64,000 nucleotides of DNA, taken from Photobacterium iliopiscarium (lineage in GTDB: Bacteria; Pseudomonadota; Gammaproteobacteria; Enterobacterales; Vibrionaceae). A program made the translations under genes and the position numbers. Positions 1 through 64,000 of this stretch are shown piece after piece. Within the stretch, counting starts at the first letter, position 1; every line of letters begins with the position of its first letter. The DNA lies in assembly GCF_003026395.1 (NCBI RefSeq), contig NZ_PYOO01000003.1, positions 1 through 64,000 of the forward strand. Direction: 5' to 3'. The notes under the pieces were generated by a model. The model saw nothing but the letters and a program-made list of their open reading frames with translations. It ran no database searches and was not told where the DNA came from.

Positions 1-922
1 TGATAACACCGTCGGTAGCAATCGAGGTAATAGTAATCGCTGCCGCAATGTCAGTATCAACGGTGTAAATATGATCATCTGTCGCAGTGGCGCTATGGCC
101 TGCTTCATCATGAGTTGTCACGGTAGCGGTGACGTTATCTGTGGTGGCGTTATCTAATACGCTGCCATCGACGTTTGCCGTCCACGTTAACTTGCCATTG
201 TGACTTTCTACTGTGGCAGTACCTACCGCTTTACCATCTACAGTGATCGTAACGGTATCGCCAACTTTGACATCACCATCAACGGTACCGGTTACAGGCA
301 CTTTGCCGTGGGACTCTTCATCATTAATCACATTGTCACCACCAATGGTGGTGATGGTGACACCCGCATCTAACGTAGAGTGCGATATATCACTACTCTC
401 TTCTATATGGCTTTTTTTAATACTTGGCTCGTAAGCAGTATCAAAACCAGCCTTTGCTAGCATTGAGTCATTATCATAATTAATTGTGATAAAACTTGCT
501 GTCGCTGACGAACCATTTAATCCCGTACGGCCAGCTGCTAATTCGTTACCTGCTGCTGTTGCTTCAAATAATGTAGTCGGATCTTGTCCGGTTAAAATAG
601 CATTATGAATGGCATTAATGTCGTTATTAGAGAACGCAGCATTCTTAATACCATTACTATTAAAATCAATACCACTATCTAAATTAACAACTTTGATTCC
701 ATCAACAGATAACATTGAACAAGTGGGCACTGATTGTTCAATAACTTGTTCAATGCCATCTTTCTTAAAAATCATTTTAGTGTTGCTATTTGCAACAATA
801 ATTTCATCAAGTTGCAATTGATGATGATTATCTATAGCTAAAACATCCTTATTATTTTTAATAACAAAACAGGTACCATCAATAACCTTTAACTCATTCG
901 TATTATTTTCGATTTTAGCCAT
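1..922 (-). CDS. LapA/RTX-type giant adhesin, N-terminal part (runs off the left edge)
   Basis: An uninterrupted minus-strand frame of 307 codons starts at the ATG at 922 and leaves the window at base 1. Residues 1-115 resemble the N-terminal retention module of LapA-type adhesins. They are followed by TAAG at residues 122-125 and a second AAG at 129-131, in the form of the di-alanine site cut by LapG proteases. From about residue 185 the chain becomes Ig-like, with an ITTIGGDNVIN opening and a VTGTVDGDVKVGDTVTITVDG-type strand pattern typical of repeated extracellular domains. There is no N-terminal signal peptide, as expected for a type I secretion substrate. The divergent operon at 1287-9337 encodes its exporter and its LapD/LapG control proteins. 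The C-terminal repeats and RTX signal lie outside the window. Family and role are inferred; the open frame and cleavage motif are seen directly. Confidence 0.85.
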   Translation of the reverse strand, partial: MAKIENNTNELKVIDGTCFVIKNNKDVLAIDNHHQLQLDEIIVANSNTKMIFKKDGIEQVIEQSVPTCSMLSVDGIKVVNLDSGIDFNSNGIKNAAFSNNDINAIHNAILTGQDPTTLFEATAAGNELAAGRTGLNGSSATASFITINYDNDSMLAKAGFDTAYEPSIKKSHIEESSDISHSTLDAGVTITTIGGDNVINDEESHGKVPVTGTVDGDVKVGDTVTITVDGKAVGTATVESHNGKLTWTANVDGSVLDNATTDNVTATVTTHDEAGHSATATDDHIYTVDTDIAAAITITSIATDGVI

Positions 923-1286
923 AAAAAAATCCAACATTTAACCTTACAATTAATAACAATTAACAACCATTAGTGTCATTAAATTAGTTATTATCATTAA
1001 TGCATATTTAACATGTGCATGCCGCTGTATATTCTTACGACGCATTAAACAAAAAATATCACTTTACGTCAATACATTAGATGATTATCATTCACGGATA
1101 TAATAATTAATCAACACATTATGTATAATATTTAACGATACTTAATATTAAAAGTATTGATATAATGAGGAAGGTTATAATATTCATTATTATGATACAT
1201 CTTAATAACAGCAATTAATAAATATATCATTCAAAACAAAACATTAACGTTACTACAAGCCTTTATTTTTGAGACATAGGTTTTAT
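923..1286. other. Divergent intergenic region between adhesin gene and lap operon
   Basis: This is about 360 bases of very AT-rich sequence between two divergent start codons. It must hold the promoters of both the adhesin gene and the lapC operon. I see several TATAAT-like hexamers but none with a convincing -35 partner, and no clear operator. Confidence 0.5.
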
Positions 1287-2684
1287 ATGAGCAAAAAAAA
1301 CATCTCGATATCAACCAATGATCTCGATTTTATTGATGATAAATCTGCTGCGTTACTATTAAATACCCCGAAGAATGCCAGAGTCATTTTATGGATAATG
1401 GTCTTATTTTTCTTGCTTGCCTTTATTTGGGCTTATTTTGCAAAACTTGATAAAGTCACAACTGGCTCAGGTAAAGTTATTCCATCATCTCAGTTACAAG
1501 TAGTACAAAATCTTGAAGGTGGGATTGTTAAACAAATTTTAGTTAAAGAAGGCCAAGCAGTAAAAAAAGGGCAAACATTATTATTGATTGATGACACTCA
1601 ATTTAAATCTGATTTTGAAGAAAAAACACAGAGCCTTGCAGCAATGCATGCCGATTCATTACGTCTTAACGCCTTACTTGCTAGTGTTACCATCAATAAT
1701 AAAAACACTCAAAATACCCAATGGCGGAAAAGTGTTAATGTCACAAGATTAGCACCTGTTTTTAGTACCGAATTTAAGAAAAAGCATGCTCAATTAGTAC
1801 AACGACAACTTAACCAGTTTTCAGGTAAATTAAATAATTTAGAAAACCAACTATCCGTTGCCTCACAACAAGCATCACAAAAAGAACGAGAACTAACAGA
1901 AACTCGAGCTCGAGTATCTAATCTTCGTGATAGTTATAATATCGCCTTAAAAGAATACAACATCACTAAGCCATTAGCCGATGAAGGTGTTGTTCCTCGT
2001 ATTGAATTATTAAAGTTACAGCGATCTCTAAATGATACTAAACGTGATTTAAATTCGGCCAAACTACAAATTCCAGTGACTCAAGCTGCAATTCAAGAAG
2101 CAGGATTTAAATATATTGATATCGCTCTACAATTCCGTTCAGAAATTCAAGCTAAATTGAACGAAACCAGCGATAAATTATCCAGCATGACTGAAACACA
2201 AGTGGGTCTAAAAGATCGCGTGAAGCGTACCACTGTCATCTCTCCAGTTAATGGCACCATTCAAAAAATATACGTCAATACCGTTGGCGGCGTTATTCAA
2301 CCCGGAATGCCACTAATTGAAATAGTACCCACTGAAGACTCACTATTAATTGAAGCAAAGATAGCCCCACAAGACATTGGTTTTTTAAGACCTGGGTTAC
2401 CAACAATCATAAAATTTAGCGCCTATGATTTTACTAATTATGGCGGTCTAAAAGGAACAGTAGAGACAATCAGTGCAGACACAATCCAAGATAAAAAGGG
2501 CAATAGTTTCTATCAAGTAAAAATTCGTACCGATGCAAGTAGCCTTAAAGGTCCTAATGGCGAAGCATTACCAATCATTCCAGGAATGACGGCATCAGCA
2601 GATATCATTACAGGTAAACGTTCTGTACTTGATTATTTACTAAAACCAATCCTCAAAGCACGTCAAACGGCATTAAGAGAATAA
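1287..2684 (+). CDS. lapC: Type I secretion membrane fusion protein, HlyD/LapC family
   Basis: A 465-residue periplasmic adaptor that should link the inner-membrane ABC exporter LapB to the TolC-like channel during adhesin secretion. A short cytoplasmic N terminus is followed by one membrane helix at about residues 33-53. Next comes a biotinyl/lipoyl-like strand region containing NLEGGIVKQILVKEGQAVKKG, then a long coiled coil at about 95-290, then the C-terminal beta-barrel region containing SPVNGTIQKIYVNTVGGVI. I prefer the ATG at 1287, preceded by AGG six bases upstream, over an in-frame TTG at 1269. It is the first gene of an operon; the next gene begins four bases after its stop. The function comes from the family and the Lap context. 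Confidence 0.88.
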   Translation: MSKKNISISTNDLDFIDDKSAALLLNTPKNARVILWIMVLFFLLAFIWAYFAKLDKVTTGSGKVIPSSQLQVVQNLEGGIVKQILVKEGQAVKKGQTLLLIDDTQFKSDFEEKTQSLAAMHADSLRLNALLASVTINNKNTQNTQWRKSVNVTRLAPVFSTEFKKKHAQLVQRQLNQFSGKLNNLENQLSVASQQASQKERELTETRARVSNLRDSYNIALKEYNITKPLADEGVVPRIELLKLQRSLNDTKRDLNSAKLQIPVTQAAIQEAGFKYIDIALQFRSEIQAKLNETSDKLSSMTETQVGLKDRVKRTTVISPVNGTIQKIYVNTVGGVIQPGMPLIEIVPTEDSLLIEAKIAPQDIGFLRPGLPTIIKFSAYDFTNYGGLKGTVETISADTIQDKKGNSFYQVKIRTDASSLKGPNGEALPIIPGMTASADIITGKRSVLDYLLKPILKARQTALRE

Positions 2685-2688
2685 AATA

Positions 2689-3999
2689 ATGACCAAAAAA
2701 CATGTATTAAAGAAAATCACTCTATTAATTGGCCTTCAATGTTTGGCAACGCCAGTCATGGCGCAATCTTTAGAGCAAGCTATTGCAGAAACATTATCAA
2801 CTAACCCTGATATAAAAAGTGCTTACAATGAATTTCAAAGTAAGCACCAATTGATTAATGCGGCCAAAGGCGATTATTTGCCATCCGTAGATCTAGAAGC
2901 AGGTATTGGGCATGATGATTACAAAGCTAACAGTCCTTCAGGTCAGTACAATCCTCAAAGCGCTCAAATTAATATTCGTCAATTAATTTGGGATGGCTCA
3001 ATTACGTATAACGATATTCAACGTAATAAATCAGAAACAGAAGCTCAACGCTATCAGTTATTATCTGATGCACAAGACAAAGCACTTAAAGCAACAGAAG
3101 CTTATCTTGATGTTCTACATGCTCAAGATGTATTAACCCTGTCGCAATCAAATCTTAAAGTTCATCAGAAAATGTACGTTGATATCAAAAAACGTGCGGA
3201 TGCAGGTATTGGTTCAACCGCGGATTTAGCGCAAGTTGATGGTCGTTTAGCCAGCTCTAATACTAATTTATTAGCTGCTGAAAGTAATCTTCAAGATAAG
3301 ATCACCGCTTTTGTTCGAGTTATTGGTGTTTACCCTACCGATCTAGTAAAGCCTGAAGTTGATAGTAATTATCTACCAATATCTTTAGATGATGCATTAG
3401 CTAAAGCAAATAAAAGTAATCCGGTGGTTTATATTGCATCAAATGATATTAATGCCGCTGAATATCAATACAAGCAAGCACAAGGTACCTTCTACCCTTC
3501 TTTTAGCATTGAAGCATCACAAGAATGGGGACAAGATCTTAACGGTTCAACTGGGGATACAGATGAACTAAAAGCCATGTTAAAAATGCGCTATAACCTA
3601 TTTAATGGCGGAAGTGACGTTGCTAAATCACGTCGAGCGGCTTACCAAATCAATAAATCCAAAGATATTCGTGATCGCGCCCATCGAATGTTAGAAGAAG
3701 GTACTCGCCTTTCATGGAGTGCATTAACATTATCGAAAAAGCAAAAATTATTCTTACAAGAACACGTTGATGCATCTGCTCGTACCGTTATTGCTTATGA
3801 AAAACAATTTAAGATAGGTCAACGTTCTCTACTAGATGTTCTAAACACTGAAAACGAATTATTTGAAGCGCGTAAAGCTTATTTAACAGCGGAGTATGAT
3901 GGCATATTGGCAAAATACCGCGTGTTAAATGCTACCGGATTAATTCTTAGTGAGATGCGAGTTGAAATACCTCAATCTTGGGCGCAGTCAGTTAAATAA
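2689..3999 (+). CDS. lapE: TolC-family outer membrane efflux protein (LapE-like)
   Basis: A 436-residue outer membrane channel of the TolC/AggA type. A cleavable signal peptide ends at about residue 26 (TPVMAQ), and the mature protein opens SLEQAIAETLSTNPDIKSA, the usual first helix of a TolC repeat. The two structural repeats and the LFNGGSD turn at about residue 305 are visible. The length matches type I secretion channels. It lies between the adaptor gene (four bases away) and an OmpA-like lipoprotein gene (eleven bases), so it probably serves the adhesin exporter specifically rather than general drug efflux. Confidence 0.88.
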   Translation: MTKKHVLKKITLLIGLQCLATPVMAQSLEQAIAETLSTNPDIKSAYNEFQSKHQLINAAKGDYLPSVDLEAGIGHDDYKANSPSGQYNPQSAQINIRQLIWDGSITYNDIQRNKSETEAQRYQLLSDAQDKALKATEAYLDVLHAQDVLTLSQSNLKVHQKMYVDIKKRADAGIGSTADLAQVDGRLASSNTNLLAAESNLQDKITAFVRVIGVYPTDLVKPEVDSNYLPISLDDALAKANKSNPVVYIASNDINAAEYQYKQAQGTFYPSFSIEASQEWGQDLNGSTGDTDELKAMLKMRYNLFNGGSDVAKSRRAAYQINKSKDIRDRAHRMLEEGTRLSWSALTLSKKQKLFLQEHVDASARTVIAYEKQFKIGQRSLLDVLNTENELFEARKAYLTAEYDGILAKYRVLNATGLILSEMRVEIPQSWAQSVK

Positions 4000-4010
4000 A
4001 GGAACAAAAT

Positions 4011-4601
4011 ATGAAATACATCGTTATAGGGTTATTTGCACTATCATTATTTGGCTGCTCACTTTCAGTGCCTCAACCACCCATTGCTAAGCAAACCAAA
4101 AATTTGTTTGATAACGACAGTGATGGCGTTATCAATCAACGTGATCACTGCCCTAAGACACCACTTGATGCAATCGTCGATAACGATGGTTGTCCAACCT
4201 ATGTCGACAGCTCTGAAGAAAATAAAATTCATGTATTGTTTGCTAATGATTCTTCAGCTATTCCGGAAAGCTACATGAAGAACATAAAGGATATGAGTGG
4301 ATTCTTAACAAAATATCCAAAAACTCATATTGAACTCAAAGGTTATGCAAGCCCAGTGGGTCAAGCTGCTTACAATATTGCTTTATCAGAACGTCGTGCC
4401 AACGCAATTCGTCAAGCATTAATCAATGATGGTGTTACACCCTCTCGTATTAAAACAGTTGGCTTTGGCGATAGTGATCCAGTTAAAGCATATGATGTTG
4501 AAGAAAGTAATACATTAAGTCGTCGAGTTATTGCACAAGTCATTGGATCTCAGGGAAATGTAGTGAAAGAATGGACGGTATATACCGTTCGTGAAAACTA
4601 A
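4011..4601 (+). CDS. OmpA-family lipoprotein with a thrombospondin type 3-like calcium motif
   Basis: A 196-residue outer membrane lipoprotein. The lipobox LFGC puts the lipidated cysteine at residue 16. Residues 34-62 form an Asp/Asn-rich type 3 repeat (DNDSDGVINQRDHCPKTPLD, then DNDGC), a likely calcium site. Residues 73-177 form an OmpA/MotB domain with the NIALSERRANAI helix. The usual TD that binds peptidoglycan reads AS (residues 113-114), although the conserved Arg (129) is kept. Its place inside the lap operon suggests a structural or anchoring role for the secretion channel or retained adhesin. That role is inference; a generic cell-wall anchor is the alternative. Confidence 0.8.
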   Translation: MKYIVIGLFALSLFGCSLSVPQPPIAKQTKNLFDNDSDGVINQRDHCPKTPLDAIVDNDGCPTYVDSSEENKIHVLFANDSSAIPESYMKNIKDMSGFLTKYPKTHIELKGYASPVGQAAYNIALSERRANAIRQALINDGVTPSRIKTVGFGDSDPVKAYDVEESNTLSRRVIAQVIGSQGNVVKEWTVYTVREN

Positions 4602-4616
4602 ACAGAAAATTGCCCA

Positions 4617-5270
4617 TTGAAGAAGATAACTTTTTGGTTACTTTGTTGTTTACTAGCAGTAAATGTTTTTGCTGCTAGTAACACACAACAAATAGAAAAA
4701 ATAACACAATTTTATGGTGATCGAGCAGGAAAACGAGCAACAGCTTGGCGTCAGCTTATTAATACTTCACAAGATTTGTCTGAATCACAAAAATTAAAGG
4801 TTATTAATGATTTTTTTAACCAATTTGTTTTTATCAGTGACCAAAAGCTATGGAATCAAGAAGATTATTGGGCTACACCTTATGAGTTTGTTGGTATTGG
4901 CGCTGGGGACTGTGAAGACTTTAGTATTGCTAAGTATCAAGCACTGCTTGAGCTAGGTATTGATGATAATAAACTCAGATTAGTCTACGTAAAAGCGCTT
5001 GAACTTAACCAGTTCCATATGGTTGTTACTTATTATCCCACACCATCAGCAATACCTTTGATATTAGATAATCTCAAAGGGAATATTTCACTGGCTACTG
5101 AACGTAATGATTTATTACCGATATACAGTTTCAATGGTAGTAAATTGTGGCTTATGAAACAAAAAGGACAAGGAAAAATAGCAGGTAATGCTTCACGTTT
5201 AAGTCTTTGGAATGATTTACGCAATCGGTCGCAACATATAAAACTTAACCAACCACGAAACATTTTTTAA
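4617..5270 (+). CDS. lapG: LapG-type transglutaminase-like cysteine protease
   Basis: A 217-residue periplasmic protease of the DUF920 (BTLCP) family that cleaves the N terminus of the adhesin and releases it from the cell. A signal peptide covers about residues 1-20 (ending VFAA). The Cys-His-Asp triad is visible as Cys99 in GAGDCEDF, His134 in NQFHMVV and Asp151 in LILDNLKG. Asp98 and Glu100, flanking the cysteine, correspond to the calcium ligands known in Pseudomonas and Legionella LapG. The start is a TTG codon placed directly at the signal peptide; no ATG fits. It lies just before lapD, as in other Lap loci. Activity should be blocked when LapD binds c-di-GMP. Confidence 0.92.
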   Translation: MKKITFWLLCCLLAVNVFAASNTQQIEKITQFYGDRAGKRATAWRQLINTSQDLSESQKLKVINDFFNQFVFISDQKLWNQEDYWATPYEFVGIGAGDCEDFSIAKYQALLELGIDDNKLRLVYVKALELNQFHMVVTYYPTPSAIPLILDNLKGNISLATERNDLLPIYSFNGSKLWLMKQKGQGKIAGNASRLSLWNDLRNRSQHIKLNQPRNIF

Positions 5271-5283
5271 TGAGTAAATAACA

Positions 5284-7212
5284 ATGACTCTTTACCGACA
5301 ACTTCTACTGTGGATGCTAGTTATATTATTTTTATTAACTAGTGCTGTGTTTGCTATCCAATTTAAGACCACAAAAAATTATTTAATTGAACAACAATCA
5401 ACAGAACTTAATAATGTTGTTAGCTCAATTGGGTTTGCATTATCTCCCTACCTTAAAGCAAAAGATCTTATTTCTGCCGAATCTGTTATCAATGCTACCT
5501 TTGACTCAGGTTATTACAGCCAGGTAAAACTGACGTTATTGGATTCTGAAAAAGAAATTATTCGTCATTATCCACAAGTTACCAATAATGTTCCTCATTG
5601 GTTCCAATCTTTAGTCCACATTGAAACCATTTCTCAAACAAGAACGTTAACCAGTGGTTGGCTACAACTGGCCAATATTTCTGTTACAAGTAGCCCTATT
5701 TCTGCTTATATTCAATTATGGAAAGCGACCATTCAGCTGGTACTTGGGTTTATAGCCTGCCTATTATTCGGCGCAATTGTGCTAGCATTCGTTCTCAATA
5801 AAGTACTAAAGCCTCTAAAACAAATTCAAAAAAGTGCTCAAGAGATGGCGCTTAATCATTTCACAGATCCATTACCAACCCCTCATACTCGAGAATTAAG
5901 TGATCTTGTTACCGCATTTAATTCAATGAATATTCAGTTACAACAACATTTTGAACAGCAAGCTCAAGAGACTGATTCATTACGAGTTCGTGCCTATCAA
6001 GATCCTGTTTCTGGATTAGCAAACCGTAGTTATTTAATCACTAAATTACAATCATGGTTATTAAATAATCCTAGTGGCGGCATCATTTTATTGAAATCTG
6101 ATACCATAGAAAATAGCTACCAAAAATCAGGTTATGAGTCAGGAGATCACTTAGTACAAAAATTAGCGGAACGTCTAAAAGAATTATCTGCTGACGACGT
6201 TACTATTGCTCGTTTAAATCAATCTGAATTTATACTTATCGCACCTAATGCATCAGAAGATGACCTAATGGAAACTGGTCGCACTATGCTATATATGACA
6301 TCAGAACTTAACTCTGATCCTCTAGGTATTGCGCCACTTCAAGCCGCTGTTGGTATTGTCGCATGCTCCGCAACACTAACAATAACCGCATTACTTACTC
6401 ATGCAGATAATGCATTAAATAAAGCTCGTCAAGAAGTAAAAGAACCCATTGCGCTATTAGATAGCAGCAAGAAAAAAACAATACAAATAATGGGTAAACA
6501 ACAATGGAAAACATTGGTTGATGAAGCGATTGCAAATAACTTAATTCATTTCACCTTTCAACAAGCAATTAATACAAATAATGATGTGATCCATAAAGAG
6601 ATGTTTGCTTATATCAAAAAAGGCGAGCACAAATTTAATGCGGGTCAATTTTTATCTGCGATAGAAAAACTCAATGAGGGCACTAAATTTGACTGCTATG
6701 TCATTGATACTATTTTTAACCAATTAACTAAAAAAACAAAATCAGTCCCTGTCGCTATTAATATTACTCAAAGTAGTATTAATGACACCGGTTTTATTCG
6801 TTGGCTTAACCGAAAACTTCAGTCTTACCCACAAATGAAACAATCCATTTTATTTGAATTACCTGAAATTTGTTTTATTAAAAATATCGATAACACTAGC
6901 TTACTTTGTGAAATAATTCGCCAAAATGGGTTCCAATTTGGTATCGATAATTATGGTCATAATTTTAGCTCTTTGGGTTATCTCAATAAATTACGTCCTA
7001 GCTATGTGAAGCTAGATTTTGCGTACACGTCACAATTAGACGATCAAATGAAAACTGATGTTTTAGAGTCAATAACACGCAGTGCCCATAACCTTTCAAT
7101 ACTTACAATTGCTTCTCGTGTAGAAACGATTGAACAAAAAGAAAAGTTAACACAACTAAAGATCCAAGGTTTCCAAGGTTATATCACAGCTCAGTTAGTT
7201 AATGGGAAATAA
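5284..7212 (+). CDS. lapD: LapD-type inner-membrane c-di-GMP receptor with degenerate GGDEF and EAL domains
   Basis: A 642-residue receptor that sequesters LapG when it binds c-di-GMP. The domains are TM1 (residues 7-25), a periplasmic LapD_MoxY-type domain (26-145), TM2 (about 148-172), HAMP (173-225), GGDEF (about 235-390) and EAL (about 400-642). The GGDEF signature has decayed to RLNQSEF. The EAL position reads KEMFAYI, so neither synthesis nor hydrolysis of c-di-GMP is expected, as in known LapD. Trp126 in SGWLQL sits where P. fluorescens LapD has its LapG-binding Trp125. The stop codon lies one base before the preferred lapB start, suggesting translational coupling. Confidence 0.92.
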   Translation: MTLYRQLLLWMLVILFLLTSAVFAIQFKTTKNYLIEQQSTELNNVVSSIGFALSPYLKAKDLISAESVINATFDSGYYSQVKLTLLDSEKEIIRHYPQVTNNVPHWFQSLVHIETISQTRTLTSGWLQLANISVTSSPISAYIQLWKATIQLVLGFIACLLFGAIVLAFVLNKVLKPLKQIQKSAQEMALNHFTDPLPTPHTRELSDLVTAFNSMNIQLQQHFEQQAQETDSLRVRAYQDPVSGLANRSYLITKLQSWLLNNPSGGIILLKSDTIENSYQKSGYESGDHLVQKLAERLKELSADDVTIARLNQSEFILIAPNASEDDLMETGRTMLYMTSELNSDPLGIAPLQAAVGIVACSATLTITALLTHADNALNKARQEVKEPIALLDSSKKKTIQIMGKQQWKTLVDEAIANNLIHFTFQQAINTNNDVIHKEMFAYIKKGEHKFNAGQFLSAIEKLNEGTKFDCYVIDTIFNQLTKKTKSVPVAINITQSSINDTGFIRWLNRKLQSYPQMKQSILFELPEICFIKNIDNTSLLCEIIRQNGFQFGIDNYGHNFSSLGYLNKLRPSYVKLDFAYTSQLDDQMKTDVLESITRSAHNLSILTIASRVETIEQKEKLTQLKIQGFQGYITAQLVNGK

Positions 7213-7213
7213 C

Positions 7214-9337
7214 ATGAAAGATCCACTGCTTCAATCACTTGCTTATATCAGTCGCTTTTACGGCCAAGCCAATTCACCGGATGCCTTAATTGCAGATCTA
7301 CCGCTAACCGATGGTTTACTTACTCCTTATTTATTACCTCGTGCAGCAGAAAAAGCAGGACTTCAGGCGAAACAAACCCAATTAGCACTCACTAAGTTAT
7401 CACCGTTGCTATTTCCGATCATTGCCTTACTTAAAGGTGGTGATGCTTGTGTCATTCTTAGTATCGATCACGATAAAGGTGAAGCTGAAGTTGTTCTTCC
7501 ACAAAATGATGCCTCCGAGCAATGGATCAATATTGATGAATTAAACGCGCAGTACAGTGGCCATTTATTCCTCATTAAAAAGCGTTTCCGTTATGATGAA
7601 CGTTCACCTGAAATTATAAAAAGTCGAGACGGACACTGGTTCTGGAGTACATTATGGGAATCACGTAGTATTTATCGTGATGTCTTTATTGCCTCTATTT
7701 TAATTAACATGTTCGCCATTGCGGCACCATTATTTACTCGTTTGGTTTATGACAAAATCGTACCCAATCTTGCATTTGATTCTTTATGGGTGCTTGCTAT
7801 TGGTATTACCCTTATTTTTGTTTTTGATTTTATACTTAAATTATTAAGAAGTTATTTTATTGATTTAGCAGGTAAAAAATCAGATCTTCTAATCTCAGCA
7901 AAAATATACAGCAAAGTAATGGGCATAAGAATGGAAGCAAAACCCGCTTCTGTCGGTGCATTTGCTCGTCACCTACAAGAATTTGAATCCATTCGTGAAT
8001 TTTTCACATCTGCGACAGTTTCATCATTAATCGATTTACCCTTCGCATTACTGTTCTTATTTATCATCTATGTAATGGCAGGACCTTTAGCATTAGTGCC
8101 GCTTGTTGCTGTATTACTCTTAGTGATTTATAGCTACCTTATTCAACAACCATTACGCCGTACAATTGAAGAAGGATCTCGTCTAGCCTCTCAAAAACAT
8201 GCCAACTTAATTGAAAGTTTATCCGGTTTAGAAACCATCAAAATGTTTGGTGCTCAGAGTCAATTTCAATACCGTTGGGAAGAAGCCGTTACTCATATTT
8301 CAAACTGGGGTCTAAAATCTCGCCGTTTAACAGATTCAGTTCAAAATACGGCAGGATTTTTACAACAATTTGTATCAGTCGCAATGATTGTTGTTGGTGT
8401 GTATTTAATCGCTAACGGTGATCTAACCATGGGTGGATTAATTGCATCAACCATGTTGAGTGGCCGAGCAGTCGGTCCAATGGTTCAATTAGCCCTACTA
8501 TCAACACGTTATAATCAAGCTAAATCAGCGATGACCATTATTGAACAGTTAATGGCAATGCCATTAGAACAAGAAGAAGGTAAACGTTATATTCATCGCC
8601 CAATTATTCGTGGCAAAATAGAATTTGATAACGTTACATTTTCTTATCCAAATGCAACTCAGCCAGCATTAAAAAATGTCAGTTTCACCATTAATCCAGG
8701 TGAAAAAGTGGCTATTATAGGTCGTATAGGCTCAGGAAAAACCAGTCTTGAACGTATTTTAATGGGCTTATATCAGCCACAGCAAGGCTCTGTTCGTATT
8801 GATGATACGGACATCAACCAATTACATCATATTGATATTAGGCGTAATATCGGCTGCGTACCGCAAGATATCACTCTATTTTTTGGATCTATCCGCGATA
8901 ACATTGTCCTCGGACGACCTTTAGCAACAGACAAAGAAATTCTGCTTGCCGCTGAACGTGCGGGCGTCACCGCATTTACTCAACATGATGCCGCTGGTTT
9001 AGAAAAGCAGATAGGTGAAGGTGGACACGCGCTTTCTGGCGGTCAACGTCAAGCAATCTCGATCGCGCGAGCCTTTTTAAGTCAACCGCCGATACTTATT
9101 ATGGATGAACCGACAAGTAGTATGGATAATCGGTCAGAAATGTATATTAAGCAGCAATTACGCCAAATGAAACAAGATGAAACGTTAATTCTTATCACGC
9201 ATAAAACAGGCATGCTTGATATTGTTGATCGGTTAATTGTCATGGAACATGGTCAGATTGTTGCTGATGGTCCCAAAGAACAAGTATTACAAACATTACG
9301 TAACGGTAATATTAATCAATCACCAACAAATAACTAA
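7214..9337 (+). CDS. lapB: Type I secretion ABC transporter with N-terminal C39-like domain (LapB)
   Basis: A 707-residue adhesin exporter, from the ATG at 7214. This start has GGGA seven bases upstream; an in-frame ATG at 7202 overlaps lapD. Residues 1-130 form a C39 peptidase-like domain. It lacks the catalytic cysteine (the equivalent stretch reads YISRFYGQ), so it should bind substrate but not cut it. Membrane helices follow at about 150-435. The ATPase carries Walker A GRIGSGKTS, signature LSGGQ, Walker B ILIMDEP and the ITHK H-loop. It is the last gene of the lap operon; no strong hairpin follows immediately. Confidence 0.92.
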   Translation: MKDPLLQSLAYISRFYGQANSPDALIADLPLTDGLLTPYLLPRAAEKAGLQAKQTQLALTKLSPLLFPIIALLKGGDACVILSIDHDKGEAEVVLPQNDASEQWINIDELNAQYSGHLFLIKKRFRYDERSPEIIKSRDGHWFWSTLWESRSIYRDVFIASILINMFAIAAPLFTRLVYDKIVPNLAFDSLWVLAIGITLIFVFDFILKLLRSYFIDLAGKKSDLLISAKIYSKVMGIRMEAKPASVGAFARHLQEFESIREFFTSATVSSLIDLPFALLFLFIIYVMAGPLALVPLVAVLLLVIYSYLIQQPLRRTIEEGSRLASQKHANLIESLSGLETIKMFGAQSQFQYRWEEAVTHISNWGLKSRRLTDSVQNTAGFLQQFVSVAMIVVGVYLIANGDLTMGGLIASTMLSGRAVGPMVQLALLSTRYNQAKSAMTIIEQLMAMPLEQEEGKRYIHRPIIRGKIEFDNVTFSYPNATQPALKNVSFTINPGEKVAIIGRIGSGKTSLERILMGLYQPQQGSVRIDDTDINQLHHIDIRRNIGCVPQDITLFFGSIRDNIVLGRPLATDKEILLAAERAGVTAFTQHDAAGLEKQIGEGGHALSGGQRQAISIARAFLSQPPILIMDEPTSSMDNRSEMYIKQQLRQMKQDETLILITHKTGMLDIVDRLIVMEHGQIVADGPKEQVLQTLRNGNINQSPTNN

Positions 9338-9439
9338 TTGTTGTGATAATACCCACCATTATTTAATTAATAATAGTTGTAATATATAGTCAGTTTGTCC
9401 AACATAACAAACTGGCTATTCAAACTCTTTAGGATTCTC

Positions 9440-9919
9440 GTGGAAAAAGTTGCTATTTTTGTCGATGTCCAAAACATCTATTATACCGTTAAAGAAAAGT
9501 ATCACTGTAATTTCGATTACAATGCTTTTTGGGCAGAAGTATCACAAGGTCGTGAAATTATCGCTGCTTATGCCTATGCCATTCATAAAGGTGATGAAAA
9601 ACAACGTCAATTCCAAAATATCCTTCGAGGAATTGGGTTTGATGTTAAATTAAAACCCTTTATTCAGCGCAGTGATGGCTCAGCAAAAGGTGACTGGGAT
9701 GTGGGGATCACCATTGATGTACTAGAACATGCTGCCGATGTTGATCGTATTATTTTATTATCAGGCGATGGTGATTTTGATTTATTGGTTGATAAAGTAC
9801 AGACCAAATATAACACCACGGTTGAAGTTTATGGCGTTCCCGGTTTAACCGCGACCTCTTTAATTAATACGGCACAATATTATCGAGAAATTGAAAACAC
9901 CTTACTTCTTGGGCGTTAA
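9440..9919 (+). CDS. NYN-domain (LabA/DUF88) putative ribonuclease
   Basis: A 159-residue single-domain protein of the NYN (PIN-like) fold. The conserved acidic patches of the family are present: VAIFVDVQNIYY at the N terminus, KGDWDVGITIDV in the middle and LLSGDGDFDLLVD further on. These acids bind metal in PIN-like nucleases, so an RNA-cleaving role is likely but unproven. I choose the GTG start at 9440, with AGGA five bases upstream. A TTG at 9395 would add fifteen residues that do not belong to the family. The gene stands alone between the lap operon and a bidirectional terminator. Confidence 0.85.
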   Translation: MEKVAIFVDVQNIYYTVKEKYHCNFDYNAFWAEVSQGREIIAAYAYAIHKGDEKQRQFQNILRGIGFDVKLKPFIQRSDGSAKGDWDVGITIDVLEHAADVDRIILLSGDGDFDLLVDKVQTKYNTTVEVYGVPGLTATSLINTAQYYREIENTLLLGR

Positions 9920-9935
9920 TATTTTTCAAAAAAAA

Positions 9936-9966
9936 AAGGCCAACATATAATGTTGGCCTTCATTTT
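9936..9966. terminator. Bidirectional rho-independent terminator
   Basis: A perfect 11-bp stem (AAGGCCAACAT paired with ATGTTGGCCTT) with a 3-base loop is flanked by an A-run on the left and a T-run on the right. It separates the convergent NYN and CDF transporter genes and can serve both. Confidence 0.9.
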
Positions 9967-9977
9967 TTCATCAGGTT

Positions 9978-10664
9978 TTATTTTACATGCTGAGCATGAA
10001 CAAGATCTGGATGACTATAAATGTCCATCAGTTCACCTATAGCTTGACGTACCATTTTTACAGGAACAATAATGAAATAAATAGACGCTAAAATCACCAT
10101 TGTAGGATCTGCATATACGGCTAGATGTGAATATTGAGTCATCATTAAAATTTTCGCAACAACAAAGCCCATTAATACAGAAGCACTGATAACAGTATCC
10201 ATTATCCACTGTTTTGCTTCTGCATCAGCTAATGCTGAAGAAATATCTCTACTTTTGACTTTGATATAACGATATGTGCCATAACAACCCACAACACTGA
10301 TCATACCAAAGGCCAAAGCCACTCCTGCATTAATATCACGGCCACCAGCTAAAATAGCTTCAATGGCTGAATAAAATGACCATATACACATCAAGGCAAT
10401 CACTGAGCCTTTAATCGTAATAACAGCTGGCGCTATCATTGCGACTTGCGAACTATCTTTGTTTATTTCTGGTTTATGAAGATAATGCGCGGCACCTAGG
10501 GACAACATGGTTAACGCCAAGCTTACTAAAGAATATGCACCATCAAAAATAATCACTAAAGAACCAACAAGTGACCCAAGTACAATCCCCAAAATAGCAA
10601 AAGTAAACGATGACACGGTAGACAACAGGAGTAAACCGCGCTCTTGTTGCATTGAACTAGACAT
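9978..10664 (-). CDS. Cation diffusion facilitator family transporter
   Basis: A 228-residue integral membrane protein of the cation efflux (CDF) type, probably exporting a divalent metal. Five or six hydrophobic helices are visible. Two conserved aspartates sit in membrane segments, in IIFDGAYSLVSLA and KQWIMDTVISAS, at the usual metal-site spacing (the classic form is HxxxD or DxxxD). The protein is short and lacks a clear C-terminal cytoplasmic metal domain. The ATG at 10664 is preceded by GAGGT at five bases; the longer frame from a TTG at 10730 lacks a site. The metal cannot be told from the sequence. Confidence 0.82.
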   Translation of the reverse strand: MSSSMQQERGLLLLSTVSSFTFAILGIVLGSLVGSLVIIFDGAYSLVSLALTMLSLGAAHYLHKPEINKDSSQVAMIAPAVITIKGSVIALMCIWSFYSAIEAILAGGRDINAGVALAFGMISVVGCYGTYRYIKVKSRDISSALADAEAKQWIMDTVISASVLMGFVVAKILMMTQYSHLAVYADPTMVILASIYFIIVPVKMVRQAIGELMDIYSHPDLVHAQHVK

Positions 10665-10833
10665 ATAGACCTCAATCGACAAATTTTTCGTCGTTTTTTG
10701 TTTCATTGTGAAACTAATTAGATGATACAACCACTTCTATTAATACTATAATCTCTGAGCGTCAGGTTTATCGTCGCTAACAAGCGTTATTCTACTCACC
10801 TCTGCATTTATATTTAATATCTTGGTACCATCA

Positions 10834-11718
10834 ATGAAAATAGCTCAAATTGAAATGTTTCTATCGACGATAAAAACGGGCTCAATTGCCGAAGCGGCTC
10901 GTCGCCATGGAAAAAGTCGAACCACAGTAAGTGCCGCTTTAAGCTCATTAGAAGATAGCTTAGGCGTTGATCTTCTCAATCGTAGCGGTAACCGTATTAC
11001 ACCAACAGTAATTGGCGAAGCAACTGTGAATGATTTTGAACGTATAATCTTAATTGCTAGGGATATTCATTCTCGGTGTGAACAATATAACATTGGGGTC
11101 GAAGCCAGTATTCGTATTGCACGAGATGATTCATTACCCGAATCATTATGGCGTCAATTATTACGTCAGATCCGCATTCAATTTCCACAAACAAGTGTCT
11201 CAATTTACAGTGCCCCCACTCAAGAACTAGAAGAAATGGTGGCGCAAAATCTTGTCGATGTCGCTTATGGTTTATTACCGAGTACTCATCTTTTTTCACG
11301 ATTACAACAAACAGATCTCGGCCAAATACGTATGATGTCGGTCGCTCACAAAGATCACCCTCTCAGCCAACTTCGAAAAGTAAACAACGCTGATCTCGAA
11401 CGTTATACTGAAATTGCCGTCGCCTATTTTGATGAAGAAAGCTTACGGATCGTAACCCCAAAAGCAGGTAAATATATCGCTTTATCTTTTTACGAACATT
11501 TACGCGATGCCGTACTCGACCAAACTGGTTGGTCATCTTTGCCCGCAATACTTATTAAACAACACCTTAGAGAAGGGACCCTTAAAGTCATTAAATATAA
11601 TCGCGCCATGAATTGGCAATCCTATGGCGAAGTCGTTGAAAATGAATCGCGACGAGGGACGGTTGTAAAATGGTTATCAGAACAATTAGAAACCTATTTA
11701 TTCAATGAAGGTGATTAA
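10834..11718 (+). CDS. LysR-family transcriptional regulator
   Basis: A 294-residue regulator. Residues 1-60 form the winged helix-turn-helix (MKIAQIEMFLSTIKTGSIAE, then ARRHGKSRTTVSAALSSLE), with the typical LLNRSGNRITPT wing. Residues 85-290 form the periplasmic-binding-like effector domain. The upstream neighbour, the CDF transporter, is divergent. LysR genes often control the divergent gene, so the transporter is one candidate target, but no T-N11-A site stands out in the 169-base gap. I take the ATG at 10834 over a TTG four codons upstream. Confidence 0.88.
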   Translation: MKIAQIEMFLSTIKTGSIAEAARRHGKSRTTVSAALSSLEDSLGVDLLNRSGNRITPTVIGEATVNDFERIILIARDIHSRCEQYNIGVEASIRIARDDSLPESLWRQLLRQIRIQFPQTSVSIYSAPTQELEEMVAQNLVDVAYGLLPSTHLFSRLQQTDLGQIRMMSVAHKDHPLSQLRKVNNADLERYTEIAVAYFDEESLRIVTPKAGKYIALSFYEHLRDAVLDQTGWSSLPAILIKQHLREGTLKVIKYNRAMNWQSYGEVVENESRRGTVVKWLSEQLETYLFNEGD

Positions 11719-12213
11719 TTTATTAGTCTTTATGTTAGCCATATTACAATTAACCATAGATATATAGACGCAAACTTTGTACTAATTGATAAAGCCTGCA
11801 CTTTTTAACTATAATTTCTAACATAATGGTAAATATATCTGACAAATAGCTATTTATTGCTAAACTTATTTTCATCTGTAAATAACTTTCAGACAATATT
11901 GAGGCCATAGAAACATAAATTATTCTTAAAAAAAATAATTTATAGTTAAACTTTTCACTATATGCTAGATTGCACAGCGTTTTTAATTCAGAATATGCTC
12001 CATAAATAAGGTCGTCTAATACTAGCGTCATTAATGATATCTACAACAATTACAAAAACGACCTAGCATCATGTGTAATAAAAACAATATTATCAGTAAC
12101 GGACTAGGTATAAGCATTCAGCCGTTACAAGAGTAAATTAAGAAAGTTATATCAATTCGTTGTTTATCTTTTCTAACGTACCCTTAATCGTAATTTAAAA
12201 GGAAATAAGCTTT
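11719..12213. other. Intergenic region without a supported gene
   Basis: About 495 AT-rich bases lie between the LysR gene and aqpZ. A minus-strand open frame of 93 codons (12031 to 11750) begins with a non-ATG-like context. It has no ribosome binding site and a biased low-complexity composition, so I do not call it. The right end must hold the aqpZ promoter; AAAGGA lies 10 bases before its ATG. Confidence 0.5.
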
Positions 12214-12921
12214 ATGATGAGAAAATTAGTTGCTGAATTTATCGGCACCGGTTGGTTAGTTTTAGGCGGTTGTGGTAGTGCTGTATTAGCGGCGGCATAC
12301 CCAGATTTAGGTATTGGATTTTTAGGTGTTGCTCTTGCATTTGGTTTAACTGTTGTAACCATGGCATACGCAATTGGTCATATTTCAGGTTGTCATTTAA
12401 ACCCAGCAGTTACTGTTGGTCTATGGACTGGCGGTCGCTTCCCTATCGGTGACGTTATTCCTTACATTGCAGCACAAGTACTAGGCGGTATTGCTGGTGC
12501 TGGTGTGCTTTATATCATTGCAAGCGGTCAGGCTGGTTTTGATCTTGCAAATGGCTTTGCTTCTAACGGTTACGGTGCCCATTCTCCTGGTCATTACTCT
12601 TTGTTGTCTGCATTCGTTACCGAAGTTGTAATGACATTCATGTTCTTATTCGTAATTTTAGGTGCAACACATAAGCTTGCTTCACCACAAATGGCAGGTC
12701 TTGCTATTGGTCTAGCATTAACACTTATTCACCTAATCAGTATTCCAGTAACGAATACTTCAGTTAACCCTGCTCGTAGTACTGGTCCTGCATTATTTGT
12801 TGGCGACTGGGCAACATCACAATTATGGATGTTCTGGGTTGCTCCTCTTATTGGTGCGGCTATTGCTGGTGTTGTATACCGCTGGTTATGCCCTGACAAT
12901 GAATACCGTTCAGTAAGCTAA
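12214..12921 (+). CDS. aqpZ: Aquaporin Z
   Basis: A 235-residue inner-membrane water channel of the MIP family, close in length and opening sequence to E. coli AqpZ ([20 protein letters not shown]). Both NPA boxes are present, HLNPAV at about residue 63 and SVNPARS at about 188. The selectivity-filter pattern of water channels is kept: Phe in ALAFGL, His in LIHLIS, Thr in TNTSV and Arg after the second NPA. Six hydrophobic helices are evident. It is monocistronic, ending in a strong hairpin terminator. Confidence 0.95.
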
Positions 12922-12949
12922 GTTTACTAAGCCAACACTGAATATAAAA

Positions 12950-12981
12950 AAGCGAGCTTAATCATTAAGCTCGCTTTTTTT
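12950..12981 (+). terminator. Terminator after aqpZ
   Basis: An 11-bp stem (AAGCGAGCTTA with TAAGCTCGCTT) and 5-base loop are followed by seven T residues. A-runs on the left allow it to serve the convergent ydiJ gene as well. Confidence 0.9.
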
Positions 12982-13019
12982 ATGGCTTACAATTTATACA
13001 GTACTCATCAGCTTCACAT

Positions 13020-16000
13020 TTAGAGATCAACCAACTGTAACAACACTTGTACTGGATGTTTAAATTGAATATGTTCTAGTCGCTTAACTTGACTACGGCA
13101 TGAATAGCCAGTTGCCATACAGCGAGTGGGATCATACTGATCAATCTTCTCTTTCCAGCTTAAATTAAACACGCTCTTTGACGCTTCTAATTTATCACTT
13201 TCATGACCGAATGTACCCGCCATTCCACAGCATCCCACTGGCACCGATTCCATGACACTACCAAAATGTGTGAAAATAGCCCCCCACTGCTTTTCCGCAT
13301 TAGGTAGTTTAGTTTTTTCCGTACAATGGGCAAACAGGTACCAGGGCTTATCATTTAATGCTGGTCTTTGAGGTACTTGTTGTAATAATGGCAATAACCA
13401 TTCATGTGCAGTTAAAACTGTAAATTTACCTCGGCGTTGCTGTAGCACTTCAGTGTATTCATCGCGATAACACAGCACTAAAGCAGGATCGACACCCACC
13501 ATAGGTATATTTAATACCATTAATTGATTTAAAAAATCAGCCGTTGATGTCGCTGTTTTTGCAAACGCCTTTAAGAACCCTTTTACGTGTTGTGCTTTTC
13601 CATTGGGTTTAAATGGCAGTAAAATCGGTTTTTTACCTAGTTTTTCAATTAAATGGATAAAATCACGTACAACTTGCGCATCATAAAAACTAGTAAAAGG
13701 ATCTTGAACAACCAGAACGTAATTTTCCCGCTCATGATCTGATAATGCTTGTAACCATAACATGTCAAAACATAACACATGATGACCACTTAAACTTTCA
13801 GCTAAAGTTGGCACTGACAATAAAGGCATATCAACATAACCAATAGTCTTTAAGGTTAACTTTTTCGACCATTGTGGTCTGATTACACTGTTTACGATGA
13901 CTGGAGCTTTCACCATTAACGGTAAAATACTCTCAACATACGCCACCAAATAATCTTTTACTGGGCGTTGATAACGGCTGTAATAGATATTCATAAATCG
14001 TGAACGAAAGCTAGGTACATCAACCTTAATCGGACATTGACTTGCACATGCTTTACACGCTAAGCAACCATTCATCGCATCCATGACTTCATGTGAAAAA
14101 TCATAACGATGCCGATTAGAACCATAGGTATTTTTTAAACGATCAATAATCTGTTTGATTGTTGGAGATGTGGTTAATAACTGTTGTTCTAGCTCATCAG
14201 CATTGATTCCCTGCTCAGCTAATTGCCTTAGCCATTCACGTACTAACCCTGCTCGTCCTTTAGGAGAATGACGACGATCTGCTGAAATTTTCATTGAAGG
14301 ACACATTGGTGAACTGGTGTCATAGTTAAAACACAAACCATTACCGTTACATTCCATGGCTTGTTTAAAACTATCTCGCGTAGTAACCGCTATTTGGCGA
14401 TCATAAAAACCTCGCTTCACACTATCAACTTTTACTAATTCACTGTCATTACCAAGTGGTGTACAAATTTTACCTGGGTTCATACGGTTATGGGGATCAA
14501 ACGCCGCTTTAATTCGACGTAGCTCTGTGAATAATTCTTCACCAAAAAAAGCAGGACCATATTCAGAACGAAATCCCTTACCATGTTCGCCCCACATTAA
14601 ACCGCCATATTTAGCGACTAATGTAACCACTTGATCAGACACTTCTTTCATTAACAATTCTTGGTGGGGATCGCACATATCCAACGCAGGACGCACATGC
14701 AATACACCCGCATCAACATGTCCAAACATGCCATAATAAAGTGATTTTTCATCCAATAACTGTCTAAATTCAGCGATGAAATCTGCTAAATGTTCAGGCG
14801 GTACACAGGTATCTTCAGCAAATGCTATTGGCTTCTTCGTCCCTTTAACAGCCCCTAATAACCCTACCGCTTTTTTACGCATGGTATACATTTTTTGGAT
14901 ACTGGCTAAATCATCACAAACTTGATAACCAATAATACCCGCTTGTTGATCTACTATTAATTGGTCAAGTTGTTGGCACAATGCTGCAACGTGTTGTTGG
15001 TTCTCTGTGAGATCATTACTGGCATACTCCACCATGTTAATACCTAACATGATTTTTCCCTGTACATCAATTAATAGCTCTTCAACCGTATTCCAAACAA
15101 TGTCTTCTTTGGCTAGATTTAATACTTTTGAATCAATGGTTTCAACCGATAATGCATGGGCTGCCACCATCATCGGTGCATTGCGTAATGCAGAATCAAA
15201 GCTATCGTATTTAATATTAACTAACGTGCGAGACTTTGGAATTGGCGTAATATTTAACTTAGCTTCTACGATAAAGGCTAAAGATCCTTCAGCGCCACAT
15301 AATAAACGTGCAATATCAAACTGTTGAAGTTGTTCATCATAAACATGTTTTAAATCATAACCAGTAAGAAACCGATTAAGTTGTGGGAATTTATCAACTA
15401 TTTGTTGGCGTTTATCCCGACAAATTTGAGCGGTTGTTTTGATGGCATTATTAACAAACGCAGTATCATCCAAGGCCATAATTTGATCATTATTTAGCGG
15501 TTCAGTATTAAGTACCGAACCATCAACGCATACCGCAGTCAGTGCTAAAACATGATCAGATGTTTTGCCGTATTTTAATGAACCCTGACCAGAAGCATCG
15601 GTGTTAATCATGCCTCCAATCGTGGCACGATTACTGGTTGAAAGATCAGGCGAGAAAAAATAGCCATAGGGACGTAAAGCGTCATTCAGTTGATCTTTAA
15701 TGACACCGCTTTGAACACGTACCCAACCTTCAGCAATATTAATCTCTAAGATTTGATTTAAATAGCGGGAAAGATCGACCACAATTCCAGATGTTAAGGA
15801 TTGACCGTTTGTACCCGTACCACCACCACGAGGAGAAAATGTAACGCCTTGATAATCATCATGACAACCTATTTTCCCAATAAGAATAAGATCATCAATA
15901 TTACGAGGTAATACCACCGCTTGGGGTAACTGTTGGTAGATACTATTATCAGTTGCAACCGCTAATCGACTAGCATAACTCTGTTCAATATCACCTTGAA

Positions 16001-16079
16001 ATCCAGCTTCAGATAGTGCGGTTAAATATGATAATACAACATGATCAATACTACTTTGATAGGTTAATGCAGGTAACAT
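13020..16079 (-). CDS. ydiJ: FAD and Fe-S oxidoreductase YdiJ (D-2-hydroxyglutarate dehydrogenase type)
   Basis: A 1019-residue cytoplasmic flavoprotein, essentially the length of E. coli YdiJ (1018), which oxidises D-2-hydroxyglutarate. Domain order is an FAD-binding PCMH domain (about 40-280, with PRGGGTGTNGQSLTSG), the FAD-oxidase C-terminal domain (about 290-540), and a ferredoxin-like domain. The cysteine clusters CNGNGLCFNYDTSSPMC and CLACKACASQCP lie at about 600-700. A C-terminal CCG region carries PVGCCGMAGTFGHE. The ATG at 16079 is chosen because GGGAGAG lies eight bases upstream; a longer frame to 16139 has no site. The next gene on the same strand, gabD, is separated by a terminator, so this is its own transcript. 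Confidence 0.9.
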   Translation of the reverse strand: MLPALTYQSSIDHVVLSYLTALSEAGFQGDIEQSYASRLAVATDNSIYQQLPQAVVLPRNIDDLILIGKIGCHDDYQGVTFSPRGGGTGTNGQSLTSGIVVDLSRYLNQILEINIAEGWVRVQSGVIKDQLNDALRPYGYFFSPDLSTSNRATIGGMINTDASGQGSLKYGKTSDHVLALTAVCVDGSVLNTEPLNNDQIMALDDTAFVNNAIKTTAQICRDKRQQIVDKFPQLNRFLTGYDLKHVYDEQLQQFDIARLLCGAEGSLAFIVEAKLNITPIPKSRTLVNIKYDSFDSALRNAPMMVAAHALSVETIDSKVLNLAKEDIVWNTVEELLIDVQGKIMLGINMVEYASNDLTENQQHVAALCQQLDQLIVDQQAGIIGYQVCDDLASIQKMYTMRKKAVGLLGAVKGTKKPIAFAEDTCVPPEHLADFIAEFRQLLDEKSLYYGMFGHVDAGVLHVRPALDMCDPHQELLMKEVSDQVVTLVAKYGGLMWGEHGKGFRSEYGPAFFGEELFTELRRIKAAFDPHNRMNPGKICTPLGNDSELVKVDSVKRGFYDRQIAVTTRDSFKQAMECNGNGLCFNYDTSSPMCPSMKISADRRHSPKGRAGLVREWLRQLAEQGINADELEQQLLTTSPTIKQIIDRLKNTYGSNRHRYDFSHEVMDAMNGCLACKACASQCPIKVDVPSFRSRFMNIYYSRYQRPVKDYLVAYVESILPLMVKAPVIVNSVIRPQWSKKLTLKTIGYVDMPLLSVPTLAESLSGHHVLCFDMLWLQALSDHERENYVLVVQDPFTSFYDAQVVRDFIHLIEKLGKKPILLPFKPNGKAQHVKGFLKAFAKTATSTADFLNQLMVLNIPMVGVDPALVLCYRDEYTEVLQQRRGKFTVLTAHEWLLPLLQQVPQRPALNDKPWYLFAHCTEKTKLPNAEKQWGAIFTHFGSVMESVPVGCCGMAGTFGHESDKLEASKSVFNLSWKEKIDQYDPTRCMATGYSCRSQVKRLEHIQFKHPVQVLLQLVDL

Positions 16080-16332
16080 ATTTTTTACTCTCCCTTTTCC
16101 AGTGATTACGCAATCATGCGCTGCCATTTCCAATAGCACTGGATTTACTATTTATTATTAATCACTTTAACAATACGTTGAAAGTGTATATTTTCACTTT
16201 ACTCTACCTAGAAACTAAACAAAACAATTTATAAGTTCATCATCTATAATACCAGCCAGTAAAGCTATTATATTAATAACAATAACAAATCCTCGATTTA
16301 TAGTGCCAATGTCGTTTATATTGCGAGTAAAT

Positions 16333-16365
16333 AAAATAAAGCCCTTAAAAAGAGCTTTATTTTTA
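16333..16365. terminator. Terminator after gabD
   Basis: An 8-bp stem (AATAAAGC with GCTTTATT) and 11-base loop lie just past the gabD stop on the minus strand. A T-run is better on the plus strand, so orientation is uncertain. Confidence 0.6.
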
Positions 16366-16388
16366 ATACAATAAAGACACAAAGATAA

Positions 16389-17837
16389 CTAAATACCACC
16401 CATCAGGGTATATTTCATTTCAGTATATTCTTCTAGGCCTTGATGAGCACCTTCTCGACCTAATCCTGATTCTTTAACGCCACCAAATGGTGCAAGTTCA
16501 GTTGAAATAAGGCCTTCATTCACGCCTACCATGCCATATTCAAGTGCTTCACTAACATTAAATGCGCGCGATAATGATTGCGTATAAATATAAGCAGCCA
16601 AGCCTGAATCAGTATTATTAGCGCGATCAATAACATCTTGATCATCATTAAAGCTAAAAATAGCGGCTAATGGGCCAAAGGTTTCTTCAGTCGCAACTAA
16701 CATGTCATCTCGAACATCACGAATAATCGTTGGCTGAACAAAACAGTCACTCGAAAGTTGTTGACTACCTAACACTAAATGAGCACCTTTTAACATTGCA
16801 TCATGAATATGACGTTCAACTTTTTCAACCGCAGATCGATTAATTAAAGGCCCGATAGTCACACCGTCATCTAATCCATTGCCGATCTTCAGTAATGCCA
16901 CTTGTTGACGTAATCGATCAATAAATTGTTCATAAATACTACTATGTACATAAATGCGATTCGCACAGACACATGTTTGGCCTGCATTACGAAATTTAGC
17001 AATCATCACACCTTCAATGGCACGATCAATATCAGCATCATCAAAAATAATAAAGGGTGCGTTACCGCCTAATTCTAATGATACTTTTTTCACACTGGCA
17101 GCCGCTTGCGCCATTAACAATTTACCAATCGCTGTAGAGCCGGTGAAAGAAATCTTTTTAACTTTTTTATTACCTGTAAGTTCAGCACCAATTTTAACGG
17201 CATCTCCAGTAACAACACTAAATAAACCATCAGGGATACCCGCTTCTTGCGCTAATGCTGCAAATGCCAATGCTGTAAAGGGAGTATCAGGTGCGGGTTT
17301 TAATACCACAGCGCAACCTGCGGCAAATGCAGGACCACATTTACGGGTGATCATTGCTGCGGGGAAATTCCATGGCGTAATAGCCGCCACCACACCCACC
17401 GGTTGACGTGAAACCAAAATACGCGCGTCAGCTTTGTGACTTGGAATAATTTCACCATTCATACGCTTAGCTTCTTCGGCATACCATTCAATAAAGCTGG
17501 CGGCATAGACTATTTCACCTTTAGCTTCATTGAGTGGTTTACCTTGCTCTAACGTTAAGATAGTGGCTAATTCAACCGTATGATCAATAATCAATTCATA
17601 CCATTGACGCAGAACAGCCGCTTTATATTTTGCGGTTGTTTTTGACCAGCGTCGATAAGCATTATCTGCACAATCTATCGCAACGCGTGTTTCCTCAACC
17701 CCCATCAAAGGTACACTCCCAATGACTTCAGCTGTAGCAGGATTAGTCACAACGGTATGTTTTCCTGAATATGCGTTGACCCACTCACCATTTATAAACG
17801 CTTGTTGTTTAAACAAACCACCTAAAGATAATGTCAT
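16389..17837 (-). CDS. gabD: NADP-dependent succinate-semialdehyde dehydrogenase
   Basis: A 482-residue aldehyde dehydrogenase, the same length as E. coli GabD, oxidising succinate semialdehyde to succinate. Catalytic Glu255 lies in SLELGGNAPF and nucleophile Cys289 in GQTCVCANR. Cys291 is also kept, the partner in the redox disulfide described in E. coli GabD. The cofactor region reads PWNFPAAMITRK. No gabT or gabP is adjacent. ydiJ lies downstream on the same strand beyond a terminator; both enzymes feed five- and four-carbon dicarboxylate metabolism, which may be coincidence. Confidence 0.93.
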   Translation of the reverse strand: MTLSLGGLFKQQAFINGEWVNAYSGKHTVVTNPATAEVIGSVPLMGVEETRVAIDCADNAYRRWSKTTAKYKAAVLRQWYELIIDHTVELATILTLEQGKPLNEAKGEIVYAASFIEWYAEEAKRMNGEIIPSHKADARILVSRQPVGVVAAITPWNFPAAMITRKCGPAFAAGCAVVLKPAPDTPFTALAFAALAQEAGIPDGLFSVVTGDAVKIGAELTGNKKVKKISFTGSTAIGKLLMAQAAASVKKVSLELGGNAPFIIFDDADIDRAIEGVMIAKFRNAGQTCVCANRIYVHSSIYEQFIDRLRQQVALLKIGNGLDDGVTIGPLINRSAVEKVERHIHDAMLKGAHLVLGSQQLSSDCFVQPTIIRDVRDDMLVATEETFGPLAAIFSFNDDQDVIDRANNTDSGLAAYIYTQSLSRAFNVSEALEYGMVGVNEGLISTELAPFGGVKESGLGREGAHQGLEEYTEMKYTLMGGI

Positions 17838-17873
17838 TACGATACCTTGCTTTATTTTATCGATGAATTAGTA

Positions 17874-17900
17874 ACAAAAAGAGTGCTCATTAACACTCTT
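17874..17900 (-). terminator. Possible leader terminator upstream of gabD
   Basis: AAGAGTG pairs with CACTCTT across a 9-base loop, followed on the minus strand by TTTTTG. It sits about 37 bases before the gabD start. It could end stray transcription or attenuate gabD. Confidence 0.4.
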
Positions 17901-18118
17901 CATTGAAATAAATAACTAATTGATTACGTTATTATATTACAACCTTACTAATATAACAGCTTAGGTAGGCATTCAGAGACACCCAGAGCTTAGAAATAAA
18001 ATCACAAAAATAGCATCATTCATCAGCAAATAATTATTATCACGACTACGCTTTAGCTAATATAGATATTAAAAATAAACGTCGTGTTACTGCCATTTAA
18101 AGTGGATATAAATATCTT

Positions 18119-18955
18119 ATGCCAAAAAGTAGACAGCTTACCCACATTCGTCATGGTATAAAAAAAGGCATTACTACTTCTTTCATCCATGAGAAACATT
18201 TTCCAACCACTAATCCATTTGTTTTATGGGAACATTTCACATCAAAGCAAAACAATAATCATGCCTTAAATTTTCATGGCCATTCAGGAATAGAAGCCAT
18301 TAGCTATCCTCTTACTGGGACGATTTTACATCACGATTCAACACAACAGCATCATATCGTTAAAAGTGGTGATATTCATATGATGACCAGTGGTCAAGGT
18401 ATCATTCACAAATCAACCACGTTACCACAGCAATCAATAAGTGAATCGTTCCAATTATGGATAGCCTTACCTGCAACTGATAATAATGAAATGTGCCAAC
18501 CGAAGAGTCAACTATTCAAAAAACACCATCTTCCTCTCATTGAGGATAATCATTCAACAACAAAAGTTTTAATTGGGGATTATCATCAACACACAAGTCC
18601 AATAAAAAGCCAATGTGAACTAATATTGCTCGATATTATCATGGCATCTTACAGTACATGGTGTTTTACTCCTCCCAAACACTATCTTTCTTGTTTTATT
18701 TACTTAAAATCAGGGGTTTCTTATAGTGCTAATAATAAATTAATGCCATTTCAGATAGGATTTTTCGAATCATCATCAGCACCAATAATTATTACCACAA
18801 CAAGTCAAAGCTCACGGTTTTTTATCGCTTGCGCAGTTCCATTACAACAACAATTAATAACCAATCAATCATCTATTCACTCTTGTAAAAATAATATAGA
18901 TAAAAGTGAAGTCACAATAAAAAATTTAATGGATAAGATGAAAAACAAAAATTAA
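18119..18955 (+). CDS. Pirin family protein (bicupin)
   Basis: A 278-residue two-domain cupin of the pirin family. The N-terminal cupin motif is clear: NFHGHSGIEAISYPLTG gives His53 and His55, and SGQGIIHKS gives His97. In canonical pirins the fourth metal ligand is a Glu two residues after that last His; here the position is Ser99. Metal binding or the quercetinase activity of some pirins may therefore be altered. The protein is rich in His, Ser and Thr, and the C-terminal cupin is poorly conserved. It is monocistronic with no strong ribosome site. Biological role unknown. Confidence 0.8.
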   Translation: MPKSRQLTHIRHGIKKGITTSFIHEKHFPTTNPFVLWEHFTSKQNNNHALNFHGHSGIEAISYPLTGTILHHDSTQQHHIVKSGDIHMMTSGQGIIHKSTTLPQQSISESFQLWIALPATDNNEMCQPKSQLFKKHHLPLIEDNHSTTKVLIGDYHQHTSPIKSQCELILLDIIMASYSTWCFTPPKHYLSCFIYLKSGVSYSANNKLMPFQIGFFESSSAPIIITTTSQSSRFFIACAVPLQQQLITNQSSIHSCKNNIDKSEVTIKNLMDKMKNKN

Positions 18956-19140
18956 CAAATCCTTAATTATTATATATGTATCAATAAAAAATACTTATAA
19001 GTTTAATATGTACTACTTTATAAATACCGTGATATCATTTTCAACAGTTCTTATATTAAAAATAAAACATTAATGTGTAATAAACATCATGGCTAATGTT
19101 GTTATTTCACCATAGTAATTAATGTCACAAGGTATTTTTT

Positions 19141-20454
19141 ATGCTGACCTTCAAAAGGTTTTCTTCAAATTACTCAATATATAAAAAAATAGCACTTCAA
19201 CTTATCGTGTTTTTTATAGCTATTTATATTATTTTTCAATTGCTTATAATTACCAACTTTTTCAGTAAAGATACCTTAAATGTTATTCATGCACACTCCG
19301 TCAAACTAAACATATTACTGATTTTCACTCTTTTTTTTATTTTTTCCTATATTATAAATCGTATTAACAAATGGTTTGTCAACCCATTAAAACAATTAAA
19401 AGATTCAATTAGTAACGATAGTGATATACATATCAACGATAACATTCACGATGATGATATAAGCGATGTATTTAAATCTTATCAAAGAATGATTAAAAAA
19501 GTTGCCGACAAAGATTCTCAAATAAATTTAAAGATATCTACACTGACTCAAGAAAAACAAGCAGTCATGCATCAGCAACAATTAACGTCAAGTATATTTA
19601 ATAATAGTCAGGATGGAATTATCCTGCTTGATAAGAATGGTATTATCACACGTGTAAATCCAATGTTTTGTCACCTAATAGGTATTAAATATGAAAATAT
19701 CATTCATCAGCCTTTAATAAATTTCATTAACATACCTGCATTTAAAAAAATTAAAGCCTCACTTTCTCATGAACTAAATAGTACTCATCAATGGCAAGGT
19801 GAATTTAATATTCAACATGTTATAAATAAGAACAACATTCCTTTATATGTAAAGATAAACAAATTAATTGACAATAAAAACAAAGATATACAATACTCTA
19901 TTATCGCAACAGATCTAACCACAATCAAAGAGATTGATCGTCTAGTACATATCAATCACCATGATCCACTAACAGAATTACCCAATAGAACAGCGCTGAT
20001 TAACCGCTTAAACGATGAACTTAATATACAACTAACAACTCATCATAAATTTGCGGTTCTTTTTATCGATCTAGATAACTTTAAAGTAATTAACGATAAT
20101 TATGGTCATCAAATGGGTGATAAAGTACTAAAAATAACAGCCCATAAATTACGGAACTCCGTAAAAAAAAGCGATATGATCGCACGTCTTGCCGGTGATG
20201 AATTTATAGCTATCATTAACCCAGCAACAGAACATAGTGCTGTTGTTCAAACATGTAGGCGTATATTAAAAATACTCCAACAACCGATTACTATCGATAA
20301 ACATCATCTAACAATAAATGCCAGTATAGGGTGTTACTATGCACATCCAAATAAACAACAAACCATTGATGAAATCTTATGCCAAGCAGATATTGCAATG
20401 TATCAAGCTAAAATAGCAGGGAAAGGATGTATTGTAGAATGTAATTCATTTTGA
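19141..20454 (+). CDS. Membrane-anchored PAS-GGDEF diguanylate cyclase
   Basis: A 437-residue protein. Two membrane helices (about 17-41 and 53-74) flank a very short loop, so there is no real periplasmic sensor. A HAMP-like linker follows, then a PAS domain at about 150-275 (FNNSQDGIILLDKNGIITRV), then GGDEF at about 280-435. The active-site signature reads RLAGDEF (residues 349-355), an accepted variant of GGDEF, and the N-terminal DPLTELPNR motif is intact, so c-di-GMP synthesis is likely. The inhibitory I-site, RxxD in the family, reads KKSD here, which may weaken product inhibition. It is a single gene, ended by a bidirectional hairpin. Confidence 0.87.
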   Translation: MLTFKRFSSNYSIYKKIALQLIVFFIAIYIIFQLLIITNFFSKDTLNVIHAHSVKLNILLIFTLFFIFSYIINRINKWFVNPLKQLKDSISNDSDIHINDNIHDDDISDVFKSYQRMIKKVADKDSQINLKISTLTQEKQAVMHQQQLTSSIFNNSQDGIILLDKNGIITRVNPMFCHLIGIKYENIIHQPLINFINIPAFKKIKASLSHELNSTHQWQGEFNIQHVINKNNIPLYVKINKLIDNKNKDIQYSIIATDLTTIKEIDRLVHINHHDPLTELPNRTALINRLNDELNIQLTTHHKFAVLFIDLDNFKVINDNYGHQMGDKVLKITAHKLRNSVKKSDMIARLAGDEFIAIINPATEHSAVVQTCRRILKILQQPITIDKHHLTINASIGCYYAHPNKQQTIDEILCQADIAMYQAKIAGKGCIVECNSF

Positions 20455-20457
20455 TGA

Positions 20458-20492
20458 AAATGCCGTATACATGGGCACGTATACGGCATTTA
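20458..20492. terminator. Bidirectional terminator between convergent genes
   Basis: ATGCCGTATAC and GTATACGGCAT form a perfect 11-bp stem around an 8-base loop, with A-rich and T-rich flanks. It ends both the cyclase gene and the DUF2947 gene. Confidence 0.85.
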
Positions 20493-20506
20493 AAATTACG
20501 TCTAAT

Positions 20507-20980
20507 TTATGGGCGAGTTGCTAATTGGAAAGTACCATTAGATTGAAACCAAACCGCTTGTTTTTGCTTTCGGCCAAGTAATAGTGGGCCATCATCAAAA
20601 AATAAAAAATTCTTCCAATTACGCTTAAATACACCCCATTTAGTTTCAATGATATTGTATTTTCCATAACAGAAAAAAATAGTCGTATTATCTTCCCACT
20701 TAATATCAACCTGTAGGGCTGCGGGTAACTCAGGCTCATCACTATCCCAAGCTTGCTGCCAATCTATTGCGTCTGACCAAATTTTTTTATCAAAAGCCCA
20801 GTCATCTTTTTCGAAATGATCCGCATCAGGACTTTGACTACTCACATGTTCACACCACAATTGCGCCGAACGAGCTTGAGTAAATGGTTTTATTTGTACT
20901 AAATCTGCTTCAGCAACAGGCATTGAAGCATGAGTGAAAATCCATTTACGTACGTAACTATCAAATTCGGTATAATTCAT
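20507..20980 (-). CDS. DUF2947-like conserved hypothetical protein
   Basis: A 157-residue soluble protein, acidic and unusually rich in Trp and Phe. The blocks WQQAWDSDEPELP, NTTIFFCYGKYNIIETKW and RNWKNFLFFDDGPLLLGRK look like the DUF2947 family found in vibrios, as I remember it. There is no signal peptide, membrane segment or catalytic motif that I recognise. It stands alone, sharing a terminator with the cyclase. Function unknown. Confidence 0.72.
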   Translation of the reverse strand: MNYTEFDSYVRKWIFTHASMPVAEADLVQIKPFTQARSAQLWCEHVSSQSPDADHFEKDDWAFDKKIWSDAIDWQQAWDSDEPELPAALQVDIKWEDNTTIFFCYGKYNIIETKWGVFKRNWKNFLFFDDGPLLLGRKQKQAVWFQSNGTFQLATRP

Positions 20981-21130
20981 TTGTCAGCCTAAAAAAATAA
21001 AGACGACGCAATGTACATCAGTGTTGATATTTGTTCCAGTCTCTCACCAATAATTTTTATATATCTACTTTTAGAAGATAATAAAACACAACAAAACTGA
21101 GCCCATTCACAATAAACATAACATGCTTAT

Positions 21131-21349
21131 TTACTTAGTTTGTCCCCACAAATCACTCACCCAACCACCAATATGATCGTCATAATGATTATCAGAAAAA
21201 GTAGGAGATGTTTTTATCGGGCTACCATGATGACATTCAAGAAGTTCAGATATATGCCTCGCCATCGGATCATCGGTGGACTTCATTTGCCTTTTTTGGG
21301 CAACTTCCTTAATAACCTGTAATCTATATGACGAGTTCATTTTTTTCAT
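21131..21349 (-). CDS. Small hypothetical protein (72 aa)
   Basis: A 72-residue frame from the ATG at 21349, with a strong AGGAG six bases upstream; that site is the main evidence that it is a gene. The N-terminal half is basic and helical (SSYRLQVIKEVAQKRQMK). The C-terminal half is rich in His, Asp and Gly (SDNHYDDHIGGWVSDLWG). No family recognised. No terminator is obvious after it. Confidence 0.6.
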   Translation of the reverse strand: MKKMNSSYRLQVIKEVAQKRQMKSTDDPMARHISELLECHHGSPIKTSPTFSDNHYDDHIGGWVSDLWGQTK

Positions 21350-21728
21350 CTCTAACTCCTCTCAGTAAAATACACAAATAACAACCAAATAAAAATAGGC
21401 TTCTCCGAGGATTACGTCAAATAACTAACGGTAAATTATCTTATGCTTAGCTTATAATCTATAAAATTTATATTATAAAAAACAATACGTTACTATATTT
21501 CATGTTTATATTAAAAATATACATTCCTTATAATAAACTTAACCAACTGATTATAATAAGTTTTTTAAAAAACATTTTTTTTATTTAATTCTTAATTATT
21601 CACACTGTGATCTCGATATTGCACCATAATTAACAGCGTTAATCTTATGGTACATCTGTTAAACTATTAGTTAGCTATATAATTAATACCTATCAACGTA
21701 ATTATTTGCGACTATTTCAGGAGTGTTC
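21350..21728. other. Intergenic region with an imperfect inverted repeat
   Basis: About 380 AT-rich bases. The only structure I see is ACCATAATTAAC, three bases, then GTTAATCTTATGGT at about 21623-21651. This is an imperfect inverted repeat about 80 bases before the DUF3108 start, possibly an operator. Confidence 0.4.
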
Positions 21729-22556
21729 GTGCGTTTATTACCTATTATGACTTTTTCTTTAGTGAGCCTATTCACTATCTCCATTAATGCTAACGCAGAC
21801 ACATTTGTGCCTTCTTCTATCATTAACAGTAATCCTATTCCAAATAGCACATTAACGAAGATAAAAAGCACCCCCAATCCATTATTACCAAACCAAAATA
21901 ATAAATGTAATAAGACATTGAACTATAATGTTTTTTTTGAAGGTCATGATATAGGTAATTATCAACGTAATTTAGTATGGAATGGCACTCAAGCTGATAT
22001 CTATACTAAAAGCACTGTTAATGTCTTAATCACCAAAGCAAAATTAAGCCAACATTCAAAATTGCACTGGTCACCACAACGTCACAGTTTTGTAACTGAT
22101 TCTTTTGAACGCAAAATAAATGGACTAATGACAGGTACAGTATCTGCTACTTTTACTGATAATGGCAAAAAATCGACTGTAATCGAAGATGGCAAATCAC
22201 ATCAATTTAATGAAACCTTATTACCAATCCTTGATGGTGATACGATTGGTGTACAAATGCGATTAGATATTATGCAAGGTAAGAAGAATTTTGATTTTAT
22301 TTTGCAAAATAGTGATGATACAAGCCATTACTACTTTAAAGTTATTGGAGAAGAAACAATTGCCACTAATTTTGGTGATCTAAAAACAATTAGGGTTGAT
22401 CAAATCAAGAAAAATGATCGTAAACTATCATTATGGTTTGCTCCTTCGATCGACTATCAACTCGTACGTGCAACCTACAAGCGTAAATTACTCGACTTAA
22501 AAGCAGTCTTAGTCAGTAAACAAATCATCTGTCCTGCGCCTGTATTAATAAAATAA
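21729..22556 (+). CDS. DUF3108 periplasmic protein
   Basis: A 275-residue exported protein. The signal peptide runs to about residue 24 (ISINANA, cut before DTF). The mature chain begins with a Ser/Asn/Pro-rich linker, followed by a beta-rich domain with NYNVFFEGHDIGNYQRNLVW and LSLWFAPSIDYQLVRATY, the pattern of DUF3108. The GTG at 21729 follows AGGAG by five bases, better than the GTG six bases earlier. Family members lie in the cell envelope; no enzyme activity is known to me. It is followed by convergent genes with no strong terminator. Confidence 0.78.
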   Translation: MRLLPIMTFSLVSLFTISINANADTFVPSSIINSNPIPNSTLTKIKSTPNPLLPNQNNKCNKTLNYNVFFEGHDIGNYQRNLVWNGTQADIYTKSTVNVLITKAKLSQHSKLHWSPQRHSFVTDSFERKINGLMTGTVSATFTDNGKKSTVIEDGKSHQFNETLLPILDGDTIGVQMRLDIMQGKKNFDFILQNSDDTSHYYFKVIGEETIATNFGDLKTIRVDQIKKNDRKLSLWFAPSIDYQLVRATYKRKLLDLKAVLVSKQIICPAPVLIK

Positions 22557-22607
22557 TAAAACATAACATTATTAAATAGCTACGTATTAACGGGCTGTTT
22601 AATATGT

Positions 22608-22859
22608 TTATTTTACGATCGCTTTACTACCAATAATCTTATAGGCAGGCGCACCTCGAACCAATGTATCGCGAGCAAATAACGTCTGACATTCAGGACA
22701 AACACAAGCTTGTTGCGTAAAATCCTTACTTATCCTTTCTTTGAAACATTTGATCAATGCCCCCTTCCCACCTTTACGATATTTAAACAATAACGTTTTA
22801 CAACGGCCGCACAATACATCAATCGTTTTAACAGGACCTTTTTTATTGGGTTTAGCCAT
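22608..22859 (-). CDS. Small zinc-ribbon protein
   Basis: An 83-residue basic protein with two CxxC pairs, LCGRCKTL and CVCPECQTLF, 36 residues apart, the arrangement of a zinc ribbon. The region between is Lys- and Arg-rich (KYRKGGKGALIKCFKERI), suggesting nucleic acid binding. I take the ATG at 22859; an in-frame TTG 33 bases upstream is possible. Conserved-hypothetical quality; target unknown. Confidence 0.65.
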   Translation of the reverse strand: MAKPNKKGPVKTIDVLCGRCKTLLFKYRKGGKGALIKCFKERISKDFTQQACVCPECQTLFARDTLVRGAPAYKIIGSKAIVK

Positions 22860-23009
22860 TATAGTTTTTATTTTCCTGCCTAATACTAACAATATAAATA
22901 TAATATCGTTAATCGTTCACTGAGTGTAATATTAAATAATATAAATCATCTTTACTACAAACATAAACAATAGTTAATCGATTATTTATTAATCAAAAGA
23001 GGGATACCA

Positions 23010-23189
23010 ATGAAAATAATTTTAGTTTTAATAACGGCGGTATTTTTATTATCAGCATGCTCACCAACCGTGGGAAGTAAGAAATGGTGTAACCAGCTAA
23101 AAGAAAAAACAAAAGGAGAATGGAGTGCGAATGAAGCAGTTCAATTCACTCAAAACTGTATTCTTCGTGCAGATGATAATGAAAAATAG
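23010..23189 (+). CDS. DUF3012-like small lipoprotein (59 aa)
   Basis: A 59-residue frame from the ATG at 23010, with AGAGGG about seven bases upstream. The lipobox LLSAC places the lipidated Cys at residue 17. The mature peptide (SPTVGSKKWCNQLKEKTKGE, then WSANEAVQFTQNC) matches what I remember of DUF3012, including the two further cysteines. It is followed by a good terminator. Short enough to be missed by length cut-offs. Function unknown. Confidence 0.75.
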   Translation: MKIILVLITAVFLLSACSPTVGSKKWCNQLKEKTKGEWSANEAVQFTQNCILRADDNEK

Positions 23190-23254
23190 CGTTACTGTAC
23201 TGCTTTATATTAATTTAACGCTATGATAATAAATACAAAAACAACAGATGAAAA

Positions 23255-23283
23255 AAAAGCTCATCTAATGATGAGCTTTTTTA
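23255..23283 (+). terminator. Terminator after the DUF3012-like gene
   Basis: AGCTCATC and GATGAGCT form an 8-bp stem with a TAAT loop, flanked by eight As and six Ts. It can also end the leftward tRNA operon. Confidence 0.85.
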
Positions 23284-23288
23284 AAAGA

Positions 23289-23375
23289 TGGTGCCCCGGG
23301 CCGGACTTGAACCGGCACAGCGCGAACGCCGAGGGATTTTAAATCCCTTGTGTCTACCAATTCCACCACCAGGGC
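23289..23375 (-). tRNA. tRNA-Leu (anticodon TAA), second copy in the operon
   Basis: An 87-base gene with encoded CCA, a paired 7-bp acceptor stem (one G-U), a long variable arm, the GGTTCAAGTCC T-arm, and anticodon TAA in GGGATTTAAAATCCC. It closely resembles E. coli leuZ and is identical to the copy at 23483. Confidence 0.97.
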
Positions 23376-23482
23376 ACGCAATTTAATGCGATGGGTAAGA
23401 CACCATCTGTAGATATCGCTATTTAGCCATATCTTTTAATTCTCTATTTTTCTGCTTCATTTACATATTGCAAATGAAAAGA

Positions 23483-23569
23483 TGGTGCCCCGGGCCGGAC
23501 TTGAACCGGCACAGCGCGAACGCCGAGGGATTTTAAATCCCTTGTGTCTACCAATTCCACCACCAGGGC
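23483..23569 (-). tRNA. tRNA-Leu (anticodon TAA), first copy in the operon
   Basis: Identical to the gene at 23289-23375, in a tandem duplication with a 194-base period. Third gene of the cys-gly-leu-leu operon in transcription order. Confidence 0.97.
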
Positions 23570-23635
23570 ACGCAATTTAATGCGATGGGTAAGACACCAT
23601 CTATAAATATCGCTATTTAGCCATATTTTTTAATT

Positions 23636-23711
23636 TGGAGCGACACACGAGGTTCGAACTCGTGACCTCAACCTTGGCAAGGTTGCGCTCTACCAGCTGA
23701 GCTAGTGTCGC
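23636..23711 (-). tRNA. tRNA-Gly (anticodon GCC)
   Basis: A 76-base cloverleaf: acceptor GCGACAC pairs with GTGTCGC, CCA is encoded, the T-arm has GTTCGAA, and the anticodon loop TTGCCAA gives GCC. Confidence 0.97.
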
Positions 23712-23722
23712 AAGAGGAAGTA

Positions 23723-23796
23723 TGGAGGCGCGTCCCGGAGTCGAACCGAGGTACGCGGATTTGCAATCCGATGCATAGCCACTCTGCCAACGCGCC
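23723..23796 (-). tRNA. tRNA-Cys (anticodon GCA)
   Basis: A 74-base cloverleaf: acceptor GGCGCGT pairs with ACGCGCC, CCA is encoded, the T-arm has GGTTCGACTCC, and the anticodon loop TTGCAAA gives GCA. First gene of the tRNA operon. Confidence 0.97.
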
Positions 23797-23835
23797 ATAT
23801 TTCCTAACCGATAAGACGTTGTCGTCTCGCGGTAT

Positions 23836-23870
23836 GGGGTGCATTCTACGGATTACTGAGGATGAGTCAA
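23836..23870 (-). promoter_or_regulatory. Sigma70 promoter of the tRNA operon with GC-rich discriminator
   Basis: On the minus strand TTGACT (23870-23865), a 16-base spacer and TAGAAT (23848-23843) are followed by GCACCCC. The GC-rich discriminator is typical of stringently controlled stable-RNA promoters. It lies about 47 bases before tRNA-Cys. Confidence 0.85.
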
Positions 23871-23956
23871 CTGCAATTTTTACTTTTGCGATCGTTTGAT
23901 TATTTTACATACAAAACAAGCCATTCCGATCATATGGTGTTCAATGGTTTATCTAT

Positions 23957-24880
23957 CTACATTATATCGCGCATTGAATCAGAAGGAATAATCGCATCGG
24001 AGCATGTCGTTACTCTATGGCTAAGCTTTTGTGCCAACAATAATGATTGTGAAATTGTTTGCTGATCAATTCGAGCAGCAAGATAACCTGCAACAAATGC
24101 GTTATCTGCTATCTGATCACCATACTGCACTGCCAATTTTATAGTTGCTACTCGTAATAAAGCATCAGAACGAATAACCAAGCTACACACAGTACATTCC
24201 GCTCTATTTGATTGCTTAAATACAATCTCACGACACCCCCATTTAACATAGCGTTGCGTTAAATAGCGTGGACTTCCCCAAATTTTCATTTCATCATTTA
24301 AATCAACAAATGCGATATCTGCATAAGAAAATATTTTTTCATACCAATATTGTGCTTGTTTTGTTGACCATAAATCAGCTCGAAAACTGTTATCTAAATA
24401 AACCTTACCGCCCTTTCTCTTATGTATTTCCAATAAGCTTAAAAGCAATGCTTTATCATCATCAGTTAACACGGCAAGACTACTACCACTAATATAAATA
24501 GCTTCATAATCACTCTCTATCAGCGCATGATTTAATAATGTAGATCCATAAGAAAAATAATACCGCATCGCATTATCTTTATTCCAATAATGATAATGGT
24601 ACTGACCACTATTATCCGTTTCAATAAAACATAAATTAGGAAATTTAGTCGCTAAGCATTTAACCAAACTGGTATCAATATTTTCTCGTTGCCAACATTG
24701 CAGCATTTGCATTGATATTTTTTCAATGCCAATACATGTTGCATAGCTAACGCTAATATTACGAGATCCCCCTAGCCGCGCTAGATATAAAGCTCGATTA
24801 ACCACATTACCGCCGTAAGTTTGATATCGAGGTGAATGGTTAAGCTCAACTAATGCTTCTCCAAAAAAAACAATCTTCAT
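23957..24880 (-). CDS. PfkB-family sugar kinase-like protein with a degenerate active site
   Basis: A 307-residue ribokinase-fold protein nearest in style to 2-keto-3-deoxygluconate kinases (FFGEALVEL, YGGNVVNRALYLARLGG, and CFIETDNSGQYHYHYW followed by NKDNAMRYYFS). The second PfkB signature, normally D-T-x-(G/A)-A-G-D-S-F-N-A-G, here reads GDQIADNAFVAGYLAA. The catalytic Asp is Asn260 and the anion-hole Gly is Asp259. Classical kinase activity is therefore doubtful. The ATG at 24880 has GAGGG upstream. It stands alone with no sugar-pathway neighbours. It may be a decayed or repurposed kinase. Confidence 0.75.
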   Translation of the reverse strand: MKIVFFGEALVELNHSPRYQTYGGNVVNRALYLARLGGSRNISVSYATCIGIEKISMQMLQCWQRENIDTSLVKCLATKFPNLCFIETDNSGQYHYHYWNKDNAMRYYFSYGSTLLNHALIESDYEAIYISGSSLAVLTDDDKALLLSLLEIHKRKGGKVYLDNSFRADLWSTKQAQYWYEKIFSYADIAFVDLNDEMKIWGSPRYLTQRYVKWGCREIVFKQSNRAECTVCSLVIRSDALLRVATIKLAVQYGDQIADNAFVAGYLAARIDQQTISQSLLLAQKLSHRVTTCSDAIIPSDSMRDIM

Positions 24881-25334
24881 ATCTTCCCTCGCTAGAGATA
24901 ACAATAAACAATAATACACCGCTTAAAATTGACTCATTAAAAGCGTAATACATTCTGTTTTATCACTATCCTCATAATGCTCTAGATTTATGCTTTTTTT
25001 AGATGAAAATAGGGTTTATTTGATAATAATAAAACATCCCTACTCTTAAATTTTTCACGCTATTTTATACTGCTCATTGAAGACTTTATTTATGATCTAG
25101 ACCGCTTAAATCAATAGGGTTTATGGTTAATAATCATCAATGCCTCTTTCTCAATAACTATTATGATTAACAGTTACACCTGTAATCGTTCAAACTAACA
25201 ATATATGATTTCCATACTTGCATAGGTTACAATTCTAATAGTGATAGGCTCATTTATAATGACATCAGATCTATCGCCCTCTAATTATTATCTGCGGAGC
25301 CTTGCTCCTGTTTTTTATTGATGTGGACTGATAT
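24881..25334. other. Divergent intergenic region with a small hairpin
   Basis: About 450 AT-rich bases between divergent genes. Near the right end GGAGC-CTT-GCTCC (25296-25308) is followed by TGTTTTTT, a small terminator-like hairpin 20 bases before the DUF294 gene. Otherwise nothing recognised. Confidence 0.5.
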
Positions 25335-27212
25335 ATGGAAGCAGAACAAACAGAAATTCTTAATTTTATTAGCCAATATCCACCGTTCGAGTTACTGCCA
25401 GAAGAGCAGCTGAACGAATTAGCTATCGAAATTGAAGTGGCCTATCACCGCGCAGACAGCATGATTTTAAACCTCGGTGATAGCATTAATGACCTATTTC
25501 TTATTCGTAGTGGTGCCGTTGAGGTTTATCGTCGTAAAGGAGAGCTATATAACCGTTTAGATGAAGGTGATATTTTTGGGCAAATGGGATTATTAATGAA
25601 TAATCGAGTCAGAATGCCCGCAAAAGCCTTAGAAGACACCCTACTCTATTGCATACCAGGTAATCTCTTTACCAAACTCTGTGATGACTATGATAGTTTT
25701 GCTGACTTTGTTGAAGTTGATGATGGTTCTCGTCTGCGCCACGCTGTCTCTCGTCAAAATGATGAAAATGATTTAACCACCTCTAAAGTGCGGACATTAC
25801 TGACTCGCGATGCAGTAATTCTGGATCAAAATGCAACCATTCAAGTTGCCGCTCAAACGATGGCTGATGAAGGTATTTCAGCGCTACTTATCTGCGATGA
25901 AAACATCACTGACGATGATGATGATAATGACTTAATTGTCGGTATTATTACTGATCGAGATCTATGCACACGAGTGTTAGCGCTTGGCGTATCAACCGAA
26001 GAATCAGTCTCGACGGTGATGTCAACCGAGCCGATCACACTCGATCATAATGCCTATGTGTTTGAAGCAATGCTTACCATGCTGCGCTCTAATATTCATC
26101 ACTTACCCGTCATGCGAAATAAACATCCCGTCGGCATTATTAGTGTTTCTGATATTGTGCGCTATGAATCTCAAAATAGCTTATTACTCGTCAGTAGTAT
26201 TTATCAGCAACAATCAGTAGAAGAATTAGCGGCATTATCTACGCAAGTTAAAGACTGTTTTGTACGTATGGTTAATGAAGATGCTAATTCACATATGATT
26301 GGTAGTGCGATGGCAGAGATAGGCCGCAGCTTTAAACAACGGTTGCTTGAGCTCGCAGAAGAGGAATATGGCCCACCACCTGTGCCTTATTGTTTTCTAG
26401 CCTTAGGTTCAATGGCGCGTGACGAACAATTAATTGTTACAGACCAGGATAATGCCATTATTCTTGATAATCATTTTAATTATGACAAGCACAATGCCTA
26501 CTTTGAAAAACTGGCTAAATTTGTTTGTGATGGTCTTGCTGAATGTGGTTATGCCTATTGTACGGGCGATATTATGGCAACCAATCCAGAATGGCGAAAA
26601 ACCCGTCAACAATGGGAAGATTGTTTTGCCGATTGGATTGATAACCCTAAACCCGTCGCATTACTTAACAGTTCAATATTCTTTGATCTTGGTGGTGTAT
26701 GGGGTAAAACGAAATGGGCAAAACAACTTAATGGCTTTATCGTCCGTCGAGCACGAAATAGCCCTCGCTTCTTAGCATGTCTAGCCCGAAATGCTTTAAA
26801 CCGCACCCCTCCATTAGGATTTTTCAAAGATTTTGTAATGGAAAAAGATGGTCGACATAATAACTCCATCAACCTTAAACGCCGTGGTACAGCGCCGTTA
26901 GCCGATTTAATTCGCGTACATGCCCTTGCCGTTGGTTCACGTTCACAAAACTCACTTGAACGCCTTGATGATATTATCGATAGCGGCATTCTACCTCCAG
27001 GTCGAGCACAAGACTTACGTGACGCAATGGAATACATCTCTTTAGTCCGTATTCGTCACCAAGCATTGGATATTGAAGCAGAAATCGAGCCCGATAACAG
27101 TATTGAACCTGAAAACATGTCTGATTTTGAACGCCGAAATCTCAAGGATGCATTCCAAATATTAAGTAAAGCACAAAACTTTGTGAAATTTCGTTATCAA
27201 TCAGCAAGATAA
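25335..27212 (+). CDS. cNMP-binding/CBS/DUF294 nucleotidyltransferase-like protein
   Basis: A 625-residue cytoplasmic signalling protein. Domains in order are a cyclic-nucleotide-binding-like domain (about 10-130, with GDIFGQMGLL), a CBS pair (about 150-285), the DUF294 nucleotidyltransferase-like domain (about 330-470, with LALGSMARDEQLIVTDQDNA) and DUF294_C (about 480-620). The GSxARxE...TDQDNA motif resembles the GlnD nucleotidyltransferase core, so a nucleotidyl-transfer role is plausible; the substrate is unknown. The stop is 15 bases before the next gene, a DEDD exonuclease. That pairing is common in gammaproteobacteria and implies an operon. Confidence 0.9.
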   Translation: MEAEQTEILNFISQYPPFELLPEEQLNELAIEIEVAYHRADSMILNLGDSINDLFLIRSGAVEVYRRKGELYNRLDEGDIFGQMGLLMNNRVRMPAKALEDTLLYCIPGNLFTKLCDDYDSFADFVEVDDGSRLRHAVSRQNDENDLTTSKVRTLLTRDAVILDQNATIQVAAQTMADEGISALLICDENITDDDDDNDLIVGIITDRDLCTRVLALGVSTEESVSTVMSTEPITLDHNAYVFEAMLTMLRSNIHHLPVMRNKHPVGIISVSDIVRYESQNSLLLVSSIYQQQSVEELAALSTQVKDCFVRMVNEDANSHMIGSAMAEIGRSFKQRLLELAEEEYGPPPVPYCFLALGSMARDEQLIVTDQDNAIILDNHFNYDKHNAYFEKLAKFVCDGLAECGYAYCTGDIMATNPEWRKTRQQWEDCFADWIDNPKPVALLNSSIFFDLGGVWGKTKWAKQLNGFIVRRARNSPRFLACLARNALNRTPPLGFFKDFVMEKDGRHNNSINLKRRGTAPLADLIRVHALAVGSRSQNSLERLDDIIDSGILPPGRAQDLRDAMEYISLVRIRHQALDIEAEIEPDNSIEPENMSDFERRNLKDAFQILSKAQNFVKFRYQSAR

Positions 27213-27227
27213 TAAAAAGAGCAGTTA

Positions 27228-27977
27228 ATGTTTCATTACGGATCAAAACAATCTGCTTCGGCACACTTTACGCGTAACATGCCAGTTCCTGACTGGCATT
27301 TACGGTTTAAAACATTAGCGCAAGAAGCAAAAGATAGCCGCATAAAATCTTATTATCAGACCGGTATTATCTCTGAAGATACACCATTAAGTGAAGTGTC
27401 TTTTGTCGCTCTAGACTTTGAAACGACAGGACTCAATTCAGAAACTGATGATATTGTTAGTATCGGATTAGTACCCTTTGATTTTCATCGTATTTATTGC
27501 CGAGAATCACAACATTGGGTCGTAAAACCAAAGGTAAAACTAGAAGAAGATTCTGTGGTTATTCATGGTATTACGCACTCTGACGTTCAACAAGCACCCG
27601 ATTTACGCCGAATTCTTGAAGCTGTATTAGATGCCCTTGCTGGAAAAGTCGTCGTCGTTCACTATAAAAATATTGAACGTCAATTTATGGATCGTGCGTT
27701 AAAAATTCGCTTAGGTGAAGGGATTGAATTTCCCGTTGTTGATACGTTAGCCATTGAAGCTACCATTCAACAACAGCTAATTAGTGGCCTGTGGAATATA
27801 TTAAAAGGTAAACGTCCAGGCTCAGTACGACTCGGTAAATGTCGTTCTCGTTATGGTCTACCAGCCTACCAACCACACCATGCGTTAACCGATTCTTTAG
27901 CAACAGCAGAATTACTTCAAGCTCAAATAGCTTATCACTTCACTCCAGAGACTCCCATTGGCCACCTTTGGGAATAA
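27228..27977 (+). CDS. DnaQ-like DEDDh 3'-5' exonuclease
   Basis: A 249-residue exonuclease. Motif Exo I is FVALDFETTGLN, Exo II is seen around VVVHYKNIERQFMDRAL, and Exo III is HHALTDSLATAELL, giving the D-E-D-H-D set. About 60 N-terminal residues precede the nuclease domain and are not recognised. It is cotranscribed with the DUF294 gene and followed by a terminator. It may be a stand-alone proofreading or repair nuclease; the real substrate is unknown. Confidence 0.88.
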   Translation: MFHYGSKQSASAHFTRNMPVPDWHLRFKTLAQEAKDSRIKSYYQTGIISEDTPLSEVSFVALDFETTGLNSETDDIVSIGLVPFDFHRIYCRESQHWVVKPKVKLEEDSVVIHGITHSDVQQAPDLRRILEAVLDALAGKVVVVHYKNIERQFMDRALKIRLGEGIEFPVVDTLAIEATIQQQLISGLWNILKGKRPGSVRLGKCRSRYGLPAYQPHHALTDSLATAELLQAQIAYHFTPETPIGHLWE

Positions 27978-28004
27978 ACAATGGTTAACCAAAAATAGAG
28001 TCAT

Positions 28005-28047
28005 AAAAAAGCAGCCATTCAGATAGTATTCTGAATAGCTGCTTTTT
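28005..28047. terminator. Terminator between exonuclease and BCCT genes
   Basis: AAGCAGC pairs with GCTGCTT and the inner ATTCAG with CTGAAT, with A-run and T-run flanks. It lies between convergent genes and can serve both. Confidence 0.85.
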
Positions 28048-28077
28048 TTAACGTTTAATTTATAACAACCAATAAAA

Positions 28078-29655
28078 CTATTTCTTTATTTTCTCGGTTC
28101 TAAAGCCCATCAATAAACTGACACACATTAGTAATAAAATAAACGTAAACGGTAATGCTGTAGAGATCGTACCCGCTTGTAATGCTTCGATGGCTTGCGT
28201 ACCACCAACCCATAACAATGCAATAGCAATAACACCTTCAACGGCAGCCCAAAAAATACGCTGCGCAACAGGGTTATCAACTTTACCACCAGCAGTAATA
28301 CTATCGATAACCAATGAACCTGAATCTGATGATGTTACAAAGAACACCAGAATTAGAATCACCGAAATAAATGACAAAATAGTACCAAATGGTAATGCAT
28401 CATACATCTCAAACATTGCTAACGGCACTTGAGTAATACCTTTCGCGCCTAATGTACCAATATGATCCATGATCTGGTGAATCGCTTGACCACCAAATAC
28501 TGACATCCAAACAATCGTTACTGCGGTTGGAATCAGCAATACTGCGATTAAGAACTCACGAACAGTACGACCTTTTGAAATTCGAGCAATAAACGAACCA
28601 ACGAATGGAGACCAAGAAATCCACCATGCCCAATACACAACAGTCCAAGCATGCATCCATTTTTCATCAGCACGATCATACGGATTACTTAATGGAATAA
28701 AGTTTTCAATATAGCCCATTACTGTCTTTGGAATAGTATCAATAGAAACAGCAAAACCAACAAGTGCTACAAAAATTAATAAGACAACGGCAACTATCAT
28801 ATTAATATTACTCAGTAACTTAACACCAGAATCGATGCCTTTTGCTACAGAATAAATCGCCACACAAGTAACAACAATGATAATACCAATCTGTAATTCT
28901 AAGCCGCCATGAGTACCAAACACATGGTTAATACCACTCGCTGCTTGTTGTGCGCCTAAGCCTAATGAAGTAGCTAAACCAAAAAGTGTGGCTAAAACAG
29001 CTAGAATATCAATGATATGTCCAGCCCAACCCCAAGTACGATCGCCAAGAATAGGATAAAATACAGAACGAATAGAAAGAGGCAATCCTTTGTTATAAGC
29101 GAAATATGCCATTGATAATGCAACAACGCCATAGATAGCCCAAGGGTGTAAACCCCAGTGGTACATCGTTGCACCCATCGCGACTTGAAAAGCTTCTGGT
29201 GTTCCTGGTGTAACATTTAATGGTGTAGAACCGCCCCAGCCCGTAAAATAAGCAGCGGGTTCAGCAACACTCCAAAACATTAAGCCAATACCCATACCAG
29301 CGGCAAATAGCATTGAAAGCCATGATAATGTTGTGTGCTCAGCTTCTGCATCTTTACCGCCTAAACGAATACGTCCATATGGCGATACAATTAACGCTAA
29401 ACAAAAGAAAACAAAGAAATTACCGGCCCAAATAAATAAAGAAGCAAATTGATTAACAATCGCACCTTTTATACTGTCTAATGTCGCTTTTGCTGTAGCT
29501 GGATCTGTGATTAAAATTGCAACTAAAAAAATGATTATAAGTCCAGCACTCACACCAAAAACGGCATTGTGTACATCAAACCCCCACTTTTGGACATTAT
29601 CTTGACCAATCGTGTAATCCGTATTATTTATACTATATTTATCGTGTTTACTCAT
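28078..29655 (-). CDS. BCCT-family betaine/carnitine/choline transporter
   Basis: A 525-residue secondary transporter with about twelve membrane helices. The BCCT hallmark GMGIGLMFWSVAEP is present. Its Gly at the position that is Asp in proton-coupled choline carriers suggests sodium coupling. The aromatic signature VYWAWWISWSPFVGSFIARI and the amphipathic RISKGRTVREF follow. Uptake of compatible solutes such as glycine betaine for osmoprotection is the likely role in a marine bacterium. The exact substrate is not readable. It is a single gene with a long AT-rich upstream region that may hold osmotic control. Confidence 0.9.
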   Translation of the reverse strand: MSKHDKYSINNTDYTIGQDNVQKWGFDVHNAVFGVSAGLIIIFLVAILITDPATAKATLDSIKGAIVNQFASLFIWAGNFFVFFCLALIVSPYGRIRLGGKDAEAEHTTLSWLSMLFAAGMGIGLMFWSVAEPAAYFTGWGGSTPLNVTPGTPEAFQVAMGATMYHWGLHPWAIYGVVALSMAYFAYNKGLPLSIRSVFYPILGDRTWGWAGHIIDILAVLATLFGLATSLGLGAQQAASGINHVFGTHGGLELQIGIIIVVTCVAIYSVAKGIDSGVKLLSNINMIVAVVLLIFVALVGFAVSIDTIPKTVMGYIENFIPLSNPYDRADEKWMHAWTVVYWAWWISWSPFVGSFIARISKGRTVREFLIAVLLIPTAVTIVWMSVFGGQAIHQIMDHIGTLGAKGITQVPLAMFEMYDALPFGTILSFISVILILVFFVTSSDSGSLVIDSITAGGKVDNPVAQRIFWAAVEGVIAIALLWVGGTQAIEALQAGTISTALPFTFILLLMCVSLLMGFRTEKIKK

Positions 29656-30224
29656 TATTACATCCTGTTAGATATCGCCTCAACTATAATATTTAGTCAT
29701 GTAAATAAAAATTGAAGCGCCATTATATAACCACTAGTAGACAAGCACTGTCAACAGAGAGACAAAACAACCAAATGGCTGAATTTGATTAATTTTCAAC
29801 CTTAAAATAAGCATTGCGATTACTTAAATTTAATCACAATATCTATTTTTTATTTTGTACTCTAACTATCTATTGCTACAACTTTAGTTCATTTGAACTT
29901 TTTAACTACTATTGTTCTGTCGTTACAATAAATTACATTTACTTTTATTACGCTTAATCAATGGATTAGACACAATATTCATTAAAAATAAAAGAAATTA
30001 TTATCCATATAAATAAATAAAAAATATAGACGTTAATTTTCCATATTATCAACACCAAATAAGTCATTATTAACAACTAGCATTTAGTGCAAATAATAAA
30101 GCTAATTAATAAATTAATACGGTTAAAAAGCTATTTATAATTAATTAGTAAGTTTGCAGAAATCACTCGGTTTCGCGTGTTTTTTAATCAAAAATAGACA
30201 ATTAAAAACAGGCATTAGCCGATA
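29656..30224. other. Long AT-rich intergenic region
   Basis: About 570 bases between the BCCT start and the end of the next minus-strand gene. No frame with a ribosome site, no tRNA and no strong hairpin is seen. It presumably holds the BCCT promoter. Confidence 0.5.
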
Positions 30225-30431
30225 TTAAGCAAACTCAAGTGAGATAAATGTACAACCTTTCAAACACCCAATACCTGGCTTTTCACTTTGTTCTGGCGTA
30301 ATAAGTACCAAAGATTGATGGCATTGCTCACAAGTGACAATTTTACCTTGCATAACCTTTTTTATCACCGAATGTTGGTCATTAAAAGATTGTTTCGTTT
30401 GTTTATTTAGTTGTGAAAAATCTAGTTTCAT
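30225..30431 (-). CDS. Small cysteine-rich conserved-type protein (68 aa)
   Basis: A 68-residue frame with CEQCHQ and, 18 residues on, GCLKGC, a possible zinc ribbon. GAGAAA lies about seven bases before the ATG. It lies 74 bases downstream of the glutaredoxin gene on the same strand and may be cotranscribed. Not a family I can name. Confidence 0.6.
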   Translation of the reverse strand: MKLDFSQLNKQTKQSFNDQHSVIKKVMQGKIVTCEQCHQSLVLITPEQSEKPGIGCLKGCTFISLEFA

Positions 30432-30505
30432 TGTCTATTTCTCAGGTATTTATCAATAAAAAGGAGGCCACAGCCCCCTCTCTCATCATCTATATGTCAA
30501 GAATT

Positions 30506-30823
30506 CTATAATTCAAAATCATCAAAACTTGTGTTATCAACTTGGCGCTCAAGAAACGCAACCAAGTCATCATGACCACCAATATAGTGACCATTTAAAA
30601 TGATTTGTGGCACAGTTCGCACGTTAACATTTGCACGATGTTGAATAAAATCCACCATAACGGTTTTAGTTAATTCTTGTCCCAATACTAATGTTGTATA
30701 TTCAGTACCTTGTTGATCTAATAATGCTTTTGCTTTCACACAATACGGACAATTAGGCTGAGTAATTACAACATTTTGGTATTCACTTAATTGCTCAATC
30801 GTCAAACTTTGGTCATTGCTCAT
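30506..30823 (-). CDS. Glutaredoxin
   Basis: A 105-residue thioredoxin-fold protein with dithiol active site CPYC in VVITQPNCPYCVKAKALL. It also has the cis-proline TVP in VRTVPQIILNG and the C-terminal GGHDDL glutathione-binding turn. It should reduce protein disulfides or glutathionylated thiols with glutathione. The start is uncertain: the ATG at 30823 is used, but an ATG at 30856 is in frame and neither has a good ribosome site. The 20-residue lead before the domain is unusual for a minimal glutaredoxin. Confidence 0.9.
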   Translation of the reverse strand: MSNDQSLTIEQLSEYQNVVITQPNCPYCVKAKALLDQQGTEYTTLVLGQELTKTVMVDFIQHRANVNVRTVPQIILNGHYIGGHDDLVAFLERQVDNTSFDDFEL

Positions 30824-30856
30824 AAATGGATTTATCTTTGGTATTAAAAATAACAT

Positions 30857-31205
30857 TAACGATAAAACAATCTACGTTACGAGTAAAATTTATAAACAAC
30901 ACAATTCAAAAAAACAATCAAAAAAGTACAAATATTACTCAATTATGGCGATTTAATAACACTCAGACAAAAAAATTACAAACAGTATAAATTTGACAAA
31001 CAAGTTAACACTTTTTACTTCAGCATATATTGAATAATCAGCAAAAATAGATGATATTAATCAGACAGAAAATAAGTGATTGCCTATAAAACATTTTTCA
31101 TCACTGTCAACATTTTATAAATACACATTTTCGACACGATTTCGTCATTCATTATTTATATACGGACGTATTGATAATTCATAAGATTCAAAAAGGAGAA
31201 CACTG
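30857..31205. other. Divergent intergenic region
   Basis: About 350 AT-rich bases between the divergent glutaredoxin and AMMECR1 genes; only promoter-like AT stretches are visible. Confidence 0.5.
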
Positions 31206-31826
31206 GTGAATATTTCAGCTGTCACACATCAAACATACAATAAAGGTGAACTTACACAGCTACTGGATATTGCCCGTGATGCTATTCGAGGTCATTTTTC
31301 AGACAAAGCAATTTCAACGTCAGCGCCTAAACTTGAGCACTATACGCGAAAAATGCTTCAACCAGCAGCATGCTTTGTAACACTCGAAGTTAATGGTCAA
31401 CTACAAGGTTGTATAGGCTCAACGATTGCAACAAAACCATTAATATTAGAAATGCACAATAAAGCCATTGGCAGTGCTTATGAAGATCGTCGCTTTATGC
31501 CTCTAGCAGAAGATCAACTCAATGATTTAAGCATTGAAGTCGAAGTGCTATCACCGTTAGCTGTACAACCATTCACTACTGAAGCTGACTTATTTGAGTA
31601 TTTATCTCATAACAAACAGGGAGTGTTACTGACGGATAGACATGTACAAACGATCGTATTGCCAAGTGCTTGGCGTCGAGGATTATCAACGCTTCAATTT
31701 ATACAACTGCTCAAACAAAAAGCCGGTTGGCCCGCTAATTATTGGTCTGACACCATGGTAATTAAAACATTTACTACCTGTGCACTTAAAGAAAATTTCA
31801 ATACTATCCGTGGTAAATATTTTTAA
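31206..31826 (+). CDS. AMMECR1-domain protein (AmmeMemoRadiSam protein A type)
   Basis: A 206-residue protein with the AMMECR1 signature: CFVTLEVNGQLQGCIGS, GSAYEDRRFMPL and LSIEVEVLSPL, then LPSAWRRG. The GTG start at 31206 follows AGGAG by eight bases. Many bacteria encode this domain beside a MEMO-like protein and a radical SAM enzyme; neither is in this window. The biochemical function is not established. A hairpin terminator follows. Confidence 0.88.
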   Translation: MNISAVTHQTYNKGELTQLLDIARDAIRGHFSDKAISTSAPKLEHYTRKMLQPAACFVTLEVNGQLQGCIGSTIATKPLILEMHNKAIGSAYEDRRFMPLAEDQLNDLSIEVEVLSPLAVQPFTTEADLFEYLSHNKQGVLLTDRHVQTIVLPSAWRRGLSTLQFIQLLKQKAGWPANYWSDTMVIKTFTTCALKENFNTIRGKYF

Positions 31827-31852
31827 ATAACAATCTAAAAATACCATCAATA

Positions 31853-31882
31853 TAAAATGACTAAAATATTTAGTCATTTTAT
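31853..31882 (+). terminator. Terminator after the AMMECR1 gene
   Basis: A perfect 12-bp stem (AAAATGACTAAA with TTTAGTCATTTT) around a 3-base loop, ending in a T-run. Confidence 0.8.
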
Positions 31883-31985
31883 CATTTTCATAACATTCCA
31901 CACCTAAAAATATGGCATACTTTACGTAAATTCAACTTTAATTAAAGATACATTGTGTATTTTATTATTACTTTAACGGGGTTTT

Positions 31986-32441
31986 ATGCGTAAATTTTTA
32001 TATCCATTTTTAACCGGATTGATGCTATTAATAACATTGAGCGGCTGTAATTCAACACCAAAAGAAACCGATAACGGTTGGGTTAAACTAGCAACTAAAA
32101 CAGCTAATTTTCAAACAGATACTGATACCGTCACAATCCATTCGTTCTTTAATTCTAACCACTATGGTTCTCTTAAATTAACGTGTACCCAAGGTTCTGT
32201 ACAAATAGATGCTATTCAAGTTAATTATGCTGATGGTCATGTACAAAAACTATCAACACTAGGTTTACTGACTAAAAATAGTTCTACACGAGCAATGACA
32301 CTAGATCGCGCTCAAAATAAAATAAAATCGATTCAATTGACATATAACAGTCTCGGTAATGCAACATTAAATTTAGCGGGCATAACGAAAAAAGCCAAAC
32401 TTGAGATTTGGGCAAAAAAATCAGCAGATACCAATAAATAA
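31986..32441 (+). CDS. Lipoprotein, DUF2541-like
   Basis: A 151-residue lipoprotein with lipobox LSGC (Cys at residue 21). The mature part is a small beta domain with DTVTIHSFF, VQIDAIQVNYADGHVQKL, STRAMTL and IKSIQLTYNS, a pattern like DUF2541 periplasmic proteins. Family assignment is moderate. It is convergent with the endonuclease-like gene, sharing a hairpin. Role unknown. Confidence 0.68.
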   Translation: MRKFLYPFLTGLMLLITLSGCNSTPKETDNGWVKLATKTANFQTDTDTVTIHSFFNSNHYGSLKLTCTQGSVQIDAIQVNYADGHVQKLSTLGLLTKNSSTRAMTLDRAQNKIKSIQLTYNSLGNATLNLAGITKKAKLEIWAKKSADTNK

Positions 32442-32455
32442 TGCGGATTTACAGT

Positions 32456-32481
32456 GGAACAATCGTTATTGTTCCTCTTTT
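32456..32481. terminator. Terminator between convergent genes
   Basis: GGAACAAT pairs with ATTGTTCC across a CGTT loop, followed by TCTTTT. It ends the lipoprotein gene. Confidence 0.75.
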
Positions 32482-32482
32482 A

Positions 32483-33619
32483 TTATAATACGGGCTCAAC
32501 ATATTTTATATCCACCCAAACAAGCCGATGATCAGATCCTGCGGTCGGTTTTTCTCGTCCTTTATCATCAAGCACTAATTGTCGTAACGGATGATCTTTT
32601 TCAGGCCAAAATACACCACTCTTTACAACATTTAAATTAGCCGATGGCAACACATAATCTAAACGCATTCCACCTAAATGTGTCCATTCATTACGACATC
32701 CTTTTCGTTGCTGCCACGGACGATGTTCCCCCGCCCCCATACTTTTAGGCGTTAATACCCCATGACTTACCTGTTGGTGAATCCGAGGGTGGTTAAGTAA
32801 ATCTTTAATCGGGGTTTTTAAGCCATCGCCATCGGTAACATCAGCATTAAGATCGCCCAACACAACAAAAGATTGATCGAGAGCTAGCCCACCAACAATA
32901 CCCGCATCGTCCTCTAAATACGCAGCATTATCGAGAATATCGCAAATAAGTTGAATTTCATCATGATTTCGCTTGGCGTTACGACGCTCAGGCCCGTCAA
33001 AAACAGGAGGTGTCGGATGACAACACACAAGGTTAATTACTTGTTTATCTCGCTGTATTGGTACAATAAGGTGATTTTTAGACGATAACCGTAATATATT
33101 TACCGCTTCAGGACTGTAAAAATCACGAGGGATCAATGTATTTGGCATCGTGTTCCACAGCAGATGTTGCCATGAACGAACATTATTATCTTGAATAGGG
33201 TATTTAGATAATAAAACAAAACCAAAATTACCGTGAAAATGACCAAATCCCATTCCATCAGCTGGCAATGAAATCATGCCATCCTGGTTGAGATCAACCT
33301 CAGTTAATAATCCGGTATTGGTTGCTGGGCACAAACGGTATGGGTATTCGATAGGCTTCTGACCATATTGAGAAATCGCTAAATAATTATCACAGAAATG
33401 GGCCAATGCGCCATCATCACCCCCATCTCCAAGATGATCGAACTCACACAGCAATATCACATCAGCTGCGGCATGTTGAATAATGGCTGCGAGACGTTTT
33501 AAACGCGTAATATTAGGATTTGTTGTTAATGCTAATATTTTGCCCGGTTCACTGTCTGACATCGAAATATTAAACATCGCCACACGCAGTGATTGATTAC
33601 GACTAGACGTAGATTTCAC
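32483..33619 (-). CDS. Endonuclease/exonuclease/phosphatase family protein
   Basis: A 378-residue metal-dependent hydrolase of the EEP fold. Family motifs in order are VAMFNIS, VILLCEFDH (metal-binding Glu), LVCCHPTPP (His), VVLGDLNADV (Asp, Asn), RLDYVLPS and GSDHRLVWVDI (Asp-His). No signal peptide is visible although many relatives are exported. The substrate could be nucleic acid, phospholipid or another phosphoester. It is a stand-alone gene. Confidence 0.88.
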   Translation of the reverse strand: MKSTSSRNQSLRVAMFNISMSDSEPGKILALTTNPNITRLKRLAAIIQHAAADVILLCEFDHLGDGGDDGALAHFCDNYLAISQYGQKPIEYPYRLCPATNTGLLTEVDLNQDGMISLPADGMGFGHFHGNFGFVLLSKYPIQDNNVRSWQHLLWNTMPNTLIPRDFYSPEAVNILRLSSKNHLIVPIQRDKQVINLVCCHPTPPVFDGPERRNAKRNHDEIQLICDILDNAAYLEDDAGIVGGLALDQSFVVLGDLNADVTDGDGLKTPIKDLLNHPRIHQQVSHGVLTPKSMGAGEHRPWQQRKGCRNEWTHLGGMRLDYVLPSANLNVVKSGVFWPEKDHPLRQLVLDDKGREKPTAGSDHRLVWVDIKYVEPVL

Positions 33620-33714
33620 TTAAATTCTCATATACATATGCTTTTATACCAAACATTGTAATCGTCATTAACTATACCGCCAATAATAAACATCAGATTT
33701 ATAAATAGATAATA

Positions 33715-34206
33715 CTACTGATTATTCATTAATGTATTCAGTGCTAGCCGAATTTGTTTCGCGTCATAACTCGCACGATGTTTAACGGGTCCTTGCCGAT
33801 CAAGGGCTAATTGAAAATATTCACGGTCAAGACCATTATGTTGTTTTAGCCAACAACAGATTTCCGTTAACATAAATGAAGGCCGCATATGAGCCGCATG
33901 ATATAACCGACCTAACCAAAACAAATCCCATTCACTATCACAAAACACCCGTTCATATTGCCCTAAAACTGCATTAAGATGCTGGCAAACATCGACAACT
34001 TGCTTACCATCTTGCTTTAATTCATCCCGTGTAATGCCATGAATATGTGATTCAGAAAAAGTGTCCCAATACAGCCACTCATCACTGGCTGATAACGGAT
34101 TAATGAGTAAGCTATGATCCACACCACTTGGTAGTGAGTAACCTACTTCTATTGGATAAGAAAATTCTGAGAGTCCTGATGCTTCAAAATCTAATGTCGC
34201 CCACAT
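33715..34206 (-). CDS. DEDDh 3'-5' exonuclease, RNase T-like fold
   Basis: A 163-residue nuclease with ATLDFEASGL (Exo I), FCDSEWDLFWLGRL (Exo II region) and HRASYDAKQIRLAL (Exo III, with His and Asp). The ATG at 34206 has GGGAG six bases upstream; the frame open to 34260 is not needed. It is shorter than RNase T or the DNA polymerase III epsilon subunit, like other minimal exonuclease-domain proteins of vibrios. Substrate unknown. Confidence 0.83.
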   Translation of the reverse strand: MWATLDFEASGLSEFSYPIEVGYSLPSGVDHSLLINPLSASDEWLYWDTFSESHIHGITRDELKQDGKQVVDVCQHLNAVLGQYERVFCDSEWDLFWLGRLYHAAHMRPSFMLTEICCWLKQHNGLDREYFQLALDRQGPVKHRASYDAKQIRLALNTLMNNQ

Positions 34207-34472
34207 TACACACTCCCTGTTAGGAAATATTATATTAATTGTCATATTTATGACTGTCATAGACTTATTAATAACAATAAACTCAATACAGATTAAATGT
34301 AGACTGTCACATTATTATTATCAAAAAACATGATTACTGTTTTTTATTCAACAACTGAAAATTAAGTTTATTTAAATAAATCCCTTATATATCAATAAAT
34401 ATACGCGGTAGATAGGTGTTCACTTTTGTTAGGTATATAATAGCAAAAGAATCAATATCAACGGGTCTCATA

Positions 34473-34997
34473 ATGATTACATCACCTACACCCATACTCG
34501 GTTTCGCGGGTTTTAGTGGTTCAGGAAAGACAACACTTCTTGAGCAACTGATCCCTCTTCTTACACAACACAACTTACGGATAGGGTTACTAAAACACAG
34601 TCATCATGATATTGATCCTGATACTCCAGGAAAAGATAGTTATCGCTTACGTCATGCGGGTTGTAGCCAAACCTTATTAGCCACTAAATCTCGGCATATG
34701 TTGTTCTTTGAATATCCACAACAAGAACGCCAAGATCCTGAATTAAATCATTGTCTAAGCCAACTTAATCATGATCTATTAGATCTTGTGTTAATTGAAG
34801 GTTTTCGTGACCAGCCATTTCCAAAAATAGAGATTCATCGTCCAAGCTACGGCAAACCATTGCTCTATCCCACTGACAATACTATTTTAGCTTTTGCTAG
34901 TGATCAGCCAGCCCCTAAAAACTGTTCATTACCACAGCTAGATTTAAATAACCCTCAAGATATTTGCCAATTTATTATTAAATGGTTAGCACAATAG
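34473..34997 (+). CDS. mobB: Molybdopterin-guanine dinucleotide biosynthesis adaptor MobB
   Basis: A 174-residue GTP-binding protein, matching the 175 residues of E. coli MobB. The P-loop GFSGSGKTT is at about residues 14-22, followed by LKHSHHDIDPDTPGKDSYRL and VLIEGFRDQPFPKIEIHR, which are characteristic of MobB. It assists MobA in attaching GMP to molybdopterin for DMSO-reductase-family enzymes, such as the TorA encoded at 55796. No mobA is adjacent. The ATG at 34473 is chosen by length; an upstream in-frame start would add 19 unrelated residues. Confidence 0.92.
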   Translation: MITSPTPILGFAGFSGSGKTTLLEQLIPLLTQHNLRIGLLKHSHHDIDPDTPGKDSYRLRHAGCSQTLLATKSRHMLFFEYPQQERQDPELNHCLSQLNHDLLDLVLIEGFRDQPFPKIEIHRPSYGKPLLYPTDNTILAFASDQPAPKNCSLPQLDLNNPQDICQFIIKWLAQ

Positions 34998-35020
34998 CCT
35001 TGAAGTAATATCGATATGAA

Positions 35021-35059
35021 AATACCGCCACTTAGTCTTCCTAAGTGGCGGTATTTTTA
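35021..35059. terminator. Strong bidirectional terminator
   Basis: A perfect 15-bp stem (AATACCGCCACTTAG with its complement) around TCTTC, with A-run and T-run flanks. It separates mobB from the convergent secreted-protein gene. Confidence 0.92.
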
Positions 35060-35114
35060 TATCGAATTAACCATTAACTGTTTAATCATTAATTGTTTAA
35101 CAAATGCTAAGATC

Positions 35115-36125
35115 CTATTTTTTTGCAGCAAAGATCATCACACCAATATGATTATCATGCCGATAAGTTAATGCCAATTTCCCTGCAAAATAAGTAAACT
35201 GAGTCACATTCGCCAATTGTTTAAAATATTGTTGCTGACGATGCTTCGATAAAGGATCACCACACTGCCGATTCGTAATGGCCACATGTTGCTCTAATAC
35301 ATCAATAAACCCTGGCTGTGATTGTGACTTCACCGTAACAGTGTAATTATTACAATCAACCTTCCCAACAAAATGTCCATTGATATAACGTAAATCAATA
35401 TTACCGATCTCAGTAACAGGCTCACCATAACGCCAGCTTTCAAGCTGCCAATCCGTGTTTGCCAATATTGCAGGCGTCAATCTGACAATGGCTTGATGAC
35501 TGGGAACTTCAACTAACTTATTGTGATTCAAATGCCAAACATGCCGCGCAACATCCCCCGGACAACATGCAGGATCATGTTTTCCCGGTTGAATAACATC
35601 TAAAATTATAGTGCTATTTTTTATCGTTAAACCTTTAACTCGTACCCTATCACCGACATATTGAGTCGCAATATTCACTAATTTACCGTGTTGATAAGCC
35701 ATTACAGCCAAATATAAAAATTGACCACTGCCTCCGGGAGAATAATTTAACAATACCACTGCCATTGGTGCATTCTGCGAATTTAGCCGCCCCATCGCTT
35801 TTAAATCACCTAATAACATCACTTGTGGCATGATGCTTCCCCCTGGCTGATAAGGTTCACCCGCCCACAAGCCTTGTTGTAGATGAATAGTGCTACCAAT
35901 ATCATCAATCCCACGATAATAAGCTTGTCGTAATACAGATAATGAATAATCGTATGATTGAGAAACGATAACTGGCGTTAACTGTTTGATTTTTTGCGTT
36001 ACGATTAACGACGAAGGTTGTTTTAATAAACTTACATGAGGATTTATCGTTGTTATCTCTGCCGCCATTAACGTTGAACTATAAACCGCTAATAAACTTA
36101 TAAATACAGGGAGTAAACGTTTCAT
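35115..36125 (-). CDS. Secreted two-domain protein, LppP/LprE-like plus META/HslJ-like
   Basis: A 336-residue exported protein with a signal peptide ending near residue 21 (STLMAA). Residues 25-215 contain GGSIMPQVMLLGDLKAMGRL, VVLLNYSPGGSGQFLYLAVM and DPACCPGDVARHVWHL. The paired Cys and overall pattern remind me of the LppP/LprE domain. Residues 222-336 (LANTDWQLESWRYGE, then GNIDLRY, then GHFVGKVDCNNYT) look like a META/HslJ domain. Both assignments are by pattern only. It is divergent from ynjE. Function unknown; an envelope role is likely. Confidence 0.62.
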   Translation of the reverse strand: MKRLLPVFISLLAVYSSTLMAAEITTINPHVSLLKQPSSLIVTQKIKQLTPVIVSQSYDYSLSVLRQAYYRGIDDIGSTIHLQQGLWAGEPYQPGGSIMPQVMLLGDLKAMGRLNSQNAPMAVVLLNYSPGGSGQFLYLAVMAYQHGKLVNIATQYVGDRVRVKGLTIKNSTIILDVIQPGKHDPACCPGDVARHVWHLNHNKLVEVPSHQAIVRLTPAILANTDWQLESWRYGEPVTEIGNIDLRYINGHFVGKVDCNNYTVTVKSQSQPGFIDVLEQHVAITNRQCGDPLSKHRQQQYFKQLANVTQFTYFAGKLALTYRHDNHIGVMIFAAKK

Positions 36126-36286
36126 ATATGTTCCTCAATAATGCGTTAACTCGACATTTTATAATCTGAACATGCCATAATACATTTCTGACATAAAAGC
36201 AGCAAAATAGTTCCCTAACAAATACCACGACAGCATTTATCCTGTAATTCTTAACAAAAAGCTGTTTAAAAATTAACGCAATACAA

Positions 36287-36314
36287 TTGTATTACATTTA
36301 AAAAAAGTTAAAAT
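36287..36314 (+). promoter_or_regulatory. Putative sigma70 promoter of ynjE
   Basis: TTGTAT (36287-36292), a 16-base spacer and TAAAAT (36309-36314), followed by GCGCGC, lie 44 bases before the ATG. Reasonable match, unverified. Confidence 0.5.
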
Positions 36315-36357
36315 GCGCGCATGTTTTTAACTATCACGAAGGTGATTTGGTTTAATT

Positions 36358-37683
36358 ATGCTCATTAAAACAACAGCGATGGCTGCATTATTACTGACAT
36401 CCGGAACTTCATTTGCTGCCCCCGCTACATCGCCAACGACGGCAACATTTCAGCAATTAGCGCAACAACAAGCAAAAAAAACACCATTACAAATTATTGA
36501 TTGCCGTAATAGTAATTTTTTTAATGGTTGGCCGGAGGCTAAACAACAGCAAGGTGGTCATATTGCAGGTGCCGTTAATATTGATGCTAGCTGGCTAAAA
36601 ACATTAGATACATCTGCATTTCAAACTCTGCTACATGAAAAACATCTTAAACCTAATCTACCAACTTATTTATATTGCTCTGCTGATAAAGCTCAGCAAT
36701 TAACGTCGGCTTTACAAGATCAAGGTTATCAATCACTAACAACGATTGATCAATCCCTTAGTCATTATCATGGTCAACTTAGCGCTTTACCTAATTTTCA
36801 ACAATTAGTGCCAGCATCATGGTTAGATGCACTTATTAATGGCAAACATCCACGCTATGCTCCAAAAAATGGTTATAAAGTAGTTGAAGTTGAATGGGGC
36901 CCACCGACAAAATATTTACTCGATCATATTCCTGGCTCTTTATACGTTAATACCAATACCATCGAATCAAAACCATGGTGGAACAAAGTCAGTAATACAA
37001 CATTAACGAAAGTGATTGCTGATCTTGGTATTCGTTATGACACCACGGTTATACTTTATGCGCGCAACAATATGTCTGCCGCACGTTTTGCCAATTTCTT
37101 GATGTATGCTGGCGTTAAAGATGTACGTTTATTAAATGGTGGCTGGACAGCATGGACTGATGCTGGTTACCCCACAGAAAACTTACCTAATTACAATAAA
37201 AAACCGGTCGCGTTTGGAAAGACCATCCCCGTAAATCCTCAATATATAATCGATACTGCACAAGTAAAATCATTATTGAAAAAACCAACGAATCAGCAAT
37301 CTGTCGTGAGTATTCGTACTTGGCCTGAATATATTGGTAAAACCAGCGGCTATGATTATATTAAGCCTAAAGGACGCATTGAGGGTGCTAAGTGGGGACA
37401 TGCAGGCTCTGATTCTTACCACATGCAGGATTTTCTTAACCCAGATCAAACAATGAAAAGCGGTAATGAAATTGCAGCGCAATGGGCTCAATGGAATATT
37501 AAACCGCATCAAGATGTTACGTTCTTCTGTGGTACAGGCTGGCGAGCATCAGAAGCATTCTTCTTCGCTCATGTTCTCGGCTGGAAAAATATCAGTGTTT
37601 ATGATGGTGGTTGGTACCAATGGAGTGCCAATAAAAACAATCCTACGGCTGATGGAACAATAACCCCAGCCAACGTACACTAA
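36358..37683 (+). CDS. ynjE: Triple-rhodanese sulfurtransferase YnjE
   Basis: A 441-residue protein with three rhodanese-like domains, matching the size and architecture of E. coli YnjE. A signal-peptide-like N terminus (residues 1-20) is present. Domain 1 (about 28-150) has LYCSADKAQ, domain 2 (about 155-290) has LYARNNMSAAR with no Cys at the loop, and domain 3 (about 300-440) has the active loop FFCGTGWRAS with Cys391. Only domain 3 looks fully competent, as in YnjE. E. coli YnjE has been linked to sulfur transfer in molybdenum cofactor synthesis; mobB lies 1.4 kb upstream. A large hairpin follows the gene. Confidence 0.88.
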   Translation: MLIKTTAMAALLLTSGTSFAAPATSPTTATFQQLAQQQAKKTPLQIIDCRNSNFFNGWPEAKQQQGGHIAGAVNIDASWLKTLDTSAFQTLLHEKHLKPNLPTYLYCSADKAQQLTSALQDQGYQSLTTIDQSLSHYHGQLSALPNFQQLVPASWLDALINGKHPRYAPKNGYKVVEVEWGPPTKYLLDHIPGSLYVNTNTIESKPWWNKVSNTTLTKVIADLGIRYDTTVILYARNNMSAARFANFLMYAGVKDVRLLNGGWTAWTDAGYPTENLPNYNKKPVAFGKTIPVNPQYIIDTAQVKSLLKKPTNQQSVVSIRTWPEYIGKTSGYDYIKPKGRIEGAKWGHAGSDSYHMQDFLNPDQTMKSGNEIAAQWAQWNIKPHQDVTFFCGTGWRASEAFFFAHVLGWKNISVYDGGWYQWSANKNNPTADGTITPANVH

Positions 37684-37690
37684 TAACACC

Positions 37691-37741
37691 AATGGCAGCC
37701 AGCTATCACAATGGTCATTCACGATAGCAGCTGCCATTTTT
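37691..37741. terminator. Terminator between ynjE and the aldo-keto reductase gene
   Basis: AATGGCAGC and AGCTATC pair with GATAGC and GCTGCCATT in a long interrupted stem ending in TTTTT; it lies between convergent genes. Confidence 0.8.
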
Positions 37742-37749
37742 AGATTCCG

Positions 37750-38658
37750 TTATGGCACACCATGACCTTTTGCGGCTACCCATATGCGATAAAACTGCTC
37801 ACGTGATAATGAAAAACCAAGGGCTGCAACAGCCGATCTTACCCGTTCAATATTTCCCGAACCTATAATTGCTAACGGCTTTGATGGTAGACACCTAATC
37901 CAAGCATAAATCACTTGATCAATGCTATCTGCACCAATTTCAGCGGCGATCTCAATTAAGGTTTCACGCACACGAATATGTTGCTCAGAACTGCCAGTAA
38001 AAATCTCCCCCCCAGCCAAACATGACCACGCCATGGGATGAATGCGCTTCATTTGTAATTGATCAAGCGTACCGTCGTGTGCCACTTCAAAATTAAGCGG
38101 ATTAATTTCAACTTGATTAGTAACCAGAGGCTGATCAAGACGAGATTGCAATAAATCAAATTGCGCTGGCGAAAAATTCGACACACCAAAATGATTAACC
38201 TTTCCTTGTTGTTTTAACTCAGCAAAGGCAGAAGCAACCTCATCAGCATCCATCAATACATCTGGGCGATGAATCAATAACAGATCAATATTATCAACCT
38301 GCAAGTTTGCCAATGAATTATTTACTGAATCAACAATATGCTGCTTACTGGTATCATAATGATTAATGCGACGTTGAGGGTATTTAGCATTGCACAGATT
38401 AATATCACACTTCGTCACTACCTGTAGCTGTTGACGTAAACTTGGTTTTAACGCTAACGCTTCACCAAATAACGCCTCACATTGATAGCCACCATAAATA
38501 TCAGCGTGATCAACCGTGGTGATCCCTAATTCAAGATGCTGCTCTATAAACGTTAATCGTTGTTGCGCAGTCATGCCCCACTCAGCTAAACGCCAATAGC
38601 CTTGCACTAATTCTGAAAAGTGTAATTGATGTGCAACCATTGTGACTTGACTAACCAT
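37750..38658 (-). CDS. Aldo/keto reductase, YdhF-like
   Basis: A 302-residue NADPH-dependent oxidoreductase of the AKR fold, near the length of E. coli YdhF (298). The catalytic tetrad is visible as Asp and Tyr in TVDHADIYGGY, Lys in VVTKCDI and His in LLLIHRPD. Cofactor-site motifs HFGVSNF and ITNQVEINPL-like LVTNQVEINPL follow, and the C-terminal IIGSGNIERVRSA is typical. The ATG at 38658 has AGGA seven bases upstream; a second ATG six codons in is possible. Physiological substrate unknown. Confidence 0.88.
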   Translation of the reverse strand: MVSQVTMVAHQLHFSELVQGYWRLAEWGMTAQQRLTFIEQHLELGITTVDHADIYGGYQCEALFGEALALKPSLRQQLQVVTKCDINLCNAKYPQRRINHYDTSKQHIVDSVNNSLANLQVDNIDLLLIHRPDVLMDADEVASAFAELKQQGKVNHFGVSNFSPAQFDLLQSRLDQPLVTNQVEINPLNFEVAHDGTLDQLQMKRIHPMAWSCLAGGEIFTGSSEQHIRVRETLIEIAAEIGADSIDQVIYAWIRCLPSKPLAIIGSGNIERVRSAVAALGFSLSREQFYRIWVAAKGHGVP

Positions 38659-38802
38659 TGAACCATCCTTTGTAAGAGTACAACTAATTACCCACTATCC
38701 TAAAAGCCTCAAATCATTGCCGCAAATGAATTAATTAAAAACAAAGTATGCAGACTAAAAAATATGACTTAGATTGCAACTTATCAATAAACCCCTTGCC
38801 AA

Positions 38803-39729
38803 CTAACGCTTTACACAAATAGCCGAGCGCACAGGTTGAAGCTTAATCGCATCCATTACCCGTTGAGGATTAGCACTATAAGCCAAATGCAATGACTTAA
38901 CAGATAACTGATGCTTTAGATATTCTGTGTAATCATTAAATTTATACTGCTTATATGCGGTTGGGTACATCTTGCTACAACTGTCATACCACGCAACATA
39001 ACGCTGAAAAAATAATGTTGCTTGCGCTGGCGTCATTTTACTCATGGTTAACGCCATATCTTTGGTCAATTGAAAATGCTGATAATCAATTGGAGAATTC
39101 CAAAAACCACCCCAATATTGAAAACCATGACGAGCAAATGTATCTATAACCGCTTCAGCCATGCCTCGACTATTTGGTTTACCAAACCGATATTGAGTAC
39201 GATTAGCATAATGCACCCCCTGAACTGGGCTAAATTTAGCATTGCCATTACTACCAAAAGTAACAAATGGATTTTGAAGTGGATTAAGGTCTATCGCGGC
39301 CCCATAAGCATGTAATGATAAGCTACCCGTTCCTGCAACCGGACGATAATTAAATGCTGATGTATTATTTGCAGTCATCGAACGGGTATCATCACCACCA
39401 TACACTTCTATAGGGACGGCTTTATGAATAGGAAAACCTTGCTTAAATAAAGCATCAAAAATATTTCCTACATACGGTGCGACAGCATCCATCACCACCA
39501 CTTGACCATTAGAATGTGCTTTACCTGCAAAATCACGATAATGAAACGTAACTTTTTTCAAGCGTTGACATGGCACAGGAGCTGTCGCCGAAACAACTCC
39601 AGCCTGAGTCATTGCTTGGCACTCATGAAGAGATAGCACACTAACTTGAGCTGCATTAACTGAAAATGACACACTACACGCAAGGACGAATAAGAGTGGT
39701 ATATAATTGTCACGAAAGTTGATTATCAT
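38803..39729 (-). CDS. Exported M15-family (D-Ala-D-Ala carboxypeptidase-like) metallopeptidase
   Basis: A 308-residue periplasmic peptidase with a signal peptide ending at about residue 26 (SVNA). Zinc-binding motifs of the M15/extensin-like group are present: SLHAYGAAIDLNP gives His and Asp, and IDYQHFQL gives the second His. The preceding TRSMTANNTSAFNYRP region matches the substrate-side loop of this group. It probably trims peptidoglycan peptides. AGG lies seven bases before the ATG. Confidence 0.85.
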   Translation of the reverse strand: MIINFRDNYIPLLFVLACSVSFSVNAAQVSVLSLHECQAMTQAGVVSATAPVPCQRLKKVTFHYRDFAGKAHSNGQVVVMDAVAPYVGNIFDALFKQGFPIHKAVPIEVYGGDDTRSMTANNTSAFNYRPVAGTGSLSLHAYGAAIDLNPLQNPFVTFGSNGNAKFSPVQGVHYANRTQYRFGKPNSRGMAEAVIDTFARHGFQYWGGFWNSPIDYQHFQLTKDMALTMSKMTPAQATLFFQRYVAWYDSCSKMYPTAYKQYKFNDYTEYLKHQLSVKSLHLAYSANPQRVMDAIKLQPVRSAICVKR

Positions 39730-39765
39730 CCTGATACCTTTCTATAAAAAATAATAAATAACAAA

Positions 39766-39790
39766 CAAAAAAAAGACGTGCCACAGCACG
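39766..39790 (-). terminator. Possible hairpin upstream of the M15 gene and after the S4-domain gene
   Basis: CGTGC pairs with GCACG across CACA, followed on the minus strand by TCTTTTTTTTG. It lies just past the stop of the S4-domain gene, so it is its terminator. Confidence 0.75.
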
Positions 39791-39812
39791 CCTATTATAA
39801 ATAGTTAATAAA

Positions 39813-40265
39813 TTAAAAACTGATTGGCTTACGTCCTGTTGCGGTATCGGCTTTCTTATCTGTTTGTTCTGCTTCTTTTTTGGTCACAGAACGATTTTTA
39901 CTGGTTGAGGCTGCTGCTTTATTTTTCTTTGCCTTTGTTACTGGTACTTTTTTATCTTTTTTTGGTGCTTTCGCTACAGGTGCTACTTGGGTTGGTTGTT
40001 GATCTCGAGGTGTTACTTCTTGTACGGGTTGATCACAGATAACTACAAAATACTCACCATTAAACTCAATTACGTCACCATCATAGATTTTACAACGCTT
40101 ACGTAATTCAACATCACCATTTACAGCAACATAACCTTCAGAAATGGCATATTTAGCTTCGCCACCACCACTAACCAAATTAGCAATCTTTAGCACTTTA
40201 TACAGTTCAATTGGCTGGACAGAAACTTCAACTTCCAGTGCTTCTACTTCTATTTCTTCTGACAT
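39813..40265 (-). CDS. S4-domain RNA-binding protein with a basic disordered tail
   Basis: A 150-residue protein. Residues 15-75 form an S4 domain of the YbcJ/RNA-binding type (IELYKVLKIANLVSGGGEAK, then EGYVAVNGDVELRKRCKIYD). Residues 85-150 are a Lys/Ala/Thr-rich tail (KAPKKDKKVPVTKAKKNK) that is probably disordered and RNA-contacting. An acidic N terminus (SEEIEVEALEVEVS) is unusual. The ATG at 40265 is used; a GTG three codons upstream is possible. It probably binds rRNA or another structured RNA. Confidence 0.85.
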   Translation of the reverse strand: MSEEIEVEALEVEVSVQPIELYKVLKIANLVSGGGEAKYAISEGYVAVNGDVELRKRCKIYDGDVIEFNGEYFVVICDQPVQEVTPRDQQPTQVAPVAKAPKKDKKVPVTKAKKNKAAASTSKNRSVTKKEAEQTDKKADTATGRKPISF

Positions 40266-40674
40266 TTTGTACACTCAAATAACAAAACAGGGCTTACTTG
40301 AATTCTACCTCACTAATAAACAGAAAGTGAAACAAATGACACATTCCAGCAGACTTACTATTTTTTAAGCGCAAACAAACTAAAAAATCGTTTTTGGCTC
40401 TTATTATTAGCACCTCATATCAAGACTAATTCATCATCCTGCCCTCAAAAAATCACTAAAATATTCTTAAATCGACTAACAATAATAATCAACCTCGACT
40501 AGTCTTGGTTTTTATGACTGTTATTTGCTCAGATCTTCGTCAACAGTTAGAACCCCAAGGGCAAAAAGCAAGCGAATACCTATTTTTATTACATATGGCT
40601 ATGTTCTGATTAGCACAACTAGTGTTATAATCCGCGACCTCACATGTGACAGTAATTGTTGATAGAGAAAAACA
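40266..40674. other. Intergenic region upstream of fusA2
   Basis: About 400 bases between divergent genes. It holds the fusA2 promoter at 40623-40631. A 31-codon frame at 40514-40609 has no ribosome site and is not called. Confidence 0.5.
40623..40639 (+). promoter_or_regulatory. Extended -10 promoter of the second EF-G gene
   Basis: TGTTATAAT (40623-40631) is a perfect extended -10, followed by the GC-rich discriminator CCGCGACC. The -35 is weak. This form fits growth-rate and stringent control. Confidence 0.65.
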
Positions 40675-42762
40675 ATGACAGATTTATCTAAATACAGAAA
40701 CATTGGTATTTTCGCGCACGTTGATGCGGGCAAAACCACTACTACAGAGCGTATCCTTAAGCTAACTGGCCAAATCCACAAGATTGGTGAAGTTCATGAT
40801 GGCGAGTCAACAACTGACTTCATGGAACAAGAAGCTGAGCGCGGAATAACTATCCAGTCAGCAGCAGTAAGCTGTTTCTGGAAAGATCACCGTTTTAACG
40901 TTATCGATACTCCTGGACACGTTGACTTCACAGTTGAAGTTTACCGTTCTCTTAAAGTACTTGATGGCGGCATCGGTGTATTCTGTGGTTCTGGTGGTGT
41001 TGAACCACAATCAGAAACTAACTGGCGTTATGCGAACGAATCAGAAGTTGCTCGTATTATCTTCGTTAACAAACTAGACCGTATGGGCGCAGATTTCTTC
41101 CGCGTTACAGATCAAGTTAAGAAGGTACTAGGCGCGACTCCACTAATCATGACACTTCCAATCGGTCGTGAAGATGATTTCGTTGGTGTTGTTGACGTTC
41201 TAACTCGTCAAGCATTCGTATGGGATGACTCTGGTCTTCCTGAAAACTACGAAGTTCTACCTGTTCCTGAAGACATGGTTGATGACGTTGAAGCTTACCG
41301 CGAAGAAATGATCGAAACTGCTCTTGAGCAAGACGATGATCTTCTAGAAGCTTACATGGAAGGTGTTGAACCTTCTATTGAAGAAATCAAGCGTTGTATC
41401 CGTGCTGGTACACGTACTTGTACTTTCTTCCCAACGTACTGTGGTTCAGCATTCAAAAACAAGGGTATGCAACTTATTCTTGATGCTGTTGTTGACTACT
41501 TACCTTGTCCTACAGAAGTAGATCCACAGCCGTTAACTGATCCAGAAACTGGCGAGCCAACTGGTGAAGTTGCAACAGTATCTGTTGACGAACCACTAAA
41601 AGCACTTGCATTCAAAATCATGGATGACCGCTTTGGTGCACTAACATTCGTTCGTATTTACTCTGGTAAGCTAAACAAGGGTGACACCATCCTTAACTCT
41701 GCTACAGGTAAAACTGAGCGTATCGGCCGTATGGTTGAGATGCAAGCAAACGACCGTAACGAACTTACTTCTGCACAAGCTGGTGATATCATCGCTATCG
41801 TTGGTATGAAGAATGTTCAAACTGGTCACACTCTTTGTGATGTTAAGCACGAGTGTACGCTTGAGCCAATGATCTTCCCAACTCCAGTAATCTCTATTGC
41901 TGTAACGCCTAAAGATAAAGGCGGTTCTGAGAAAATGGGTATCGCGATCGGTAAAATGGTTGCAGAAGATCCATCTTTCCAAGTTGAAACTGACGAAGAA
42001 ACTGGCGAAACAATCCTTAAAGGTATGGGTGAACTTCACCTAGACATTAAGGTTGATATCCTTAAGCGTACATACGGCGTAGACCTAATTGTTGGTCAAC
42101 CTCAAGTTGCTTACCGTGAAACAATCACGAAAGCAGTTGAAGATAGCTACACGCATAAGAAACAATCTGGTGGTTCTGGTCAGTTCGGTAAGATCGACTA
42201 CATCATGAAACCAGGCGAAGTAGGTTCAGGCTTTACGTTCACATCAGCAGTAATTGGTGGTAACGTTCCTAAAGAATTCTGGCCTGCAATCGAAAAAGGC
42301 TTCAAGGGCATGATGAACACTGGTGTTCTAGCTGGTTTCCCTGTTCTTGACGTTGAAATCGAGCTTCTTGATGGTGCATTCCACGCAGTCGATTCATCTG
42401 CAGTAGCATTTGAAATCGCAGCGAAAGGCGCATTCCGTCAATCTATGCCTAAAGCTGGTGCGCAACTTCTTGAGCCAATCATGAACGTTGACGTATTTAC
42501 TCCAGAAGATCACGTTGGTGATGTTATCGGTGACCTTAACCGTCGTCGTGGCATGATCAAAGACCAGATCGCTGGCGTAACTGGTTCTCGTATTAAAGCT
42601 GACGTACCACTTTCAGAAATGTTTGGTTACATCGGTACTCTACGTACTATGACTTCAGGCCGTGGTCAGTTCTCTATGGAGTTCTCACACTACGCACCTT
42701 GTCCTGCTAACGTTTCTGAAAAAGTTATCGCTGAGCAGAAAGAACGTAACGCTAAGAAGTAA
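40675..42762 (+). CDS. fusA2: Second elongation factor G (EF-G 2)
   Basis: A 695-residue translational GTPase with full EF-G architecture: G1 [10 protein letters not shown]3 DTPGHVDF and G4 NKLDRMGAD, plus domain II, and domains III-V ending [15 protein letters not shown]. It is not next to rpsL, rpsG or tufA, so it is the stand-alone paralogue that many vibrios and pseudomonads carry besides the str-operon EF-G. Codon use is strongly biased toward highly expressed choices (CGT, GGT, AAC), unlike its neighbours, so it is probably abundantly made. It may specialise in translocation or ribosome recycling; which cannot be told here. Confidence 0.9.
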
Positions 42763-42788
42763 TTTTTAAATTACCCTAAGTGATACAT

Positions 42789-42823
42789 TAACCCCAAGGA
42801 CTTTGTTCTTGGGGTTATTTTTT
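42789..42823 (+). terminator. Terminator after fusA2
   Basis: TAACCCCAAG pairs with CTTGGGGTTA around a 9-base loop, followed by TTTTTT. Confidence 0.9.
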
Positions 42824-42956
42824 ATCCGTACTTTTATATCACTGCGACGATTCATCACTATCACCTCTCCTCGTATCGCTTATCAAGCACCAACCTTACC
42901 CCATCGTACATATCATCATATATTTTCTTCTTGTCTATTCTAAGCACACCTACAAG

Positions 42957-42980
42957 GATACGGACACGGACACGGACACG
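42957..42980. repeat. Hexanucleotide tandem repeat (GGACAC)
   Basis: After GGATAC come GGACAC units repeated three times without error, in a 285-base space between the fusA2 and torS terminators. The rest of that space shows nothing else. Confidence 0.8.
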
Positions 42981-43106
42981 CAATTCAAACGTTATTACAC
43001 CACCGCACCAGCAAAGAGTGTTCACGCATTAGATTTAACGGAACTTCGGTAGCACATTATCAGCCTGAACCTCATCGTCTATTTATGCCCCTTGATCTAC
43101 GCCCAT

Positions 43107-43134
43107 AAAAAAAGAACGCCACAGCGTTCTTTTT
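43107..43134 (-). terminator. Terminator after torS
   Basis: AGAACGC pairs with GCGTTCT across CACA, flanked by A and T runs; on the minus strand it follows the torS stop. Confidence 0.85.
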
Positions 43135-43156
43135 ATTATCACTATAATTAGTAATG

Positions 43157-46072
43157 TTAATTATTAAGGAAAGTGGTTGCTAAAGCGGCAACAGATGCAT
43201 CAAATACTTGTTGTAATGGTGCGACATCTAACTCAGCAATCGACCCTTCTTGTGCCGATTTTTCAAACGTTAAGCATAACTGATATAGCTGCATTAATCC
43301 CATCGTACCAGCAGCACCTTTAAGGGTATGGGCTTGTTTAGCGACATCCGATAAATTGTTATCAGCAATCGCCTGATGCAATATTACTAATGTCTTACTC
43401 GCAGAATCACCAAATAAACCAATTAACTGTTTTACTTGATCTTCACCTAATACTTGCAGATCACTGCCTAAAACAGATTCTTTCACTAAAGGAAATAACT
43501 CATCAGTCTCAATTAGTTGCGGCTTTTCTTCTCCCGCCCCTTTTTCAATAACCACTCGCTTATCTCCTTTTAAAATACTGTTCATAGTATCAATTAATTG
43601 TTGTTCAACTAATGGTTTAGGTAAGAAGCCAGCAAAACCTGCATTTAAATAAATTTCGACTTCCTCTCTAAATACATGGGCAGAAAATGCAACCATCGGC
43701 GTCGGCTCTTGCCACGTATTTTTATTACTACTATCAATACGGCGTAATTGATGCAATAGCGTCACACCATCAGTATCAGGTAAATTAATGTCCAATAACG
43801 CTAAATCAAACTGTTCATTACGGTAAAACTGCTCTGCTTGTGCGCCATCTTCAGCAATAACCACACTATGGCCAAGCCGCTTAAGAAAACCTTCCGCAAC
43901 CATACTGTTCACGGGGTTATCTTCAACCAATAAAATATGTGCCGCTGGAACGAGCACTTGGTCAACATCGGTATTCAATCGCTCTTGACCCCGTTCTAGA
44001 GGTAATGAGAACCAGAAACAACTCCCCGTATTAGCAATTGAATCAACACCTATCTCACCATCCATAGCAGCAACAATATGTTTACTAATGGCTAAACCAA
44101 GTCCTGTCCCTTCAATCGCCTTACGTCCCGCTTCTGCTTGTTGGAACGCGTTAAATAATAACGATTGTTCATGCGTCCCAATACCAATACCAGTATCTTG
44201 CACTGAGAATAATATTTCACCTGGCATATCAGGATGTAGCTGAACAGTAATGGTAACTTTACCTTTATCGGTAAATTTAATCGCATTACCCACTAAGTTT
44301 ACTAGCACTTGTCGAATTCGACTTTCATCACCAACCCAAATAGCATCAACATCAGGTTCAATATAATATTCAAGTCCAATTCGCTTTGCCATTGCACGCC
44401 CTTGAAGCATGTTAAACACATCAACGACCATACGTTTTAAAGCAAAATCACTCGATCTTATGTCCAAATGTCCGGCTTCAATCTTAGAATAATCAAGGAT
44501 GTCATTAAGGATATCTAATAATGTTTCACCACTGCGATTAATCACATCTAAATAGCGTTTTTGTTGTGTGCTTAACGCAGTATCAGCTAATAATGATGCC
44601 GTACCTAACACACCATTCATCGGTGTTCTAATCTCATGACTCATGGTCGCTAAGAATGCTGACTTAGCACGGTTCGCTTTTTCAGCTTCATCACGCGCTT
44701 TATAATGGTTGTAGACTTCTTCATTTAAACGACTATTAATACGTTCTAATTCACCGGTTCGCTTGGCAACTAACCGCTCTAAACTGGCTTTGTGTTGTTG
44801 TAATTCTTGACGAATTTTAGCTTCAGCTTGCGCTAATCGATGTCGTTCACTCGCAGTATCACGTGCCACTAAAATAGCCCGCCCCATTTGTGCTAATTCA
44901 TCGTCACCATCAACATCTAATTGAATACATAAGTCACCGCGCGCCAGTGATAACAAGGCTCGGCTATAATGGTTAATACGACAAACAACGCGAACATAAA
45001 CAATACGCCACATAATTAACACTAAAGCGAGCAGCCCAATAGCTGAAATAACAATTAGCGTATTACGCGCAACAGTCAATGTCTGGTCAACCTGCTTAAC
45101 GGCCTGTTGAGTATTGGTATTAGCCGCAGCAATAATATTATCAACCGTGCTGTTTAACTCTTGGAACAAGACTAAGTTTTGTTGATCTAGTCGTTGTACA
45201 TCTTGTTTGGCATAAATAAGCTGCTCACTAACCCCAAACAACAGATTTCCACGCTCAAGTTTAGCCGTTTGTTTGAGTAGCTGCTCTGAACGGCTAGGAT
45301 CTTCAACCGATTTAACCCGATGACTGATAATATTGACCGCATTGTTAAAACGCTTTTTCAATGCCACCAGCGATTTAATATCCATAATACGTTCAGAATC
45401 ATCAAGCATATTAATTACTTGTAATGATAAAAAGCGTAATTCAAATAACCGCTCAGACAAGTCCATATCAACTTCTACTAAGCTATCAAGCGCGTTATAG
45501 ACCGCAGGTTTATTATTTTCAGCCACTAAATCATAAATACGCGATACATTAGCAACGGCTATCGTATTGGCATTAGCAACTTGTGATTGTGATAAGCTAT
45601 CGATTTGATGAGTGGCTTTGGTCATTACCGCCGTTAATTCATCTAATTGACTTTGCAAATCGATTTGTCGACCAACCAATAATCCAAGTAAGGCTAAATT
45701 ATCAACAATACGCTTTACGTCATCTTCAAGTTTGAGCATTAGCGGTTGATCAAACGAATACTGCTCAAGGGCATGTAGGCTACGTGTTAAAGCTTCAATA
45801 TGTACCGTTAATGCTCGCCCTTGTTGCATCCGTTCTGATTCAAGTTTCGACTTAGCTAAGACTTGGGCATTAAATATAATTCGAGAGCTCAAATCTGATA
45901 ATTTCCTAGCTTCAGCTAATGAAGGTACTGCGGAATTAATAACAGTACGTTCAGTTTTAGCGACTAACGAAAAGCCTGCAACACCAATCATAACCGCTAT
46001 AATCATTAAACCAGCCATGGCAGAAAAGGCTAATAACAGTTTGGCTCCGATACCTTTTCGGGTAAACGTCAT
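43157..46072 (-). CDS. torS: TMAO sensor hybrid histidine kinase TorS
   Basis: A 971-residue tripartite sensor kinase. TM1 spans about 13-35, a long helical periplasmic sensor spans 36-335 and TM2 about 338-360. HAMP, HisKA with His479 in ATMSHEIRTPMNG, and an HATPase follow (NAIKFT, DTGIGIG, GTGLGL). A receiver with Asp761 in LALLDINLPDTDG and a C-terminal Hpt with His915 in AHTLKGAAGTMG complete the phosphorelay. This matches E. coli TorS order. It is divergent from torT, whose product presents TMAO to TorS. The partner response regulator TorR is not encoded in this window. Confidence 0.93.
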   Translation of the reverse strand: MTFTRKGIGAKLLLAFSAMAGLMIIAVMIGVAGFSLVAKTERTVINSAVPSLAEARKLSDLSSRIIFNAQVLAKSKLESERMQQGRALTVHIEALTRSLHALEQYSFDQPLMLKLEDDVKRIVDNLALLGLLVGRQIDLQSQLDELTAVMTKATHQIDSLSQSQVANANTIAVANVSRIYDLVAENNKPAVYNALDSLVEVDMDLSERLFELRFLSLQVINMLDDSERIMDIKSLVALKKRFNNAVNIISHRVKSVEDPSRSEQLLKQTAKLERGNLLFGVSEQLIYAKQDVQRLDQQNLVLFQELNSTVDNIIAAANTNTQQAVKQVDQTLTVARNTLIVISAIGLLALVLIMWRIVYVRVVCRINHYSRALLSLARGDLCIQLDVDGDDELAQMGRAILVARDTASERHRLAQAEAKIRQELQQHKASLERLVAKRTGELERINSRLNEEVYNHYKARDEAEKANRAKSAFLATMSHEIRTPMNGVLGTASLLADTALSTQQKRYLDVINRSGETLLDILNDILDYSKIEAGHLDIRSSDFALKRMVVDVFNMLQGRAMAKRIGLEYYIEPDVDAIWVGDESRIRQVLVNLVGNAIKFTDKGKVTITVQLHPDMPGEILFSVQDTGIGIGTHEQSLLFNAFQQAEAGRKAIEGTGLGLAISKHIVAAMDGEIGVDSIANTGSCFWFSLPLERGQERLNTDVDQVLVPAAHILLVEDNPVNSMVAEGFLKRLGHSVVIAEDGAQAEQFYRNEQFDLALLDINLPDTDGVTLLHQLRRIDSSNKNTWQEPTPMVAFSAHVFREEVEIYLNAGFAGFLPKPLVEQQLIDTMNSILKGDKRVVIEKGAGEEKPQLIETDELFPLVKESVLGSDLQVLGEDQVKQLIGLFGDSASKTLVILHQAIADNNLSDVAKQAHTLKGAAGTMGLMQLYQLCLTFEKSAQEGSIAELDVAPLQQVFDASVAALATTFLNN

Positions 46073-46220
46073 AAATAGTCTCTATCTCAAAAATCTTGTT
46101 TAGAACAGTGAATAGTCAGCATTAATATGCCTTGTTCGATACTGGCTATTTCACCAGACACAATAAAACGGTACTATTTTGCCAGCGATATGGCTTTAGA
46201 CCTAAATAATGTTGGTAACA
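46073..46220. promoter_or_regulatory. torS-torT divergent control region with tor-box-like decamers
   Basis: CTGTTCTAAA (minus strand, ending at 46108) and CTTGTTCGAT (46131-46140) partly match the E. coli TorR decamer CTGTTCATAT. They may mark autoregulation, but matches this short are weak. Confidence 0.35.
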
Positions 46221-47291
46221 ATGCGTATTTTATTTTTTATTTTGATGATTTTCTCTGCTCAATCCGCATTTGCGCTTGAGATTATTTCATATCAACCGCC
46301 TTTCAAAGCGGATAAGCAACCGACCAAAATTCAATATTCTTTTTTAACCTCGGTTTCTAAATCGTGGAAAGTATGTGCAGTGTACCCACATTTAAAAGAC
46401 TCTTATTGGTTATCGATCAATTATGGAATGGTTGAGCAAGCAAAAAAACTCGGTATTACCTTAAAAGTGCTTGAGGCTGGCGGTTATAGCAACCTCGAAA
46501 AACAACAAAGTCAGTTAATTGCTTGTCGTCACTGGGGGGCGGATGCCATCATTCTAGGCACCGTTGATACCCAAGCTTATAACGGTAAGTTATCTGCATT
46601 AATTGGCAATATCCCGGTATTTTTAATGACCAATGATATCGATTTTACCGATCCAGATATTCGTCAACATGTAAAAGCAAAAGTTGGCGTTGATTGGTAT
46701 GAAATGGGTAAAGCTGCTGGCACTTATCTCGCAAAACAGCACCCTAAAGGCTCAGGCAAAGTCCGCATTGCATGGCTACCAGGACCACAATTACGTGGTG
46801 GAACTAAACCGGTAACAAAAGGTTTTAAAGCGGCAATTGCCAATAGTGATATCGACATTATAACGACGCTATGGGCTGACAACAGTAAAGAACTCCAACG
46901 TAACCTATTGCAGCAATTATTTACTGATTATAAAAACATTGATTATATTGTAGGTGGTGCAGTAGCTGCTGAAGTTGCCATCAGTGAATTACGAACCAAT
47001 CATATTTCCAATATAAAAATTGTATCCACGTATCTCAGTCATGGGGTTTACCGAGGCTTACGTCGCCATAAAATCCTCTTTGCACCAACAGATAAAATGG
47101 TTGAACAAGCGCGACTATCAATAGATCAAACAGTACGTTACCTTGAGAAAAAAACGATCGCTCTAGATATTTCACCATTAATTGTTGATTTAACACCACA
47201 ATATTTACCATCAACCGTTATTCGTGATTCATTGTCACCCGCAGAATTTAGACCTTCATTTTACGTCAATGATCATCATATCAGTCGATAA
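46221..47291 (+). CDS. torT: TMAO periplasmic binding protein TorT
   Basis: A 356-residue periplasmic sugar-binding-like protein that binds TMAO and signals to TorS; E. coli TorT is 342 residues. The signal peptide MRILFFILMIFSAQSAFA favours the ATG at 46221 over an upstream ATG at 46209. Fold motifs SYWLSINYGMVEQAKKLG, CRHWGADAIILG and KVRIAWLPGPQLRGG fit the type I periplasmic-binding fold. It is divergent from torS, as in E. coli. In E. coli torR lies nearby; here the next gene is mgsA. Confidence 0.92.
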   Translation: MRILFFILMIFSAQSAFALEIISYQPPFKADKQPTKIQYSFLTSVSKSWKVCAVYPHLKDSYWLSINYGMVEQAKKLGITLKVLEAGGYSNLEKQQSQLIACRHWGADAIILGTVDTQAYNGKLSALIGNIPVFLMTNDIDFTDPDIRQHVKAKVGVDWYEMGKAAGTYLAKQHPKGSGKVRIAWLPGPQLRGGTKPVTKGFKAAIANSDIDIITTLWADNSKELQRNLLQQLFTDYKNIDYIVGGAVAAEVAISELRTNHISNIKIVSTYLSHGVYRGLRRHKILFAPTDKMVEQARLSIDQTVRYLEKKTIALDISPLIVDLTPQYLPSTVIRDSLSPAEFRPSFYVNDHHISR

Positions 47292-47449
47292 TACCGATCA
47301 TAATATTGAGCTATAACGATGAATATCAATAAATGATGGGCGACGACAAAGTTTTAATCTAATCTGATTTACACGGTGCCTCGTCTTTGTTACTTATAAA
47401 CATCGTCACCAAGTTCCATCAAGATGAATTTGATATAAAAAGGAAGATC

Positions 47450-47908
47450 ATGATCACTACAACACGTAAAATGGCAGCTAAAAAGCATATCGCTCTTGTT
47501 GCTCATGACAATTGTAAAACTGCTTTACTTCGCTGGGTAAAAGAGCACCAGCATAAGTTGGCAAATCATGCCCTTTATGCAACAGGTACAACTGGACACC
47601 TACTCACAAAAGAAACAGGTTTACCTATCACCTGTTTAATCAGTGGTCCAATGGGTGGCGATCAACAACTTGGCGCATTAATTTCAGAAAGCAAAATTGA
47701 CATCATGATCTTCTTCTGGGATCCACTCAATGCCGTCCCGCATGATCCCGATGTAAAAGCATTACTACGTATATCTGCTGTCTGGAATATTCCGGTAGCG
47801 ACTAACCGTGCCAGTGCCAATTTTATTATTACATCGCCACTGCTTGATAAAGAAATTGATATAGAAATTCCAGACTATGAGGCTTACCTAAAAGAACGTC
47901 TAGATTAA
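47450..47908 (+). CDS. mgsA: Methylglyoxal synthase
   Basis: A 152-residue cytoplasmic enzyme, identical in length to E. coli MgsA, converting dihydroxyacetone phosphate to methylglyoxal. Family motifs are [11 protein letters not shown] (catalytic-site His and Asp), [24 protein letters not shown] and [20 protein letters not shown] (Asp and His). The ATG at 47450 has AAGGAAG upstream. In E. coli mgsA lies beside helD and yccS, as here, which supports the call. A hairpin terminator follows. Confidence 0.96.
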
Positions 47909-47939
47909 GCATCTGGCTGCTATCATAAAATCAATCAAT

Positions 47940-47969
47940 AAGCCTTCGTCAATATCGAGGGCTTTTTAT
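47940..47969 (+). terminator. Terminator after mgsA
   Basis: AAGCCTTCG pairs with CGAGGGCTT (one G-U) around a 7-base loop, then TTTTT. Confidence 0.8.
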
Positions 47970-48044
47970 TATTTAAAATAATATATTTAAGGCAAAAAAA
48001 ATAATTCCTTATATGGTTATAAGTAGTATATCAAGGAGTCGCCT

Positions 48045-49025
48045 ATGCAAGCGTGGATGTTACAACAACCAGATGGGCTACAAGCCTTATCACTCACGAC
48101 GACCAATAAACCTATTCCAGCCGCAGATGAAATATGTGTAAAGGTTGCCGTCGTAGGATTAAACCCTATCGATTACAAACTAACTCATTGGGGATATGCG
48201 ACGTGGAACTATCCCCAAATAATAGGGCTAGATGTCACCGGTAGCATTGAAAGTGTGGGAGAAAATGTCCACCATTTTAATATTAACGATAGAGTCATGT
48301 TTTTTGCCGATCCACGAACAGCAGGAGGATTTGCTGAGTACGTCTGTGTTAAAGCCATTGCTGTTAGCCGTATTCCACTGACATTATCATTTACCGATGC
48401 CGCAGCGCTCCCCTGCGCAGGATACAGTGCATGGATAGCAGTACACGATAAATTACACGTTGCAGCAGGACAACATATTGCAATCACAGGAGCAGGCGGT
48501 GGTGTCGGCGGATTTGCAGCACAATTAGCCAAGCTTGCCGGTGCGCATGTCTATGCCATTGCAGAACGACAGCACCATGCTCGATTACTCAGCTATGGTA
48601 TTGATGCGGTTATTTGCCCGCAACAAAATGTTGCACTTGAGCTTATAAACCTAACAGAAGATAGATTATTGCATGGTGTGATTGATTGTATCTCAGCCAA
48701 ATCAGGCAGCATGATGAGTGCGTTAATTCGTTATAATGGTCATATCGTTATGGTCGCAAACCAATTTGACCAAGTGCCCCTATTAGCAACCACAAAAGCG
48801 ATTAGTATTCATGAAGTCGCACTTCATGGCACTTATGCCCATGGTGCACCAGAACATATCACTCATCTTGCTGATATTGGTAATAATTTAAGTGAATTCG
48901 TTGCTAATGGTCGTTTACACAGTATGGTTGAAAAAATCGTCCCATTTAACAAACTCTCCCTCGCACTGACTGAATTAAAAAACCATACCCATTCAGGTAA
49001 AATCGTCGTACATGTCAGCACATAA
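48045..49025 (+). CDS. Medium-chain dehydrogenase/quinone oxidoreductase family protein
   Basis: A 326-residue zinc-independent MDR protein. A GroES-like domain (1-120, with GLNPIDYKLTHWGY and GLDVTGSIESVG) is followed by a Rossmann domain with ITGAGGGVGGFAAQLAK. The catalytic zinc ligands of alcohol dehydrogenases are absent, so a NADPH quinone or enone reductase is likely. It is inserted between mgsA and helD. A leading AAGGAG lies before the ATG. Substrate unknown. Confidence 0.85.
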   Translation: MQAWMLQQPDGLQALSLTTTNKPIPAADEICVKVAVVGLNPIDYKLTHWGYATWNYPQIIGLDVTGSIESVGENVHHFNINDRVMFFADPRTAGGFAEYVCVKAIAVSRIPLTLSFTDAAALPCAGYSAWIAVHDKLHVAAGQHIAITGAGGGVGGFAAQLAKLAGAHVYAIAERQHHARLLSYGIDAVICPQQNVALELINLTEDRLLHGVIDCISAKSGSMMSALIRYNGHIVMVANQFDQVPLLATTKAISIHEVALHGTYAHGAPEHITHLADIGNNLSEFVANGRLHSMVEKIVPFNKLSLALTELKNHTHSGKIVVHVST

Positions 49026-49045
49026 GCTAAAAAATGAACAATAAA

Positions 49046-49098
49046 AAGCCCTGTTATTATGATCGTTATAACAACTCGCAATCATAATAACAGGGCTT
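49046..49098. terminator. Long bidirectional terminator
   Basis: A perfect 18-bp stem, AAGCCCTGTTATTATGAT with its complement, around a 17-base loop between the convergent oxidoreductase and helD genes. Confidence 0.88.
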
Positions 49099-49115
49099 CA
49101 ATAAACAACTAATCT

Positions 49116-51197
49116 TTATTTAGTCCGTTTAATTTTATTATTAACTGGGTATTTATCTTCAATTAATTCATTAATAAACGGTGATGTTTTATCAGGATCA
49201 GCACAGACCCACACATGCTTTTTAGCACGCGTTAATGCGACATAGAATAAACGGCGTTCTTCAGCGTCATTATAGGTTTCAGTACGTGATTGCATAATCG
49301 CAGCTAAACCCGTTTCACGATCCGGTGAAGGGAAAATACCTTTATTCACATCAACAATAAATACATAGTCAGCTTCACGGCCCTTACTTGAATGACACGT
49401 CATGTATTCCAAATTAAGGTGCGGCCACTGATTCTTCCACGTTTCAAATTTCTCAGGCTTTTGCTTATTATTGCGCCCCAGAATAAGTACTTTTGTGGTC
49501 TTATTCTCGTAATGCTTGTTCAACCGAATTAACTCTTGCGGTAATAAATCGGTCGCCAATAACGTAACCGCCTTTTTACTCTGCTTAGTAAAGCTGGTTA
49601 ATTGCTTTTTAACTTGGAATGGATTTTGTTGTATAAAGACATTCGCCACTTCGCCAATCATACTATTAAAGCGGTATGTGGTTGAAAGTTCTGTAATACG
49701 ACTATTACCAAAACGGCTTTCAAAATCAGTCGTTAAATTAACATCAGCTCCAGCAAAATGGTAAATGGCTTGCCAATCGTCACCAACTGCAAATAATGTT
49801 GGCGCGGAATGCCCTTCAATTTTCTGATGACATAACGCTTCAATCAATGCTAATCGTTGTGGTGAAATATCTTGGTATTCATCCACCATAATATAACGCC
49901 ATGGCGAGATAAATTTACCCGTTTTAACATACTCAGTGGCTACTTCGATCATACTGTTGAAGTCAATTTGCTTCTTCACTTTTAAGTGCTGCAAATACGC
50001 CTGGTAGCATGGCCATAACAACGTCAACTCACTTTTCATACGCGGTCGCATTGCTGGGTTATTATTGTTTTGAATAGCCTCAAGCAGGGACTCTTTATTC
50101 ATCCCTGACTGACCTAATAACTCAATATTACGCCATACCCAAGCTTGTAATTGTTCATTTTCAGCTTGTTGTTCCATTGAGTTTTCTTTACTAAACCCAG
50201 GGACTCGCCACTGCGTAAGGTGTCGTTGCCATTTATTTGCTGACGTTGAATTATTCCATTGATCAATCAGCATTCGCGCTAACCATGCACTACGAGCGCG
50301 AGTATCTAAGGTAATTGATGCAACATTAGGTTTATCCAGTTCAACATCACGAATAATTTGAGAGCCCAAACCATGAAAAGTTGCGACTTTAACCCGATCA
50401 CTGACTTTTTGTTTTAGTCTGTCAGTCATCTCATCCGCTGCTTTACGCCCAAACGATAACATCAGAATATCTTCAGGCACCGCCACTTGACTAGCAATCA
50501 AATACCCTGCTCGTGCAATTAATACACTGGTTTTACCTGTACCCGCACCTGCAAGTACCAAGTTATAATCTTGATTAATTAAAGCGGCTAAACGTTGCGA
50601 TTCATTCAGTGGCGATTTCTCAAAACTATCGAACCATGAACCCCATTTTTGTGATTGTTGTGTTAACCATTGTTTATTGTGTTCTTCAACCCAAGCTTGA
50701 TGCTCACCAAGCCACGGTGATATTTTCTCAAAACTACGCGGTCTAAATGTTGCAGCAAGCTCTGGGTTTAATTCTGAGTCGGTTAAACCATCATTAAGAA
50801 ACTGATGTAATTCATGATGCTCAGAATGGCGTAAGTACCCAGATTTATTAGAAAACAATGCGATACGTTGCAGCATTTCTGGCAATATCGCATCTAATTT
50901 ATCAACGCGGCTTTGTGCCCAATCTTGATAACTACGGACTAAAAATGCCGCGAAAGATTTACATTCATGCCAAGGTAAACCATGAACTGTCCAACAGTAT
51001 TGTTGATTTGAAGACGTAAGCTCAAGCGCGCCCCATAATACACCGCGATGGATTTCAATCGAACCATCCCAGTCATCAAAAGAGATAACGTCAGAAGAAG
51101 TTTGACTATCTAAGACCAGGTTATTACCGTCTAAAGCGATACTGTAATAATCACCTTGAACTAACCATTGTGCTAGTCGACTGGCACTTAATTGCAT
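49116..51197 (-). CDS. helD: DNA helicase IV
   Basis: A 693-residue superfamily 1 (UvrD/Rep) helicase; E. coli HelD is 684. An N-terminal region of about 190 residues specific to HelD is followed by Walker A AGAGTGKTSVL. Motif II is IMVDEYQDISPQR, and GDDWQAIYHFAGAD is motif III. The C-terminal motifs YMTCHSSKGREADYVFI and RRLFYVALTRAKKHVW complete the set. It unwinds DNA 3' to 5' in recombination and repair. It is divergent from yccS, matching the E. coli neighbourhood apart from strand arrangement. Confidence 0.93.
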   Translation of the reverse strand: MQLSASRLAQWLVQGDYYSIALDGNNLVLDSQTSSDVISFDDWDGSIEIHRGVLWGALELTSSNQQYCWTVHGLPWHECKSFAAFLVRSYQDWAQSRVDKLDAILPEMLQRIALFSNKSGYLRHSEHHELHQFLNDGLTDSELNPELAATFRPRSFEKISPWLGEHQAWVEEHNKQWLTQQSQKWGSWFDSFEKSPLNESQRLAALINQDYNLVLAGAGTGKTSVLIARAGYLIASQVAVPEDILMLSFGRKAADEMTDRLKQKVSDRVKVATFHGLGSQIIRDVELDKPNVASITLDTRARSAWLARMLIDQWNNSTSANKWQRHLTQWRVPGFSKENSMEQQAENEQLQAWVWRNIELLGQSGMNKESLLEAIQNNNNPAMRPRMKSELTLLWPCYQAYLQHLKVKKQIDFNSMIEVATEYVKTGKFISPWRYIMVDEYQDISPQRLALIEALCHQKIEGHSAPTLFAVGDDWQAIYHFAGADVNLTTDFESRFGNSRITELSTTYRFNSMIGEVANVFIQQNPFQVKKQLTSFTKQSKKAVTLLATDLLPQELIRLNKHYENKTTKVLILGRNNKQKPEKFETWKNQWPHLNLEYMTCHSSKGREADYVFIVDVNKGIFPSPDRETGLAAIMQSRTETYNDAEERRLFYVALTRAKKHVWVCADPDKTSPFINELIEDKYPVNNKIKRTK

Positions 51198-51509
51198 TGT
51201 GATTCCACCAATTGTTCCATGCTTTAATTAGGCTGTAACACTCATTACTGGCTGATGATCATGTCATCAACCTCAATTGAATCATTACTTGTCACCCGCT
51301 TATCGGGATAATGTTGCTTAGAGTATCAATAACTCACGTATAGCCATAGTATTGAAATGCCTATTTGACTAAATATTATTCCACGAGCTAAAAGTTTATT
51401 TTTTTGATCGGCAATAACAAGATATCTGTTATCTTTAGTCACGTTTTTATAACGTTAGACAATTCTACCGTTTTCTCTATTCCTTATTATCAGAAGATTG
51501 TTAATATCC
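51198..51509. other. helD-yccS divergent intergenic region
   Basis: About 310 bases; no hairpin or operator recognised. Confidence 0.4.
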
Positions 51510-53681
51510 ATGCAAACTAAAGAGTTACACGTAAAATTCCGCAGATACTGGGTTAATGACCGAATCAATTATTCAATTCGAGTATTGATTGCTTTAGTTG
51601 GTGTAGTATTACCCTGCTGGTATCTTGGCGCCAATCACGCAGTCACGCCACTTGTGCTCGGAATTATTGCCGCAGCACTGGCTGAATCTGATGATAATTT
51701 AACCGGTCGCATCAAAGGCCTTACGATTACTTTAGTCTGCTTTTTAATTGCATCCCTTTCTATTGAAATTCTATTTAACTACCCCATTTTATTTGCAATT
51801 GGCTTATTTTGCTCAACCTTTGGCTTTATTATGTTAGGTGCTATGGGGCCTCGTTACGCCAATATCGCTTTTGCCTCACTATTACTTGCGGTTTATACCA
51901 TGCTCGGTGCCAATAATAGTACGGATCTGTGGTACCAACCGATGTTACTTCTGGCAGGCGCTTGTTGGTATGGAATCTTATCGCTGTTATGGCATATCTT
52001 ATGGCCCAACCAACCTGTACAACAAGGACTGGCTAACGTATTCACTGAATTTGGCTATTATCTCGAGAATAAAAGTAAATTGTTTGATCCGGTGGTTAAT
52101 CTGACATCACAGCCATTACGAATTCAAGCAGCAAAACAAAATGCTAAAGTGGTTAATGCGTTAAATGCCGTTAAAATGACGTTACTCCACCGTGCAGGCC
52201 GTGGACAAAGTGATAAATTTCTCAACATTTATTTTATGGCACAAGATATTCATGAACGTGCCAGTTCATCGCATTACCGTTATCGAGAACTAGCCACTGC
52301 TTTTAAACGCAGTGATGTCTTATTTCGCTTTCAACGTTTATTGCATGTACAAGCCATTGCCTGTCATGGCATTGCTGAAGCATTAAAACAAGGCAAGGCT
52401 TACCATCATGACTCAGATTCCATTAATGCTTTAGATGAGTTACAGCAATCACTTAATTACCTTAAACAACAAAATAATCCACAATGGCGATCACTCCTTA
52501 ATCAGCTAGACTATTTATTCAATAATCTCGCAACAGTAGAACGTCAACTGCAAAATATTAATAATCCAGATGCAGAACATATTCAACAGCAAATTGATAT
52601 TGAGTTAGTGGATACTGAAGCACATAGCATCAAAGAAATGTGGAAACGTATTAGCTGTCAGCTCAATACCGACTCAATGTTATTTCGTCATGCTATTCGT
52701 TTAGGCATCGCATTAATTGTCGGTTATGGCTTTATTCAAGCGCTAGATCTGCAACGAGGATATTGGATTTTATTAACGACATTATTTGTGTGCCAGCCGA
52801 ACTACAGTGCAACCCGTCAAAAATTAGTACAACGCGTTATCGGTACTCTCGGTGGCTTACTCGCAGGCATACCACTGCTGTATCTATTTCCAGGCCAAGA
52901 AGGTCAACTGGTACTCATGGTTGCCATGGGGGTACTTTTCTTTGCCTTTCGAGCGGTTAAATATGACTGGGCAACTGCCTTTATTACCTTATTAGTACTG
53001 TTTTGCTTTAACCAATTAGGGGAAGGATTTGCGGTTATCTTACCTCGATTAGGCGATACGTTACTCGGTTGTCTGCTAGCGGTATTAGCCGTAAGCTTTA
53101 TTTTACCTGATTGGGAATCTAAACGATTACATAAAGTGATGGCAGAGGCGACCCTTGCGAATAAAAATTACTTAGCGCAAATTATCGCTCAATATCGCAT
53201 TGGTAAACGAGACAATAGGAATTATCGTATTGCGCGTCGTGAAGCGCACAACAAAGATGCACAACTCAGTACCGCGATAAATAATATGTTAGCTGAACCT
53301 GATAAATACCAAATAGATATCGATAAGAGCTTCCGCTTTTTAACATTAAATCATGCTATGTTAAGCTACATCTCAGCACTTGGAGCACATCGTACTCAAC
53401 TGCAAGATAATCAAACTCATCAATTAGTATCAGAGGCACATCGTATTATTCATAATCATTTAGAGTGTATTTCATTGCAACTAAATGGTTCTCTTATTGA
53501 AACGTCACCCTCATTGAACCTCAATCTAGAACAGCGTTTAGGCCAATGGCGAGATGAAGATTGTACTTCGGCTAAAATGGTATTACAGCAACTCCATTTA
53601 ATTCACTGTATGTTACCTGAACTTCATGCATTAGGTGATAACCTCGCGCCCCAAACACAAACGATGATAGCAACCGTTTAG
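51510..53681 (+). CDS. yccS: YccS/FUSC-family inner membrane protein
   Basis: A 723-residue membrane protein, close to E. coli YccS (717). Two blocks of about six membrane helices each (about 25-165 and 390-540) flank cytoplasmic helical regions, the FUSC/ArAE duplicated layout. The opening WVNDRINYSIRVLIALVGVV and middle GYWILLTTLFVCQPNYSATRQKL are typical. Relatives of the wider superfamily export aromatic acids; YccS itself has no established substrate. The ATG at 51510 replaces a TTG four codons earlier. Confidence 0.9.
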   Translation: MQTKELHVKFRRYWVNDRINYSIRVLIALVGVVLPCWYLGANHAVTPLVLGIIAAALAESDDNLTGRIKGLTITLVCFLIASLSIEILFNYPILFAIGLFCSTFGFIMLGAMGPRYANIAFASLLLAVYTMLGANNSTDLWYQPMLLLAGACWYGILSLLWHILWPNQPVQQGLANVFTEFGYYLENKSKLFDPVVNLTSQPLRIQAAKQNAKVVNALNAVKMTLLHRAGRGQSDKFLNIYFMAQDIHERASSSHYRYRELATAFKRSDVLFRFQRLLHVQAIACHGIAEALKQGKAYHHDSDSINALDELQQSLNYLKQQNNPQWRSLLNQLDYLFNNLATVERQLQNINNPDAEHIQQQIDIELVDTEAHSIKEMWKRISCQLNTDSMLFRHAIRLGIALIVGYGFIQALDLQRGYWILLTTLFVCQPNYSATRQKLVQRVIGTLGGLLAGIPLLYLFPGQEGQLVLMVAMGVLFFAFRAVKYDWATAFITLLVLFCFNQLGEGFAVILPRLGDTLLGCLLAVLAVSFILPDWESKRLHKVMAEATLANKNYLAQIIAQYRIGKRDNRNYRIARREAHNKDAQLSTAINNMLAEPDKYQIDIDKSFRFLTLNHAMLSYISALGAHRTQLQDNQTHQLVSEAHRIIHNHLECISLQLNGSLIETSPSLNLNLEQRLGQWRDEDCTSAKMVLQQLHLIHCMLPELHALGDNLAPQTQTMIATV

Positions 53682-53760
53682 TTTAGCTAAATACAGCCGC
53701 TCCTCATAAAAAACATCAGACTACAATCAATGTGTCATCGCTTAATCAGCCATAATACCG

Positions 53761-53800
53761 CAGTCCATACTTCACATTGCATATAATGAAGTATGGACTG
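53761..53800. repeat. Perfect 14-bp inverted repeat
   Basis: CAGTCCATACTTCA and its exact complement are separated by 12 bases. No T-run follows, so it is not a standard rho-independent terminator. Confidence 0.75.
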
Positions 53801-53900
53801 AGGTGTTACGGTGTTCAGCTAGAAAGCAAAAACCAATCTCATCGTTCTTTATTATAAATAGCCACATTTCATATCCTCATTTGTCGCAGATTACTTATCT

Positions 53901-53947
53901 ATTACCTATTACCTACTGCTTACTGCTTACTGCTTACTGCTTACTGC
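53901..53947. repeat. Heptanucleotide tandem repeat (ACTGCTT)
   Basis: Two ATTACCT units are followed by four complete ACTGCTT units and a partial fifth, without error. It is intergenic, about 100 bases past the end of torC. Confidence 0.85.
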
Positions 53948-53983
53948 AAATAATAAACACCAACAATACAAACGACCACGCAC

Positions 53984-54010
53984 AAAAAAGCCTGCGTTAA
54001 ACGCAGGCTT
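53984..54010 (-). terminator. Terminator after torC
   Basis: AAGCCTGCGTT and AACGCAGGCTT form a tight stem, followed on the minus strand by six Ts. Confidence 0.85.
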
Positions 54011-54044
54011 TCACAACTCAATAACTAGAGTTTATTATTAATGC

Positions 54045-55217
54045 TTATTCTGCTGCTTGTGGGGCTGCCACAGGTGCATCTTTCGCATTATCTTGAAGAT
54101 ACTTAAGCAATGTGCGCTCTTCATCTTTATCTAGCATGTAGTATTGTTGCATCGCTTTTAGACCTTGAACCCAACCATTTGCAGTTAAGTGTTTTGGATC
54201 TGGAATAGCGTGACATTGACTACATGTTGCATCAAGAATTTCTTTACCGTAAGCCCAAATAGGCTTCATGCTCGCTAGCATATTACGCTGAGTGATCCAT
54301 GCTGATACTTGTTCTTGCTGCCATGTCTGACCATCTTCAGTTTTTACTGTATTTAAAATCGTTGCTGACTTTTGTAGGTCTGCATTTAGAGAGACAGTTT
54401 GAATTTGCTTCGCCATGTCTTGTACTAACATACCTGTTGTTGAGCCTTGTTGCTGCCAACCTGTAATTTGTACTTTGATCATGTCGCCACTTGTACCTAG
54501 CACTTCAACTTTTGATGCTGGGTATAATTGACCTTGTGCATCACCTGATGCTGAGTCAGTGGTATATAGTTTTTTAGACGCTAACGTATAAAGTGTTTTA
54601 GTCGCAGGCGCTTCACCAGCATTAATCGTTAATTGTTTGAACGTTGCTTTGAAATCATTATTGATGTGCGGTAATTGGTGCGCAATACCTTTATGACATT
54701 CAATACAGTTCATATTTTTTGCCGCTGCTGTTGTCATTGCTGCTGCCGCTGCTGGAGATTGCTTCGCGTGATCCATAGCAGTGTATGAGTGACAACTCTT
54801 ACATGTTGCTGAATTTGTTTCAGCCATCATACGCCATACGTTTTGAGCCATACGTAAACGGTTTGCTTCAAACTTAGCTGGAGTATCAATATCTTTACTG
54901 ATAAATTCGCTGTAAATATCGCCAACACCACCTAATTTTGCTTTCATAAACGCAATAGGATCATTTTCTGGAATATGACAATCACGACATTCAGCACGTA
55001 CGCCATATGCGTTTTTGTAGTGAATACTTGTTTTATATTCGTTGTAGTTTTCTTTCATTGAGTGACATGAAGTACAAAACTCAGTAGTCGAACTAAACTT
55101 TATCGATTCGTGAAAGGTAAATACGCCGGCCAATGTTATGATCACACAGACAACTGCAATCGCTAATACTGAATAACGACTACTTGGCTTTACTAAAAAA
55201 CGCCATAGTTTCTTCAT
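54045..55217 (-). CDS. torC: Pentaheme c-type cytochrome TorC
   Basis: A 390-residue membrane-anchored quinol-oxidising cytochrome. The N-terminal anchor spans about 16-36. A NapC/NirT-type tetraheme domain has CxxCH motifs starting at Cys48, Cys77, Cys139 and Cys171. A linker follows, then a C-terminal monoheme domain with Cys332-Cys335-His336. The five hemes match TorC/TorY of TMAO reductase systems, which pass electrons from menaquinol to TorA. The gene is divergent from torA rather than upstream of it in one operon, unlike E. coli torCAD. The last domain closely resembles an extra domain at the end of TorA. Confidence 0.93.
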   Translation of the reverse strand: MKKLWRFLVKPSSRYSVLAIAVVCVIITLAGVFTFHESIKFSSTTEFCTSCHSMKENYNEYKTSIHYKNAYGVRAECRDCHIPENDPIAFMKAKLGGVGDIYSEFISKDIDTPAKFEANRLRMAQNVWRMMAETNSATCKSCHSYTAMDHAKQSPAAAAAMTTAAAKNMNCIECHKGIAHQLPHINNDFKATFKQLTINAGEAPATKTLYTLASKKLYTTDSASGDAQGQLYPASKVEVLGTSGDMIKVQITGWQQQGSTTGMLVQDMAKQIQTVSLNADLQKSATILNTVKTEDGQTWQQEQVSAWITQRNMLASMKPIWAYGKEILDATCSQCHAIPDPKHLTANGWVQGLKAMQQYYMLDKDEERTLLKYLQDNAKDAPVAAPQAAE

Positions 55218-55795
55218 GGATGGTCCAAAATGAATTAAACGTCAAAACAACGTTAAAAAAAGAGTTGCGCACAAACTAACATTTGAATATGAACAGGGCA
55301 ACGCCTTCAATTCACATAAATAAATATTCTAAACACAACTAATCATATGATTGTGTTAGACTTTATAAAAATCATTATTTACTTAGATGTCTAATTACAA
55401 TTAAACTATAAATAGTGTTTTACAGTTTAAGTATAAATGCTAATTAAACAATGTTATAAATAAAAACAATCCTATTAATCAATGAATTAACAAGCAACAA
55501 TACCGCCACCCATACGGTATAACCAGCTCAAAGTTGAACCTATCGAGAATAATTATCAATCCATTTTTAGTTGCTGTGCTAAGTACTTTTCTATTTATAT
55601 AGAGCATTAAACATTACATATTGTGGTGCCTTTTTGTGATAACTTATTTTTCATTTAGCAGTCTAATATATTTTATATTTCCGTGTAGCCTATCAAGAAA
55701 TAAGTCAAATAATAGATCACTATACCGATAAATATTATAATGATTATTATGTCATTAAAATGCTTATTCATTCGGTTTGTCTTCGGAATATAAAC
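55218..55795. promoter_or_regulatory. torC-torA divergent control region
   Basis: About 580 AT-rich bases between the two starts. It holds an exact tor box at 55287-55296. A perfect palindrome AATCATATGATT lies at 55341-55352. Arms AACACAA (55332-55338) and TTGTGTT (55351-55357) are also present. No gene seen. Confidence 0.7.
55287..55296 (-). promoter_or_regulatory. TorR-binding decamer (tor box)
   Basis: The minus strand reads CTGTTCATAT, identical to the E. coli tor box consensus bound by TorR. It lies about 70 bases upstream of torC. Only one exact copy is visible; E. coli has several. Confidence 0.65.
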
Positions 55796-58438
55796 ATGAC
55801 CCTATCACGTCGTAACTTTTTAAAAGGTTCAGTAGCAACGGCTATCGCTGCTAACGGACTCACCCTTTTTCCTGCTGGAAAGGTATTTGCTTCAGATACA
55901 ATTACCATTCCATCAGCTACTCACTATGGTCCGTTTAAAGCAGTCGTTAAAGGCGGTACATTAATTGGTGTTCAACCGATTAATGATGTCGACCCCTTCC
56001 CAACAGAAATGTTAACTAAAGGTGTCTTGAGTCGTACTTATAGTGATACACGTATCAAATATCCAATGGTACGTAAGTCACTATTAGAAGATCCATTGGG
56101 CGATCACAACCCGCATCTTCGTGGTAAAGAACCTTTTGTTCGCGTTGATTGGGATACAGCAATCGCATTAACCGCATTCTGTATTGCTCGTACTGTTGAA
56201 AAACACGGTAACGAAGCAGTCTTCAGTTCATCATACGGTGGTTGGTCACACTGTGGTGTTAACCGCCCTCAAACACTACAAGGTCGTTTCTTCAACCTTA
56301 TTGGTGGCCAAAGTATCTGTGCTGGTGACTATTCAGCAGGAGCTTCTGAAGTTATCCTTCCACACGTTATTGGTGATATGGAAGTATACTCACCACAAAC
56401 TGCGTGGGAAATTGTAGAGAAAAACACTGAAGTTGTTCTTTTAATCGGTTGTGACCCATGGAAAACCAACCGTGTAGAATTCCGTGTTGCTGATCACTCT
56501 ATGCAAAAACATTGGGAAGCGTTTAAGGAAAAAGGGATTAAGTTTGTCTCTATAAACCCACAACAAACCCAGACAGATAAAGCAGTTGGTAGTGAAATGA
56601 TCAATATCCGTCCTAATACGGATACTGCCCTATTTACTGCAATGTCTTACCATCTGTACAAAACAGGCCAACACGATAAAGCTTACATCGATAAATACAC
56701 TGTTGGTTTTGATAAGTACCTTGCTTACTTAATCGGTGACGAAGATGGTGTTGTTAAAACACCAGAGTGGGCTGAAGAAATCACAGGTTTACCTGCTGCT
56801 AAAATTAAAGAACTCGCTGAACTTTGTGTGACTAAGCGTACCCAAATTGCGGCGGGTTGGGCACTACAACGTGCTGACCACGGTGAGATGATTCACTGGT
56901 CTATCATCAACTTTGCTGCAATCGCAGGTAAAATTGGTAAGCCAGGTGAAGGTGCAGGCTTTAGCTGGCACTATGGTAATGGCGGTATGCCTGCTTCTGG
57001 TAAGCGTATGCCTATCGGTTTATCACAAGGTCGTAACCCTATCACTAAGACATGTCCTGTGGTTATGGTTTCAGATATGCTGAAAAACCCAGGTAAAGCT
57101 TACACTCGTGATGGTTCAAACCTTACACTACCAAAAGCAAAACTTATCTATAACGCAGGTAATAACTTACTGTCTCACCAACAAGACACTAACGAATTAA
57201 TCAAAGCGCTTAACGATAATATCGATACCATTATCTGTCACGAACCTTGGTGGTGTGCTACGGCGAAATATTCTGATATCGTTTTGCCAACAACAACCAC
57301 ACTTGAGCGTGACGATATTTCATCAGGCGGTACTTACAGCAACAATAAAATCTACGCGATGCGTCAGGTTATTGAGCCTGTAGGTGAAAGCTTAGATGAT
57401 TACGAAATCTTCTCACGCCTTGCTTTCATGTTTAACGTACATAAAGAGTTTACCGAAGGTAAAACTATGTACCAACATGTTAAAGCCTCTTATGAAGCAT
57501 CTGATGCAACGGATGATTTCAAAACATTCTGGCAAAATGGTATCGCTCACGTATCAACACCTGCGGCGGCAAATAGCTTTGTGCGTCATGGTGATTTCTA
57601 CGCAGATCCGATTAAGAACCCACTGCATACACCAAGTGGTAAAATCGAATTATATAGCTCAACGATTGCTGGATTTAAAGCAAATAGTTGTCCACCAATG
57701 CCACAATGGATCCCACCATTTGAATGGCTAGGTAATGCGAAGAAAGGTCAAGTACACGTACTAAGCCCACACCCATGGATGCGTTTGCACTCACAAATGG
57801 CGAATGCGGATGTGAATAGCTACGAGTCTGTTGATGGTCGTCAAATCGTACTCATCAATAAAAAAGACGCTGAAGAACGTGGCGTAAAAGATGGCGATGT
57901 TGTTGAAGTTTATAATGACCGTGGTGTACTACTAGCGGGTGCCCGTATCACTGCTGAAGCAATGCCGGGTGTTATTTACATCCACGAAGGCGCATGGCTA
58001 CAACTTGATAGCAAAGGCCGTTGTAACTCAGGCTCAATCAACATGCTAACAAGTAGTCAACCAACCAGTGGTTTAGCACAAGCAACCAGTGCTAACACCT
58101 GTTTGGCTTACTTCAAAAAATGTACTGATGCCGAAACGCCAAACCAAGCATACACGCCAGCTAAAGTTGTGAAATCAGACTTTAAAGTGGATATCTGGTC
58201 ATTACAATTAGGTAAGCGCTTAAAAGCCGTTGCCGCAGAAAGTGGTCCTGAGCAATCACCTGGTGAGAAGTTATTCTACGGTAGCTGTACCCTTTGTCAC
58301 GCAGCACCACACCCAAGTGACTTCACTTACAAGCAGTGGAAAGGTATTACTAACAGTATGTTCCCACGTGCAGGTCTAAACGAAAAAGATCGCAACCTTG
58401 TACTTGATTTCCTACAAAAGAACGCTAAAAAAGGCTAA
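55796..58438 (+). CDS. torA: TMAO reductase TorA with a C-terminal cytochrome c domain
   Basis: An 880-residue periplasmic molybdoenzyme from the ATG at 55796, which starts a textbook Tat signal (SRRNFLK, cut near VFA at residue 32). The DMSO-reductase-type core has the Mo-ligand Ser180 in CAGDYSAGASEVILPHV, and GGTYSNNKIYAMRQV further on. The core ends near residue 810. Residues 815-880 add a heme c domain with CTLCH (Cys831, Cys834, His835) and a possible axial Met855, absent from E. coli TorA. This tail aligns without gaps to the last heme domain of TorC. No torD chaperone follows; a terminator does. Confidence 0.93.
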   Translation: MTLSRRNFLKGSVATAIAANGLTLFPAGKVFASDTITIPSATHYGPFKAVVKGGTLIGVQPINDVDPFPTEMLTKGVLSRTYSDTRIKYPMVRKSLLEDPLGDHNPHLRGKEPFVRVDWDTAIALTAFCIARTVEKHGNEAVFSSSYGGWSHCGVNRPQTLQGRFFNLIGGQSICAGDYSAGASEVILPHVIGDMEVYSPQTAWEIVEKNTEVVLLIGCDPWKTNRVEFRVADHSMQKHWEAFKEKGIKFVSINPQQTQTDKAVGSEMINIRPNTDTALFTAMSYHLYKTGQHDKAYIDKYTVGFDKYLAYLIGDEDGVVKTPEWAEEITGLPAAKIKELAELCVTKRTQIAAGWALQRADHGEMIHWSIINFAAIAGKIGKPGEGAGFSWHYGNGGMPASGKRMPIGLSQGRNPITKTCPVVMVSDMLKNPGKAYTRDGSNLTLPKAKLIYNAGNNLLSHQQDTNELIKALNDNIDTIICHEPWWCATAKYSDIVLPTTTTLERDDISSGGTYSNNKIYAMRQVIEPVGESLDDYEIFSRLAFMFNVHKEFTEGKTMYQHVKASYEASDATDDFKTFWQNGIAHVSTPAAANSFVRHGDFYADPIKNPLHTPSGKIELYSSTIAGFKANSCPPMPQWIPPFEWLGNAKKGQVHVLSPHPWMRLHSQMANADVNSYESVDGRQIVLINKKDAEERGVKDGDVVEVYNDRGVLLAGARITAEAMPGVIYIHEGAWLQLDSKGRCNSGSINMLTSSQPTSGLAQATSANTCLAYFKKCTDAETPNQAYTPAKVVKSDFKVDIWSLQLGKRLKAVAAESGPEQSPGEKLFYGSCTLCHAAPHPSDFTYKQWKGITNSMFPRAGLNEKDRNLVLDFLQKNAKKG

Positions 58439-58473
58439 TAACTGACGGTTATTATTCTCAACGCGAATACATT

Positions 58474-58499
58474 AAAAGGCTCTTATGAGCCTTTTTTTT
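58474..58499 (+). terminator. Terminator after torA
   Basis: AAAAGGCTC pairs with GAGCCTTTT across TTAT, followed by a long T-run. Confidence 0.9.
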
Positions 58500-58596
58500 A
58501 AGTATTAAAAACCGCAACTTCCATTAAAACTGTGATTTATTTTAAATATTTACCGTTTAATTAGGCGTTTCTATTCTGCCATTTACTATTTATCTT

Positions 58597-58773
58597 TTAG
58601 TTAAAACTAACCAAGCTATCAACCGTACGCGACAGTGTGGCACGGTTCTCAGCGACAGAAGATAAAAACAATGGGTATTTTTCCCCTATTGGTTTTGTCA
58701 CTACTCCACTAAAACGTAAATTAAAAGTTGGTGTGGTGCGCAATATTCCAAACGGTTCTGAGAGGCTAATATC
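58597..58773 (-). pseudogene. Possible gene remnant: 58-codon open frame without a start
   Basis: The minus strand between 58773 and 58597 is open for 58 codons and ends in a proper stop, but an in-frame stop precedes it and no ATG or ribosome site exists. The peptide (SLSEPFGILRTTPTFNLRFS, then GVVTKPIGEKYPLFLSSVAE) looks protein-like, with balanced composition and an amphipathic tail. It resembles the C-terminal end of a lost gene. I cannot name the family. It lies between two terminators. Confidence 0.35.
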
Positions 58774-58786
58774 TTAACAGTCGATA

Positions 58787-58846
58787 AAAACGCAGCAATT
58801 TTAAACCATCTTACTCACACAAGATGGATAAAATAAGCTGCGTTTT
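58787..58846. terminator. Two-level hairpin terminator
   Basis: AAAACGCAGC pairs with GCTGCGTTTT, enclosing a second hairpin, CCATCTT with AAGATGG. It lies just past the GNAT gene stop on the minus strand and has T-runs in both directions. Confidence 0.75.
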
Positions 58847-58880
58847 CTTTATTGAAGAAAATCGATACTAAGCTATCGAC

Positions 58881-59309
58881 TTATGGGTGATCTAGTAGCA
58901 TTACCATCGCTTGATGGGGAATATTGGCTTCCATAAATTCATCACCGTATGGCGTAAAACCTAGCTTACGGTAAAAATCGACAGCATGAGTTTGCGCCCC
59001 AAGATCAACCTTTGGATAACCTTGTTGTTTAGCATATTCCACTAAAGCACGTACTACTTTTACACCCAATCCTTGTCCACGAGCAGCCTGCATAATCGCA
59101 ATACGACCAATGTGTCCATTTGCTAAAATACGCCCGGTCCCTAATGGTTGTTCACCATCAACCACCAGCACATGCACCGCTTGTGTATCTAAACCATCAA
59201 ACTCAATTTCAGGATCAATGTGTTGCTCTTGAATAAATACCTGCTCACGTACTAAACGAATACTCTCTTTATTTACTTCATCAAAAGCAACAATGTTTAC
59301 GTCTACCAT
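58881..59309 (-). CDS. GNAT-family N-acetyltransferase
   Basis: A 142-residue acetyltransferase. Motif A, the acetyl-CoA pyrophosphate loop, reads QAARGQGLGVKVV, preceded by strand HIGRIAIM. The C-terminal AVDFYRKLGFTPYGDEFMEA is typical of the ElaA/GNAT group. GGA lies six bases before the ATG. It begins 21 bases after the U32 gene stop on the same strand, so the two are probably cotranscribed. The acceptor substrate is unknown. Confidence 0.87.
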   Translation of the reverse strand: MVDVNIVAFDEVNKESIRLVREQVFIQEQHIDPEIEFDGLDTQAVHVLVVDGEQPLGTGRILANGHIGRIAIMQAARGQGLGVKVVRALVEYAKQQGYPKVDLGAQTHAVDFYRKLGFTPYGDEFMEANIPHQAMVMLLDHP

Positions 59310-59330
59310 GAAATATCCTATTTATCTAAA

Positions 59331-61574
59331 TTACAGACCTTTTTTATATTGTTGGCAAATAGTGCCAACGATAGTTTGCTCTAATATTTCTCGAGCGTTG
59401 ATATCACCATGGATATAGGTATCAAACAAAGAGACAACCGTTGCTTTATCAGCATTCACTGCGGTTTCCGTTTTAATATCACGTAAATCAATCATAAAGC
59501 CCGTAAACTTATTCTGAATCTCAGCCACAATATCAAGATTTAAGAAGTTCTTCGGGTTATATAACGCATTATGATCACCGCGCTGTTTATCAACCACAAA
59601 TGACGCTTCAGTAAGATTAATGATCGATGCTGACTTATCACATTTACGTAAGCACTTATCATCAAAACGCTTTTTCTTACAACCTACTGTTTGATGGAAT
59701 AAGCATTGACGGCTCATTAGCAACATCATCGGGTGATAAATGCTGTAATACAATTCAAACTCAGCAGGTGCTGCAATGGGTTTAATTTGTGAACGTTTGA
59801 TCTCATTAGAAATAAATGCCCCAACACAACCAAACTCTTGCTGTAAGCATTCAAGGCTCAAACTGTTACTGATATTCATTTGAGGGCCAGCTACCCACGC
59901 TAAACCTAACTGATGCGCCGCATAACCGACACCACTATTATTGGTTACAATACGTGATGGCTTAACGTGTTCAAGGAACGTCACTGCCGCTTGATAATTA
60001 TTGCCAATTAAAATCGCAGGGAACCAAGGAATAAGCTGTGGATTTTCTTGGAACAGACTAACTAATTTTAACCCTTCCATTGCCATCGCTTCTGGCAATT
60101 GATAATACACTGCGATATCTGGCTGACTCACTGCAATAATATCAGCAGGATTAGCAATCAAGACCGATAATCGTGGTGTCATCGTCGATAATGGCTGACG
60201 AACAGTTTTCGGTAATTCAAACGCTTCAACTAATGGTTGATCGCCATTTAACCCGCATGCAATCTGATCGCGCATTTGCGTTAATTCTTTAAATAGCACC
60301 ACCACATCTGCCGCTAATTGGCTTAAATTCATTGACGATAACAAGTATTCACCATTATTTAAGCTACGGAAGCGTTTTTCAAAACAATCGCTATCAAGTA
60401 CCGTATTATCAGATTGACGCAATAACGAGGTTGATGCCACTTCAAACTGTTGTAGCGGTGTCGTTACTTGAATAATAAGCGGCTGTCCAACCTGACCTAT
60501 AATCGTCAGTTCTAATGCTAATAAACTAATGTCTAGATCAGCAATTCTCTCTTCAACAGTTTGAATAATCGTAGTTTTATCATCGTATAGCTTTTGCTTA
60601 ACCGCTTGAATTTCAGTCTCAGATTTAGCATCAGCAATCTGTGCGAAGTGATCGACAGAGTTATCGCGTGGATTATCGATAAACATTGCTTTATTAATAT
60701 CACCCATTAAATATGAGTTAGAGAAATCGCGATTAAAGACAGTATATAACTCACGTGTATCCGCCAATAATGGCTTTTGATTACAATAGTTATCTAATTG
60801 ACGACTCCAATTATCCACCACGGTATAAACGTAATGTGATTTTTTGATGCGTCCTTCCACCTTCAATGAATACACCCCAGCATCCGCTAAGGCTTCTAAA
60901 TTTGAAAACGCAGAATTGTCTTTCATATTTAATGGGTAATCTTTACCAACCGCCGTCGTTTGATATTGATCTCGACAAGGTTGACTACAACGACCACGGT
61001 TACCTGAGTTACCATTTTTAGCCGAACTGATATAACACAAACCGGAAAAACCAATGCAGTATGAGCCATGGACAAACACTTCCATTAACACATTATGTTG
61101 ATGTCCAAACTGTGCTAAATGTTTTATCTCTTTGATATTAAGTTCACGCGATAAATTCACACGGCTCGCATTAAGCTGCCCCATAAATAAAATTTGGCCT
61201 TCATTATGGCTATTAACTTGGGTTGAAGCATGGACATCAAGTGTTGGAAAATATTGCTTAATTAAGTAAAATAGCCCTAAATCTTGTAAGATAACACCAT
61301 CAATTTTAGTATTAACTAATTTATTCAATAACCGAATAACAGCAGGAATTTCACTTTCAAGGATCATGATATTAAGCGTAAGAAAAATCTTACAATCACG
61401 CTGGTGTGCAACACGAACAATGCCATTTAAATCTTCAAAGGTAATATTCGTTGCACGATTACGGGCATTAAAATTATCTAATCCACAATAAATAGCATCC
61501 GCACCCGCAACGATAGCCGCTTTAATCGACTCTATATCACCGCCCGGCGCTAACAACTCAAAGTTACTTCTCAT
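59331..61574 (-). CDS. U32-family peptidase-like protein (RlhA-type RNA hydroxylation factor)
   Basis: A 747-residue protein. The N-terminal U32 domain (about 1-330) has NFELLAPGGDIESIKAAI, DAIYCGLDNFNAR and the cysteine cluster HGSYCIGFSGLCYISS with GNRGRCSQPCR. A collagenase-like DUF3656 region follows. The C-terminal part has a second cysteine group, SRQCLFHQTVGCKK with CLRKC. E. coli relatives RlhA and TrhP act in rRNA or tRNA hydroxylation; this one is nearer RlhA by length, but longer (RlhA is about 650). A second ATG at 61589 is possible. First gene of an operon with the GNAT gene. Confidence 0.85.
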   Translation of the reverse strand: MRSNFELLAPGGDIESIKAAIVAGADAIYCGLDNFNARNRATNITFEDLNGIVRVAHQRDCKIFLTLNIMILESEIPAVIRLLNKLVNTKIDGVILQDLGLFYLIKQYFPTLDVHASTQVNSHNEGQILFMGQLNASRVNLSRELNIKEIKHLAQFGHQHNVLMEVFVHGSYCIGFSGLCYISSAKNGNSGNRGRCSQPCRDQYQTTAVGKDYPLNMKDNSAFSNLEALADAGVYSLKVEGRIKKSHYVYTVVDNWSRQLDNYCNQKPLLADTRELYTVFNRDFSNSYLMGDINKAMFIDNPRDNSVDHFAQIADAKSETEIQAVKQKLYDDKTTIIQTVEERIADLDISLLALELTIIGQVGQPLIIQVTTPLQQFEVASTSLLRQSDNTVLDSDCFEKRFRSLNNGEYLLSSMNLSQLAADVVVLFKELTQMRDQIACGLNGDQPLVEAFELPKTVRQPLSTMTPRLSVLIANPADIIAVSQPDIAVYYQLPEAMAMEGLKLVSLFQENPQLIPWFPAILIGNNYQAAVTFLEHVKPSRIVTNNSGVGYAAHQLGLAWVAGPQMNISNSLSLECLQQEFGCVGAFISNEIKRSQIKPIAAPAEFELYYSIYHPMMLLMSRQCLFHQTVGCKKKRFDDKCLRKCDKSASIINLTEASFVVDKQRGDHNALYNPKNFLNLDIVAEIQNKFTGFMIDLRDIKTETAVNADKATVVSLFDTYIHGDINAREILEQTIVGTICQQYKKGL

Positions 61575-61814
61575 CGCGTTATTACCCATTTATAACCGTG
61601 CCTTTCAAAAAACGTATCAATTTTGTGAACGGCTATTCTACTCATGAGGGCGATTAAGTCCAATTTTGAAAGATAAATTACATCTTGTAGCACGCGAGTA
61701 CAGTTACTTTATCCGTAAACAATTTTTGCAGATGTTCCTTATTTAAATAATTATCGCTACTATGCACAGAGCACCATATTTTAATGGCTCATGTTTATTT
61801 AAAAGGTAAAAATA

Positions 61815-62006
61815 ATGACGACTCAACAACCACAACTGACAGAAACACAAAAATCAGCAATCGAACAAATGGTTATCAACCGCGTCAATGCAATGAACAA
61901 TGATGCTGTACTGTGTGATGCTATTGATAATAAGGTTCACAATATGGAAGAGCATCTAAAAGCTTACTTTCATGAGCGTTTTCATTTTCACAGCAAAAAA
62001 GCATAA
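61815..62006 (+). CDS. Small hypothetical protein (63 aa)
   Basis: A 63-residue helical, charged protein with a His-rich end (YFHERFHFHSKKA). The ATG at 61815 is preceded by AAAGG about nine bases away. No family recognised; the His cluster might bind metal. It is single, between divergent U32 and LysE genes. Confidence 0.55.
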   Translation: MTTQQPQLTETQKSAIEQMVINRVNAMNNDAVLCDAIDNKVHNMEEHLKAYFHERFHFHSKKA

Positions 62007-62265
62007 TAAAAGCCAATCTAACTAGATTAAAAAACAATGATGAACTGATCACTTCAGTAATTTTTCTTTATTGTCCGTGATCAGTTTCAGTTTCAACACA
62101 CCTTAAAAACCCATTTCAATTAACACTTAAATAACCAAAAACAGACGATTAATACACAAAACGACCTCAATACAGCAAAAAACACCCTCTACTGCTTGTA
62201 ACCCATGGAATGGAGCTATTTATTGTGTAAAATATAGACTTCTACACTATAACGTTGTTCTTACC

Positions 62266-62916
62266 ATGATTGATTTAAATGTATTACCGCTTTACCTCAC
62301 CGCTGTGATTGCTCTACTACTCATTCCAGGCCCTGACATGTTACTTATTGCCAGTTCAAGCTTAACTTACGGTCGCAAAGTCGGTATTTATGCAAGTTTA
62401 GGTAATGCAACCTCTGGTATTTTATTAACTATTTTAGCGGCTCTTGGTGTCTCTGCACTTATTGCAATGAATCCGATAGCACTGCATGTTTTACGTTTAG
62501 TTGGCGGCGCGTATTTATTAAAAATGGGGTGGGATTGCATGCGCACCCATGCTGATGATGCACCTCAAGAATTAGAGCAATCTAATAAAATGGCATCAAC
62601 GCTATACCGTCGTGCTGTTTTTACTAATCTACTCAATCCTAAAGCTCTGATTTTCTTTGTTCTGTTTTTACCACAATTTGTGTCTACTCACGTTGCCACA
62701 TCATCAGGCGAACAGATGCTAATACTTGGCTTATTGCTTAATGTTTTAGGATTATTATTTAACTTATTTCTCGTCACCACCATTGGCATATTTGGTCAAT
62801 CATTACTAAAAAATGAAAAATTCCGTAATAACCAACATAAATTTATGGGATTAATATTCTTTGTGTTGGCTATTTGGTTATTAGCATCACAATTACCAAC
62901 ACCGCCAAGTATGTAA
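62266..62916 (+). CDS. LysE/RhtB-family amino acid exporter
   Basis: A 216-residue inner-membrane protein with six hydrophobic helices. The family signature PGPDMLLIASSSLTYGRKVG is followed by ASLGNATSG, and FTNLLNPKALIFFVLFLPQF is also typical of LysE/RhtB exporters. It probably exports a neutral or basic amino acid, or a homoserine-type metabolite. A hairpin terminator follows. Substrate not readable. Confidence 0.92.
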   Translation: MIDLNVLPLYLTAVIALLLIPGPDMLLIASSSLTYGRKVGIYASLGNATSGILLTILAALGVSALIAMNPIALHVLRLVGGAYLLKMGWDCMRTHADDAPQELEQSNKMASTLYRRAVFTNLLNPKALIFFVLFLPQFVSTHVATSSGEQMLILGLLLNVLGLLFNLFLVTTIGIFGQSLLKNEKFRNNQHKFMGLIFFVLAIWLLASQLPTPPSM

Positions 62917-62948
62917 ATTATTATTGATAACTATGTTTTCAACAAAAA

Positions 62949-62976
62949 AAATGCCATTAATAATGATGGCATTTTA
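62949..62976 (+). terminator. Terminator after the LysE-family gene
   Basis: AAAATGCCAT pairs with ATGGCATTTT around an 8-base loop, in a bidirectional arrangement. Confidence 0.8.
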
Positions 62977-63166
62977 AAAAATTCCAATATTTAGATGAAA
63001 AAAATGATTAGAAATAGACTATTAGACGAAATTAATGAATAGATAATGATGTCAATTTATATGAGAATTATTAGTCTATAAAATATGACTTGAATTTCAT
63101 CCTAAAAAACCTCATATACTTACCTTATCGATGTGTTGCGCAGGCTTACCTTTGCATTTCTTTTAT

Positions 63167-63213
63167 TTAATGCGCACACAATATTACGCCCAGTATGTTG
63201 GGCGCATTAAGGA
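63167..63213 (+). promoter_or_regulatory. Overlapping hairpins over the ribosome binding site of the DUF1887 gene
   Basis: TTAATGCGC (63167-63175) pairs with GCGCATTAA (63202-63210), which includes the first bases of the AAGGA ribosome site (63209-63213). A second hairpin, CGCCCA (63187-63192) with TGGGCG (63199-63204), shares bases 63202-63204, so the two cannot form fully together. Confidence 0.55.
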
Positions 63214-63218
63214 TTATT

Positions 63219-64000
63219 ATGATTACTCACGTTGGCATTATTGATCAGGATCCTGTCCGTCTGATCACACCATTATTAGATGAAGCAGTACCTGCCGATA
63301 AAATGATATTTATTGGTACCGAAAAACAACAACAACAATATGATCGACTCGCCTCTATTTTAACTTCACGTAATATTATTGTTGAATTTTTCATTATTCC
63401 CGACATTATCAATGTCACCAAAATCAGACAACGTTTGAACCAACTTGCTGATCAATTAAAACAAGACAGCCGTGATGTATGGTTTAATGCAAGCTGTGGT
63501 TTGCGTCACCGTTTATTATCCGCTTATGAAGTCTTCCGCTCTTTCCATTGGCCTATCTACGTCATTGAACCTTTCAGTGATGAAATGTGCTGGTTGTTCC
63601 CCAATGATCGCGAACAACAACAAGTACAAGATCGCATTCAAATTTCTGATTATTTAACTATTTTTGGTGCACGTTGCGAGTTATCAGATAATCCAATGCC
63701 AGAATCTCTTAACGATCAGTTATGGGAACTGGGTCAACGTTGGGCAAGCTCTGCATTAGAATTAGGCCCAGGCTTAGCGACACTTAATTATCTAGCAACA
63801 ACCTGTCGTAAAGAACAAGTGTTAAATGTTGAGCTAAGTGAAAAGCAACAAGGCTATAAAGAACTTGGCACACTACTAACCGATTTAGAAGAAACAGGCC
63901 TTGCAACATACCATGATGGTATTTTGACATTTAAGCACGAAGAAGCGCGTCGATTTGCGAATGGTGAGTGGTTAGAAAGTTTAGTTCACAGTACGGTTCG
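63219..64000 (+). CDS. DUF1887 (CARF, Card1/VC1899-like) protein, N-terminal part (runs off the right edge)
   Basis: A frame of 260 codons from the ATG at 63219, with AAGGA five bases upstream, still open at the window end. The N-terminal 150 residues (ITHVGIIDQDPVRLITPLLD, MIFIGTEKQQQQYDRLASIL, VWFNASCGLRHRLLSAY) look like the Rossmann-type CARF domain of DUF1887. The structure of V. cholerae VC1899 represents this family. Residues 180-260 look like the following winged-helix region (KELGTLLTDLEETGLATYHD). The restriction-endonuclease-like domain would lie beyond the edge. Relatives (Card1, Can2) are cyclic-oligoadenylate-activated nucleases in type III CRISPR. No CRISPR genes or array occur in this window. 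Confidence 0.8.
   Translation, partial: MITHVGIIDQDPVRLITPLLDEAVPADKMIFIGTEKQQQQYDRLASILTSRNIIVEFFIIPDIINVTKIRQRLNQLADQLKQDSRDVWFNASCGLRHRLLSAYEVFRSFHWPIYVIEPFSDEMCWLFPNDREQQQVQDRIQISDYLTIFGARCELSDNPMPESLNDQLWELGQRWASSALELGPGLATLNYLATTCRKEQVLNVELSEKQQGYKELGTLLTDLEETGLATYHDGILTFKHEEARRFANGEWLESLVHSTV

Follow-up and report, generated by a model that had tools for sequence, protein, structure and literature searches.

In 1992, Arata et al. purified a TMAO reductase from Roseobacter denitrificans OCh 114 (J. Biochem. 112:470; pmid 1337081), reportedly a protein of two identical ~90 kDa subunits that contained heme c as well as the molybdenum cofactor. Its substrate was reportedly TMAO, and soluble cytochromes c, including cytochrome c2, are said to have been its direct electron donors. 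In E. coli, the C-terminal domain of TorC feeds TorA; in the available part of the report on that system, the domain was modelled as moving from the tetraheme part of TorC into the funnel of TorA, with positions 35 and 17 Å from the molybdenum (17 Å in the funnel) (PMC11727998).

In our study, the window, which is the whole 64,000-nucleotide stretch of Photobacterium iliopiscarium DNA that was analyzed (contig NZ_PYOO01000003.1, positions 1 to 64,000), carried a gene for a TorA-like reductase whose product has a monoheme cytochrome c domain at its C-terminus, referred to below as the tail (Table 1). Judged from the sequences compared here, the tail is real and old, common to a little-noticed branch of these enzymes and not freshly copied from the neighboring gene. 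With a probability of roughly 0.7, the protein would be a TorA/DorA-family molybdenum reductase of N-oxides/S-oxides, located in the periplasm, in which a tethered monoheme cytochrome c serves as the electron-entry port.

Table 1. Positions within the window of the heme-tailed reductase gene, its parts and its tor neighbors.
Feature	Position	Strand	Basis or remark
Heme-tailed TorA-like reductase gene	55796..58438	+	880 aa from the Tat-type start ATG 55796
Twin-arginine signal peptide MTLSRRNFLKG...FA	55796..55891	+	Sequence; cleavage point estimated
Tether, molybdopterin-binding domain to heme domain	58139..58246	+	36 residues by chosen ends
Monoheme cytochrome c domain (tail)	58247..58435	+	CTLCH 58286-58300; Met855 58358-58360
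torC, membrane-anchored pentaheme cytochrome, divergent partner	54045..55217	-	NCBIfam TorC models
Divergent torC-torA control region	55218..55795	no strand	578 bases between torC and the torA start
torS sensor kinase	43157..46072	-	TIGR02956, 1233.8 bits (cutoff 676.5)
torT periplasmic TMAO sensor	46209..47291	+	TIGR02955, 449.7 bits (cutoff 310)

The mechanical open reading frame (ORF) of the reductase gene opened at ATG 55760 (55760-58438, +), which adds 12 residues for a total of 892 aa, and its stop codon occupied 58436-58438. ATG 55796 is the likely start of the protein, giving the twin-arginine signal MTLSRRNFLKG; Pfam TAT_signal scored 21.0 bits on this signal, slightly below its cutoff of 22.7. 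The mature protein comes to 93.6 kDa without cofactors. Its molybdopterin domains spanned nearly the whole catalytic length (PF00384, PF01568 and PF18364, all above cutoff; Pfam Molybdopterin, 1.8e-48; Molydop_binding, 5.1e-24), and in a phmmer search it matched the DMSO reductase 1eu1 at E = 4.6e-183, with GDYS opposite GDYS. The bisC_fam model (TIGR00509) gave 831.8 bits against a required 1017.55, although positions 1-765 of its 772 were covered, and both torA equivalog models were missed (TIGR02164, 605.3 vs. 1465 bits; NF011682, 637.9 vs. 909 bits). By its Pfam domains and its phmmer match, the window enzyme falls within the DMSO/TMAO reductase (bis-MGD, type III) family. Because the scores were below the NCBIfam torA cutoffs, the protein is named TorA-like here and not TorA in the NCBIfam sense, and because they were below the bisC_fam cutoff as well, TMAO as the substrate rests on kinship and on the neighbors torC, torS and torT within the window.

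The window TorC exceeded the cutoff of NF011606 (474.6 vs. 455 bits) and fell below that of the other TorC model, TIGR02162 (412.5 vs. 478.2 bits); its five CxxCH motifs were at residues 48, 77, 139, 171 and 332. The control region held one exact copy of the decamer CTGTTCATAT, which we take to be the TorR box, at 55287-55296 on the - strand. No exact copy was present in the regions of three relatives that were checked, and at one mismatch the window held 6 copies, compared with 6.9 in shuffled sequences. With conservation this weak and a count at the level of the shuffles, no argument is built here on the TorR box.

The preliminary description placed a 50-residue heme c domain at the C-terminus of the reductase, and its heme residues Cys831, Cys834 and His835, together with Met855, were right (numbered from ATG 55796). 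The last 50 residues are indeed encoded by 58286-58435, but 58286 is exactly the first Cys of CTLCH and the real start of the domain is about 13 residues earlier, in the GEKLFY segment at ~58247. The heme domain that follows the tether therefore has ~63 residues, with CTLCH, a Trp at +17 and a Met at +24; the tether itself comes to 48 residues when the count begins where the Pfam match stops. The statement that E. coli TorA lacks such a tail agreed with the solved TMAO/DMSO reductase chains 9h4t, 1tmo and 1eu1, presumably the E. coli, Shewanella and Rhodobacter enzymes, respectively, whose alignments stopped at residue 788-791 of the 892 in the ORF (789 for 9h4t).

A kinship of the tail with the last heme domain of TorC had been proposed from 16 identities over 48 ungapped residues, and the same count was obtained here. 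When the residues of the tail were permuted with the C, C and H kept fixed, the mean was 5.9 identities (p ~ 2e-5, 100,000 shuffles), and the remaining four heme sites of TorC shared only 4 to 6 identities each with the tail. The Met said to be shared was also found, with TorC Met356 at the same offset (+24) as Met855 of the reductase. When the tail was taken by itself, the NCBIfam torC model still gave a significant match (E = 1.6e-10) over positions 324-380 of its 387; with this match, CxxCH, W+17 and M+24, the tail has the sequence features of the C-terminal monoheme domain of TorC. Both W+17 and M+24 were present in 30 of 30 TorC C-domains and in 39 of 39 tailed sequences from the whole-protein search (33 distinct tails). 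These 39 are the ones quoted because the other 73 tailed sequences came from the tail-motif scan and would make the count circular; they were left out of it. Among the Pfam class I cytochrome c families, none scored above cutoff on the window tail (DHC, 17.7 vs. 22.2; Cytochrome_CBB3, 14.2 vs. 27; Cytochrom_C, 14.6 vs. 21.3). A search for a solved structure of the tail's family returned only general cytochrome c matches, the best at a profile E of 5.6e-4 and mostly over the CxxCH segment. A frameshift or pseudogene origin was considered and rejected, as the tail is open and conserved and its dN/dS is purifying.

The tail was not confined to the window. In the 197 genomes of the same family, 50 of the matches listed were at least 60% identical to the window enzyme and 47 of these reached the end of the tail, so that the sequencing error once allowed for, one that hid an earlier stop, does not account for it. 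The three matches that fell short were at a contig end (G150), interrupted by an internal stop (G013) or broken in frame (G131). Of these genomes, G131 shares the genus of the window and matched Photobacterium sp. DA100. The other matches listed in these genomes were at most 42% identical and ended by residue 811, before the tail. Among the matches listed, 369 genomes of the class contributed one further tailed genome (G358), and 398 genomes of the phylum gave G358 again together with G720 and G619, both of family f223. Of 295 f223 genomes drawn evenly and searched with L069, at least 10 were tailed, and an identity gap separated the tailed (at least 55%) from the untailed (at most 46%) matches listed. 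These large genome searches scored only 2-4 candidates per genome. A tail-only scan of named genomes yielded 154 coding stretches, of which the best 80 were analyzed; they came from Rhodobacterales (many), Kiloniella, Azospirillum, Pseudovibrio, several betaproteobacterial genera, Moritella, Amphritea and others. The tail was part of a TorA-like ORF in 79 of these 80 loci, and the remaining one (L127) was at a contig edge.

Altogether, 171 reductase sequences were gathered, of which 112 were tailed (109 distinct; L001 equals the window, L224, L069 and L097 are the same, and so are L230 and L070, for example). The sole untailed sequence above 45% identity, L028, was truncated by the end of its own contig, and no complete sequence above that level lacked CxxCH, the motif by which sequences were classed as tailed. 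Three of 22 weaker or fragmentary sequences had a CxxCH tail, and all three were cut pieces of the tailed clade. As far as these sequences indicate, the tail is the hallmark of a single clade of TorA-like reductases, with members in the alpha-, beta- and gammaproteobacteria. The mapping of the tail across homologues that had been suggested found every complete, unbroken clade member listed to be tailed; the notion that the fusion might be universal held for its own clade, among the members listed.

Two trees bear on the origin of the tail. The tree of the molybdenum part (61 sequences, 731 columns, short search, unrooted, with the window and L001 identical) parted 24 tailed from 37 untailed sequences by one change with a support of 100, and the window enzyme adjoined its own paralogue L002 and a Vibrionaceae relative. 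The single change may be read as a gain of the tail, gain and loss being inseparable because both trees are unrooted. The tree of heme domains that had been proposed earlier was also built (43 sequences, 62 columns, unrooted, with a long-branch warning where the tails meet L216_C); it split the tails from the TorC C-domains at 96/99, with the window TorC C-domain on the TorC side. Counting itself, that C-domain had 28-48 of 48 residues in common with 21 of 30 TorC C-domains; the figure fell to 15-22 for the remaining nine, and for the 112 tails it was 12-16, so that the last two ranges overlap at the far end. The window tail, in turn, shared 12-21 of 48 residues with the TorC C-domains. Taken together, the split and the identity counts spoke against a copy of the adjoining TorC as the source of the tail, and the tails appear as a group of their own, either sister to the TorC C-domains or an old offshoot.

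The preliminary description had suggested domain copying. If such copying was recent, the neighboring torC would have supplied its last heme domain to the reductase within this lineage. That torC lies 578 bases from the torA start and that its last heme domain shares 16 of 48 residues with the tail would suit such an event; it is nevertheless highly improbable. The tail occurred in three proteobacterial classes, the sister paralogue L002 was tailed with no TorC nearby, and a TorC-like ORF was seen beside the tail in none of 80 named loci, within limited flanks. The window TorC C-domain was much closer to most of its own kind than to any tail in the counts above, and the tails fell on the other side of a 96/99 branch from it, in a tree of 62 columns with a long-branch warning. 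Copying from the neighbor was contradicted by the molybdenum-part tree and the heme-domain tree alike.

The pairing with TorC appeared to be a local feature. With blastp and E up to 1e-8, no ORF resembling TorC was found beside the tailed gene in the 80 named loci (the best 80 of 154), within flanks of limited length in which a more distant TorC would be missed: most loci extended ~2.6 kb upstream of torA and 5 kb downstream, and among the 79 of 80 with a torA ORF, at least 2 kb preceded the start in 71 and at least 4 kb followed the end in 67. The L002-type copies in Vibrionaceae likewise had no TorC-like ORF in the 9 regions examined. The L183 region contained a 748-aa ORF with five CxxCH motifs ~3.5 kb off, which was not TorC-like, and a tenth region (L187) contained the broken remains of a window-type torA-torC pair. 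The window-type copy was divergently paired with a five-heme TorC in all 11 genomes checked, drawn from at least 20 with such a copy. Three tailed genomes outside Vibrionaceae were searched whole with TorC: with E allowed up to 1e-20, nothing resembling TorC was found in G720, G358 had NapC-type matches only, covering the first half, and G619 had a full-length TorC next to an untailed torA. G122, also tailed and searched whole, gave NapC-type matches only. The simplest reading is that the heme-tailed enzyme became paired with TorC within Photobacterium. When the neighboring genes of 94 loci with a tailed torA were clustered and clusters present in at least 6 loci were considered, no conserved separate cytochrome gene was found among their example members. 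By family search, five clusters were TorS-like, TorR-like, MoeA, MoaA and DUF2478; clusters whose examined member was TorS-like were near the tailed torA in 36 of the 94 loci, and TorR-like ones in 28.

Comparison of the window with five relatives gave a dN/dS of 0.04-0.13 for the tail, 0.09-0.25 for about the stretch of the tether and 0.01-0.11 for the Moco domain. The tether exceeded both flanking domains in 4 of 5 pairs; in the remaining pair (L015) its value was a little lower than that of the tail. The tail was less constrained than the Moco domain in 4 of 5 pairs. A twin-arginine motif was present in 109 of the 112 tailed sequences, by a loose motif within at most 76 residues around the mature start, a rule that also scored 27 of 59 untailed sequences; one of the other three tailed sequences was cut at its 5' end. 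The puzzle raised earlier, that TorA leaves folded by Tat and heme c is normally attached to unfolded chains, is therefore real and concerns the whole clade. Published evidence on unstructured segments is mixed: in the available portion of a review of Tat, the pathway tolerated unstructured segments of 100-120 residues, an scFv carrying an unstructured tail was not exported, and a cytochrome c offered to Tat required heme insertion for export (PMC6708511). CcmF is encoded in the Photobacterium genome, as are three proteins of the TorD family, which all lie outside the contig of the window. A possible solution, which we hold tentatively and at a little under even odds, is that this Tat-exported clade carries an apocytochrome tail behind a folded, cofactor-loaded domain and Ccm adds the heme afterwards, and that the Photobacterium enzyme was re-paired with TorC, where two homologous hemes may act in series before one molybdenum.

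A built-in last electron step, as had been suggested for this protein, is plausible. If the tail is an electron-entry port, the folded molybdenum part would first cross via Tat, and in the periplasm the Ccm system would then attach heme to the short tail at the C-terminus, with His835 and probably Met855 as ligands. The tail heme would receive electrons from a c-type cytochrome, which would be TorC here and other cytochromes elsewhere, and the tethered heme would swing into the substrate funnel and reduce the molybdenum. In E. coli, the C-terminal domain of TorC works in trans; the tail would do the same work in cis. In this model we infer that heme is attached, that Met855 is a ligand, and what the electron donor and the substrate are; the domain and its homology, the Tat-type signal, purifying selection, the one change on the tree and the TorC pairing in this Photobacterium group are seen in the sequences. 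The model is favored by the match of the tail to TorC, by the constancy of W+17 and M+24, by the tethered C-terminal cytochromes on other enzymes, by CcmF in the genome, by the TorS-like and TorR-like clusters near tailed torA, by the lack of a TorC-like protein in the tailed G720 and by the finding of NapC-type matches only in G358 and G122. Counting against it are the heme-requiring export of cytochrome c and the blocked scFv tail (PMC6708511), the lower activity of tethered copper nitrite reductases (CuNiRs) compared with untethered ones, as given in the accessible text (PMC13324648), and the weaker constraint on the tail than on the Moco domain in 4 of 5 pairs.

Two other roles for the tail were weighed. 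The window TorC retains its own terminal heme, and the tail could therefore be redundant in this organism. One alternative is that the tail serves chiefly in binding, oligomerization or regulation, such as TorC docking or funnel gating, with electron transfer by its heme secondary. A terminal heme on the TorC of this group would fit such a role, as would the complex roles ascribed, in the available text, to the tethered cytochrome of copper nitrite reductase, whose tethered forms are less active (PMC13324648). We regard it as unlikely, given that Met +24 and Trp +17 were invariant in the 39 tailed sequences counted and that TorC was not seen beside the tailed gene outside this Photobacterium group in the regions examined, which makes TorC docking unlikely as the ancestral role. 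Rather less probable still is that the tail is a relic, with TorC alone feeding the molybdenum in this Photobacterium group and the tail heme redundant. The divergent pentaheme TorC of all 11 genomes checked and the lower constraint on the tail than on the Moco domain in 4 of 5 pairs are in keeping with a relic, but the dN/dS of the tail is still 0.04-0.13 and CxxCH was retained in 18 of 18 window-type sequences with a full C-terminus (L001, L011-L027). The reading of the tail as a tethered electron-entry port is the one preferred here.

The tailed clade is widespread yet hidden, both by generic gene labels on plasmids and by the lack of any Pfam cytochrome family above cutoff on the window tail. 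Five of six plasmid records with the tail label the gene only "molybdopterin-dependent oxidoreductase", and in the sixth it was unannotated. No description of the fusion or of the clade was found in the accessible portions of the open-licence literature. Going by the NCBIfam cutoffs, counts of marine TMAO respiration made with E. coli-type models could miss the tailed branch. The tailed enzyme offers a ready system for studying the reduction of a bis-MGD site by heme, for which the E. coli model, in the part of the report available, needs a mobile domain on a separate protein (PMC11727998). It is equally a ready system for c-type heme attachment to a Tat substrate.

Similar arrangements occur in other reductases. 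The clade II nitrous oxide reductase cNosZ is likewise a terminal reductase with an extra C-terminal c-type heme domain; unlike the window enzyme, it is an unrelated copper enzyme with, according to the available text, a Sec-type signal (PMC11102522), whereas the window enzyme and the tailed TorA clade (109 of 112) retain the twin-arginine motif. The three-domain copper nitrite reductase RpNiR of Ralstonia pickettii also carries a cytochrome c at its C-terminus, tethered by a 36-residue linker in the available text (PMC13324648), compared with 36-48 residues for the window tether by choice of ends; both the enzyme and the cytochrome of RpNiR are unrelated to those of the TorA-like protein. Closer in kind is the E. 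coli TorCAD system, which the window resembles in the Moco family (9h4t, TMAO reductase 1, E = 2.5e-143), in the five-heme TorC partner and in holding TorS and TorT, and in which a heme domain of the same family as the tail feeds the molybdenum. It differs in that its last heme is on TorC, and 9h4t aligns only to residue 789 of the query. The R. denitrificans enzyme, a possible member of the tailed clade, has reportedly much the same subunit size as the window chain (93.6 kDa without cofactors), and tailed TorA genes were found in Rhodobacterales, namely in many of the best 80 of 154 loci and in at least 10 of 295 genomes of f223. Neither 295 genomes of the family nor 21 genomes from one genus contained a near-identical counterpart of the repC of plasmid pTB1, which was sought as a mark of R. 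denitrificans. The window enzyme differs from the R. denitrificans enzyme in adjoining TorC. A heme c TMAO reductase may have been in print since 1992, and a tail on the R. denitrificans enzyme would mean that such proteins have been known for decades.

In the genome that contains the window, a second heme-tailed TorA (locus L002), that is, one that also ends in a monoheme cytochrome c domain, was 62% identical to the window enzyme, and no TorC was seen within about 6-9 kb of it. Besides these two tailed copies, the genome held four TorA-family paralogues that lack the tail (33-41% identical); a TorC-like gene adjoined three of the four. Both tailed types were present, no more than 10 kb apart, at the Vibrionaceae locus L187, where the window-type torC and torA were broken and the other tailed copy was intact. 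The tailed torA of Photobacterium sp. DA100 was divided between two ORFs that overlap, a first of 570 aa and a second of 366 aa that bears the tail; either a genuine frameshift or an error in sequencing could account for this split.

Features discussed in the text and their locations
Feature	Location	Remark
TorC of the window	window 54045-55217
Match to decamer CTGTTCATAT	window 55287-55296, - strand	between torC and torA
L002, second heme-tailed TorA	G000:C1:473186-475855	same genome as window; wider region L178
L187	G013:C16:67000-86000	Vibrionaceae genome, genus other than the window's
L177	NZ_CP119424.1, Photobacterium sp. DA100	tailed torA in two pieces
748-aa ORF, five CxxCH motifs	L183:2800-5043	about 3.5 kb from tailed torA

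When the window TorC was compared with that of locus L204, 35 of 64 residues were identical in the C-terminal heme domain and 154 of 185 in the tetraheme part, the former being the more diverged in this single pair. Constraint on this domain might have been relaxed where the reductase already carries a heme itself, a reading drawn from this one comparison of two TorC proteins. The multiheme product encoded in L183 was not TorC-like. The torC-torA intergenic region contained one exact match to the TorR box decamer; the exact decamer occurred in none of the three relatives examined.

A tailed torA was also carried by a MAG labelled as Thermus/Deinococcus group (L173). In the tree of reductases it was placed with Thauera and G358, a tailed genome outside Vibrionaceae, and it reflects either a misbinned contig or horizontal transfer. 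In Rhodobacterales (L104, L105, L110, L118, L123, L141, and others), TorS-like and TorR-like genes were often found near tailed torA, as were moeA, moaA, and DUF2478 genes, each neighbor-gene cluster being named from one member. The impression at these loci is of an enzyme that moves together with its regulatory and cofactor-supply genes.
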